DNA of 42,758 nucleotides from a virus, in IMG/VR virus record IMGVR_UViG_3300032675_000048, positions 1 to 42,758 of that record. One strand, 5' to 3'. This document shows positions 1 to 42,758 of the stretch, in pieces. The notes under the pieces are model-generated. The model saw nothing but the letters and a program-made list of their open reading frames with translations. It did not search any database and had not been told where the DNA came from. A program made the position numbers and the translations under genes. The first letter of the stretch is position 1. Every line of letters begins with the position of its first letter.

Positions 1-60
1 CATGTTCGGTGGTGCGGGATCGGCGCATTAGTCGACCGCGCACACACGCACCCACGCCCC

Positions 61-126
61 CGCACGCGCGCACACGCACACGCACGCGCGCACACGCACA
101 CACGCACGCGCACACGCGCGTACGCG
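61..126. repeat. 66-bp perfect alternating purine-pyrimidine (CA/CG) tract
   Basis: Every base from 61 to 126 alternates pyrimidine and purine, almost all as CG and CA steps with one TA at 121-122. Looser CA/CC-rich sequence (39-60) precedes it. Alternating CG/CA tracts are the classic sequence able to adopt left-handed Z-DNA under negative supercoiling; that such a structure forms here is inference. The tract is strikingly different from the mixed composition of the rest of the window. Confidence 0.85.
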
Positions 127-230
127 GGCGGGCGTACCCCCAGGTGAGATTTGACGGGATGGGTCCAAATACTCGCATAGCCCCCTCACGCCATCGCCAC
201 TAAATCCCATACCCACTTTCAACACAAGAC

Positions 231-297
231 AGTAGGTACCCAATAGGTATACCTATAGGTAACCCATTAGGTAACCCAATAGGTAACCCATACCCAC
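231..297. repeat. Left-end 12-bp iteron cluster
   Basis: Consecutive units ending in AGGT: ACCCAATAGGT (238-248), ATACCTATAGGT (249-260), AACCCATTAGGT (261-272), AACCCAATAGGT (273-284), then a decayed AACCCATACCCA (285-296). Positions 253-273 match 41961-41981 (reverse complement) exactly over 21 bases, inside the replication initiator gene. Tandem 12-bp units beside and within an initiator gene are typical of initiator-binding iterons; the binding role is inferred. Confidence 0.8.
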
Positions 298-326
298 CCC
301 CCGTCTTTTCAAGTAGACTCACCCCC

Positions 327-560
327 ATGAGAAAAAGAATCCACGTCAATCAGCACAACATACGACACAATGCAAAGAGCGACGACAAAAAACCTGTGTT
401 CTCAGTGAAAACGTCACGTGAGAATACGTACGGTGATGATGTGAGGATCGTTGACGAGCACGGTAATTGCGTTGCAAGATTTGTGTACTCGCCAGAGAAG
501 CCTTTGTCGTGTGGTGCAAAGGTCTGGGTGGAAACGGAACTTCACGTCCTTATTGATTAA
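327..560 (+). CDS. Small hypothetical protein upstream of terminase genes
   Basis: A 77-residue protein I do not recognise. The N-terminus is basic and His/Asn rich (MRKRIHVNQHNIRHN); the C-terminal two thirds looks like a small mixed beta domain (VRIVDEHGNCVARFVYS). It has no signal peptide, membrane segment or metal motif. The ATG at 327 follows a C-rich stretch with no clear Shine-Dalgarno sequence, so it may be leaderless or poorly translated. It is the first rightward gene and ends 12 nt before the small-terminase-like gene, so the two are probably co-transcribed. Function unknown. Confidence 0.6.
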   Translation: MRKRIHVNQHNIRHNAKSDDKKPVFSVKTSRENTYGDDVRIVDEHGNCVARFVYSPEKPLSCGAKVWVETELHVLID

Positions 561-572
561 GATAGGGGTTGT

Positions 573-1088
573 ATGACACTCGCGCAGTTCAACGCTAATG
601 CTGAGACGGACCGCTTGCTTCGACAGGAAAGTGTCGAGCAGATGATGATCCAGCACGTCACTCAGAGGAAGATGGCTGAGGTGCTTGGGGTGTCACCGGC
701 GTGTATCAACAAAGACATCAAACAGATCAAGCAGCGGTGGAGGGAGATCCACGCTGAGAAGTTTCAGGACTATGCGCTTGAGGAGTTAGCCAAGCTCAAA
801 GCCCTTGAAGCTGCGATGTGGCCCGAGGCGATGGAGGGCAAAGGATATGCAGTAGAACGAGTGCTGCAAGTTATGGACCATCGTGCGAAGATTATTGGGT
901 TGTATGCACCGGCCCAATCTAAGGTGCAGGTCATCACAGAGGACATACTCGACAATGCCATCGCAGACTACCAAGCACGCCTTGAGCAACTCACAATCGA
1001 AGCTGGTGATTCAGAACCAGGAGAAATTGAAGAAGCTCGCAGAATTGAAAGCGGAGATAGCCCGGAGGGAAACGACACGGGTCTCTGA
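573..1088 (+). CDS. Terminase small subunit-like HTH protein
   Basis: A 171-residue protein with a helix-turn-helix near residues 28-52 (KMAEVLGVSPACINKDIKQI), followed by a long helical stretch and an acidic C-terminus. The domain order and the position directly before the large terminase fit a phage terminase small subunit, which binds the packaging site and feeds DNA to TerL. The ATG follows a GGGG-type ribosome site. The 3' end overlaps the start of the large terminase by about 60 nt, suggesting translational coupling. The sequence is not diagnostic alone: another HTH regulator is possible, but the context favours TerS. Confidence 0.7.
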   Translation: MTLAQFNANAETDRLLRQESVEQMMIQHVTQRKMAEVLGVSPACINKDIKQIKQRWREIHAEKFQDYALEELAKLKALEAAMWPEAMEGKGYAVERVLQVMDHRAKIIGLYAPAQSKVQVITEDILDNAIADYQARLEQLTIEAGDSEPGEIEEARRIESGDSPEGNDTGL

Positions 1089-2481
1089 TTGGTACTGCGA
1101 TAACCCCAACTGCAATGGACTCCCCCATGGTCGTTGGAAGAAGAACCATGCGCGAGCAAAGCAACGCCCCCCTGATGGGGATTGGTTTATCTGGCTGATG
1201 ATGACAGGACGTGGTTTTGGTAAGACCATGTCCGGGGCCAACTGGCTGATCGAGTCGGCACGAGAGGTTCCATCAGAGTACGCCGTCGTTGCTCCGACAT
1301 GGCGCGACGTGCGGTTGGTCTGTGCGCAAGGTCCATCGGGAATCCTTGCCAACTTACGGGAGGGCGAACTTGCTGATTACAACAAAGGCTCAGGTGACAT
1401 CACACTCACCAACGGGAGCGTCATCCACCTCGCCTCCGCAGATCAGCCAGACCGCTTGCGTGGTTACAACATCCGACGAGCATGGTGCGACGAGGTTTCT
1501 TCCTGGCGGTATCCAGCCGCATGGCACGAAGGCTTAATCCCCTCGATTCGTATTGGTCCCGACCCCCGTGTCTTGGTGACCACCACCCCCAAGATGACTC
1601 TGCTGATGCTGGACCTTGTCAAGCGAGCAGAGGACCTCGAGGACGAAGCAGTCACAATCACCACGGGTTCGATGTGGGAGAACGCCGACAACCTGTCCGA
1701 GGCTGCGATGGCAGAACTCCAGCGACGGTATGCCGGAACACGAATCGGTAAGCAGGAGCTTGAAGGGCTTCTCTTGTCTGCCGTCGACGGTGCTGTCACC
1801 TCCTTGGACAAGATTTCAGAAGGCCGAGTCAAGGAAGAAGATGTACCGGATCTTGTGCGTATTGTCGTGGCGGTCGACCCAGCGGTGACATCTGGCGAAG
1901 ATTCAGACTCCACGGGTATTGTCGTCATGGGCAAGGGCACAGATGGTCACGGCTACGTTTTGGCTGACTACACCATCCAAGGGGCCAAGCCAGACAAGTG
2001 GGCCAAAAAAGCTATCGCTGCGTACAAGCTCTACGAGGCTGACCGTATCGTGGCCGAAGTCAACAACGGTGGCGACATGATTGCCTTTACGATTGGGACA
2101 GTGGACCCACGAGTCCCCATCCAGACCGTACGAGCGACCCGAGGTAAGCGCGTCCGCGCAGAACCTGTCTCTGCGTTGTATGAACAGGAACGGATTCATC
2201 ACGTCGGTGAGTTCCCTGACCTTGAGACACAGTTATGTACATGGACAGTAGAGTCCCCACAGTCCCCAGACAACTTGGATGCACTGGTCTGGGCATCGTA
2301 TGCCCTTGGTTTAACCTCTGGTGGCGACTGGTCGCAACTCTTTAAGGCGACAGTTGATATGCCAAAAGAGATTGAAGCCCCCCGAGCAGGCTCCTGGGCA
2401 AATGTTTATCATCAAGGGGAACGTAAGAAACGTAATTTACCCGTGATTACCCAAGGGGAGACACATGCTCAAACGGATTAG
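1027..2481 (+). CDS. terL: Terminase large subunit (packaging ATPase-nuclease)
   Basis: The DNA-packaging motor that docks on the portal and cuts concatemers. Seen: Walker A GRGFGKT (1207-1227), Walker B with the DE pair in RRAWCDEVSSW (1489-1494), and a C-terminal RNase H-like nuclease with AVDPAVTS (catalytic Asp at 1876), IVAEVNNGGD and NLDALVWA. This is the Terminase_6-type architecture at normal length. Start choice: TTG 1027 sits 3 nt after AGGAG; ATG 955 and GTG 1006 in the same frame are alternatives with weaker ribosome sites. It overlaps the TerS-like gene upstream and the zinc protein gene downstream (17 nt). Confidence 0.95.
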   Translation: MKKLAELKAEIARRETTRVSDWYCDNPNCNGLPHGRWKKNHARAKQRPPDGDWFIWLMMTGRGFGKTMSGANWLIESAREVPSEYAVVAPTWRDVRLVCAQGPSGILANLREGELADYNKGSGDITLTNGSVIHLASADQPDRLRGYNIRRAWCDEVSSWRYPAAWHEGLIPSIRIGPDPRVLVTTTPKMTLLMLDLVKRAEDLEDEAVTITTGSMWENADNLSEAAMAELQRRYAGTRIGKQELEGLLLSAVDGAVTSLDKISEGRVKEEDVPDLVRIVVAVDPAVTSGEDSDSTGIVVMGKGTDGHGYVLADYTIQGAKPDKWAKKAIAAYKLYEADRIVAEVNNGGDMIAFTIGTVDPRVPIQTVRATRGKRVRAEPVSALYEQERIHHVGEFPDLETQLCTWTVESPQSPDNLDALVWASYALGLTSGGDWSQLFKATVDMPKEIEAPRAGSWANVYHQGERKKRNLPVITQGETHAQTD

Positions 2482-2920
2482 ATATCTTGAATATCAAAAT
2501 AAAGAATTACGTGAGTCACTTGATGAGTTAAAAGCGGTACGTAGCAGTACATCATCACTTACACAACAAGAACGTCAAGAAATTGCATCACGTTGGGCGC
2601 AAGTTGTATGTTCATTTTGCGGCGGTTATCACCACGGGTTCTGTAATCGTGTGAAAAAAGTTGAGATGGACGAGTTAGGTCGGCCTCGTGTAACTGAGTT
2701 TTGGAAAACGTGGGAAAAAAACCCACAAACAATTTGGCCGGAAGATGTATGGTCAAGTCCATCTCAGATGACTGAAGAGCTTGAAACACAAGCACGTAAG
2801 ATTGATACAGCGACAGAGATACAAAAGATGACGTTACGTGAAAACGAACGTATTAAAAAAGAATCTGAACGAACCTTAAGCCCAAGAGAAATTGTCGCTA
2901 AAGTAACAAGATCAGAATAA
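2465..2920 (+). CDS. Small coiled-coil zinc-knuckle protein
   Basis: A 151-residue protein. The N-terminal ~30 residues look coiled-coil (LEYQNKELRESLDELKAV). Around residues 49-62 there is a probable metal site, CSFCGGYHHGFC (C-x2-C...H-H-x2-C). The C-terminal part is charged and helical. ATG 2465 follows GGGGAG and overlaps the terL end by 17 nt, implying coupled translation. Function unknown; a nucleic-acid-binding packaging or head accessory role is inferred from position. Codons here are visibly more AT-ending (AAA, GTA, TTA) than in the flanking terminase and portal genes, which may mark a recently acquired gene. Confidence 0.8.
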   Translation: MLKRIRYLEYQNKELRESLDELKAVRSSTSSLTQQERQEIASRWAQVVCSFCGGYHHGFCNRVKKVEMDELGRPRVTEFWKTWEKNPQTIWPEDVWSSPSQMTEELETQARKIDTATEIQKMTLRENERIKKESERTLSPREIVAKVTRSE

Positions 2921-2959
2921 ACATGGCAAACTGTATAGAACGTCTGCCGTAAGGAGCGT

Positions 2960-5149
2960 ATGGCAACCAAGAGTTCACAAGTCCAAGCTCTTATGGCAAC
3001 AAGTCGAGGCACCACTATTCAGACGCCGACGCGCCAGGGCAACCCCATGCTTCAGGGGTATAACAACTGGGCCTCGATGTACGGCACTGCGTTGCCGCGT
3101 ACCTTTGATACGTTTCGCAGCGGCGACTTCTCGCCGATGGAGCCGATCCTTCCGAACCCGATTGATATCCCGGAAGGTCCCTCTGGTCGCCCGCGCCCCA
3201 GACGATTTCAATTCCCCGTTGGGTGGAACCTTCCCGTAGGTCAGCCAGGTACCGAAGGTATCAAGCTCGCCAACTTTCAAGTTCTACGAGACTTAGCTGA
3301 AGTTGGGTCGATCCCACGTCGCGCGATTGAGATCTGTAAGTCCGACATCTTGAACATGGAATGGAACATCGTTCCTACCCCCGCTGCAGAGAAGGCAATG
3401 CAGGGGAACCCATCCAAGCGCAAAGACTTTGAAGTTCGCCGTGCAGAGTTGTGGAACTGGATCATGTACGAGATCGACCCTGGCAACTACTCAGGGTTCT
3501 ACGAATGGCTCAACGCATTCCTTGAAGATCTGATTGTGCTCGATGCTGTATCGGTGCATGTGCAAGGTACCGTTGGCAAGAACGCTGGTGTGCTCGGATC
3601 GAATGTGGCTGCCCTTGAGCTGATCGACGGATCAACTATTCGTCCGTTGCTGAATACGTGGGGCGCGAAACCGTTGCCTCCTCAGCCTGCATATCAACAA
3701 CTCATTTGGGGCGTGCCGCGCGTTGACTTGATGGACATCATTAACTTGGGTCCCGATGCAACGATTGACGACTTGAAAGAACTCAACCCCATCATCGAGG
3801 AGTTAACCGAATCGGTTGACGAATGGTCGAGCGATCAGCTTCTGTACATTCGCCAGAACACCCGTGCGTGGACCCCGTATGGTTTTGGTCCACTTGAGCA
3901 GTGCCTCTTGCCGGTCTCGATTATGATGGCACGCCAAACATGGCAGTGGGAGTTCTACCGTTCCGGTTCCTTGCCATCTGTGTTCCTCGATCCTGGCGAG
4001 ATGGTGGCAACTGCTGAAGAAGCGCGTGAACTCCAAGAGGCAATCAACATGACCGGCGGGGATCTCGGAGCTCGTCATCAGGTGATTGTACTGCCTCCCG
4101 GCGCGAAGGTCATGCCACAAAAGGAAATCACACAAGGCGACAGCTTTGACACGTTAATGGTGTCCGAGGTTGCTATGGCCTTTGGTCTGCAGATTTCTGA
4201 CCTAGGGCTCACACCAAAGGTCGGAACCCTTCAGTCTCCGTCACAGGCCAAACGTGACGCAGAGGTTGCGTTGGACATGACCGTCCGTCGCTCCGCCCTG
4301 CCGCGAGCGCATCTCATTGAGAGAATCTTTACTCGTCTGTTCCAGATTCAATTTGGACAAGCGGACATGATGTTTACCGCAGGCATTGCTGATGCTGGCG
4401 AAAATGTTCAAGACGTACAAAAGCAGTGGATTGATCGTGTCAACAACTCGATTGCATCTATTGACGAGGCACGTGTTGAGCTTGGTATGGACCCATTGGG
4501 TGAGCCATGGTCAACAGTACCGCTGGCATTTACATCGAACTCCATTATGCCGTTGGGAGCTGAGATTGAGATGATCTCACGCGACATGAACCCCAACACC
4601 GGCAGCTCCGACAATGGACCTGCTGATCCGACACGAGGCGAGCAAGTCGTTGACCCTACTCCTCAAGCTGCTGGACCGAGCGGGCCTGCGACTGCATCAC
4701 ACGCCGCTTCCCGAGAGACAGAAAGCAAATCATTTCACGTGACCAAGGCAAAGAAGAAACAGGCAACGCCGCTTCCCGAGAACGATCTTGTACATCAGTA
4801 TCTGACGGAGTCATATCCAGAAGACAGCCTCGACTGGGTACACAACATGTCATGGGAACTTCAAGATGTCCCTACAGAAAACATTTCTGTTACTGGGCCT
4901 TCTACTGAAGAAGACATTGAAGATATTAAGAAAAAGGCAAAGAAGCTTCGTAAAGGTAAGAAGATGAAGCCAATTGTTGCAGTCGACCCAGGTGAAGACG
5001 GTTTGTTACAAGTTGCCGATGGGCATCACCGAGTTACTGCTGCAGTACTTGCCGATCTTAGTTCAGTTCCTGCATGGGTAGGTACTCCACAAAAGAAAGA
5101 TGACTGGCGTCGTCAGATTATGGATATGCAGATTGAGCGAGATATTTAG
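2960..5149 (+). CDS. Portal protein with C-terminal ParB-like domain
   Basis: A 729-residue protein. The central part reads as a dodecameric siphovirus portal: VGSIPRRAIEICKSDILNMEW, a helical body with FGFGPLEQCL-like and QWEFYRSGSLPSVFLDPGE segments, and the QISDLGL clip region. From about residue 590 it continues through a low-complexity linker (KKKAKKLRKGKK) into a compact domain with VADGHHRVTAAVLAD near residues 684-698, matching the DGHHRxxA signature of ParB/sulfiredoxin-fold domains. Portals of this type normally end near 480-550 residues, so the extra ~120 residues form a fusion. ATG 2960 follows AAGGAG. Portal call strong; ParB-like call moderate, its activity unknown. Confidence 0.9.
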   Translation: MATKSSQVQALMATSRGTTIQTPTRQGNPMLQGYNNWASMYGTALPRTFDTFRSGDFSPMEPILPNPIDIPEGPSGRPRPRRFQFPVGWNLPVGQPGTEGIKLANFQVLRDLAEVGSIPRRAIEICKSDILNMEWNIVPTPAAEKAMQGNPSKRKDFEVRRAELWNWIMYEIDPGNYSGFYEWLNAFLEDLIVLDAVSVHVQGTVGKNAGVLGSNVAALELIDGSTIRPLLNTWGAKPLPPQPAYQQLIWGVPRVDLMDIINLGPDATIDDLKELNPIIEELTESVDEWSSDQLLYIRQNTRAWTPYGFGPLEQCLLPVSIMMARQTWQWEFYRSGSLPSVFLDPGEMVATAEEARELQEAINMTGGDLGARHQVIVLPPGAKVMPQKEITQGDSFDTLMVSEVAMAFGLQISDLGLTPKVGTLQSPSQAKRDAEVALDMTVRRSALPRAHLIERIFTRLFQIQFGQADMMFTAGIADAGENVQDVQKQWIDRVNNSIASIDEARVELGMDPLGEPWSTVPLAFTSNSIMPLGAEIEMISRDMNPNTGSSDNGPADPTRGEQVVDPTPQAAGPSGPATASHAASRETESKSFHVTKAKKKQATPLPENDLVHQYLTESYPEDSLDWVHNMSWELQDVPTENISVTGPSTEEDIEDIKKKAKKLRKGKKMKPIVAVDPGEDGLLQVADGHHRVTAAVLADLSSVPAWVGTPQKKDDWRRQIMDMQIERDI

Positions 5150-5205
5150 GTAATGAGTTCGTCTGTTTGTTATTCTGAGGCAAGGTCCACACGTAATGGA
5201 GGTTT

Positions 5206-7602
5206 GTGGCTAAGTTCCCGCAAGCACATTTAACTGTTCCAATTACTAAACGTGATAAGAACGCAGACGGTTCTGTCACCGTTCGTGGACCCGTCACCGA
5301 TGACTCTCTTGACCTTGATGGCCAAATTGTTGACGCTGATTCTGCAGCAAAGGCACTTCAGGGCTGGTTTGACGAATGGGCAAACGTTCGTCAACAACAC
5401 TCACCTTTGCTTCCCCCTGCAGGTAAGGGAGTGCAACTTGACTTTATTGATCGAGTTCCTTACCTCACCGCAAAAATTATTGAACCCACTGCCGTAAAGC
5501 TTGTGAATGAGGGTGTGTATCAAGCATTCTCTATTGGCATTGCTGACGGAGAACTTGATACTTCTCCCGGTGCTCGTCAAAAAGCAAAGAACGGAATTCT
5601 TTATCCAAGTCTTATTAATGAAGTTTCCGTTGTTGACTACCCTGCTAACACCTCATGCAAGTTTGTTATGGGACGTAAGCGTAAGGGCAAGATGCAAATT
5701 GTTGAGGCCGTTGAGATCGTGAATGAAAACTTAAAGGGCCTTGACGGTGATGCGTTTGTAAAGGCACTTAAGGGTTTGCAACACGGAGAGATTGTTGCCA
5801 CGTTCAAGAGCAACTCCGAAGCACTTGCTGTTCGTGAGTCAAGCTACGACCCGAACTTGTTCGAGGTCGATGGCAACGTCATTGTCACCAAGAGGAAGAT
5901 GGATCCTGATGTTGGTGGCGGTACGGATCGTGACAAGATCCCCTCAGAAGATTTTGCAGGCAAGAACCGCAGCTTCCCGATTGTCACACCGGGAGATGTG
6001 AGTGATGCCGCATCAAGTATTGGTCGCGCTGGCAAAGATAACTACTCGTCAGACCAATTGAAAAAAAACATCATCACGATTGCACGCCGTAAGGGTGAGT
6101 CGTTTGTTGATGAATTGCCCGAATCATGGAAGGCGGAGATGGGCGAAGACAAGAAGGACAAGAAGGCTAAGGCATCAAAGGCCGCAGGTCGCTCACAGTG
6201 TTCCGCTTGTGAAGGTACGGGCACATGCGACAACGGCAAGTGCATGAAGTGCAAAGGCAAGGGATACATGAAGGTCAAGAAGGGAAACATTCCCGACGTT
6301 GACGCAGATGTTACCGATGCTCTGGTTGATGCAGACTCAGGTTTGCATGACGCCATGAACGCACAGTCAGAGGACAACGCCGCTCACCGTACAGGTGACG
6401 ACGACAACGACATGGACAAGAAGAAGTCCAAGAAGTCCAAGAAGTCCAAGAAGCAGATGAAGGACATGAAGGGCAAGAAAGAGGACAAGGAAACCCTTGA
6501 GCCTACGAAACCCGTCAAGCCCACAAAGGCAACCAAGTCGCAGATGCGTGCAATGAAAAAGTTGCACGACATTTTGTGCCCTGCGTGTAACACAAAGGGT
6601 GTCAACAAGAAGGAGCTTGCCGAGATCCTCGACACTGAAATCTTCCGCGAGGGAGTTCAAAAGTCGTCCGGTCCGAAGGCAGATCCCGCGACTATTGCTG
6701 CTGCATCACAGGCGTTCCTGGCTGCACACAACGTCACCCAGATGGAAGTCAAAGACTTCAACGCTTTGCAACGCATCGCACAGAAGTCGTACCAAGACTC
6801 GTACCCAAACTTGAATGTTTCAAGTCCGAACCTGGAAGATCCTTCCTCGTTCCAACGTGGGTTCCTTCCTGGTGCAACTGACGAAACTGCAAGCACCATG
6901 AACCACCCAACGAACTTCCCGAAGCCAACCCCACTGGCTGCAAGCGACTTCCAACGCGGTCCTTTGACCACGAACGAAACTCGTCCCTCGCTGGTCGGTG
7001 GCACCTCGATGGCAGACATGGTCTCCACCAAGAGCGCACAAGGCTTCTACCCGGAAGCTGGTGCTTCAATGGCAAAGCTTCACGACGCAATCGCCATGAA
7101 CTACCCGAGCATTTGCCCGGCTGGTGACGGTATTGCAAATGAATCTGGTCAGCGACTTGGTACCGCACCGGAGATGTACTCACCTGCATCACCGCTCGGT
7201 TCGGTTCCTACCTTCCCAGACTCAACTCTCCACAACGTGGAGAATGTTGGTGCTGCTTCAAAGAGTAAAAACTCGAAGAAGAAGCTCAAGAAGGAAATCG
7301 CAAAAGCGACCAAAGGTTACGCCAAGCGCGTTGCCAAGTTGGAGAAAACTTTGAAGGAGCAACTCGCTCGTCCTGACGTCAGCACTGCTGCACGTCGGAT
7401 TGCAGAGTTTGCACCTGCACACAAGGCGTTCGCCTCTGCGGAGGTCGACGAAACAAAACGGGAACGTGTCCAACGTGCCCGCGAATTGTCTAAGCGGATT
7501 CACGACCGTAACTCGGACGTGTCACACGCAGCAATTGTTGAACTTCAGGAACTTGTAAGTCCTGACAAGTTCGCTGCGTTGATGACCGCAGACGGCGAAT
7601 AA
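5206..7602 (+). CDS. Capsid maturation protease fused to zinc finger and scaffold-like region
   Basis: A 798-residue protein starting at GTG 5206, just 3 nt after GGAGG. Residues 1-155 resemble S78-type prohead protease: likely catalytic His65 (RQQHSP), Ser109 (AFSIGI) and an acidic residue in NEVSVVDYPAN. Residues ~240-315 hold a KIPSEDFAGKNRSFPI segment also seen in other phage head proteins. A DnaJ-type zinc module follows: CSACEGTGTC (Cys332, 335, 341) and CMKCKGKG, plus a later CPAC. A (KKS)n tract and a coiled-coil C-terminus (~690-798) resemble a scaffold. It lies between portal and capsid genes, as expected. The fusion with a CxxCxGxG zinc module is unusual. Confidence 0.88.
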   Translation: MAKFPQAHLTVPITKRDKNADGSVTVRGPVTDDSLDLDGQIVDADSAAKALQGWFDEWANVRQQHSPLLPPAGKGVQLDFIDRVPYLTAKIIEPTAVKLVNEGVYQAFSIGIADGELDTSPGARQKAKNGILYPSLINEVSVVDYPANTSCKFVMGRKRKGKMQIVEAVEIVNENLKGLDGDAFVKALKGLQHGEIVATFKSNSEALAVRESSYDPNLFEVDGNVIVTKRKMDPDVGGGTDRDKIPSEDFAGKNRSFPIVTPGDVSDAASSIGRAGKDNYSSDQLKKNIITIARRKGESFVDELPESWKAEMGEDKKDKKAKASKAAGRSQCSACEGTGTCDNGKCMKCKGKGYMKVKKGNIPDVDADVTDALVDADSGLHDAMNAQSEDNAAHRTGDDDNDMDKKKSKKSKKSKKQMKDMKGKKEDKETLEPTKPVKPTKATKSQMRAMKKLHDILCPACNTKGVNKKELAEILDTEIFREGVQKSSGPKADPATIAAASQAFLAAHNVTQMEVKDFNALQRIAQKSYQDSYPNLNVSSPNLEDPSSFQRGFLPGATDETASTMNHPTNFPKPTPLAASDFQRGPLTTNETRPSLVGGTSMADMVSTKSAQGFYPEAGASMAKLHDAIAMNYPSICPAGDGIANESGQRLGTAPEMYSPASPLGSVPTFPDSTLHNVENVGAASKSKNSKKKLKKEIAKATKGYAKRVAKLEKTLKEQLARPDVSTAARRIAEFAPAHKAFASAEVDETKRERVQRARELSKRIHDRNSDVSHAAIVELQELVSPDKFAALMTADGE

Positions 7603-7612
7603 CGGAGGAAAT

Positions 7613-9508
7613 GTGGCAAACGGATGGGGTTCAGACCTGGCAGGTACGCTGCAAGGCGCAACTGCTAAGGGTGCGAGCCGTAACCGACTCGATGGTCTCC
7701 GTGAGGCTGTCGAATCGGGTCGATACGGCGAAGGCAAGAAGGGTGCTCGCAACTTCCGCGATACTCTTATGCCGCAAATGGTTAAGGGTTATGGTCTCCT
7801 GCAAAGCTCCGGTGGTGGTCTGTCCACTCGCACCGAGCTTTCGGACCCGCGTCAGATTCAGCGTCTTGCTGACTACGCATCAGAGACTTTGCGTCAGGTC
7901 ACCATTAAGGGTCTGACCAAGCCGCACAAGGCAGTGAAGGGCTTCTCTGGCCCATTCCAGGCTGCAGTCAACGCGATGAACATGTTCAGCCCGCAGGCTG
8001 TTGCTGGAAGCATCAACTCCAATCAATGGAGCAAGGAGATTGGTCAGGCGATTGGTAAGAGCTTTACGCTCTCCACGCCACTGTCGTCCGGTTTTGTGCC
8101 GTTCGACCTCGTGCCGTTCGTTCGCACGATCTACCCTGTCTACACGCCGCTTCGTAATAAGCTTCCGCGTGTGCCTGGTCAGGGTACGTCTCACCGTGCA
8201 AAGATCATGTCCAACATCACTGGGTCGCTCCCGAACAACTTGGGCACCCTGCAAGATGACTCCACGTACGAGTGGTTCTCATCCGGTGGTGGACCTCTTA
8301 CATGGCCGAACAACCTGCCAGCAACTGGTTCGCAGAGCGCATACGACATGCAGATCCCTTATCAGTTCTACGCACTGACTGAGTCCACCTCGTGGCTTGC
8401 TCAGTTCGCTGGTCAGGGCTTTGATGACATCTACGGACTGTCATCGCTCGTCCTTCTTCAAGAGTTCATGCTCCTCGAAGAGCACGACATCTTGGCATCG
8501 ACTGCCGTTCCGCTTGCAACTCCTGCAGCACCAACGGTTGCACAGCGTACTGCTGGCGCATCTGAGTCGCCTGTCACTGGCGTCACGACCAACGTGTACG
8601 TCAAGATTGCAGCGATCAACTTCTGGGGTCAGACTGCAGCTTCGCCTGCAGCGACTGTCAGCAGCTTCACCACTGGTGACGTGATTGACATTACGATCTC
8701 ACCTGTCGCTGGTGCGATGAACTACGTGATCTACGTGGCGACCGGCGCATCGGCTGGTACCTACTACCAGTGGACGACCGGCACGCAAGGCGGTACCGTC
8801 GGCGGTATCAAGTTCACCCTTCAGGGTGCGCTCCCAACCTCCGGCAACACGCCTTCGGCAACTGACACCGGCACCTACGCATCGACTCGTGCTGAGTCGT
8901 TGATCTCCGTGCTCTCGGGTCACGCTTCGTCGACGGTCAGCGGTATCACTGGTCCATACCCAGGCGCTTCGGCTGGTGTGTACCCTGGTTACTACAACAA
9001 CGCTGAGGGTGTCACCCTGAACGTCTCGACTGTTCAGGCGGCACTGCAGCAGATGTTCAACGGGACGCACGGATACTTTGCGAACCCGTCAGAGATCATC
9101 ACCTCCGCAAACGACGCTTACAACTTGGCTCAGTCGATCCAAGGCGAGAGTGTTGCTGCATACCAGCTTCGCGTTCAGCAGAACGAAATGTCTGACGTGA
9201 CTGCCGGTATCGCTGTGGCAAACGTGGTTAACCCAGTTACCCGTTCCGCCCCGGAGATTATCGTCCACCCATACTTGCCGCAAGGTAACGCGCTCTTGAT
9301 GAGCTACACCCTGCCGCAGACCCAGAACAACCTCGGCAACGTGGTTGAGATGGCAATGGTTCAGGACTACGCACAAATCGGCTGGCCGGTCATCGACCCT
9401 GCCTTCCGTCAATCAATCCTCCGCTACGGTACGTTCTTCATGGCCGCACCGCAGTACTGTGGTTTGATTCAGGGATTGCAGAACAGCTCGACGACACCGT
9501 ATAGCTGA
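7613..9508 (+). CDS. Major capsid protein (HK97-like) with inserted beta domain
   Basis: A 631-residue protein positioned directly after the protease/scaffold, starting at GTG 7613 four nt after GGAGG; an out-of-frame ATG overlaps it. The N-terminal ~100 residues would be the delta/N-arm, followed by an HK97-type body (FVPFDLVPFVRTIYPVYTPL, P-loop-like and E-loop regions). Residues ~303-420 form an insertion resembling a fibronectin III/Ig-like beta domain (PTGVxVKIAAINFWGQT pattern, then VAGAMNYVIYVATG). The C-terminal A-domain ends with PVIDPAFRQSILRYGTFF. The length is well above the usual 300-400 residues, mostly because of this insertion, which probably projects from the capsid surface. 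Confidence 0.9.
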   Translation: MANGWGSDLAGTLQGATAKGASRNRLDGLREAVESGRYGEGKKGARNFRDTLMPQMVKGYGLLQSSGGGLSTRTELSDPRQIQRLADYASETLRQVTIKGLTKPHKAVKGFSGPFQAAVNAMNMFSPQAVAGSINSNQWSKEIGQAIGKSFTLSTPLSSGFVPFDLVPFVRTIYPVYTPLRNKLPRVPGQGTSHRAKIMSNITGSLPNNLGTLQDDSTYEWFSSGGGPLTWPNNLPATGSQSAYDMQIPYQFYALTESTSWLAQFAGQGFDDIYGLSSLVLLQEFMLLEEHDILASTAVPLATPAAPTVAQRTAGASESPVTGVTTNVYVKIAAINFWGQTAASPAATVSSFTTGDVIDITISPVAGAMNYVIYVATGASAGTYYQWTTGTQGGTVGGIKFTLQGALPTSGNTPSATDTGTYASTRAESLISVLSGHASSTVSGITGPYPGASAGVYPGYYNNAEGVTLNVSTVQAALQQMFNGTHGYFANPSEIITSANDAYNLAQSIQGESVAAYQLRVQQNEMSDVTAGIAVANVVNPVTRSAPEIIVHPYLPQGNALLMSYTLPQTQNNLGNVVEMAMVQDYAQIGWPVIDPAFRQSILRYGTFFMAAPQYCGLIQGLQNSSTTPYS

Positions 9509-9515
9509 GTCGCTT

Positions 9516-9561
9516 CCGGGTTGGTGGGTGAGTTGTTCTCCCCTCTCACTTGCCAACCCGG
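9516..9561 (+). terminator. 17-bp hairpin after the capsid gene
   Basis: Arms 9516-9532 and 9545-9561 pair over 17 bases in RNA (14 Watson-Crick pairs, three G-U) around a 12-nt pyrimidine-rich loop. It begins 7 nt after the capsid stop codon and ends 23 nt before the next start. There is no U-run, so it may act as an mRNA-stability or partial-termination element that sets capsid expression above downstream genes, rather than as a full intrinsic terminator. Confidence 0.65.
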
Positions 9562-9584
9562 ATGCCCTTTAGGGGAGATAACAA

Positions 9585-9893
9585 ATGCCAAAAGTTTATA
9601 CCCGCCCAATCCGAGAGAAGTTCGGTGAACTGCGCGGTATTACGGGTGCGACAATGGAAGACGGAACCGTCTACAGGTCAGGACGCTCAGGCGCGATGAC
9701 CGTTGAACGGTCTGATCACATCCTCGCAATGAAGCGCGACCCACGGGTTGCGGATAACATTGTCGTTGAGAACTTTGTCCCTCGTATCGAAGGCGGAAGA
9801 TACTGCCCTAAATGTAGTTTTTCCGCTTGGTCGTGGCAGTTAAAGTGCCCACGTGATGGGTCCAAAACCTTGGAATGGAGCAACAATGAGTGA
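9585..9893 (+). CDS. Small zinc-ribbon head/neck protein
   Basis: A 102-residue protein I cannot name. The first 75 residues are mixed (REKFGELRGITGATMEDGTVY); the C-terminus carries a four-residue metal-type pattern CPKCSFSAWSWQLKCPRDG (C-x2-C...C), suggesting a zinc ribbon. ATG 9585 follows GGGGAG. It ends overlapping the next gene by 8 nt (ATGAGTGA). Located between capsid and connector genes, it is probably a head-decoration or head-completion accessory, inferred from position only. Confidence 0.75.
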   Translation: MPKVYTRPIREKFGELRGITGATMEDGTVYRSGRSGAMTVERSDHILAMKRDPRVADNIVVENFVPRIEGGRYCPKCSFSAWSWQLKCPRDGSKTLEWSNNE

Positions 9894-10269
9894 AGAAAAG
9901 GCAGTGGTTACCGAAAAGAAGCCAGCACGTAAGCCTCGTGCTGCTCGTCCCGTAGATCACGGTAACCGTGTGTATGTTCACAATGATGTGCATGCAATTG
10001 GATTTGGCGATTTTACTGTGAGTCAAGACTCTGACGGCGTCGAGTTCAACAACGACGAGCGCACGTGGTCATTCCAGTGCGATCCAGAAATTGCTGCTCG
10101 TCTGGTCAAAGACTACGAATTCGCTGCTTGGAATGCAGGTAGTGTCCCATTGACAAACTGGGAAGAGTTGGAAGCAGAAGACCTGAAGAACCGATCTAAT
10201 GTTGAGGTCGGTCGCATGGCTGCGGCTCTTGCCCAGCTTGCTCAGGAGCGCGTCAGCGAGAAGAACTAA
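9886..10269 (+). CDS. Hypothetical head-region protein
   Basis: A 127-residue protein, start chosen at ATG 9886 (MSEEKAVV), preceded by GGAG and overlapping the upstream gene; an in-frame ATG at 9853 lies deep in that gene and is less likely. The N-terminus is Lys/Pro/Ala rich (KKPARKPRAARP); the middle has WSFQCDPEIAARLVKDYEFA, and the C-terminal helix is VGRMAAALAQLAQERV. Not recognised. It sits where many phages place capsid-decoration or head-fibre genes. Confidence 0.7.
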   Translation: MSEEKAVVTEKKPARKPRAARPVDHGNRVYVHNDVHAIGFGDFTVSQDSDGVEFNNDERTWSFQCDPEIAARLVKDYEFAAWNAGSVPLTNWEELEAEDLKNRSNVEVGRMAAALAQLAQERVSEKN

Positions 10270-10272
10270 ACG

Positions 10273-10476
10273 ATGGGCCGGACGGGTGGAGGTTGCGACT
10301 ACTGTGCTCGTCCGGCTCGACGTGGTCATGGAAGATTAGTTGTGGGGATGTGTGCGTGCGGTCGCGCTTTGTGTGACCATCATGCACAATGGTTTGAGGG
10401 GGAATTCATTTGCCCAAGGTGTGCGAAGGCACTCCCTGCAGATGAACAAAAGAAAATTTTAAGGACGGTCAAATGA
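10273..10476 (+). CDS. Small multi-cysteine zinc protein
   Basis: A 67-residue protein with three Cys pairs: CDYC (residues 8-11), CACGRALCDHHA and CPRC, a pattern consistent with binding two zinc ions (a treble-clef or ribbon pair). It ends overlapping the next gene's ATG by 4 nt, so it is translationally coupled into the neck operon. No known function; it may be an adaptor binding DNA or protein at the head vertex. Confidence 0.75.
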   Translation: MGRTGGGCDYCARPARRGHGRLVVGMCACGRALCDHHAQWFEGEFICPRCAKALPADEQKKILRTVK

Positions 10477-11609
10477 TCCCGTACGTGACACCAACTGACC
10501 TCCTTGGCAATCCCTCTGCTCCGCCCTCGATCACATCTTCGTCGGATGCTGCAACGCTGGGTATCAACTTCCAGTCGATTACTGAGTCTCGGCTTTGGGA
10601 AATGTGTGGCATCGCGTCGAACATGTGCGACACGATTTGCGGAATGACTCTGCGTGCAACCTCTTTGTATGAGGAGCTGCAAGGTCCTGGTATGCGACTC
10701 GGTATGCAGGGCGATTACATCACCCGCTTCTTGGCAAGTCGCAAACCAATCCTGCAAGTTGTCTCTGGTCAAATGACATACGGTGGTCCACCATGGACGT
10801 GGATTCCAATTCCAATTGCCAACCTCGCCCCCGAACAGCCGATCATGAGTAGCTTTGACTCAGGTGCGTGGAATGGCGCAACCTCGGGTCAAGCATCAAT
10901 CCTTATCGGCAATATGAATCTTTGGTCAATGGGACGCAAAAACACTCGCGTTGGATTGACTTATCTTTCGGGATGGCCGCACGCTGGTTTGCTTCCTTCA
11001 GCCACGTTTAATGGTGACATCACCATGGCATACCCATCGTCAACATCAATTACAAACATTACGAGCACGACAAATATCTTGCCGGGTGCTCCGATCTACG
11101 GTGAGGGTATTCCTGCCAATACTACGGTGGTGTCAGTCGCAACCCACAGTATCGTGATGAGTAACGCTGCCGCTGCTGAAGGAACTTTTACTTTTACAAC
11201 TGGTTACCCCGCTGGTGCAACAACTTTTAACGTCGATGACGTCACCGCATGGGGCGTCAATGGAAGCGTGTACGGTCGCATCTACGATGGTGTAAACACA
11301 GAATCCGCACACGTTGTCGGGGTAAGTGCGAATACTGCTGGCCTGAGTACCCCCCAGGGAACGGGTGTCGTTACGCTTGAGACGGGTACGTTATTCCCTC
11401 ATAGCGCCGGTGTCGCGCTTACTACTATGCCTGGAGACGTTCGTTGGGCTGCAATGCTTGGTGTCAAAAGCCTTGCTATTGAACGTGGTGCTACAGCCAT
11501 TACTGCTCAGTCAGCTCCGGGACGTGGTGCGTCGTCGGGCCAAAACAAGATTGATCACAACCGACAAGCAATGGTTGAATTGCTCAAGCCATTCCGCCGC
11601 GTGTACTAA
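10473..11609 (+). CDS. Head-tail connector-type protein with inserted beta module
   Basis: A 378-residue protein. The N-terminal ~170 residues are helical then beta-rich (YVTPTDLLGNPS, ITESRLWEMCGIASNMCD), as in gp6-type adaptor proteins that read across the portal. Residues ~178-250 carry one copy of a beta module that recurs in other virion proteins of this phage (PGAPIYGEGIPANTTVVSV...IVMSNAA). The C-terminus resumes a conserved body ending in MVELLKPFRRVY. It is longer than a typical adaptor (100-200 residues) because of the insertion. ATG overlaps the previous stop; the stop overlaps the next ATG. Confidence 0.7.
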   Translation: MIPYVTPTDLLGNPSAPPSITSSSDAATLGINFQSITESRLWEMCGIASNMCDTICGMTLRATSLYEELQGPGMRLGMQGDYITRFLASRKPILQVVSGQMTYGGPPWTWIPIPIANLAPEQPIMSSFDSGAWNGATSGQASILIGNMNLWSMGRKNTRVGLTYLSGWPHAGLLPSATFNGDITMAYPSSTSITNITSTTNILPGAPIYGEGIPANTTVVSVATHSIVMSNAAAAEGTFTFTTGYPAGATTFNVDDVTAWGVNGSVYGRIYDGVNTESAHVVGVSANTAGLSTPQGTGVVTLETGTLFPHSAGVALTTMPGDVRWAAMLGVKSLAIERGATAITAQSAPGRGASSGQNKIDHNRQAMVELLKPFRRVY

Positions 11610-12136
11610 TGAGTCTTACTGCCATTCAAAACTACGTTCAGGGCCTGATTCAAGGGACTGTTGGTGCGTACAACAACTCTCCGCTTGAGGTGTGGGTTGA
11701 TCCACCTACTGGTCAAGCATCCCTTGAAACGCCTCAAGCATATGTGTTGAACGCTGACGGAGAAGGCGTTCGTCAAACGATGGCGTACACCTCGGGCTTT
11801 TACGAAGATACGCATCAGGTGTATGTCTACGTACAGTGGGCGTTTCCTCCCGGAGCACAGAATGCAAACTTTGCATTCACGAATCTTATTGACACCATTG
11901 TTAATACGATCCGTACAAGTTACACAGGCGCAATTTTCATTACTGATCCGGTGACGTTCCAAGAAAGTCAGCTTCTTGTTATTGGTGATAAATTTCGTTG
12001 GCGTTATCTTCCGCAGCAAAGTATTGGTGACTCTGGACAAGAGTGGCTCCTGTACACATCTCAATTAACTTTTGAGGTGAAAGAGAAGGTGCAGTACGTG
12101 GGTACGCCGGGAGTTGGTAGCGAGGTGAAATTTTGA
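11609..12136 (+). CDS. Neck/tail-terminator-like protein
   Basis: A 175-residue protein with an alternating beta pattern (VYVYVQWAFPP, FAFTNLIDTIVNTIRTSYTGAIFITDP) typical of the small tail-completion or tail-terminator proteins found between adaptor and tail tube. The ATG overlaps the upstream stop by 1 nt (TAATG), and the TGA overlaps the next TTG start. The assignment rests on order and size more than on motifs; a head-tail stopper is the main alternative. Confidence 0.65.
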   Translation: MSLTAIQNYVQGLIQGTVGAYNNSPLEVWVDPPTGQASLETPQAYVLNADGEGVRQTMAYTSGFYEDTHQVYVYVQWAFPPGAQNANFAFTNLIDTIVNTIRTSYTGAIFITDPVTFQESQLLVIGDKFRWRYLPQQSIGDSGQEWLLYTSQLTFEVKEKVQYVGTPGVGSEVKF

Positions 12137-12636
12137 CCACGATTACATTTACAAAAGAAGGTGACTGGCGAGTCTTTGACAAGTGGAATTTTTCCGCGTG
12201 GGCAGAGCGCGTAAATCACAGTTGGGGAGACAAGGTTCTTGCTGCGCTTGTTGAGGAAGCTCCTTTTAAAACTGGAGCAATGAAGAGCGGATTGCGAAAG
12301 ACATCTATGATTTCAGGGTCAGAGATGACACTTCTTTATGAAGATGACGTTCCCTACTTTAATTCCGTTGTTCATGGAGCGGTTGCACACGATATTCCCT
12401 ACGCATTTGGTATGGGTAAAAAATCTTCTGATTATCCTCCCGGTCCAAGCCCTCGTGGTGTTATTGCACCATTTGGTATAGGCGGAAGGTTTGACGGTAA
12501 ATTTCACCCAGGTATTGGTAACACTGCGTACGGTTACCCTGAGCCTAATGATTTTCCTCTTTATGTATGGGCTACAATGGGTGAAGCATTTATGTCAAGC
12601 CTTGCGGAATCAATCAAACAGGAGTTCGTATTGTGA
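12133..12636 (+). CDS. HK97 gp10-like neck protein
   Basis: A 167-residue protein starting at TTG 12133, inside TTGA overlapping the previous stop. It contains VLAALVEEAPFKTGAMKSGL, the recognisable N-terminal signature (APxxTGxLRxS) of HK97 gp10-type tail-completion proteins, followed by VPYFNSVVHGA and a Gly/Pro-rich loop. The C-terminal helix is FMSSLAESIKQEF. Its place between the terminator-like protein and the tail tube fits. It overlaps the next GTG start by 4 nt. Confidence 0.75.
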   Translation: MTTITFTKEGDWRVFDKWNFSAWAERVNHSWGDKVLAALVEEAPFKTGAMKSGLRKTSMISGSEMTLLYEDDVPYFNSVVHGAVAHDIPYAFGMGKKSSDYPPGPSPRGVIAPFGIGGRFDGKFHPGIGNTAYGYPEPNDFPLYVWATMGEAFMSSLAESIKQEFVL

Positions 12637-12950
12637 GGCGGTTTCTCTGTCTCGGACCTGACATCTGGGTTGGATCTCAGACGTTTAGTTCAGTCAACGA
12701 TGCCCGGTTAGTAGAAGCGGGACAAATCGCCGTCCTCGACGATGACGATTACCGCTGCGAAAGTTTGGCAGCATCACCATATTTTCAGGAAGTCACCGAT
12801 CAGGTTTCTGCAGAAGAGGAACAAACTCCCGCAGAAGAACAGACTTCCGAAGAAGTTCCGGCAGCAGAAGCTTCGGAAGAAGTAGTTGAAGATAAACCCA
12901 AGCGGCGGATGAAGTCCGACGCGGAAAGCGAGGTCGGTGGCCGCTCCTAG
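12633..12950 (+). CDS. Small protein with acidic tail before tail tube
   Basis: A 105-residue protein starting at GTG 12633 (GTGA overlap with the upstream stop). The first ~50 residues may fold (FLCLGPDIWVGSQTFSSVND); the remainder is a Glu/Ala/Ser/Pro-rich acidic tail with a final basic KPKRRMK. It ends 14 nt inside the tail-tube gene. It may be a small head-tail joining or assembly factor; not recognised. Confidence 0.7.
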   Translation: MRRFLCLGPDIWVGSQTFSSVNDARLVEAGQIAVLDDDDYRCESLAASPYFQEVTDQVSAEEEQTPAEEQTSEEVPAAEASEEVVEDKPKRRMKSDAESEVGGRS

Positions 12951-14391
12951 CTTCTTATTTCAGGAAAAGTACGGCTCGCTTTCTGCGACCGGCTTTGCGA
13001 AGGAAACGACGTTTGGTACTGCAGTAACCCCTGTTACGCAGTTTATTCCTACGTCGGCAAATACATTTGTTCAAGACCCAAGCCTCTTCTTCCCGGACCT
13101 CATGCAGGCCATTCGGGATAAGCAGGTCTACCCGCTGTACGGCGAGGAGAAGAACTCGGGTGCAATCACCGCACCTTTGTTCCCAAGCAACGGTGTACAA
13201 CTTTTGATTTATGCAATTGGTGCTGATGGTACACCAGCGCAGTCGATTACATTGACGGGTGCAACGGGAAGTACATCGTCGCTTACCGTTACTGGTCTTT
13301 CTTCAACAGCAAACTGCTACGTTGGCGCAACTGTAACGGGTACGAATATCGCTGCAGGTACGACCATTGCATCTATTCCCAGCTCAAGTTCAATTGTTTT
13401 GAGCAAAGCACCTACTGGCGCAATTAGTAGCAGTTCGCTTACGATTGCAACTGGCACCTTGTACCAGCACAACATTACGCAGAACACTACGGCTCCGTTC
13501 ATTCCCACTGTCACGGTGGAAAAGAACCTTGGCAACTTTCAGTCGCTGCAGTTTGCTGGTTGCATGGTCAACAAGTACCAATTGAAAGCTGGAACAGGAA
13601 ACAAAGAAGCCGAGTTTACGGCTGACATGATCGCTCAAACGGTGCAGGCAACTACTACGCCAAGTTCTGTTGTGCTCATTAACGAGTCACCGTATGTCTT
13701 TGCTGAGTTCAACCTTTCTCTTGGTGGTTACAACCTTTACCAAGCAACGAACTTTCAGCTTGACATCGAGAACGACTTGAAGGAAACCTACACCTTCAAC
13801 GGCTCACACGCTTTGCAGTTCTTGACCCCAACTCAGTTAAAAGTTTCGGGAATGTTTGACGTTGTTTTTGACACGTTAACCGCGGGTTCGATTACCTCAA
13901 CAACCGGAACTGTTACTGCCGGTAGCAGCACGATCACCTCAGTTGCTTCAACTACAGGTCTTGTTGTTGGACAAGGTATTACCGCAACTGGTGCTGCAAG
14001 CGCAGTTCTTTTGGTTCCCGGTACCACAATTACTGCTCTTACCGCGAACACGATTACGTTGTCTCAGCCAGCAGCAATTACTCCTGGTGCAGCAGCGACA
14101 TTAAACTTTTTCAACCCGTACGACTTCTTCACTCAGGCAACAAGCGCAACTTCAACAACTGCTGCGCTGTCGTTCTCGTTGGTTCACCCATCGAGTAACG
14201 GTACGATCATTATTAACATGCCAAACGTGAAGCTGTCGAAGACAGACCAAAAGGTTGCTGTTGGTTCTGTTATTACTGAGACAGTGAACTTCGAGGCGTA
14301 CTACAATCCTGCTGGAGGTAGCACTCCTTCTGCACAATCGTCGAGCACCATCAGCGCAATTATCTTGAACGGTGTTTCGACTCAATACTAA
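12937..14391 (+). CDS. Major tail (tube) protein with two beta modules
   Basis: A 484-residue protein starting at GTG 12937. The opening GFAKETTFGTAVTPVTQFIP is the common start of phage tail-tube proteins, and FQLDIENDLKETYTFNG and KTDQKVAVGSVITETVNFEAY are typical of the tube core. Two insertions belong to the recurring module: about residues 112-172 (TVTGLSSTANCYVGATVTGT...) and 323-390 (SSTITSVASTTGLVVGQGIT...). Tube proteins usually have 200-300 residues, so the modules account for the extra length and probably decorate the tail surface. AGGTCG upstream gives only a weak ribosome site, so overlap coupling is likely. Confidence 0.88.
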   Translation: MAAPSFLFQEKYGSLSATGFAKETTFGTAVTPVTQFIPTSANTFVQDPSLFFPDLMQAIRDKQVYPLYGEEKNSGAITAPLFPSNGVQLLIYAIGADGTPAQSITLTGATGSTSSLTVTGLSSTANCYVGATVTGTNIAAGTTIASIPSSSSIVLSKAPTGAISSSSLTIATGTLYQHNITQNTTAPFIPTVTVEKNLGNFQSLQFAGCMVNKYQLKAGTGNKEAEFTADMIAQTVQATTTPSSVVLINESPYVFAEFNLSLGGYNLYQATNFQLDIENDLKETYTFNGSHALQFLTPTQLKVSGMFDVVFDTLTAGSITSTTGTVTAGSSTITSVASTTGLVVGQGITATGAASAVLLVPGTTITALTANTITLSQPAAITPGAAATLNFFNPYDFFTQATSATSTTAALSFSLVHPSSNGTIIINMPNVKLSKTDQKVAVGSVITETVNFEAYYNPAGGSTPSAQSSSTISAIILNGVSTQY

Positions 14392-14403
14392 AAGGGGAAA
14401 CAA

Positions 14404-14883
14404 ATGGGCTTTCTTAGTGCATGGGATGAATATGAACGAGTTGATGTCAGCGACCTTACGGGTGACCCAGAGGGCACATGGTGGGTTGACATCAAGAAGT
14501 GCCTGACGCACGAGGAAGCTGATCAAGTTATGCGGAAGCTCATGCGGGCAACGGCTGATGGCCTTGCCCGTGATGGGTCCGTAACTATCTCTCCTGAACG
14601 TGTCGACGCAACTTTAGATCATCAAAGCGATTTGGTGTTGATGTCAGTGGTTCGTTGGAACCTCACCGATAACAACAACCAAATTCTTCCGCACGACAAC
14701 AAGGCGCAACTTCAAGAGTCACTCGGACTTTTGCCGACAACTGTCTACGACAAGATTTTGAAGGCGGTGATGGAAGCCAACACCGAGACCAAGGAAGAGG
14801 TTGCCTCGTTTCCTGCTGGAGGCAAAGGGAGCGATCAGGCAGGGGAGCACTACTCACCCAACGATCAAGAAGTACTGGTCTGA
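14404..14883 (+). CDS. Tail assembly chaperone, zero-frame product
   Basis: A 159-residue helical, acidic protein between tail tube and tape measure, the invariant position of the lambda G-type chaperone. It has VDIKKCLTHEEADQVMRKLM, a conserved VRWNLTDNNNQ segment and a helical C-terminus. ATG 14404 follows AGGGGA. The frame closes at TGA 14881-14883, while a +1 frame is open from 14771 through 15016, so a fused G-T product made by ribosomal frameshifting is expected. Confidence 0.85.
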   Translation: MGFLSAWDEYERVDVSDLTGDPEGTWWVDIKKCLTHEEADQVMRKLMRATADGLARDGSVTISPERVDATLDHQSDLVLMSVVRWNLTDNNNQILPHDNKAQLQESLGLLPTTVYDKILKAVMEANTETKEEVASFPAGGKGSDQAGEHYSPNDQEVLV

Positions 14884-15016
14884 ACGATCATGGCATGAAA
14901 AACTTGGCGTGACCGTTGACCCCCGCCCTCTGTCCGAGAGGCCATGGCGGGAAGTCAAAGAGTTTGAACTACTGATGCAGATTGAAGCACAGCACCAAAG
15001 TAATCCAGAAGGTTAG
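14801..15016 (+). CDS. Tail assembly chaperone, frameshifted C-terminal (T-like) segment
   Basis: This frame is +1 (or -2) relative to 14404-14883. It encodes IKKYWSERSWHEKLGV and a WREVKEFELLMQIEA helix and ends 17 nt before the tape measure gene. It has no ATG and no ribosome site of its own, so it is read as the T-like extension of the chaperone. The frame is blocked by TGA at 14768-14770, so the slip must lie between there and 14880. Candidate +1 sites are CCC-A (14857-14860) and TTT-C (14809-14812). The exact site is unproven. Confidence 0.7.
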   Translation: MPRFLLEAKGAIRQGSTTHPTIKKYWSERSWHEKLGVTVDPRPLSERPWREVKEFELLMQIEAQHQSNPEG

Positions 15017-15033
15017 AAAGGGCAGGTGGTGAT

Positions 15034-18000
15034 ATGGCTGAAGCACTGACTTTGGCAATGGCTATCACCATGAAGGACGATGCCAGCCCTACATTAAGAA
15101 AACTTCAAGAGCAACTTGATCAACTGGCACAAGTTGCAGAGCTTGCGGGTACGTTTTTTGACACACTCGCGGGCGATATTGACAATGCTGCAAAAGCTGC
15201 AATGGAGGGCGAAGCTTCATTTGCCGAGCTAGGGGAAAGTGTCGCTGCCTCTGGCGGTCCAATGATGGCGCTATTCAACACCATTGCTACTGTTGGTGTT
15301 GATGCAATCGATAGTCTTGGCGATGCCATTGAACAAACCGATATCAAAGTCGCTGAGTTTACTGATGCTGTTGGGACTATGGGCAATGTTATCGAAGAGT
15401 CAACAACAATGGCTGCAGATGGCCTGCGCAATGTTGAAGCTGCGTCAACTGATGCCGCTGTAGGATTATCTGAAGTAGGAAGTGCAAGTGAAATTGCTGC
15501 TGCTCGCCTAGATCTTTCAACTTATAGCTCCGCAAAAATTTCTGGAGTACTAGAAAGAATGCGGAAAGCAGCGATTGTTTCTGCGCTTGCCGTCACCGTA
15601 ATCGGATACGAGACTGTCAAGTCTGCTGCAAATTATCAGGCTGGCATCGCCTCCCTTGCAGCCCACTCTCAAATGGGTATGCAAGCAGCCCAATCAATGG
15701 GTGATTCGTTTTTAAATTCAAGCGATAAAGTGATCTTTAGCGCGGATCAGATTGTCAATGCACTTGCACCAGTTGCTGGACAATTGAAATTTAGTTCGGA
15801 CTCCGCTACTGCTAATAGTCAAGCAGTAAGCATCATGAGTGCGTCAATGAACCTGGCAACGGCAAATGGTGGAAGTTTGAAAAACACCACCAAAGATCTT
15901 GCTGACGTCATGATGGTCTTTGGCTTGAACGCATCTCAAGCAAGTGAAGCTACAAACATTATGTTCAATACTTCTCGTGCTCTTGGATTGAGCACAGATC
16001 AATTGAGCACGTCCTTCAGTCGCATGCAGCCATACATTGCTGGCTCAGGAATGCAATTGAAGGACATGGCAACCTTGATGGTCGAACTCGGTCACGTGGT
16101 TGGTACTGGTATGCAAGCAACACGTCTTGCCGGTACCACAATTCAATCGCTTATCAGTCCAAGTAAAACTGCACAACTTGCTCTTGCTCAAATGGGTATT
16201 ACGGTAAAAGACTCAAGCGGCAAGATGCTTCCATTTCAAAATATTATTTCTCAATTTAATAGTGCGATGCTTCGTCTTCCTTCAAGTAATCTTGCTGCAA
16301 GCGCAGCAATAAAGATGTACGCAGATCAGCAGCAACTTGCAACAGACAAAACCGAAACCCAAACAAAGAGTTTGAAAAAGACTGAATCTGCGTTAAGCGC
16401 ACAGATCAGTGGATACAAAGCTCAAGCTGGTGAGCTTTCCAAGAACACATTGTTGCAAGATGTTTTTGGAAACAAAGCAGGTATCTTTGCTCAAATTCTT
16501 TTGAACAACGCTAAGGGTTGGAACGCATCAGCCTCGGCAGTCAATCAATCAAATGTTGTGCAAAAAGCCGCAGAAGAACGAATGAAAACTGTTGGCGGAC
16601 AGTTGTCAATTCTTAAAGCATCGTTTAGCAATTTGTCAGTAACGATTGGTCAATTACTTATTCCCGTGGTAATTACTCTTGCTGGAATTTTTATTCCAGT
16701 TATTAACTTTGTTCGTTACGCAACACAAGAAGTTCCCGCACTGACATGGGCATTTGCTGTATTGGCTGGAGCAATTGCTCTTGTGTACGGTGCGCTAAAG
16801 GCTTACGAGGTTCTTTCGGAAACATTTTCAGCCATTCAAACCGCTCTTAAATTTGCTGTTGGTGCTTTAACAACTGTTTACCAAGCACAAACAAGTTCTA
16901 TTGATGGCTTGATGATTGGTACTCAAGGCGCAGCAGAAGCAGAACAAGCGCTCAATGCAAGCATGGAAGAGGGCACTGTTGCTGCCGGATCCTTTGGAAT
17001 TGCAATGGACACTATTCCATTCATGGCTCTTGCAACCGGGATTGGCGTTGCGGTCTCCGCACTGGCAGGTCTTGCGATTGGGTTCTTTAATAGTTCTAAT
17101 GACGGCGAAAGTCTCGCACAATCTTTCCGTGACGTGCAATCCGCTGCACAGGGTGCTGAATCGGCTTTGCTTTCATTTGGTGATGCTGCGGTAACTTCTG
17201 ATCAAGCACGAGCAAGTCTACAAAGCGCAAATCAACAAGAAGCAGCAGCGTTGTCAGCGTACAACCAAGCAGTAAGAAATAGCGGTCAAAACTCCTCCGC
17301 AGCAAAAAATGCTTTGGATGCGCTTAATCAAGCCAAGCTTCAACAACGTCAAGCATCGTTAGGTGTTGCTCAATCAATCGTTAACGAAAATCAAAATATT
17401 TCTCAACTTTCAAAAAGCACTGAGGATCTTTACAAAAAACAGCAAAACAGTATTTCTGTAGCAAAATCTTCTCTTCTCAGTGATCAAATACTGCAAAAAA
17501 GTAAACAACAACTTGCAACAGATCAAAACAATCTGAATAAAGCCCTATCAAGTCCAGCGATTGTAGACTGGTTTAACTCGTTGAAGGCAACAACCGATGC
17601 GCTTAAGGGCGACGGAAACCCACAGCATCAAGCGTTGTATGACCTCTTGCACAAGATTGAACAACAAAAACCAGGCGATGCGCTGAAGACAATGAACAGT
17701 GCGCTTCCTGGTGTCCAAACGGTAAGCGATGCAATTACCGCACTTCAAAATCAATTGAATGCTCTTGGACAAACAACTGTTAGTCCTTCAGTAAATTTCA
17801 ACATTGGTTCTTCTCTTTCTTCATTGATAAGCAGTTTGCCATCTTCTGGTTCAAAACCAATAAAAAAACTTCCTCCAGGACATGCTGCCGGTGGATTAAT
17901 TACAAGTCCAGAGATTGCGCTTATTGGTGAAGCCGGACCAGAGGTAATCATTCCTTTGAGTAACTTGCCAGGAGGAACTGGACTGGTTACTGGCAACACA

Positions 18001-18189
18001 ACAGTGTCTCCGATTAGAACTGGATCGCCAATTGCAGGTGGTTCGGCCCGAGGAGGACAAGTGATCAACGTCACGGTCAACATGCAGGGTGCGATGTACG
18101 GCAACATCAATCAATTTGCCAATGACTTGGGTCGTGTGCTCGCCACAAAGATCATGCCCAACTCTGGAACTCCGCTCATCACAACATGA
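15034..18189 (+). CDS. Tail tape measure protein
   Basis: A 1051-residue protein that sets tail length and lies within the tube. The N-terminus is helical (ASPTLRKLQEQLDQLAQVAEL). The region around residues 200-470 matches phage tape-measure family patterns (NYQAGIASLAAHSQMG, VFGLNASQASEATNIMFNTS). Hydrophobic segments occur near residues 540-600 and 655-685. The C-terminus has AAGGLITSPEIALIGEAGPE, the hallmark of many tape measures. At about 1.5 angstrom per residue this would give a tail near 150-160 nm (rule of thumb). ATG 15034 follows GGTGG; the stop overlaps the next ATG. Confidence 0.95.
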   Translation: MAEALTLAMAITMKDDASPTLRKLQEQLDQLAQVAELAGTFFDTLAGDIDNAAKAAMEGEASFAELGESVAASGGPMMALFNTIATVGVDAIDSLGDAIEQTDIKVAEFTDAVGTMGNVIEESTTMAADGLRNVEAASTDAAVGLSEVGSASEIAAARLDLSTYSSAKISGVLERMRKAAIVSALAVTVIGYETVKSAANYQAGIASLAAHSQMGMQAAQSMGDSFLNSSDKVIFSADQIVNALAPVAGQLKFSSDSATANSQAVSIMSASMNLATANGGSLKNTTKDLADVMMVFGLNASQASEATNIMFNTSRALGLSTDQLSTSFSRMQPYIAGSGMQLKDMATLMVELGHVVGTGMQATRLAGTTIQSLISPSKTAQLALAQMGITVKDSSGKMLPFQNIISQFNSAMLRLPSSNLAASAAIKMYADQQQLATDKTETQTKSLKKTESALSAQISGYKAQAGELSKNTLLQDVFGNKAGIFAQILLNNAKGWNASASAVNQSNVVQKAAEERMKTVGGQLSILKASFSNLSVTIGQLLIPVVITLAGIFIPVINFVRYATQEVPALTWAFAVLAGAIALVYGALKAYEVLSETFSAIQTALKFAVGALTTVYQAQTSSIDGLMIGTQGAAEAEQALNASMEEGTVAAGSFGIAMDTIPFMALATGIGVAVSALAGLAIGFFNSSNDGESLAQSFRDVQSAAQGAESALLSFGDAAVTSDQARASLQSANQQEAAALSAYNQAVRNSGQNSSAAKNALDALNQAKLQQRQASLGVAQSIVNENQNISQLSKSTEDLYKKQQNSISVAKSSLLSDQILQKSKQQLATDQNNLNKALSSPAIVDWFNSLKATTDALKGDGNPQHQALYDLLHKIEQQKPGDALKTMNSALPGVQTVSDAITALQNQLNALGQTTVSPSVNFNIGSSLSSLISSLPSSGSKPIKKLPPGHAAGGLITSPEIALIGEAGPEVIIPLSNLPGGTGLVTGNTTVSPIRTGSPIAGGSARGGQVINVTVNMQGAMYGNINQFANDLGRVLATKIMPNSGTPLITT

Positions 18190-20042
18190 GTGACAGCATT
18201 GCAGTCCCCAATATCTCTTGCTACATAACCCCGCCAGCACTGGGAGTAAACTTCAAGGGAAATATTAAGGACTACTCAAATCTTATTACGGGCATTTCCT
18301 CCACGGCGGGAATTATTGTAGGGATGCTTGTCACTGGTGACGGTATTCAATCCGGCACAACCGTCACTGCAATCAAACCCAACGTCAACAGCACTCCCAA
18401 GCACGGTAAACCCGTGCATACTCCAGGAGTTGTGACGCTTTCAAAAACAATCATTGGCGAGCCAGTCAATGGAGAGCGTGCAGTTCCCTTTGTTGCCAAA
18501 CAAGTAGAACGTACAAAAGACTACGCATCGTTCATGTCGTGGAGTGGAGCATCCAATAGCTCAACAATTAGCCAGAACTTTGGACGACAAGGCGATACCG
18601 CAACTATTGTTTTGGTCGATGACTACTCTGCCAGTGTCAGTTCATTCCCAAATGTTGTCGGATCTGGTACTCGCAATCCGCACTTCTACATCCCGCCTTT
18701 TTCGGAAATTCTTGTTATAGACAACAACGTACACGCTGCATCAACAGCGCCGACAAAAAGCATGGCCGAAGGCGTGTTGTTTGCGGGACTCATCACAAAT
18801 CCAAAGTTTCAGTGGCGTGCTCCTGGACTTGTCGAGTGGGTGCTCGAATGCGTGGACTACACCTACCTCGCTGACAATGCTTCTGAATCAGGGCTATACG
18901 TTGGGCAGCACATCAGCGACATCATCATTGATCTAACGCAGAACGCAGAGTGTGGGATCAGCGCACAACCTGCGCCCAAGTATTCCAGTGGCCGTGTGTA
19001 CAAAGCCCCGATTACGCATTACCAAAACCTTGGGTACGACAAACTGACCAATCACTGGGACGCACTTGCAAAAGCTGCGTCAGGCAACGATGTGTGGGGA
19101 TGGTACGTCGATTATCAAAAGCGACTTTGGTTCTATGGATCTCAAGCCCAAGGCCCGCTTTTCAAATCGTACGTTACGGTCACCGACACGATCACTGCGC
19201 CAGTACCCAGCATGTGGGAGTGTCACGTCGACACATCTCAGCAGATGTACTACGAGTACGACACGTCAACCTTTTACACACGGTGTGTTGTTGAGGGTGC
19301 AAGCACAACGCACAGTTACACCCTTCCTACAGCAAAGAAATCCAAATCTCCCGCAACTCAAACGTGGACTGCAAACGGTCAAGAAACTTCATGGGTTCTT
19401 TCCAAAACCCCAGACGTTACTACCGCAAACATTGTTGCTTCAGAACAATCAACCAAAAAAGAAGAGTCAAATTTTTATCTGACAATTGGTGGCAAGGCAT
19501 ATCGCGTAGAAGTTTGGGATGCATCTCGTACTTCCACCTCTCCGTTTTATTTGCAAGAGAACGTAACGGGTGCAGGGATTCCTGTATGGGCATTGCATTC
19601 AAACCCTGCTCATGGTGGATTTTCTCCTGCCCGAGGCGTAGTGATTAACTTGTGGTACAAGTACATCAGTACTGTTCATGCGGCATCAAACAACGTTTCG
19701 CAGCAACGCAAACTTGCATCGCTTCCAAACGGTGGAAAATTTACCACCGTTGTAAAAGATCAAACACTGACAACGGTTAAACAAGCGAATCTTCGCGCTG
19801 CTTCGGTACTCAAAGAGTATTCAGAACCTCAAGAACGAATTACGTTTTACACAGACCCTTCTTGGATTGGCGTCTTTCGAGTAGGTCAGACGTTTGTTGG
19901 AAACTTCTCCACCATTCCTAACTCTGACAATGGTTACCAACTTGGTATCTACAACACGACTTTCTTCATTATCCAACAACAGATAACATTTAAAGACGGC
20001 GGGTACAGATCCTGCCAAGTCACAGCGATTAGGCATACATAA
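18186..20042 (+). CDS. Distal tail / baseplate hub-like protein
   Basis: A 618-residue protein right after the tape measure. Residues ~23-105 hold a diverged copy of the recurring beta module (ISSTAGIIVGMLVTGDGI...VTLSK). The central region resembles hub proteins: VLECVDYTYLADNASESGLY, HISDIIIDLTQNAECGI, and DVWGWYVDYQKRLWFYGS, the last echoing the conserved 'WYVDPxKRLHF' strand of siphovirus Dit/Tal-like proteins. The C-terminus returns to a beta-rich fold (FRVGQTFVGNF). It probably forms the tail tip to which fibres attach. The start ATG overlaps the tape measure stop by 4 nt. Confidence 0.75.
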   Translation: MSDSIAVPNISCYITPPALGVNFKGNIKDYSNLITGISSTAGIIVGMLVTGDGIQSGTTVTAIKPNVNSTPKHGKPVHTPGVVTLSKTIIGEPVNGERAVPFVAKQVERTKDYASFMSWSGASNSSTISQNFGRQGDTATIVLVDDYSASVSSFPNVVGSGTRNPHFYIPPFSEILVIDNNVHAASTAPTKSMAEGVLFAGLITNPKFQWRAPGLVEWVLECVDYTYLADNASESGLYVGQHISDIIIDLTQNAECGISAQPAPKYSSGRVYKAPITHYQNLGYDKLTNHWDALAKAASGNDVWGWYVDYQKRLWFYGSQAQGPLFKSYVTVTDTITAPVPSMWECHVDTSQQMYYEYDTSTFYTRCVVEGASTTHSYTLPTAKKSKSPATQTWTANGQETSWVLSKTPDVTTANIVASEQSTKKEESNFYLTIGGKAYRVEVWDASRTSTSPFYLQENVTGAGIPVWALHSNPAHGGFSPARGVVINLWYKYISTVHAASNNVSQQRKLASLPNGGKFTTVVKDQTLTTVKQANLRAASVLKEYSEPQERITFYTDPSWIGVFRVGQTFVGNFSTIPNSDNGYQLGIYNTTFFIIQQQITFKDGGYRSCQVTAIRHT

Positions 20043-20296
20043 TGAGTACCAATCTCGGGTTTGGATCAGGTGGTGGTGGTGGACGACCGTTCACGATCCA
20101 GGATTTGTTTGCCGCAGTGTCTCCGACAAAGACATCAAACGGAACGCAAACTGGTAATCATGAAGTCATTAATACTCGCGAGTACGTTGCGCTCAATGAC
20201 ATCGTGACGTATGCGAGATACGGTTCATATGGCACAGTAGAAGGACCGAATCAGGTCTATAATGTGGCAATCTGGCAGACGGGAATATGGGGCTAA
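20042..20296 (+). CDS. Small Gly-rich tail-tip protein
   Basis: An 84-residue protein with a Gly-rich N-terminus (FGSGGGGGRPF) and a C-terminal half containing NTREYVALNDIVTYARYGSYG. It starts on the hub stop codon (TAATG overlap) and overlaps the next gene by 10 nt. Probably a small minor tail component; no family recognised. Confidence 0.7.
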   Translation: MSTNLGFGSGGGGGRPFTIQDLFAAVSPTKTSNGTQTGNHEVINTREYVALNDIVTYARYGSYGTVEGPNQVYNVAIWQTGIWG

Positions 20297-21822
20297 CACC
20301 AATCAACGGTCGTATTACGCTTCGCACTGAACGCGACGGCGTATGCACAGGTGAGCAGACTTCTCAGAACATCATGTGCAATGGTGGCCTTGGTGAGCTT
20401 GCGTCTGCATTGGCATGGTCTGCTGCTCAAGATCAGGGATCTTTGATCGGTGCCGTCGCAAATTACATGACTCCATTTTATGGGGCTGTTGGTTCGGGAG
20501 CATATCCTCCCTTTAGCATCAATGGCGCGATCAACAGCGGATCAACTCAGGTCACTCAAGTCTCGCCTAACCAGGTGACGTTTACTGGAAATGTCACTTC
20601 TGGTTCAAACTCTGTAACGAGTGTGTCATCAACAACGGGAATCTTTGTTGGCATGACATTGTCTGACGTACTGGGATACATCCCTCCTGGCGCACAAGTC
20701 ACAGCAATTGTTGGTAGCACCTTGACGTTAAGCGCAAACGCAACAAATAGCGCAACAACGGAAACCATCAACGGTTACTATCCGCTTTCTCCTGGAATGA
20801 TCATTGAGGCAACCTCTGGCATTCCGTTGTACACAACAATTTCAAGCTACAGCCCATCAACAAACACCGTCACGATGTCAAAGGCCGCAACCGGCGACAC
20901 AATGAATAACGCTGTGGCATTGGATATTGTGACGACTGGTACGACATCGGTAACAAGCAGCAGCTCAACAGCTATTACTACGATTGCTGGCGAGATGTTG
21001 ATTGTAATCGTTGGATCTTACAACGGAGGTACAGCAAATCTTTCCATCTCAGATACGCTTGGCGGTCTGACATGGACAAAGATTCAAGGCAGCAACGGCA
21101 CATCATTTGCTGCGCCTGCAATCTTCTGGGCAATCGCAAGCACAGCAACGTCTGGAAAAGTCACGGTCACGGACACTGGAACAAGCACGCTTGTCATGCA
21201 GCCGTGGCAAGTCAGCAATCAGGGTTCGTCTCCAATTGTTCAGACCATCAACGCCACGAGTTACGCAGCAAGTTTTACCAATCCACCAAATGCAAACTCG
21301 TTGGTAATTACTGTTTTTGAAGAAGCAAACGCAAGCACGCCAACAATCACGCAGCCTAATGGATTTACCAGCATGATGGCGACAAGCTCTGGTCCCGTGT
21401 ATTTGCAAGCTGCTCAGATGAACGGTCTCGCATATCAGAACATTATGTGGGCAGAGTCGGGTGTTACTGCGGCTCCTGCACTTCTTGCAATTGAGATCCA
21501 ACCTGGACCGAATACAGCAATGAATGTAGGAACCTCTGCAACCGACCTTACGCTCTACAACGAACTTGGACGAGCGCAGGTCTCTGCTGTGACCTCGTCG
21601 CCTCCTGGATCATCTGGTACAGCAAACACCTTCTATCAATTCCAGTTCGAGGCACAGACAGCTACGTTTACATTGACTGAGGCTGGTGTCTTTGCAAACG
21701 CAAGCAGCACAGTTGGAACCGGAAGTTTGCTTGATCATGCGTTGTTTATTCCTCAGTTCACTTGGACAGCGGGCGACACGTTGACAATGACAGCAGAGTT
21801 TACATGGAGTAACCCAACATGA
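20287..21822 (+). CDS. Minor tail / adhesion protein
   Basis: A 511-residue beta-rich protein. Residues ~95-215 contain two copies of the recurring module (GSNSVTSVSSTTGIFVGMTL and PLSPGMIIEATSGIP...VTMSKAATG). Residues ~225-405 form a jelly-roll-like domain (GEMLIVIVGSYN, TWTKIQGSNGTS, FWAIASTATSGKVTVT) also seen at the N-terminus of the 1026-residue fibre downstream. The C-terminus carries a TLTEAGVFANAS domain whose pattern recurs in the leftward gene 35412-36116. Likely a receptor-facing tail-tip protein. It ends in an ATGA overlap. Confidence 0.75.
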   Translation: MGLTPINGRITLRTERDGVCTGEQTSQNIMCNGGLGELASALAWSAAQDQGSLIGAVANYMTPFYGAVGSGAYPPFSINGAINSGSTQVTQVSPNQVTFTGNVTSGSNSVTSVSSTTGIFVGMTLSDVLGYIPPGAQVTAIVGSTLTLSANATNSATTETINGYYPLSPGMIIEATSGIPLYTTISSYSPSTNTVTMSKAATGDTMNNAVALDIVTTGTTSVTSSSSTAITTIAGEMLIVIVGSYNGGTANLSISDTLGGLTWTKIQGSNGTSFAAPAIFWAIASTATSGKVTVTDTGTSTLVMQPWQVSNQGSSPIVQTINATSYAASFTNPPNANSLVITVFEEANASTPTITQPNGFTSMMATSSGPVYLQAAQMNGLAYQNIMWAESGVTAAPALLAIEIQPGPNTAMNVGTSATDLTLYNELGRAQVSAVTSSPPGSSGTANTFYQFQFEAQTATFTLTEAGVFANASSTVGTGSLLDHALFIPQFTWTAGDTLTMTAEFTWSNPT

Positions 21823-23165
21823 CCTGGCAAGCTCCCACTCAAGGCCAAGCAACTCTTGTTGGTCACGCAAACCAATTCCTGGTTGGACACCCATCAACCG
21901 TGTACTACTCCGGTAGTACCATCGGTAGTAACCCAACTTTTGCTGCGGGCACTGCAGACACGCTTGGTTCTAATGCGCTGGCGTTTACGTTTACCCTTGC
22001 GTCGTCCACAACCATTAACGCTGTGTACTTGTCGCTCGGCGCAATTGGGGCGGGTGCTGACGTACTCGTATCAATTCAATCGAGCACGGGTAGCACTCCA
22101 CAGCCAGCAGGAACGTCGGGAACAATTTACGCATCTGCGGTCATACCTGCCGAATGGATGCCATCTGGTATTCAAACAACGATCAACAACTTTCACGTTC
22201 CACTTGCGTGCACTTTGGCAGCAGGACAGTACTGGGTTGTTGTGCAGCCGGGGTCAACGATCTACAACTCGACACCGGGTTCGTTGTTTACGGCGACCAA
22301 TAACTACATCCAGGCTGCTACCGGATACAACGACGTGTACCTGTCGAGGTCAACAGCTACGTCTGGTGCATCAACGTATTCGTCATCGTCTGGAACTTGG
22401 GCAGTACAGACGTATGGGTATGCCATCTACTTGCAAGGTGGAACAACTGGAAACCTACTTGGATTTGCAGACGACCCATATCCTGTAAGCACAGCGTTAT
22501 CGGTTCCTTCAAAACTCACTGCATATCATTACAGCGTTTCTGCACAAATTAACACCGCATATGAATGGGCAACTCGTTCGTATGGATTGGTCAACAACAT
22601 GTTGTGCCGTGATGATTCTAGTTTTGAAGTTGGAATTGGAACTTGGGTTGCTGGATCTAACACAACAGTGGCTCAGTCAACCACTCGCGCTCTTGATGGC
22701 ACACACTCACTTGCATTAACGGCGACAGCCGCAGGATCAATGGCCGCATCAACTGGAGTCGGAACGTATCCTGCTAGCTACTACCCTGTTGTTGCGGGTC
22801 AAACGTATACCGCATCTGCGTATTTTTATCCTGGCTCAACAGCGCGTAATGTCAGTGTGTATATCCAGTGGTATACGTCAAGCTCTTCTTCTACCACTAC
22901 TACTGGAACAAGTGTTTCTGAAGTTCTTAACACTTGGACTCAAGTAACGTCGGTCCTTGCTGGCGTTAGTGCAGTTGCACCAGCGGGCGCACTTTACGCA
23001 CGTGTTGGAGTAAACATCTCATCTGCCGGTGCTGGTGAAATTCACTACATTGATCAAGTAAATTTGAACATCGGATCGTCTGCTATCTGGTCATATCCTG
23101 GTGTTGGCATTGCTTCTAAAAGAACACTTAGTTACGTATCTCTTAACTTAATAAGCGTGACTTAA
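21819..23165 (+). CDS. Minor tail protein with CBM-like domain
   Basis: A 448-residue protein. Residues ~40-205 form a beta sandwich (FTFTLASSTTINAVYLSLGA, YWVVVQPGSTIYNS). Residues ~265-435 look like a carbohydrate-binding module of the CBM4/9 type: DDSSFEVGIGTWVAG, AVxxSTTRALDGTHSLALTA-like strand order, YTASAYFYPGSTARNVSVYI, NTWTQVTSVL and EIHYIDQVNL. This suggests binding to cell-wall or envelope glycans. It is coupled to both neighbours (ATGA upstream, TAA immediately followed by ATG downstream). CBM assignment is from pattern; ligand unknown. Confidence 0.75.
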   Translation: MTWQAPTQGQATLVGHANQFLVGHPSTVYYSGSTIGSNPTFAAGTADTLGSNALAFTFTLASSTTINAVYLSLGAIGAGADVLVSIQSSTGSTPQPAGTSGTIYASAVIPAEWMPSGIQTTINNFHVPLACTLAAGQYWVVVQPGSTIYNSTPGSLFTATNNYIQAATGYNDVYLSRSTATSGASTYSSSSGTWAVQTYGYAIYLQGGTTGNLLGFADDPYPVSTALSVPSKLTAYHYSVSAQINTAYEWATRSYGLVNNMLCRDDSSFEVGIGTWVAGSNTTVAQSTTRALDGTHSLALTATAAGSMAASTGVGTYPASYYPVVAGQTYTASAYFYPGSTARNVSVYIQWYTSSSSSTTTTGTSVSEVLNTWTQVTSVLAGVSAVAPAGALYARVGVNISSAGAGEIHYIDQVNLNIGSSAIWSYPGVGIASKRTLSYVSLNLISVT

Positions 23166-26100
23166 ATGTCTGTAAGTATTGTTCAAACAGCAAACTCTGG
23201 ATTAATTTCCGGAACAACAAATTCAACTACCGTTACATTAACTTCGCCCCCAACTCCTGGCAATACTTTGATTGCTATTGGCGGTGGAGTTCTCAGCGTT
23301 CCATCACAAGGTTTTATTAACATATCTGGTTATGCATCTATAAACTCTGGCATTGTTTTTCAAAACTGGGAATACAATTCATCTAACGTAAACCCGGTTC
23401 AACTCAGTGTTACATATCGTTATTTACAGCCCGGTGATCAATCATCTTGGACAATCAATTTAGATCCACAAGGATCAGGAACTGCTACCTACGGATGGGG
23501 CGTTGTCCTTATTGAGGTTTCCGGATATGTGCAAATTAATTACAACTACGCTGCCAATAACGTATCGCCGGGAACAGGTGGACCAGTCACTTTGTACGGT
23601 ACTAACCCTGCAGATTTAATTCTGGGTATGGGTACTCAAATGACCGCGCAAAGTGCAACGCAGGGTTGGAGTCAGGGCGCAGGCTCAACAGTTGGTTTTT
23701 CTTTGTTAGCAAGTCTTGAGAGTGCTTCATACTTTGGTTCGCTTGGGGTATGGTCGCTTTCAAGTCCTGGTGGTTCAGTTACGAGTTACGCAGTGAACAC
23801 TCCGGTAAACGCTGCAAACTATCAATGGATTGGTGGAATTGTTTCAATTACTTCTTCACCAGTTACTGCACACTCATGGGAAGCAGACAGTCAACAAAAA
23901 TCATTAGAAGTAAGTTGCATCAATCAATTTCTTGACTTGCACGAATCGCAAGTCGTGTATCAAGGTTCACTGCTTCAACAAACAAGTACTGGAAATTTTA
24001 ATAACTGGCAACAAGTTGGTGGTTACATGATTGACCAACCATTTGTTGCAAATGATTCAACGCTTGGTTTTGTTCGTGTTCCTATTACAAATCAAAATCT
24101 TCCGGCACCCGAAGTTGATTTCACTGGAGACATCACCGAAGGGTCAAACACAATTGTCAATGTCTCTTCTATTGCAAACCTTTTTGTAGGTATGCCTTTG
24201 TATGCAACTGGAATAGACAGTGACACCACTATTGTTGCTATTAGTTCTGGTGTCGTGACAATGTCTACATACGCATCAGCAACATTGACACAAAACGATT
24301 TTGTTGCAGTTGCTGATGCGATTGGTTACGACCATGCGGTCAACATTTCTGTTGGTATCTATAAAGATAACGCTGGTAAACCGGGAACACTTGTTGCTCA
24401 GTATCTTGTTCCATCGTCAATTATTGAATCAACAGGAAACGCAGACTGGCCTGAGCCTCAAGATGTACTTGGGGGGAAATATGTTGTTGACAGGCTTGCG
24501 TCTTTCCCGCAGTATCAGTCAACGCCTTCTGGAATTAATTTGTTCCAAGCTGGTCAATATGCCGTTTACATTCAAGGTACTTCATCTACTTCTGGTGCTC
24601 CAATATGGACATCTTATTACGATGGATCAGATTTAACTGGTTGGATTTCTAACGGCAATCTACCTCCAAATACAAATGATGGTTATTCAACTGTTGTCTA
24701 TTGTCCAAATGCTCAAGTTTTAATTGCATCTGTTCAAAACAATAATCCTTGGGCTGCGATATTTAATCAACAAACTGGCGTTGTTGGAGCTTGGCAGCAA
24801 TTAAATCCAACTGGTGGTAGTAGTCTTATTTATAATTCAATTCTTGGTGTATTAAGTAACAACGGAATAGATTATTTATTTGTTATTGGTGGAAACGATT
24901 CCAGTAGTCCTTATAATAATGGAATAAATACAACTTATTACACTTCAATAAATAACGACGCAACTGATAACGGATGGAGTCTTGGACCACAATTTCCGGT
25001 TGATACATGGGCAAGTTTTGGAACTAGTAGTTTAAATTATTATCAAAGTCCATATTTTAATATGGAAGATGGAAGTCTTGTTGTTCAAAACGGAAACGTA
25101 TATGTAAATGTTTTTACAATTCCCGGAACAAGTACTCGTTCCGGGATGTGGAAACTTTCAAACCCAACTGGGTCATGGCAATACATTGGAGAATTTCCAC
25201 AGACTGTATACCAAGGTATGTATGCAGCAGGATCTTTACTTACCGATCTTGGTAGCTACACAAGCTATCCATTGGTTGCGTATACATCTTCACAAACAGG
25301 AATTGCTAACTGGGGAATGCAATCTTTAGGTGGCAACGTGTCTCAAGGACGTTGCGTGTTTGAAAACTCTGATGGTTCATATACTGCATTTTGGTCTCAA
25401 CAATATGGTGGAACCAGCTACAAACAAGAAATCTTTCCATGCAATTGGGTAAGCGTACCGATTGGTCTTAACAATTTAACTTCCGGATCAACGTACCACT
25501 TGGTACTTAGCGGTTCGACACCAAACAATTTTTCAAATGCAAACATTCCAATGATGAATCCTGTTGCTGGTTACAGTCAAACTTCCGCACAGATTTCTTC
25601 AAACGGTGGCACAACTTGGACAAGCCTTAACGCTTCGGTTCCATGCCTTTTGTACGCTTCGTACAAACCAGGGACTCCAGGCAATGAGGGGATGTTTGGT
25701 TTTATTGATGATCAAGGTGCTCGTATTTCAACGTATTATTTTGGAAGTCCCTCATCTGATCTTATTAATGCGTCTCAGTGGACGGTAACGAATTTTCCCG
25801 CAACACTGACTGGATACACGTTTACGGGAAATACAACGTCGGGGTCAAACACCATTACCGCAATTGCTTCAACCACAGGCATTGTGGCTGGCATGGTTGT
25901 AAGCGGAACTGGTATTCCAGTAAATACAACCGTTGTGTCAACGACCTCAACAACAATTATAATGAGCAAAAACGCTCAACTAAGCACAAACGGTTTAACT
26001 TTTAGCGCAGGTTCAACAATCGTAACTATTAATGGACCTCTTGATTTGTCGCCAGGTATGCCTGTTTCCGGAATGGGAATACCAAACAACACCAGTATTG

Positions 26101-26246
26101 TAACCGTAAACAATTCTTCGCTTGTGCTCAACAATGCAGCGACTATGTCGTGTACTACCTTGCTTGCTTCAACAACAACAAGCATTGAGTCATGCACTAT
26201 TAATTACACAAACGGTGCAATAACTTCAATTACTGGATTGATCTGA
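23166..26246 (+). CDS. Large tail fibre / receptor-binding protein
   Basis: A 1026-residue protein. Residues 1-240 are a jelly-roll-like domain (GNTLIAIGGG, SSWTINLDPQGSGTATYGWG). A recurring-module copy lies near 320-380. Residues ~385-490 contain a fibre domain (VNISVGIYKDNAGKPGTLVA). Residues ~500-760 have kelch-like blade repeats (IYNSILGVLSNNGIDYLFVIGG, WKLSNPTGSWQYIGEFP), suggesting a beta-propeller. Two fused recurring-module copies occupy ~885-1010. Composition is visibly AT-richer than the head genes. Most likely the main host-recognition protein. Confidence 0.8.
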   Translation: MSVSIVQTANSGLISGTTNSTTVTLTSPPTPGNTLIAIGGGVLSVPSQGFINISGYASINSGIVFQNWEYNSSNVNPVQLSVTYRYLQPGDQSSWTINLDPQGSGTATYGWGVVLIEVSGYVQINYNYAANNVSPGTGGPVTLYGTNPADLILGMGTQMTAQSATQGWSQGAGSTVGFSLLASLESASYFGSLGVWSLSSPGGSVTSYAVNTPVNAANYQWIGGIVSITSSPVTAHSWEADSQQKSLEVSCINQFLDLHESQVVYQGSLLQQTSTGNFNNWQQVGGYMIDQPFVANDSTLGFVRVPITNQNLPAPEVDFTGDITEGSNTIVNVSSIANLFVGMPLYATGIDSDTTIVAISSGVVTMSTYASATLTQNDFVAVADAIGYDHAVNISVGIYKDNAGKPGTLVAQYLVPSSIIESTGNADWPEPQDVLGGKYVVDRLASFPQYQSTPSGINLFQAGQYAVYIQGTSSTSGAPIWTSYYDGSDLTGWISNGNLPPNTNDGYSTVVYCPNAQVLIASVQNNNPWAAIFNQQTGVVGAWQQLNPTGGSSLIYNSILGVLSNNGIDYLFVIGGNDSSSPYNNGINTTYYTSINNDATDNGWSLGPQFPVDTWASFGTSSLNYYQSPYFNMEDGSLVVQNGNVYVNVFTIPGTSTRSGMWKLSNPTGSWQYIGEFPQTVYQGMYAAGSLLTDLGSYTSYPLVAYTSSQTGIANWGMQSLGGNVSQGRCVFENSDGSYTAFWSQQYGGTSYKQEIFPCNWVSVPIGLNNLTSGSTYHLVLSGSTPNNFSNANIPMMNPVAGYSQTSAQISSNGGTTWTSLNASVPCLLYASYKPGTPGNEGMFGFIDDQGARISTYYFGSPSSDLINASQWTVTNFPATLTGYTFTGNTTSGSNTITAIASTTGIVAGMVVSGTGIPVNTTVVSTTSTTIIMSKNAQLSTNGLTFSAGSTIVTINGPLDLSPGMPVSGMGIPNNTSIVTVNNSSLVLNNAATMSCTTLLASTTTSIESCTINYTNGAITSITGLI

Positions 26247-26695
26247 TGGATTCAGAAACAATTTATTTTCCAACTCAATCTCCAGGTGTACCGTACGGTA
26301 CGGTATCGTACTCAAACTTTTCTAACCCTGGCGCAACATGGACAAGCGTTGGAAGTTCGGCAACGGGTACTGGAAATTACGGAGTGACGTACTCGTCGGG
26401 CTCATTAACTTTTAATATTCCAGGAATTTATATTGTTACTGCATCACTTACTTTAATTTCAGGAACTACTAATGATGTTAAATCTGTTGGATTTAGCGTA
26501 AACGGATCATTCTCAAACAGTAACATTTGTCAATCTTCTTATATGACATATGCTGCAGCTCTTGGTCAGTACTACACAATAAGCGGTTCTGTGTGCCAAG
26601 GATACGCTACCGGAAGTGTTATTCACACTTACGCATGGACACAGACTGCCGCAACTATTCAATGCTCTCTTGCAGCAGCATTATTAACGAGTTGA
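26246..26695 (+). CDS. Small jelly-roll-like tail protein A
   Basis: A 149-residue protein, first of three tandem relatives. It opens MDSETIYFPTQ and has the C1q/TNF-like strand pattern YGVTYSSGSLTFNIPGIYIVTASLTL, then FSVNGSFSNSN and SGSVCQGYATGSVIHTYAW. Such domains form trimeric heads on many phage fibres; here each is a separate gene, so they may cap the large fibre encoded just upstream. The start overlaps the fibre's stop by 1 nt (TGATG). Confidence 0.72.
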   Translation: MDSETIYFPTQSPGVPYGTVSYSNFSNPGATWTSVGSSATGTGNYGVTYSSGSLTFNIPGIYIVTASLTLISGTTNDVKSVGFSVNGSFSNSNICQSSYMTYAAALGQYYTISGSVCQGYATGSVIHTYAWTQTAATIQCSLAAALLTS

Positions 26696-26699
26696 TGAC

Positions 26700-27140
26700 A
26701 TGGATTCTGAAACGCTTTGGATGATTGCTCAAAACAGAACGCTTGCAAAAAAACCGTATGGATACATTTATTACGGTTCAAACTCGGTCGTCAACTCATT
26801 TCATGCAATGACTGGCGCAGGGACAGCAAACGCTTTGTACGGAATGACTTTATTGAATAACTCTTTGTACATTCCGGTAACAGGTTTGTACATAGTTAAC
26901 TGTCAATTGGGTTTTGGTTTAAGTGTTGCCGCAGTTGTTTCTGTTGGAATGTTTAGCAACAATAGTGCAATATCTTTAGGAACTTGTAATATGCTAGCCG
27001 GTCTAGGACTAGAAGCAACAGGAAATTATATTGGTGGATTAACTGCTGGACAAACTATTCAACTTGGTGCATACGTGTCCACTACCACAACACAATCAAT
27101 ATATGGGTTTATGGAAATTATTTGTTTGGGAGGATTTTAA
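26700..27140 (+). CDS. Small jelly-roll-like tail protein B
   Basis: A 146-residue relative of the previous protein, opening MDSETLWMIAQNRTLAKKPYG. It shares the YGMTLLNNSLYIPVTGLYIVNCQLG strand pair and a C-terminal AGQTIQLGAYVSTTTT segment. The genes diverge strongly in loops, as expected for ligand-binding heads. It starts 5 nt after protein A ends and abuts protein C. Confidence 0.72.
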   Translation: MDSETLWMIAQNRTLAKKPYGYIYYGSNSVVNSFHAMTGAGTANALYGMTLLNNSLYIPVTGLYIVNCQLGFGLSVAAVVSVGMFSNNSAISLGTCNMLAGLGLEATGNYIGGLTAGQTIQLGAYVSTTTTQSIYGFMEIICLGGF

Positions 27141-27611
27141 ATGGATACCCAAACTCTTGTTGCGTTAAATCAGGCAAATAGCAATTCTCAAAAACCCTGG
27201 GGATACGTAAATTATCCTTCTCAATCACTATCGGGAGGTACCGGCACTCCTGGATGGATTTCTTTTTCATATGGAAATACTGGTTCTTCTTCGTATGGAA
27301 TGGGATGGAACTCTTTAGGTTTAACTATAGGAACAACTGGTATTTATTTTGTTTACTTCACCATGACTGACACGGGAATAGGTAACACTTTTCTTGGTGG
27401 TGGATTATTGTTTGGAGAAAATTTAACGTCTTCTTCTACACCACTAATGATTAATTGTGCATATCCAGGAACAGCAGCTTCCGGTCTTAGCCTTACTGGA
27501 ACTTGGATTGGTCTAATATCTGCAGGCACAGCAGTTCAACTTGCAGGATTTACTATTGTAGACTTTTCATGTAGTGCAACACTTACTTCTGTTTATATTG
27601 GCCCACAATAA
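27141..27611 (+). CDS. Small jelly-roll-like tail protein C
   Basis: A 156-residue third relative, opening MDTQTLVALNQANSNSQKPWG (compare MDSETLW...KPYG in B). It has the common strand pattern YGMGWNSLGLTIGTTGIYFVYF and SAGTAVQLAGFTIVDF. It is probably a tail-tip or fibre-head component made from the same transcript; whether all three are used together or are alternatives is unknown. It is the last clear virion gene of the rightward arm. Confidence 0.72.
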   Translation: MDTQTLVALNQANSNSQKPWGYVNYPSQSLSGGTGTPGWISFSYGNTGSSSYGMGWNSLGLTIGTTGIYFVYFTMTDTGIGNTFLGGGLLFGENLTSSSTPLMINCAYPGTAASGLSLTGTWIGLISAGTAVQLAGFTIVDFSCSATLTSVYIGPQ

Positions 27612-27624
27612 AAACGGTTCAAAA

Positions 27625-27705
27625 ATGACCTGTACTAATACAAAAGCGCCAGTTCAAACGTGGCCTGGTGAGACAGACACCACTCCTGGCAACGACGTTT
27701 ACTAG
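27625..27705 (+). CDS. Possible 26-residue peptide
   Basis: A short frame from ATG 27625 to TAG 27705, encoding a Thr-rich peptide with PVQTWPGETDTTPGND. It fills the otherwise empty gap between the jelly-roll triplet and the membrane protein gene. No ribosome site is obvious, so translation is uncertain. Confidence 0.3.
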   Translation: MTCTNTKAPVQTWPGETDTTPGNDVY

Positions 27706-27710
27706 CTTGT

Positions 27711-28028
27711 ATGAATCCCAACGAGGCCATATTGCAGATGCTCCAGAACCTCACTGATACGGTTACGCAAAACCGTAGAGAGGCAATGGAAGAGCATAAG
27801 GCATTAAAGCGTTCCATTGATACGTTGTCTGAAAGAGTCAACGTGCAGAACGGTCGCATTGGGAAAATTGAATCAGCTCGGGTAGCCGATCGAGAAGTGC
27901 GGAAAGCACTTTCCGAAGATCTCAGCAAGAGGCAGCACCGTGCGTACTTCTGGATTACTACTGCTGTCGCTATTATCGCTGCCGTACTTGGCTCAACCGT
28001 ATACGTTCTTATCGGACACCTAGGATAA
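27711..28028 (+). CDS. XhlA-like coiled-coil membrane protein (holin accessory)
   Basis: A 105-residue protein: an N-terminal ~70-residue coiled coil (LQNLTDTVTQNRREAMEEHK, SIDTLSERVNVQNGRI) and one C-terminal transmembrane helix (WITTAVAIIAAVLGSTVYVL, ~residues 81-100). This layout matches XhlA/haemolysin-type proteins that assist phage lysis in Gram-positive bacteria. It lies just upstream of an HNH protein and a cysteine peptidase. Role in lysis is inferred from architecture and position. Confidence 0.7.
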   Translation: MNPNEAILQMLQNLTDTVTQNRREAMEEHKALKRSIDTLSERVNVQNGRIGKIESARVADREVRKALSEDLSKRQHRAYFWITTAVAIIAAVLGSTVYVLIGHLG

Positions 28029-28031
28029 GTT

Positions 28032-28472
28032 ATGAGCATTCTTCACCGTACACTCGACGAACTGGTTGCATATCCAAAGCATGAGCCGAGAACTGAATCC
28101 TCGACCTATAAGAGAACACACCATCATTTGGTCTACGAACTTGACGCCCCTTGCTGGGTCTGCGGAATCCGTCACTCCGAAGGTGGGGCGATGGAAACGC
28201 ATCACTCGCATTTTGAATGGGCGTCTCAGAATGGCCTTGACCTTGAAAAGGTAACCGCAGACTGGCCGGATATCACCGACCGCGAGAAGCTGGGGCAATG
28301 GGTTGACTCGGAGGCGAACATGCTGGTGCTGTGCTCAACGCATCACAGAGGACAGCACACTGGCATTCATTCCATCTCCTACCCCGCATGGCTTCTCCAG
28401 CGTTACCAGGGTGAGGACTTCACGTTCATCTCACAGCCCACAGCCAAAATCGGACTTCACGAGGGAAAGTAA
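28032..28472 (+). CDS. HNH-type nuclease-like protein
   Basis: A 146-residue protein with a probable ββα-metal fold: CWVCG (one Cys pair), METHHSHFEWA, then EANMLVLCSTHHRGQHTG, giving the H...N...H arrangement and a second Cys/His cluster. HNH proteins in phages act as packaging nickases or homing-type nucleases; the distance from terminase argues against a core packaging role here. It ends directly on the ATG of the peptidase gene (TAATG). Confidence 0.75.
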   Translation: MSILHRTLDELVAYPKHEPRTESSTYKRTHHHLVYELDAPCWVCGIRHSEGGAMETHHSHFEWASQNGLDLEKVTADWPDITDREKLGQWVDSEANMLVLCSTHHRGQHTGIHSISYPAWLLQRYQGEDFTFISQPTAKIGLHEGK

Positions 28473-29173
28473 TGAAGCTTGGACGCCTTGCTGCCACCCG
28501 CCCGCATGGGCTCAAAGACCTTGCCGTCTACGCGCAGGGCAAACTTCCTGCTCCTCCAGATAACGTCCCTGCTCCTGTGGTGGACTGGCGCATGGATCTC
28601 AACGACACCTATGGGATCTGCACCATCGCCGGTGTTGACCACTTGATTGCTGCGTGGGATGAGGAAGTCAAAGAGAACGACCCTCGCCCCAACGACAGCG
28701 AGCTGCTCTCCACATACATGGATCTTACGGGTGGCGCTGATACCGGATTGAATGAAGCCCTCGTCTTGCAGCAGTGGCAGTCAAAGGGTCTGTTTGGAAC
28801 AAAGATCGCAGGATACGCTCCTGTCCACCCACAAGACATTGTGGCCCTGCATCAAGCCATTGCCTTCTATGGTGGCGCGTATCTGGGAATCATGTGCCCT
28901 GAGTCATGCAAGCGCCAAGCCGTTGGCAATCAGCCCTGGACCTACGTGCCGAACTCTCCCATTGAGGGCGGACACTGCATCGTTGCTGTCGGGTATGACC
29001 AGTTCTCAATCAAGTGCGTGTCGTGGGGCAAGCTGGTGGATGTCAGCTACGGATTCCTTGCTCACTACTTAGAAGAAGCGTGGGCAATCCTCGGTCAAGA
29101 GATGGTCGAGGCGAAGGGTGATGCGTTGGGTATTGACCTTTCCACCTTGCAAGCAGACCTACCAACCTTGTAA
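28472..29173 (+). CDS. Papain-like cysteine peptidase (putative cell-wall or virion peptidase)
   Basis: A 233-residue protein with a papain-fold signature: Cys50 in NDTYGICTIAGVDH, His168 in EGGHCIVAVGYDQ, and a following VSWGK strand. N-terminal residues 1-35 are extended. No signal peptide. It sits beside an XhlA-like membrane protein, so it may cleave peptidoglycan cross-links as a second lysin; a virion-associated or polyprotein-processing role is possible. Proteins of this kind are common in actinobacterial phages and prophages, with function rarely shown. It is the last rightward gene before the hairpin zone. Confidence 0.7.
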   Translation: MKLGRLAATRPHGLKDLAVYAQGKLPAPPDNVPAPVVDWRMDLNDTYGICTIAGVDHLIAAWDEEVKENDPRPNDSELLSTYMDLTGGADTGLNEALVLQQWQSKGLFGTKIAGYAPVHPQDIVALHQAIAFYGGAYLGIMCPESCKRQAVGNQPWTYVPNSPIEGGHCIVAVGYDQFSIKCVSWGKLVDVSYGFLAHYLEEAWAILGQEMVEAKGDALGIDLSTLQADLPTL

Positions 29174-29182
29174 AGTACTACA

Positions 29183-29209
29183 ACGAGAGCGTTCCAGTCC
29201 CGCTCTCGT
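29183..29209 (+). terminator. Hairpin after the last rightward gene
   Basis: A perfect 9-bp stem (29183-29191 with 29201-29209, ACGAGAGCG) with a 9-nt loop, 10 nt after the peptidase stop. No U-run follows, so termination strength is uncertain. Confidence 0.5.
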
Positions 29210-29270
29210 AATGGGGGTAGGGGTCGAGCGGCGTTGGTAGCGGCGCTGCTCCCCCTCTCTCACAAAGAAC

Positions 29271-29300
29271 AAGGGCCAGGGAATTATTCCCCGGCCCTTT
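29271..29300. terminator. Bidirectional terminator at the convergence point
   Basis: Arms 29271-29283 and 29287-29299 form 12 pairs with one A-C mismatch around a TTA loop; AA precedes and TTT follows the GC-rich stem, so it can act in both directions. It lies between the rightward arm (ends 29173) and the leftward arm (ends 29364). Two more small stems follow at 29305-29322 (CTGAATA) and 29330-29346 (GACTGC). Confidence 0.75.
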
Positions 29301-29363
29301 GTCACTGAATACCCCTATTCAGACACAGCGACTGCATCCGGCAGTCATTGCTCCGCAACATTA

Positions 29364-29570
29364 CTACAAAAATGGAACAGATCCAACCCCAAGGCATTGA
29401 AAACAATATCCGTAATACTTCATGTCTGACGTGTAGATCAATCCATTGCCCCAACAAATTGAGCACGTTGTCCATTTTGCATCAGGTATTGATGTTTGTT
29501 CTGAGCGCGATTGACCAGTAGCTGTGCGTTTACTTGACCAACCTATCTCGCGACGGATTCCCGCAAGCAT
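29364..29570 (-). CDS. Small DnaJ-type zinc-finger protein
   Basis: A 68-residue protein with two CxxCxGxG-like knuckles, CSICWGNG and CFQCLGVG, the pattern of the DnaJ zinc centre, in its C-terminal half. The N-terminus is basic and Ser/Arg rich. The ATG follows AAAGGGG. It is the last gene of the leftward arm, 21 nt after the metallophosphoesterase. The same motif type appears in the capsid protease fusion. Function unknown. Confidence 0.7.
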   Translation of the reverse strand: MLAGIRREIGWSSKRTATGQSRSEQTSIPDAKWTTCSICWGNGLIYTSDMKYYGYCFQCLGVGSVPFL

Positions 29571-29591
29571 GATGCCCCTTTGTAACTAAAG

Positions 29592-30626
29592 TCACTTTAG
29601 CAACCAGAGCAGATACTCTGCAGTAATCTCGCCTTTTTCTGGGGACACGAACGCTGCTCGCTGGCCGGGCCTTCCCTTTGCACCAACAAACTCCGTGGCA
29701 TACTGGCTTCCGCTCTCTGTGGATGGAGTGACAAACACACGTCCACCATTCGCCATTGATAGTGTCATTGCTTGATGGAAGTGACCCATCCAACAATCTC
29801 TGAATTCTGGAAGCACACCAGTTGCCCACGCATTGACCTTACGAAGAATTCCAAATGCTGGCACGTTGCCACCAAAAGATTTGATCTGGTCACCGTGACA
29901 AAGGAGCGCAGTGTAGTTCCCAATGCGTACCATCGAGTACCATCCGCCCTCCGGTTCAACCCAGTTCAGACGTTTTTGTTTGCGTAGTTTGTCGCGGACA
30001 ATACCGACAAGGATTGCATCAGTGTTGTCTGATCGTGGGTGATCACCTGACTTTGCACGCCCCATGCGCCCATGGTTTCCAGCAACCCACGTCACGTTGA
30101 CTTTCTCAAAATGTTCCAGCAAGGTCATGATGGATTCTTCGACAAGGTTGGCAGCAACAAAAATCTGCGACAGCACACCACCGGGAGCAATCTCCCATGC
30201 TTGTCCTGGGAAGATATTTGTTCCCTCAACAAGGTCGCCCCCAAGAAGCAGCCAACATTCTGGAACAGGGTGAGCCGCGCGCTGGATCTCGGTAACTTTG
30301 ATGGCACGTCGCACACAGTCGCGTACTCGATCTGCACAAACATCTGGGTCATATGCTTCTGGACCGTGAGTTACTTTTCCAAGCTGCCAGTCCGTAAGAT
30401 GAAGAACCATTGTTTCTGGCTTTGGACGTTTGTCTGCTTTGGGTCCAGGAATAGGAGAAGGTGTTCCCACAACAATTTGCGCGTCGTGAGCTGCCTGATA
30501 CACCGCTTGAATGAAGTCAGCGTTCTTTCGTTTGGATTCTGAAAGCTGACGTTGGAGTTTGCGATTGATTGACTCAAGCTCTGTCAATCTTTGATGAGAA
30601 TTAAACTCATCAGCGAGGGCAGCCAC
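29592..30626 (-). CDS. Calcineurin-like metallophosphoesterase
   Basis: A 344-residue protein starting at GTG 30626 behind AAGGGG. The N-terminal ~50 residues are coiled-coil (LTELESINRKLQRQLSESKR). The core shows the metallophosphoesterase motif set: HLTDWQLGK (Asp79, with Gln where His is common), LLGGDLVEG, VAGNHGR, LCHGD and GHFHQA. These bind two metal ions and hydrolyse phosphodiesters. Related phage enzymes are annotated as DNA-processing phosphoesterases; the substrate here is unknown. It overlaps the upstream RHRxGxCxC gene by 17 nt. Confidence 0.88.
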   Translation of the reverse strand: MAALADEFNSHQRLTELESINRKLQRQLSESKRKNADFIQAVYQAAHDAQIVVGTPSPIPGPKADKRPKPETMVLHLTDWQLGKVTHGPEAYDPDVCADRVRDCVRRAIKVTEIQRAAHPVPECWLLLGGDLVEGTNIFPGQAWEIAPGGVLSQIFVAANLVEESIMTLLEHFEKVNVTWVAGNHGRMGRAKSGDHPRSDNTDAILVGIVRDKLRKQKRLNWVEPEGGWYSMVRIGNYTALLCHGDQIKSFGGNVPAFGILRKVNAWATGVLPEFRDCWMGHFHQAMTLSMANGGRVFVTPSTESGSQYATEFVGAKGRPGQRAAFVSPEKGEITAEYLLWLLK

Positions 30627-30846
30627 AAAGCCCCTTACGGTGTCGGCTTACTCCGCTCAAACTCAAAATGTGACCTCGTTCCTTGAGCACAAAAGTAATT
30701 GAAGCGTGAGTAATGCTTGGATCATCAAGAGCATTGATTAAATCTTTTTTGTCTTGGGAATCCATTTGATCCAACAATTTTTGAATGGAACAACCTTTTT
30801 GAGTTCCAGTCCTATTTTGTTGCTGTATATCGTTGAGCAGTCCCAT
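30610..30846 (-). CDS. Small HTH-like protein with RHRxGxCxC motif
   Basis: A 78-residue protein ending in a compact helical domain: QDKKDLINALDDPSITHASI, FVLKERGHILSLSGVSRHRK and GLCGC. The pattern 'S-x2-SVxRHRxGxCxC' recurs in small proteins of actinophages and looks like a DNA-binding helix-turn-helix. The N-terminus (GLLNDIQQQNRTGTQKG) is extended. It is followed directly by the metallophosphoesterase, so the pair may act together. Confidence 0.72.
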   Translation of the reverse strand: MGLLNDIQQQNRTGTQKGCSIQKLLDQMDSQDKKDLINALDDPSITHASITFVLKERGHILSLSGVSRHRKGLCGCPR

Positions 30847-30905
30847 GCAGTTCCTTTATAAGGGAAACAGTACAAATTGTAATTTCTGCATTTTAGGGCA
30901 AATTC

Positions 30906-31172
30906 CTACTTTTGCCCAGATTCGTCAGCCAAAACAAGATAACCAACTGCGTCTACAAAATCATCTCGATTGTCTCTGTTTGATGCACGAACAAGTTTCA
31001 TGCCTGCCAGCATAAGCGCAACCGTTCGTGGCGGAATAGCGTCTTGCATAAGAAGAGCGCCCCACACAATTCCAATGCGCGTGAGGTTGTCCTCGGGATT
31101 ACCGTAATCTTTTTGCCGGTCGCCACGAACAATTGAACGGGCAATCTCAAGCAGATCGTTTTCTTCGTTCAC
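30906..31172 (-). CDS. DUF6378-like conserved phage protein
   Basis: An 88-residue protein whose whole length matches a widespread small phage family: ARSIVRGDRQKDYGNPEDN, then VWGALLMQDAIPPRTVALML, AGMKLVRASNRDNRDDFVDA and VGYLVLADE. The family (DUF6378-type, by memory) is all-helical and of unknown function, usually in replication or regulatory clusters. It overlaps the virion-like gene upstream by 4 nt. A 59-nt gap separates it from the next gene. Confidence 0.75.
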   Translation of the reverse strand: MNEENDLLEIARSIVRGDRQKDYGNPEDNLTRIGIVWGALLMQDAIPPRTVALMLAGMKLVRASNRDNRDDFVDAVGYLVLADESGQK

Positions 31173-31489
31173 GGTAACAATGTGTTTGGAACAATGAGAA
31201 CCGAGATGGTCCCAACTGCTTGACCGACACCACGAGAAATGCCTGCGCCCTGAAATGTTCCCGACATTGAAGTCGTGTCAACGCGGGCACGATACTCGCC
31301 TGTTCCTGTACGCCATACGGTGTTTGTTCCTGGCGTTAAGGCTCCGGTGTATGTGAACTTGATTGGTCCCACGGTGCCACAAGTGAAATTGAATTCCACA
31401 ATGTCAGGGTCTACAAGATTCCCCGATTCATCTATGACGGAGAATGGGAAATCGACAAGGTCTCCCTGCACGTATTTTGTGATGCTCAT
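31169..31489 (-). CDS. Small beta-sandwich fibre-associated protein
   Basis: A 106-residue protein with a beta pattern typical of small baseplate or fibre proteins: VQGDLVDFPFSVIDESGNLV, VEFNFTCGTVGPIKFTYTG and GTGEYRARVDTT. It starts inside an ATGA overlap with the giant repeat protein and overlaps the DUF6378-like gene downstream. Likely attached to the fibre complex of the leftward arm; the family is not named with confidence. Confidence 0.65.
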   Translation of the reverse strand: MSITKYVQGDLVDFPFSVIDESGNLVDPDIVEFNFTCGTVGPIKFTYTGALTPGTNTVWRTGTGEYRARVDTTSMSGTFQGAGISRGVGQAVGTISVLIVPNTLLP

Positions 31490-34434
31490 ATGGAATCAAT
31501 CTCCATTGTGTTGACTGCTTGAGAAGATATACCAGTATCGTAAACGGCTTCACTGGAAAGTGTAGTAGTTGTTACGAGTTCGCTGCTGACATTCAAAGTG
31601 TTTGTAGACTGAGACGTTACGTTTGCAACGTACGCCAGCAAACTGCTGACGGTAATAAACGCAAGGAACTGCTGACGAGTTGTTGCCGTTCCCATTGCAA
31701 TGAAGTTGACCGAGAGTTGCCCAACGCTCGGAAAGAACGCTGATGCTGTACCACTTGCGGTAAAGGTTGTTGTACCAGAACCTGTCCCATTCTGTACAAC
31801 TGTTCCCGTGCTGGTTGCACCAAAGACAAAGCTTCCTGTACCAACCTCGGGGCAAACAACCAGCGCAGTTGATGATGCGGTAAAGGTTGACGTACCTGTG
31901 CCAGTTGCAGACAGGGAGACAATTGCGCTTGCTGCGCCAGCAAATTGATAGGTGCCGGTGCCGGTCTCAATTGCAATAACCAAACCAGTACCGGAACCAT
32001 TGAAGGCTCCGCTTCCTGATGCAGTACTTGGCTCAACGAGGACAGCAGAGGAAACAGCGGAGAATCCAAATACGCCAGCGGCGGTTGCAAACTCCTCAAC
32101 CGTTGCGGAAGAAATTCCCAGATAAGCCGAGACAAACGCTGCGCTCGCAGGGACGATAGTGCTAGCAGTACTTGCTCCGTTGTAATTGAAGCTGGCAGAT
32201 CCCGTCTCCGGCACCACCACCGTAGCGGTAGCAGTTGCGGAGAAATCAAACGACTCAGTTGCAGTAGCGGGAACAACAACCGTGGCAGTTGATGATCCCG
32301 AGAAACTGTACGACCCTGTTCCCACATATGGCAGGAACCATATTGCGGTTCCACTTCCAGCAAACTCGTAGGTACCAGATCCGCTAGCGGAGAAAACAAG
32401 ACCAAGTGCAGACCCGCTAAAGTTGTACGTTCCAGTTGCGGTGGCAGGAACAACGATAAGTCCAGCAACAGAAGCAGAGAAGCCAAACGATCCGCTTGCG
32501 GTTGAGGGTTCAACCAGCGTAGCCGTTGATACTGCGGTAAAGGCAAACGCTTCAGCAGCGGTTGCGCTTTCAACCGTGGTTGCTGTTGATGTTGCGGCAA
32601 ATCCAAATGTTGCTGCCGCAGTTGCAAGAACAACTATTGTTGCGGTAGATGATGCGTTGTAACTAAAAGATCCGGAACCGATCTCTTGTGCTACAACTGT
32701 AGCCGTCGATGTCGCCGCAAACGATGCAGAGAAAGTTCCCGTTGCTGAGATTGTTGTAACTGCCGTACTTGTTGCCGAGAACGAGTACGTTCCGCTCGCA
32801 ATCGAGGGTTCAACAACAGTTGCGGTCGAAACAGCAGTGAAGGCAAACGCTCCGGCTGCGGTAGCTGACTCGACTGTTGTTGCTGTGGATACGCCAGCAA
32901 ATCCAAACGCTGCGGCAGCGGTCGCCGTTTCTACCGTGGTAGCAGTTGAGACTCCTGAGAAACTAAACGCTGCGGTAGCGGTCGCAGGCACAACAACCGT
33001 TGCCGTGGACGACGCGCTAAAACTGAATGACCCAGACGCGGTTGCGGGAACCACAACTGTTGCGGTGGATGATCCTGAGTACGAGTACGTTCCTGTTGCT
33101 GTTGCTGGAACCACAACCGTTGCTGTTGCGCTTCCAGCAAAATTGAATGAACTTGCGCCCGTGGCCGTAATAACAACAGTTGCCGTAGATGCACCAGAGA
33201 AGCTGTAGGTACCTGTTGCAGTAGCGGGCACCACCACGATGGCAGTTGCTGACGCTGAGAAACTGTATGCGCCAGATCCTGTAGCGGGCAGAACATTAAC
33301 GCCAGTACCAGAACCAGAGAACGCGAAGCCAGATGAACCCGTACTTGGCTCAACAACTGTCGCCGAAGAAACGCCAGCAAATCCAAACGCTGCTGCTGCT
33401 GTTGCGTTCTCAACCGTTGTTGCTGTAGATACAGCGGTAAATGCCAAAACCATCGCAGCAGTTGCTGGGATAGTGACAACACCTGTTGCCGTTCCCGAGA
33501 ATGCAAATGATCCAGTCCCGGTGAAATTGTCAATGACAACAGAAGTAACCGAGCCACTGCTTGCTTGAGTATCTGTGGCAGTGCGCGAGAATCCAACAGA
33601 ACGTCTAAGAGTGTCGGAGCTTGCTTGTGTGTCGCTTGCGCTGCGCGAGAATCCAACGGAGCGCGATACAAAATCACTTGAGCTTTGTGTGTCGCTCGCA
33701 GAACGCTTGTACGTTCCTACCGTGCTAAGAGAGTCAGAGCTTGCCTGAGTATCAGTAGCGGTTCTTTTGGCAACCGTGACGCGAGTGACCGTATCGGAGC
33801 TTGCTTGCGTGTCCAAAATGGTTCTTGAATATGTTGCAACACGACTTGCGGTATCGCTGGAAGTTTGTGTGTCGCTTGCAGAACGAGAAAACGCGACATT
33901 GCGCGTGATCGAATCTGATGAAGATTGGCTATCTGCAACGGAACGAGTAAAACTAGATTTTGTATTTACTGAATCCGATGACGCTTGTGTATCTGTTTGA
34001 GTGCGAGAGAACGCGACGAATCGCGTGGCGGTATCGCTTGACCCTTGTGTGTCGTTAGCAGCACGACGCGAAACCGTAACTCTGACAAGAGTATCGGTTG
34101 ACGCTTGAGTATCCGAAACAGAACGAACAGTTGTCGCAACTCGCGTGACGGAGTCAGACGATGCTTGAGTATCCGTAATAGAACGAGCAAACTTGACCGC
34201 TCGCGTAACGGTGTCTGAGCTAGCCTGAGTATCTGTGGCAGTACGGCTAGCTGTTACAACGCGGGTGACAGAATCTGTACTAGCCTGAGTATCTGTAGCG
34301 GTACGTTTGGCAACTGTAACGCGGGTGACAGTGTCTGAGCTTGCTTGAGTATCTGTGTTGGTACGAGTGTATTGTTTGGGAAGCTTGCCAGACCCATAAG
34401 GTACGCCCGCGTAAGTTGCGCCTCCGTATGCCAT
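31486..34434 (-). CDS. Giant 20-residue-repeat virion (fibre-like) protein
   Basis: A 982-residue protein built almost wholly of repeats. After a short Gly/Tyr-rich N-terminus come ~14 tandem 20-residue units of type TDTQASSDTVTRVTVAKRTA (residues ~27-306). These are followed by ~31 units of type TATGTYSFSGSSTATVVVPA (~305-924), then a short Ser/Thr-rich tail. Both unit types share the same length, suggesting one strand or solenoid turn each and a long rod. No signal peptide or membrane segment. The genes around it are tail-fibre-like, so a fibre shaft or envelope-binding rod is inferred. ATG 34434 lacks a clear ribosome site. Confidence 0.78.
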   Translation of the reverse strand: MAYGGATYAGVPYGSGKLPKQYTRTNTDTQASSDTVTRVTVAKRTATDTQASTDSVTRVVTASRTATDTQASSDTVTRAVKFARSITDTQASSDSVTRVATTVRSVSDTQASTDTLVRVTVSRRAANDTQGSSDTATRFVAFSRTQTDTQASSDSVNTKSSFTRSVADSQSSSDSITRNVAFSRSASDTQTSSDTASRVATYSRTILDTQASSDTVTRVTVAKRTATDTQASSDSLSTVGTYKRSASDTQSSSDFVSRSVGFSRSASDTQASSDTLRRSVGFSRTATDTQASSGSVTSVVIDNFTGTGSFAFSGTATGVVTIPATAAMVLAFTAVSTATTVENATAAAAFGFAGVSSATVVEPSTGSSGFAFSGSGTGVNVLPATGSGAYSFSASATAIVVVPATATGTYSFSGASTATVVITATGASSFNFAGSATATVVVPATATGTYSYSGSSTATVVVPATASGSFSFSASSTATVVVPATATAAFSFSGVSTATTVETATAAAAFGFAGVSTATTVESATAAGAFAFTAVSTATVVEPSIASGTYSFSATSTAVTTISATGTFSASFAATSTATVVAQEIGSGSFSYNASSTATIVVLATAAATFGFAATSTATTVESATAAEAFAFTAVSTATLVEPSTASGSFGFSASVAGLIVVPATATGTYNFSGSALGLVFSASGSGTYEFAGSGTAIWFLPYVGTGSYSFSGSSTATVVVPATATESFDFSATATATVVVPETGSASFNYNGASTASTIVPASAAFVSAYLGISSATVEEFATAAGVFGFSAVSSAVLVEPSTASGSGAFNGSGTGLVIAIETGTGTYQFAGAASAIVSLSATGTGTSTFTASSTALVVCPEVGTGSFVFGATSTGTVVQNGTGSGTTTFTASGTASAFFPSVGQLSVNFIAMGTATTRQQFLAFITVSSLLAYVANVTSQSTNTLNVSSELVTTTTLSSEAVYDTGISSQAVNTMEIDSI
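31663..33522 (-). repeat. 60-bp coding repeat array 2 (YSFSGSSTATVVVP type, ~31 units)
   Basis: About 31 in-frame units of 60 bp encode alternating small/aromatic strands (xYxFSGSSTATVVVPxT). One unit is shorter by a residue; divergence increases toward the C-terminus. The pattern predicts repeated beta strands, as in a beta-solenoid or fibre shaft. Confidence 0.85.
33517..34356 (-). repeat. 60-bp coding repeat array 1 (TDTQASSD type, ~14 units)
   Basis: Fourteen in-frame units of 60 bp encode a charged Ser/Thr/Asp/Arg motif (DTQASSD...VTR...R). Units 1 and 10 encode identical peptides (TDTQASSDTVTRVTVAKRTA) but differ at many synonymous sites, so selection acts on the protein. Unit 14 is degenerate and merges into array 2. 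Confidence 0.85.
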
Positions 34435-34438
34435 ACGG

Positions 34439-35359
34439 TTAGGTTTTGATTATGAAATTAAGAACTTGATAATACAGCGAGGCAGCGTTTACCGTCAAAG
34501 ACGGGATGGTCAATGCGGGGATACTGTGGGTGTGGGTTATTTGCGTAGCACCCGTTGAACCACCGCCCGCAAAACTGTTGAGCGAAGAACTAGCCGAGCT
34601 CGTTGTTCCCGTTCCCGTGTTGTTTGCTACCGTTGTTGTAGAAAACGTCTTTCCAGATACACGCAACGTATCAACCGGAGCCGTTGGAGAGGTTCCCACT
34701 CCATCGTTTGCGCTTAGTGTGTTTTGAGTTCCTAACCCAATCGGTATGCGTTCGCGCATGTCGGGGATGTTAAAAGTCGTTGAGCCATCGCCGACGCCAT
34801 AGGTGGTTCCGATAAGCGCAAACAACGTAGCGTACGTTGTGCGAGAAACCTGCGAGCCATCACACAACAACCAGCCGCTTGGTGCAGTTGATGCTGCGTA
34901 GGCTTGAACTGATCCGGTCGGTGGTCCTAATTGCACCCACGTTCCTGGCGTACCGGCAGCAGTACATACCCAGAGCGTGTTGTTTGAGTCCGTCCAAAAT
35001 TGACCGACAACATATGTTCCTGTTGTCGGAGCGCCTGCGGTACCGCCAACATTTGCGGGCGAGAAGTCTACGTTTGTCGGTCCATGAATCCAGTTCGTTC
35101 CCGTAAACGTCACGCCCGATGTGGACTCTTGTGCGCGGGTTACGGTGCCAGTCGTTGCGCCAGAGGTATACGCGGTGAGATACATTATCTCTTCGCTTGT
35201 GGTATCTGGTTGCGCGACAATGACTGCGTAGTTCGGTGACGCAATCGTAGGAAACGACGGAGCACTAGAGAAGGTAATTGTTGTCGTAGACGTAGACGAC
35301 AACGTAATGCTAATCCCGGATGCGGCTCCCGAGATATTGTTGTAGCGAACCCTTGGCAT
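34439..35359 (-). CDS. Tail-collar domain fibre protein
   Basis: A 306-residue protein. The N-terminal 100 residues are a beta domain with TLSSTSTTTITFSS and EEIMYLTAY. A short segment (VGQFWTDSNNTLWVCTAAGT) follows. Residues ~150-215 carry a Phage Tail Collar domain: PSGWLLCDGSQVSRTTYATL, FALIGTTYGVGDGSTTFNIP and DMRERIPIGLG. The C-terminus is Thr/Ser/Gly rich with a HTHSIP motif, typical of collar fibres. ATG follows AAGGAG, just after a predicted terminator. Clearly a virion fibre encoded on the opposite strand from the main tail genes. Confidence 0.88.
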   Translation of the reverse strand: MPRVRYNNISGAASGISITLSSTSTTTITFSSAPSFPTIASPNYAVIVAQPDTTSEEIMYLTAYTSGATTGTVTRAQESTSGVTFTGTNWIHGPTNVDFSPANVGGTAGAPTTGTYVVGQFWTDSNNTLWVCTAAGTPGTWVQLGPPTGSVQAYAASTAPSGWLLCDGSQVSRTTYATLFALIGTTYGVGDGSTTFNIPDMRERIPIGLGTQNTLSANDGVGTSPTAPVDTLRVSGKTFSTTTVANNTGTGTTSSASSSLNSFAGGGSTGATQITHTHSIPALTIPSLTVNAASLYYQVLNFIIKT

Positions 35360-35370
35360 CCGTGCTCCTT

Positions 35371-35403
35371 ACAAAAATAGTGGGAGAGGTTTGCACCCCT
35401 CCC
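35371..35403 (-). terminator. Intrinsic terminator/attenuator before the collar fibre gene
   Basis: On the minus strand an 8-bp GC-rich stem (35403-35396 with 35389-35382, one G-U) and 6-nt loop is followed by ACTATTTTTG. It lies between the gene ending at 35412 and the collar gene starting at 35359. Its U-rich tail and position suggest partial termination within the leftward operon. Confidence 0.7.
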
Positions 35404-35411
35404 TATATAGC

Positions 35412-36116
35412 TTACGAGAAAGTGATCTGGAACGTAAGCTGCAATGTATCCGCTGAAGTAATAACTGCAGTTGCACTAAGTACGGTGCGGTCGTACATCG
35501 TTCCAGATGGAGTACCGGCAACGGTCTGAATGGAGATGTTGTCAAACATTCCCGCCTCAGCAATCGTCACCGTGGTACCACCGTTGATGTTACCGGCCAC
35601 CGACGTAGCGGTTTGCTGGTAGACGTTGGTGGTGTTAGAACCTGTACCCAACAAACGCTGACCTGATGCTGCGCCACGAACCTCAGTGATTGGGCTACCC
35701 GTACCACCACCAAGAGCAGTATCACCCACGGCTGCGGCAGTCGAGCCGGTCCCGATGCCGAGGTACTTCATGAATGGCGTCGTGGTTGGAGTCGCAGTTG
35801 CGAGGTAGTTTGCAAGCGCGGTCTTGCCAACAGTCGTGATGATCTTGGCAGAGCGCCATGCGCCTGTCTCAATGCCATCGCCGTTGAAACGACGGATGTC
35901 CCACGATCCAATCATCAAACCAGCAGGCAACTGCTCGCCAATTTCTGGACCCCAGACACCGTACATTTTCTCCCAGTCTTTCCGGTAGAAAAGATCGTTC
36001 TGGTAGATCTGCTCTAGGCGTTCGCCTTGAGTTGTCTCGGTTGAGTTGTGCCAGATATTTAACAGACCCTCGTAGGTCAAGTTTGTTGGAGTTCTGCCGT
36101 TAAGCAAAGCAGTCAT
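35412..36116 (-). CDS. Virion protein with EAGxF beta domain
   Basis: A 234-residue protein. The N-terminal ~110 residues are mixed (YEGLLNIWHNSTETTQGERL). The C-terminal ~120 residues follow a fibre/attachment domain pattern: KYLGIGTGSTAAAVGDTALG, GGTTVTIAEAGMFDNISI, YDRTVLSATAVITSADTLQL. The 'EAGxF...TLxxxFxxxF' layout is shared with the C-terminus of the rightward tail protein 20287-21822, suggesting a common attachment or oligomerisation domain. AAGGA precedes the ATG. Confidence 0.75.
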   Translation of the reverse strand: MTALLNGRTPTNLTYEGLLNIWHNSTETTQGERLEQIYQNDLFYRKDWEKMYGVWGPEIGEQLPAGLMIGSWDIRRFNGDGIETGAWRSAKIITTVGKTALANYLATATPTTTPFMKYLGIGTGSTAAAVGDTALGGGTGSPITEVRGAASGQRLLGTGSNTTNVYQQTATSVAGNINGGTTVTIAEAGMFDNISIQTVAGTPSGTMYDRTVLSATAVITSADTLQLTFQITFS

Positions 36117-36118
36117 AC

Positions 36119-36256
36119 CTATTCCTTTTCCCCGTCGCTTTGCGCCACGGTTTCCTCAATTGTAATTACGACATTTGATGCGGCTTCACCAGGGATGATG
36201 ACCGTTCCTACAGCAGTACCAACAAGTTCGTGAACTGCTCCTTCTTCTTCTCCCAT
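36119..36256 (-). CDS. Small acidic 45-residue protein
   Basis: A 45-residue protein opening MGEEEGAVHELVGTAVGT and containing IPGEAASNVVITIEETVAQ. The ATG at 36256 has a strong AAAGGAG site 5 nt upstream, and the stop lies 2 nt before the next gene, so it is very likely translated. Such small proteins commonly sit between fibre genes in phages. Function unknown. Confidence 0.7.
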   Translation of the reverse strand: MGEEEGAVHELVGTAVGTVIIPGEAASNVVITIEETVAQSDGEKE

Positions 36257-36321
36257 GACTGCTCCTTTGATTGCCCGTCGAACGTAGGGTTCGACTCAAT
36301 GTTCGAGATAACAAGTGCCAT
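36208..36321 (-). CDS. Possible 37-residue peptide overlapping the 45-residue gene
   Basis: From ATG 36321 to TAG 36208, starting 3 nt after the stop of the 121-residue protein; contains ALVISNIESNPTFDGQSKE. It overlaps the next small gene by 49 nt in another frame. No ribosome site is visible, so it would rely on coupled re-initiation. Weak support. Confidence 0.35.
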   Translation of the reverse strand: MALVISNIESNPTFDGQSKEQSWEKKKEQFTNLLVLL

Positions 36322-36324
36322 GGA

Positions 36325-36690
36325 TTACGACAGCGACAAAGTGACGGCACCCGAAGCGAAGGCAACGGTTGCACCGGAAGGCACTGAGGCCACGCCCGAC
36401 ACAGTACCTCCGCCAAGATAAGTCCCGCCCGTTGATGCCGAGTAGATGCCAAAGTATGGAACACCAGAAGCTTCAACTGGCATACCAGTAAAGTTTTGTG
36501 CGTTCGATGAAGATTGCGAACCACCTGATGCAGCAGCCCAAGTGATTGACTGGCGTGCGTATGAGCCACCAGTTACTTCAGAACCCGAGCCCGTAGTACC
36601 GGGGTCAGTTGTGAACAACGCCAAGTACTGGGTTCCAGTAAACACTGAACCGAGCATTGTGTTGGCAGATGTTGGGTTAAGACGTGCCAT
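36325..36690 (-). CDS. Small tail fibre-type virion protein
   Basis: A 121-residue protein with a recognisable phage virion pattern: YLALFTTDPGTTGSGSEVTG, GSYARQSITWAAASGGSQSS, and VPYFGIYSASTGGTYLGGG. Proteins with this pattern occur in tail-fibre clusters. It starts behind GGAGGG (plus-strand CCCTCC at 36699-36704). First of the leftward fibre block in transcription order. Confidence 0.75.
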   Translation of the reverse strand: MARLNPTSANTMLGSVFTGTQYLALFTTDPGTTGSGSEVTGGSYARQSITWAAASGGSQSSSNAQNFTGMPVEASGVPYFGIYSASTGGTYLGGGTVSGVASVPSGATVAFASGAVTLSLS

Positions 36691-36758
36691 GCTGAAACCC
36701 TCCAGGGCTTAGTTAACTTCCTAGATGGTACAGCCCTTAGCGGGTTCAGGCTACTAAA

Positions 36759-36992
36759 TCAAGCATATTCCGGCCACGACCATCGGCCAGAATCTTTTGC
36801 GCTAAGTAGTGCTTGTGCTTGAAGCTCAGGTGGTAGCGGTGATCGAGGGTCAGTCTCTCCAACAATCTTTGTGTCGGGAAGTCGTACCTCAAGAATAATG
36901 TATGGGTTATTGCAAGGAACAAGGTGGGCAAGAATCTTGCACCCATGTTCTTGCGCCTCGTCAAATAACTTGTAATAACTCTTCACATCCAT
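36759..36992 (-). CDS. Hypothetical 77-residue protein
   Basis: Opens MDVKSYYKLFDEAQEHGCKI, with a mixed alpha/beta appearance (LAHLVPCNNPYIILEVRLPD) and a C-terminal DSGRWSWPEYA. No family recognised and the ribosome site is poor. Another frame over the same bases (36746-36964) is less plausible because of its unusual codon bias and composition. Lies between virion genes and nucleic-acid genes. Confidence 0.6.
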   Translation of the reverse strand: MDVKSYYKLFDEAQEHGCKILAHLVPCNNPYIILEVRLPDTKIVGETDPRSPLPPELQAQALLSAKDSGRWSWPEYA

Positions 36993-37000
36993 AGGCTACT

Positions 37001-37282
37001 TTATTTGTTCTTTTGGTGTGCTGAGTTATTACGAACATTCATTTGATATTGCCGAGTAACAGATGCAACCTTTGAGTTGTAGTCACGCATTGCTCGTGTT
37101 ATCTGTGACTTTGTTCCGGGGTATGCATTGTTCCACACCAACTCAAACTGCCACTTATCAAAGCCAATAACGATATTCATTTGACCGACGTTCGAGAATC
37201 CGTTAAAGAAACCGTTCTCGTAACCTTCGTTATAACCGCGTTCGTATTCTTGCTTCTTGACCGAATGGAATGATTGTCCCAT
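37001..37282 (-). CDS. Hypothetical 93-residue protein
   Basis: Opens with MGQSFHSVKKQEYERGYNEG then YENGFFNGF, an EYxxGYxxGYxxGF repeat that often marks a short amphipathic or nucleotide-associated segment in phage small proteins. The second half is basic and helical (ITRAMRDYNSKVASVTRQYQ). ATG follows GGGGAG. Function unknown. Confidence 0.65.
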   Translation of the reverse strand: MGQSFHSVKKQEYERGYNEGYENGFFNGFSNVGQMNIVIGFDKWQFELVWNNAYPGTKSQITRAMRDYNSKVASVTRQYQMNVRNNSAHQKNK

Positions 37283-37503
37283 GTTCTCCCCTTATTGACA
37301 TGTTCTATTTTTATTTGACCAAAGTTCCTGCACGAGTAATTGATGAATGTCGACACCTCGTGGCGTGTTGTGAGATCTTTCTTCCACTGGCTGCCCCAGT
37401 AATCCACATAGATATGCGGTGAGGTCTGAACCTGACCGCCCTGATACTGCAAAGGCAATGTGGTCAACCCAGTCAAACAGATCGCGCACATAACTTTGAG
37501 CAT
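37177..37503 (-). CDS. Possible truncated secreted-like protein
   Basis: From ATG 37503, with AAGGA 5 nt upstream. It has a signal-like start (MLKVMCAICLTGLTTLPLQ) and then YQGGQVQTSPHIYVDYWGSQ, a motif of secreted bacterial proteins with 'GGxVxTSPxxYVxYWG'. EVSTFINYSCRNFG aligns with the usual helix that follows. The frame then runs on into the next gene for 106 nt, so the C-terminus is probably lost or shifted. A competing frame (37292-37552) lacks recognisable motifs. Confidence 0.45.
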   Translation of the reverse strand: MLKVMCAICLTGLTTLPLQYQGGQVQTSPHIYVDYWGSQWKKDLTTRHEVSTFINYSCRNFGQIKIEHVNKGRTWDNHSIRSRSKNTNAVITKVTRTVSLTDSRTSVK

Positions 37504-37511
37504 GTCGTTCC

Positions 37512-37814
37512 TTACTCGTGCTTACTTGTAAGGCGACGAAGTGCTGACACAATCCCGACGTGTTCTACTGCTGCTGCTTGTTCCCCATAAGAGAGATAAG
37601 GGAGAAGATCAAGACGGCGAGCGTCAAAAAGCTGATGGCAAACAACACAAAGAGGAACAACGTCAATAGCACGAACGACACCATCCACCGGATCATGTGT
37701 CCTCCCAATGGTATGTGCCGCTTGTACTGTGTCCTGTGATCCACAGACTCGGCAGTTTCTTTCCTGAGCCACCTTCGCTCGTGCTGCTTTCCAGTCTCGC
37801 CTTACAGCCATCAT
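37512..37814 (-). CDS. HNH endonuclease-like protein
   Basis: A 100-residue protein. Two Cys pairs and the HNH core are visible: CRVCGSQDTVQAAHTIGRTH, then VVPLCVVCHQLFDARRLDLL, ending in a helical segment. The order C-x2-C, AH-T, C-x2-C-H is typical of a small HNH with a structural zinc. The ATG lies in ATGATGG, overlapping the stop of the upstream gene. It is in a replication/recombination cluster, so DNA processing is likely; substrate unknown. Confidence 0.8.
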   Translation of the reverse strand: MMAVRRDWKAARAKVAQERNCRVCGSQDTVQAAHTIGRTHDPVDGVVRAIDVVPLCVVCHQLFDARRLDLLPYLSYGEQAAAVEHVGIVSALRRLTSKHE

Positions 37815-38176
37815 TGGTTCTCTGTGTATGGCATCATGGACAACTCGGCTCGAACTGCAGCGCCATAACTTCTGCCAATGTCAATGCGTGTTTCAATTGA
37901 TCTCACCGTAGCGCGCAGGTGTCTGACCAAAGCCTCTGCCACTAGCGCATCACCCTCAAGATCTCCAGCGGAAAGACGAGCCTCGTGTTTGCGAAGATCC
38001 ATAGAACCTTCGGCTTCAACGAACGCCTTACTCTCTGCAAGGTTGGCAGCATGACGCTTGCGTACAGCGTCAAGCTCTGCGCTTTGCAAAGCATTGACGG
38101 TTATGTCTAAGTCCTTGCCAAGATCGGCAAGGTGATTGACAACCTTCTGTGGTGTAAGCAAGGAATGGTGTGCCAT
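37811..38176 (-). CDS. Conserved helical protein of replication cluster
   Basis: A 121-residue all-helical protein: QKVVNHLADLGKDLDITVNA, LAESKAFVEAEGSMDLRKHE, ALVRHLRATVRSIETRIDIG then RSYGAAVRAEL. This arrangement ('RxLRxxIRxLxxRIDxGRS') is found in many phage genomes near SSB or recombination genes, function unknown. It is preceded by AAGGAG and overlaps the HNH gene by 4 nt. Confidence 0.75.
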   Translation of the reverse strand: MAHHSLLTPQKVVNHLADLGKDLDITVNALQSAELDAVRKRHAANLAESKAFVEAEGSMDLRKHEARLSAGDLEGDALVAEALVRHLRATVRSIETRIDIGRSYGAAVRAELSMMPYTENQ

Positions 38177-38194
38177 GCCGGTAGCTCCTTGTTA

Positions 38195-38626
38195 TCAGAA
38201 GGGAATGTCGCTGTCGTCAATCTCTTGTGCTGAGAACTGCTCTTTAATCTGTGCGTCTAAATCAGGCACGGATACAGAACTTGTTGGGACATCAGAACGC
38301 TTCACTGATGCGCTGAACGTACGCATCTGCCACTCTTCGTTTGGACGCTCTGGGTGTCGCTTTGGCTTGCCAGTCTTGTCAACGATTGTCTCCCACCCAT
38401 CAAACTGGATCTGCACAAAGTCACCCTGCTGTGGTGCCTCAAGATCAAGCCAACGCTTGAGTGCGGCAGGCGACAACCAGACGGACACATGTCCTTGTGG
38501 CCCATCTAGTTCCATGATGTTGACGGGTCCGTACCTTGCCTCTGGCATGTAGCGAATGTCAACAACTTCTCCGCTTACAAACGGTCCATCTTTATCCCAG
38601 TTCCATGTCGCTGGGTAATCAGCCAT
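38195..38626 (-). CDS. Single-stranded DNA-binding-like protein
   Basis: A 143-residue protein, start chosen at MADYPATWNW (38626) since earlier in-frame ATGs lie in the preceding gene. The body is a beta-rich OB-like pattern (VSGEVVDIRYMPEARYGPVN, DFVQIQFDGWETIVDKTGKP). The C-terminus is EIDDSDIPF, matching the acidic DDDIPF tip by which SSBs recruit partner proteins. Together with the replication-cluster setting this supports an SSB role. Confidence 0.78.
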   Translation of the reverse strand: MADYPATWNWDKDGPFVSGEVVDIRYMPEARYGPVNIMELDGPQGHVSVWLSPAALKRWLDLEAPQQGDFVQIQFDGWETIVDKTGKPKRHPERPNEEWQMRTFSASVKRSDVPTSSVSVPDLDAQIKEQFSAQEIDDSDIPF

Positions 38627-38942
38627 CGTTCTCTCCCAGTTGTTCAACTTTTTTTGCTGACCAAGTTCTGCCAGCATCTCCGCCCCACAACGCCCACGCT
38701 ACATCCCACGGCGTGACCTCATCTCTGGTCTTACTCCTGCCACCTGCATGACGCTCGAAGAACGAGTGCATCCGCTTGACATGTTTGGGAGTCAGGTTCT
38801 CACCACTCTGTGCGGCGCTAATGATCTTCTTGGCACGAGTAACTGTTGCCTTCTCAAGTCCATCTCCAGCCAGACCTTCCGAGTACCACTTGAGTCCCTT
38901 CTCGGCAGCAGCCTTCATACCTTTGGTGGGGATTAGGTTCAT
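38619..38942 (-). CDS. Conserved phage protein (GDGL...WGGDAGRxW family)
   Basis: A 107-residue protein with a recognisable pattern: MKAAAEKGLKWYSEGLAGDG, TVTRAKKIISAAQSGENLTP, MHSFFERHAGG and WDVAWALWGGDAGRTWSAKK. This occurs in many phage and prophage proteins, sometimes as a domain in head-processing or toxin-like proteins. Here it is alone in a DNA-metabolism cluster. Function unknown. It overlaps neighbours by 4-8 nt. Confidence 0.75.
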   Translation of the reverse strand: MNLIPTKGMKAAAEKGLKWYSEGLAGDGLEKATVTRAKKIISAAQSGENLTPKHVKRMHSFFERHAGGRSKTRDEVTPWDVAWALWGGDAGRTWSAKKVEQLGENDG

Positions 38943-39235
38943 TTCTTTAACTCCTGCCTACGTTCCTTAGCGTAGTGCTTTGGACACAGACCCTTGGCTC
39001 TTGCCTTGTTGTCACAGCCATCAACATGACAGCTATCAAACGAGATGATGTTGTAAACAGTTGCCCGAGTGATGTTGGCTGACGCAGCAACTTGATCAAC
39101 AGTCGCGCCTTTGCTTATCGCATTTGCAATAAGTTTGTTTCTTACATTGCGAGCACTCTTTGCGGCGAGCATTGAGAGGTAAAGCTCTTGCTCAACTTCT
39201 TCAATCTCTTCGAGAAGTTCATGAATATCTTTCAC
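38939..39235 (-). CDS. HTH plus zinc-knuckle DNA-binding protein
   Basis: A 98-residue protein. The N-terminus is a helical Glu-rich segment. A helix-turn-helix follows (ATVDQVAASANITRATVYNI), and the C-terminus has CHVDGCDNKARAKGLCPKHY, a C-x4-C...C-x2-H metal site as in phage zinc DNA-binding proteins. It is likely a small regulator. It overlaps both neighbours by 4 nt, which ties it to the replication operon. Confidence 0.78.
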   Translation of the reverse strand: MKDIHELLEEIEEVEQELYLSMLAAKSARNVRNKLIANAISKGATVDQVAASANITRATVYNIISFDSCHVDGCDNKARAKGLCPKHYAKERRQELKK

Positions 39236-39624
39236 GATTTCTTTTCTGTGTAGTCGGCTTTTGCACTGATCTGTTCAAATACTTCAAGACCAAGATCGGT
39301 GATCTTGCACACCATTCGAGGAGTTCCGCTTGCGTTAATCCGAGTATCGCCCGTAGGTGTGATGTATCCATCACGACGAAGATCGGATGATCGCTTCCAC
39401 CATCCGCATCGTGGATTATCAATCAGTCCGGAGTGCGCTGCTGCCTCCTCGTCGGTAAGACCGGCGTCACCAGTCCACGCATACGATGACAACAACTTGA
39501 ACTTTTGTGCAGATGCACGGAGGCGTACGTCTTTAGCCCCCTGCTTGCTTGTGATTGGATCGTCAGTGCGAGCCAACAAAATGTAATCATCTAACAGAAG
39601 TGGATGAATCTTGTCTGATTCCAT
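39232..39624 (-). CDS. Winged-helix-type DNA-binding protein
   Basis: A 130-residue protein with a pattern seen in many actinophage wHTH proteins: ARTDDPITSKQGAKDVRLRA, LLSSYAWTGDAGLTDEEAAA, RCGWWKRSSDLRRDGYITPT. The last segment is the recognition helix plus wing. ATG follows AAGGAGG. Likely a transcription or replication regulator. An upstream hairpin (39660-39680) separates it from the holin gene. Confidence 0.75.
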   Translation of the reverse strand: MESDKIHPLLLDDYILLARTDDPITSKQGAKDVRLRASAQKFKLLSSYAWTGDAGLTDEEAAAHSGLIDNPRCGWWKRSSDLRRDGYITPTGDTRINASGTPRMVCKITDLGLEVFEQISAKADYTEKKS

Positions 39625-39659
39625 GTTGCCTCCTTGGGGCTATGCAATTGTTTCTACAC

Positions 39660-39680
39660 CCTACATGTTTGTCATGTAGG
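39660..39680 (-). terminator. Perfect 8-bp hairpin downstream of the holin gene
   Basis: CCTACATG (39660-39667) and CATGTAGG (39673-39680) form a perfect stem with a 5-nt loop, just after the leftward holin-like gene. No U-run follows on the minus strand, so it may be a processing or pause site rather than a full terminator. Confidence 0.45.
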
Positions 39681-39689
39681 TTTCAACAC

Positions 39690-40214
39690 TTACTTACCAG
39701 CAGGTGGTGCAGGCGTTGGTCCCACGGGCTGCGGAACACCTGCGCCCATGCCCCAGTTCTGGAGCGCCTTCTGAATTCCCTGACCGATCACAGTGGCGAG
39801 CGCGATGATGCCACCGATCTTTGCCATCGTGCCGCTTGACACTCCAAGTGCCGACACGTTGCCTGCGATACCTGACCATGCGGCGGATACCTCGTACACC
39901 ATCGTCATCACTACACCGACAACAGTGGCGATGCCAACCTCAACACGAGTGAGGAATCCAACGCTTGCGCCAATGCCAGCGTTCTGGAATGACGCGATCA
40001 ATGAACGACTTGCAATGAGGACGACTGCATCAATGCCTGCGATCCATGCAAGGTTTGCCTGAGACAAACCCCAGAAGCCACCCGATCCAGCGATGGCGTC
40101 AACAATGACTGACACGATAGTTGCAGCGAGGACCAAGAGCATCAGCCCGGTAACTGCATCGACTTCAACCTGGCTCATCTTGAGAGAAGGTGGGTTAGTA
40201 CTAAAGAGATTCAC
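39690..40214 (-). CDS. Holin-like membrane protein
   Basis: A 174-residue protein with several hydrophobic segments: LMLLVLAATIVSVIVDAIAG, IAGIDAVVLIASRSLI, VEVGIATVVGVVMTMVYEVS and IGGIIALATVIGQGI, and a Pro-rich tail (PVGPTPAPPAGK). The start GTG 40214 has AGGAG 5 nt upstream and overlaps the amidase gene by 14 nt; the later ATG at 40178 lacks a ribosome site. Being coupled to the endolysin gene, it is most likely the holin. Confidence 0.75.
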   Translation of the reverse strand: MNLFSTNPPSLKMSQVEVDAVTGLMLLVLAATIVSVIVDAIAGSGGFWGLSQANLAWIAGIDAVVLIASRSLIASFQNAGIGASVGFLTRVEVGIATVVGVVMTMVYEVSAAWSGIAGNVSALGVSSGTMAKIGGIIALATVIGQGIQKALQNWGMGAGVPQPVGPTPAPPAGK

Positions 40215-40779
40215 ATCTACTCCTAGCGTCCGTAGTGGTCCGCCCAATTACGAGTCCGTAGTTTGCGGGGAACGTGTGGGTCTTGAGTGCTGCGTTGACC
40301 TCGTTGATGAACGTGGTGTCGTTCCAGTTCGGTGAGTCTGGGTCAACGTGTCCACCACCAAACACACCAAGCTGCTTGTGCGTAGCGATGCCACCCATTG
40401 CGTGCTCAGTGTATGCGGGCTTGATACCGAAGCGATGGCACAGGAATGCCACGAGGTTTGCTGTGGCTTGGATCTGTGCTGGCTTGAGAGGGTTCGCCTT
40501 CTCGCCTGCCATCTCAATGCCAATGGTGTACGGGTTTGCATTGACGGCGTGCCACGCTGCATCAGCGTACGCAACCATCTGCGTCACCTCGGTGCCATCT
40601 TCGTTCACAACGAAGTGTGCGGACACCTGAGACTTTGCTTGCTCGAACCAACCAACTGCACCAGCGTACGCACCTTCGGTTTCGTGGATCACGATTCCGG
40701 TTGGGTGTGCGCCATTGCGTCCAGCGTAATGATTCGGGCTTGGCTTCCACACCAAATGTGGAAGGGTAATCACGGCCAT
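40201..40779 (-). CDS. N-acetylmuramoyl-L-alanine amidase endolysin
   Basis: A 192-residue Amidase_2-type enzyme that cuts the bond between MurNAc and L-Ala of peptidoglycan. Probable zinc ligands are His32 (GIVIHETEG), His134 (IATHKQLG) and Asp146 (GGHVDPDSP). AHFVVNEDGT and NPYTIGIEMAGE are also typical. No signal peptide and no separate binding domain beyond a short tail, so export needs the holin. ATG follows AAGGAG and overlaps the upstream gene by 10 nt. Confidence 0.93.
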   Translation of the reverse strand: MAVITLPHLVWKPSPNHYAGRNGAHPTGIVIHETEGAYAGAVGWFEQAKSQVSAHFVVNEDGTEVTQMVAYADAAWHAVNANPYTIGIEMAGEKANPLKPAQIQATANLVAFLCHRFGIKPAYTEHAMGGIATHKQLGVFGGGHVDPDSPNWNDTTFINEVNAALKTHTFPANYGLVIGRTTTDARSRCESL

Positions 40780-41204
40780 GGTTTCTCCTTACTCGGAAGT
40801 GCCTTCGTAGTGTAGACCTCTTCGAGTTCTTTTTTCGAGGGGCGAGGGAACGGAAGAGGTTCGAGCATGATGCCATTGGCACGATGGATCTCCCAGTTCT
40901 GCCATGCATGCTCTTGGTCGATCACCAACTGATCGCTCTTGCGAATTTGGATTGCCTCGAGGGTATTGGATTGAACGCCTTTGTTGTACGCCGCGAACTT
41001 GGCAAGTCGCCCACCGTTCGGCAGCCAGGATGGATCGTCGTCGACATGGTTCTTGAGTGCGGTGCGAATCTCATCCATGGAGTACGGCTCAACATCCGGG
41101 TACCAGATCTTAATCCAGCTCTCGGTAATCAAGTTCGATTGCTGCGGCCAGCGCAGCGCAAGCTCCGCAGAGAATGCTGTCCACTCTGAAGGCGTCATGA
41201 ACAC
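40770..41204 (-). CDS. Helicase-loader-like replication protein
   Basis: A 144-residue protein: MTPSEWTAFSAELALRW, TESWIKIWYPDVEPYSMDEI, and ALKNHVDDDPSWLPNGGRLA, as in the small helical proteins found after phage initiator genes (G39P-like loaders). A Pro/Lys-rich tail follows. Start could be MFM (41204) or the internal M (41198). Assignment rests on order (initiator, zinc protein, this) and on loose pattern similarity; moderate confidence. Confidence 0.55.
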   Translation of the reverse strand: MFMTPSEWTAFSAELALRWPQQSNLITESWIKIWYPDVEPYSMDEIRTALKNHVDDDPSWLPNGGRLAKFAAYNKGVQSNTLEAIQIRKSDQLVIDQEHAWQNWEIHRANGIMLEPLPFPRPSKKELEEVYTTKALPSKEKPWP

Positions 41205-41464
41205 AAACCTTCTTCGTCTTGGTCGAGCCGTTCAATAACATCAACCAGACCAGACAGATCTGAGTTCGTGTTCTTCCCGTACATCACGGCAACTGCGAAC
41301 ATGAATGTTGCAAGACACGCTGCACTACAGGCGTAGCTACTCAGCAGCTCGTAGACTGGGGCACCGCTTCGCGCTTCGAGGTTCCACCAGTTGTCCGGTA
41401 GTTCTTTCTTGGTCTCGGTCGCGGTCGCCCCGCATACCTTGCATGTGTAATCAAAGTCACTCAT
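41195..41464 (-). CDS. Small zinc-binding protein after the initiator
   Basis: An 89-residue protein starting at MSDFDYTCKVCG (41464), chosen because the longer in-frame extension lies inside the initiator gene. Cys pairs CKVC and CSAAC lie around residues 8-11 and 43-47, so a four-Cys zinc site is likely, followed by a helical C-terminus (LVDVIERLDQDEEG). The ATG overlaps the initiator stop (ATGA). It may be a small partner of replication; function unknown. Confidence 0.7.
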   Translation of the reverse strand: MSDFDYTCKVCGATATETKKELPDNWWNLEARSGAPVYELLSSYACSAACLATFMFAVAVMYGKNTNSDLSGLVDVIERLDQDEEGLCS

Positions 41465-42327
41465 GTCCACACCTCGTCTTCCTTTTGCTTCATCCTCTCT
41501 GCAGCAGCGAGGAGGGCTGACGCCTTTGCATCGCCCACGTTTTTGATCGCGAAGTCTTTGGGCCTGTGCTTGGCATTGACTGCGTTGAGTACAGCAGTGA
41601 AGGTCGAGCGTACGCTTGTGTGTTTCAAGAACCTGTTCGCGTGGAACTCCTGATCCCACACGTTGCGTGCAACGAACTCGATCTTCTCAAACGGAACACC
41701 GTCCTTGACCATGAGGTTGCGAACCGCTGACTCCCAACGCTTACCCTTGTCACCCTGAAGGTCTGGTGGCAGGAAGTCATTCCTTGCGAGGAGTACGTCA
41801 GACGCAAGCTCACGAAGGATGACTGCTTCGTCCCTGGCTGGAGTCTCGATAATGGCGAGTGGCGCAGCCACGATTTCTTTTTCTTTCGCCTTTTCTTTTT
41901 CTTTTTTTTCTTTCGTATTCGTATCGTTTCGTATCGTGCTATTAGGTCTACCTATAGGTCTACCTAATGGGTTACCTATAGCCTCTTCGCTTTTTGCCTG
42001 CTTACCCCAACGTATTGCTGCACCCTTTGTTCCGCCCATTCTTTGCTTCTCGCGAATGGATGAGTCCGGTTGGTAGTCGAGGTAGTCGTGGATCACGTAG
42101 TCGGAATCTTGACGGTCGAACAACCCAACCTCGACCAGCTTCTCTGCCACGTCCAGTGACCTGTGCGCCACACGCTGCACCCATGACGCGGTGATCAATC
42201 CATTGGTTCCCTGATCAGATGAGTACGCGATGCACTCGATCCAGAAACGAAACTCGTTGTCATTCAACTCGATGACTTTTGCGTGCGTGATTGCACGACA
42301 CTCAAGCTTAAACCATCGGCCATTCAT
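41461..42327 (-). CDS. Replication initiator (replisome organiser) with internal origin
   Basis: A 288-residue protein. The N-terminal ~95 residues match the winged-helix domain of phage replication initiators: WFKLECRAITHAKVIELNDN, FRFWIECIAYSSDQGTNGLI, VEVGLFDRQ and IHDYLDYQ. A linker encoded by DNA repeats follows (IGNPLGRPIGRPNSTIRNDT plus a KEKKEKEK run). The C-terminal ~120 residues are helical and may contact helicase. ATG 42327 follows AGGAAG. It probably binds the iterons inside its own gene and at the left end. Confidence 0.78.
   Translation of the reverse strand: MNGRWFKLECRAITHAKVIELNDNEFRFWIECIAYSSDQGTNGLITASWVQRVAHRSLDVAEKLVEVGLFDRQDSDYVIHDYLDYQPDSSIREKQRMGGTKGAAIRWGKQAKSEEAIGNPLGRPIGRPNSTIRNDTNTKEKKEKEKAKEKEIVAAPLAIIETPARDEAVILRELASDVLLARNDFLPPDLQGDKGKRWESAVRNLMVKDGVPFEKIEFVARNVWDQEFHANRFLKHTSVRSTFTAVLNAVNAKHRPKDFAIKNVGDAKASALLAAAERMKQKEDEVWT
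41870..41981. repeat. Origin-like repeat region inside the initiator gene
   Basis: From low to high coordinates: a ~40-nt T/C tract (41873-41913) that encodes Lys/Glu; an exact tandem 10-bp repeat TTCGTATCGT (41918-41927 and 41928-41937); and 12-bp iterons (41942-41981, minus strand AACCCATTAGGT, AGACCTATAGGT and a partial unit). Iterons keep the frame (4 codons each: G-[N/R]-P-[L/I]). Positions 41961-41981 match 253-273 over 21 bp. This resembles a lambda-type origin with iterons and an adjacent easily melted tract. Confidence 0.75.
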
Positions 42328-42352
42328 CGGTTGCTTCCTGCTTTCCTTGGAT

Positions 42353-42682
42353 CTATCTCCGTAACAAAACTTTCTTTATCTCGTCCCAGTCCTTCGGACG
42401 CCAGACATAGTACTCCGCATTTGCGTCTTGCAAATACTTACTCCAGAACTTTTGTTTCTCAGATAGGCGACCGCGATCATTCTTGATCTCTGCAAATACC
42501 ACGCGGTCCCTTACCAGAACAAGGTCTGGGAATCCGTCGGCGTCCCCCACACCTGGGGTGTGGTAGAACGCACGACCGGATACCTTCTGTTCTCTGACCG
42601 TTCTGAAATGCACAGCTTTCCAACCCATGTACTGGGCAGCCTCGATGATGGACTTCTGAAACTGTGCCTCAGTCTGTGTCAA
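42353..42682 (-). CDS. VRR-NUC domain nuclease
   Basis: A 109-residue protein with the VRR-NUC pattern: TEAQFQKSIIEAAQYMGWKA, TPGVGDADGFPDLVLVRDRV, and VFAEIKNDRGRLSEKQKFW. The PD...ExK catalytic core is present (PDLVLV and EIK). Such enzymes act as Holliday-junction or branched-DNA nucleases. Start is TTG 42682, after AGGAG. It lies directly upstream of the initiator gene. Confidence 0.88.
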   Translation of the reverse strand: MTQTEAQFQKSIIEAAQYMGWKAVHFRTVREQKVSGRAFYHTPGVGDADGFPDLVLVRDRVVFAEIKNDRGRLSEKQKFWSKYLQDANAEYYVWRPKDWDEIKKVLLRR

Positions 42683-42758
42683 TTACAATCTCCTCACCAA
42701 TACATAACGGACCCCGAAACTCATGTTGCCTCCAGGGAATCCGAGAGCGATCACTGCA
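42669..42758 (-). CDS. Truncated CDS at right edge (C-terminal end)
   Basis: The frame enters from the window's right edge and ends at TGA 42669-42671. It encodes CSDRSRIPWRQHEFRGPLCI then GEEIVIDTD and overlaps the nuclease start by 14 nt, as in the other coupled genes here. If the genome is circular, the codon immediately before the edge would be the CAT at 1-3, that is, an in-frame ATG, giving a 30-residue product. Function unknown. Confidence 0.45.
   Translation of the reverse strand, partial: CSDRSRIPWRQHEFRGPLCIGEEIVIDTD

Follow-up and report, generated by a model that had tools for sequence, protein, structure and literature searches.

What a zinc module of the DnaJ type does inside a protein that appears to build phage capsids is the question raised by this locus. 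The window, i.e., the whole stretch of 42,758 bases making up the IMG/VR virus record IMGVR_UViG_3300032675_000048, contains at 5206..7602 (+) an open frame of 798 residues with a GTG start and GGAGG just upstream, which is read here as a capsid protease-scaffold fusion protein. It sits between the gene of the portal protein at 2960..5149 (+; phrog_2662) and that of the major capsid protein at 7613..9508 (+; phrog_13692, E 1.7e-53). The latter is the presumed substrate of the protease, and its homologue in phage MMB025 carries the annotation 'major head protein'. As a side observation, the portal protein bears a ParB-like domain at its C-terminus (phrog_1033, E 5e-6), and this region is matched within the same open frame in the portals of the related contigs L204 and L206 as well. 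Elsewhere in the window, a gene at 36325-36690 (-) has matches to phrog_240 'head protein' and to the Pfam family Gp80 (podophage GP4 fiber I), although a structural gene would be oddly placed among these minus-strand genes, and a 982-residue protein at 31486-34434 (-) has no PHROGs or Pfam match at the thresholds applied.

The N-terminal part of the fusion protein offers the firmest ground. Its protease domain comprises residues 1-157 (5206..5676, +), with His65 at nt 5398-5400 and Ser109 at nt 5530-5532. When the relatives are clustered at 90% identity, both residues, together with Glu139, Asp144, Asn60, Arg62 and Gly111, are unchanged in every cluster (55/55). AlphaFold models residues 11-140 as a block with pLDDT 89-98, and the top Foldseek match of this predicted fold is T4 gp21 (5jbl, E 1.5e-4, probability 1.00), followed by herpesvirus proteases with weaker scores. 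No Pfam S78 match was returned for the window protein by a whole-protein scan to E 1, while some of its relatives do match. Judged by modelled fold and conserved His/Ser pair, the protein is a prohead protease of the gp21/S78/XkdF kind, as the first-pass annotation of this DNA had stated in naming an S78-like protease with His65 and Ser109. A separate observation concerns Alicyclobacillus phage MMB025, whose protease (L003:7995-9566) and capsid protein (L003:9569-11023) have an almost identical segment in common (KTLDTSSGLQPYNLD / KTFDTSSGLQPYNLE), which may be a shared cleavage or docking site. Such a capsid-mimicking segment within the protease is clear in MMB025, weak in Thermoanaerobacterium phage THSA-485A and not significant in the window.

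Downstream of the protease, a helical 'FPI' segment resembling DUF6582 covers residues 241-308 (5926..6129, +; family profile 26.8 bits, block pLDDT 84-97) and corresponds to the KIPSEDFAG segment described before. It represents a widespread phage element, and the near relative L210 scores 22.6 bits against Pfam DUF6582, whose cut-off is 27.3. Further on, residues 453-458 (6562..6579, +) form an HDxxC stretch that is conserved when the window protein is aligned with six near relatives. A CPAC motif at Cys458 had been considered as a second zinc site and was dropped, as Cys458 belongs to this conserved stretch. The chain ends in helices at residues 672-795 (7219..7590, +), which AlphaFold predicts with moderate confidence (block pLDDT mostly 59-90) and which match the C-terminal profile of the family too weakly (3.7 bits) to establish a common scaffold domain. 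The helices fit the scaffold-like end noted earlier; the label 'scaffold' is here a reading from gene order and architecture, without a database match.

The module itself, CSACEGTGTCDNGKCMKCKGKG, occupies residues 332-353 (6199..6264, +), with cysteines at positions 332, 335, 341, 346 and 349, and thus lies within the interval 6184-6290 in which a CxxCxGxG module had been reported. Shuffling of the window protein reproduced a double CxxCxGxG in 0/200,000 cases and two CxxC within 30 residues in 25/200,000. By its pair of motifs and its sequence similarity, the segment fits a single zinc module of the DnaJ type: a profile of the family's modules, window included, matches the DnaJ structure 1exk with E 2.9e-9. 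The domain search proposed in the first-pass annotation likewise returned DnaJ-type similarity, at a score against Pfam PF00684 of 14.9 bits, below the cut-off of 32.7. A zinc ribbon (DZR, Zn_Ribbon_1) was not found in the window by Pfam scan. From motifs, profile and near relatives, a Zn(Cys)4 site is predicted, and on the conservation of its cysteines the module very probably binds zinc. AlphaFold models the window module with low confidence (blocks 28-42) and that of the relative L046 with moderate confidence only.

The resemblance to DnaJ had led the first-pass annotation to propose a role in folding. According to this explanation, the DnaJ-type fold would help capsid subunits to fold or recruit the host DnaK system, and it can point to 1exk as the best match of the module profile and to L046:4950-6671, where four CxxC(xGxG) motifs span positions 1-63 of 65 of the DnaJ profile (E 1.1e-6). 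Nevertheless, the window protein carries only two CxxCxGxG motifs, half the number of the DnaJ domain, and neither a J-domain nor a DnaJ C-terminal domain was found in its whole-protein Pfam scan to E 1. Moreover, the exact motif spacing recurs in unrelated phage proteins: such a short module is present in a DNA polymerase, in a protein resembling antiterminators and in small open reading frames of unrelated phages. Together with the zinc ribbons of near relatives described below, this makes the chaperone role improbable, and it is disfavoured here.

The same family profile also matches structures of UvrA (7sh1), anti-TRAP and antiterminator Q, so that the window module is better seen as a general small zinc knuckle; its score against the anti-TRAP RtpA model NF058604 (20.2 bits) stays below the cut-off of 65. 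Zinc ribbons and UvrA-type modules can bind nucleic acid. With the match to the UvrA-type 7sh1 and with lysine-rich stretches flanking the window module, a knuckle that binds DNA or RNA together with basic linkers, e.g., in head nucleation or packaging, has to be weighed. However, the KKS-rich linker at residues 405-416 (6418..6453, +), present in the sequence as the KKS repeat described earlier, is without conservation in relatives, and the neighbours of the module are often acidic in the wider family. A nucleic-acid function is thus considered unlikely.

A second protein of the same motif type had been pointed out at 29364-29570 (-), and a small stand-alone protein with CSICWGNG and CFQCLGVG is indeed encoded there. 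It comes after an exonuclease/phosphoesterase-like gene, is provided with a good ribosome-binding site (AAGGGG) and weakly matches Anti-TRAP as well as PHROGs without known function; it is probably a real small gene. Its match to the 798-residue protein is confined to the motif (21 bits, E 0.008), so the motif alone is common to both and relatedness of the two proteins is not demonstrable by sequence comparison.

An indication of what matters in the module comes from the near relatives, which were picked by a scan with the capsid protein alone and comprise L212, with 64% identity in the capsid protein, and L204-L211, with 44-49%. The protein is readable in L204, L205, L206, L207, L208, L210 and L212, and the window makes eight. 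All eight have two CxxC pairs at the corresponding site, which is bounded by the HDxxC stretch and by the FPI region, the latter being reduced or absent in L208; the linker around the pairs diverges. The type of zinc fold at this site is not constant: it is DnaJ-type in the window, L212 and L207 (3/8), and ribbon-type in L204, L205, L206, L208 and L210 (5/8), with L210 scoring above the Pfam cut-off of Zn_Ribbon_1 and the other four below theirs. On the tree of capsid proteins, the module type switched at least two times, and a grouping of the three DnaJ-type members is disfavoured (AU p 0.011 for a group that is small and chosen by the trait). As a ribbon-type pair stands in five of the eight, the features specific to DnaJ seem dispensable and the four cysteines do not. 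Their retention through fold exchange argues for a structural zinc site rather than a DnaJ-specific chaperone and suggests that the metal site is selected, the fold not. The first-pass annotation had made its case depend on conservation of the cysteines in homologues; this condition holds, with CxxC pairs in 8/8 near relatives (window included) and conserved cysteines in a sizeable clade of the wider family as well.

One arrangement among these relatives bears on the position of the module. At L207:2337-5527, a separate Peptidase_S78_2 (XkdF-like) gene (54 bits) is followed by a scaffold-like protein with the zinc module. Since this module-bearing protein lacks the protease, the module appears tied to the scaffold part. 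The arrangement speaks against a zinc or redox switch, in which loss of the metal or oxidation of the cysteines would free or activate the protease and thereby time maturation, the kind of timing control that had been suggested along with folding. Such a switch would suit the placement of the module between protease and scaffold and the persistence of four cysteines in relatives of different fold, but many relatives do without the module, and a switching function is accordingly thought to be rather unlikely.

For the wider family, genome-contig scans with the whole protein or the protease alignment gave no relatives. Three relative scans were carried out. The first was biased toward zinc-bearing proteins, as its query contained the zinc region; the second used only the protease domain, and the third was ranked by the capsid protein. 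By pattern search, the 55 clusters (90% identity) divide into 29 with a DnaJ-type module, 14 with some other Cys cluster and 12 with none; the loosest kind of Cys cluster counted was one of three Cys within 30 residues. Paired CxxC (two within 60 residues, following the protease) occur in 52/101 clusters when all three scans are pooled, compared with 0.09 expected from shuffles, and in 19/48 clusters of the capsid-ranked scan alone. Among capsid proteins they occur in 0/53, among presumed portals in 5/74. Within a clade of 21 sequences, 6/13 near-invariant columns of a 130-residue linker are Cys or Gly of the module, and the codons of the module cysteines vary between TGC and TGT among members.

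These figures also bear on a neutral explanation, by which small zinc knuckles have spread through recombination and are merely tolerated by the linker, with no selection for a role. Variation in position, type and copy number of the module, and its lack in about half of the clusters, would be expected in that case. Nevertheless, near-invariant Cys and Gly in a diverged clade despite synonymous codon variation, and a Cys4 site kept through fold exchange in all eight near relatives, are hard to reconcile with neutrality, which is regarded as improbable. In the 55-cluster set, the DnaJ-type module lies before the FPI segment wherever both were found, the window excepted. As the modules of the wider family occupy different places (ahead of the FPI segment in one clade), they need not all share one function. 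A common ancestor for all modules was considered and dropped, the module standing before FPI in the wide family and after it in the window's group. Furthermore, the isolated phages MMB025 and THSA-485A are without the module and about half of the clusters are without paired CxxC, so that a capsid can be built in this manner without the module.

The reading which is favoured here, if only by a modest degree, is that the module serves as a structural zinc contact point in procapsid assembly, within a protease-scaffold fusion that resembles gpO of phage P2; it draws on analogy with that protein. Two CxxC pairs around one Zn2+ would form a small structural knuckle, built into the middle and scaffold part of a fusion protein working like P2 gpO. 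The middle and C-terminal regions would help in nucleation and shaping of the procapsid, and the N-terminal serine protease would later cut capsid protein and scaffold. Within a flexible, low-complexity region, the knuckle could provide a rigid, folded contact point by which the scaffold associates with itself or docks onto portal or capsid protein, and it would probably leave with the scaffold at maturation. A bolder extension, which is held only tentatively and is more doubtful than the structural role, states that the zinc slot must be filled, with DnaJ-type knuckle and zinc ribbon as interchangeable folds and with procapsid assembly or scaffold release being zinc-dependent. If so, zinc-dependent assembly or scaffold release would extend across a large uncultured phage lineage. 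The swapping of unlike zinc folds at one aligned site amounts to a natural experiment, by which the function of the middle region of protease-scaffold proteins becomes a testable question. It is also a warning that the motif is no safe basis for annotating such proteins as DnaJ or chaperone.

Small zinc modules have precedents as plug-ins of phage polymerases and of antiterminator Q-like proteins. In open-access titles and abstracts, a body of literature outside which most subscription journals lie, none was found in a prohead protease, capsid maturation protease or scaffold. Among known systems, T4 gp21 and the herpesvirus assemblins share with the window the predicted protease fold (5jbl) and the conserved His and Ser, at a sequence identity to T4 gp21 of 13%. 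Unlike them, the window protease is fused in one chain to a long zinc-bearing middle and a scaffold-like region. Phages MMB025 and THSA-485A feature a homologous protease domain and the same portal/capsid neighbourhood, whereas their prohead proteases have no zinc module and almost no Cys. The cysteine-rich domain of DnaJ/Hsp40 (PF00684) shares with the window the CxxCxGxG motifs and the profile match to 1exk; in the window, two motifs stand in place of four (two zinc sites), without J-domain and DnaJ C-terminal domain. A similar two-motif insert is found in the DNA polymerase of HMO-2011-type phages, which contains a partial DnaJ domain with two CXXCXGXG motifs (PMC6918029, PMC9038755), but there it is part of a replication protein and not of a capsid protein. 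Likewise, anti-TRAP (RtpA) has a single module of the DnaJ type; it forms trimers and acts via protein contacts (PMC2896485), in line with the contact role proposed here, but is a small free regulator rather than part of a larger chain as in the window. The closest functional model, by analogy of architecture, would be gpO of phage P2, which with 284 residues combines a protease (1-141), a middle region proposed to act in portal incorporation and a scaffold (195-284) (PMC7552001). The window protein appears to follow the same succession of N-terminal serine protease, middle region and putative C-terminal scaffold; it has 798 residues and includes a DUF6582-like segment and the zinc module.
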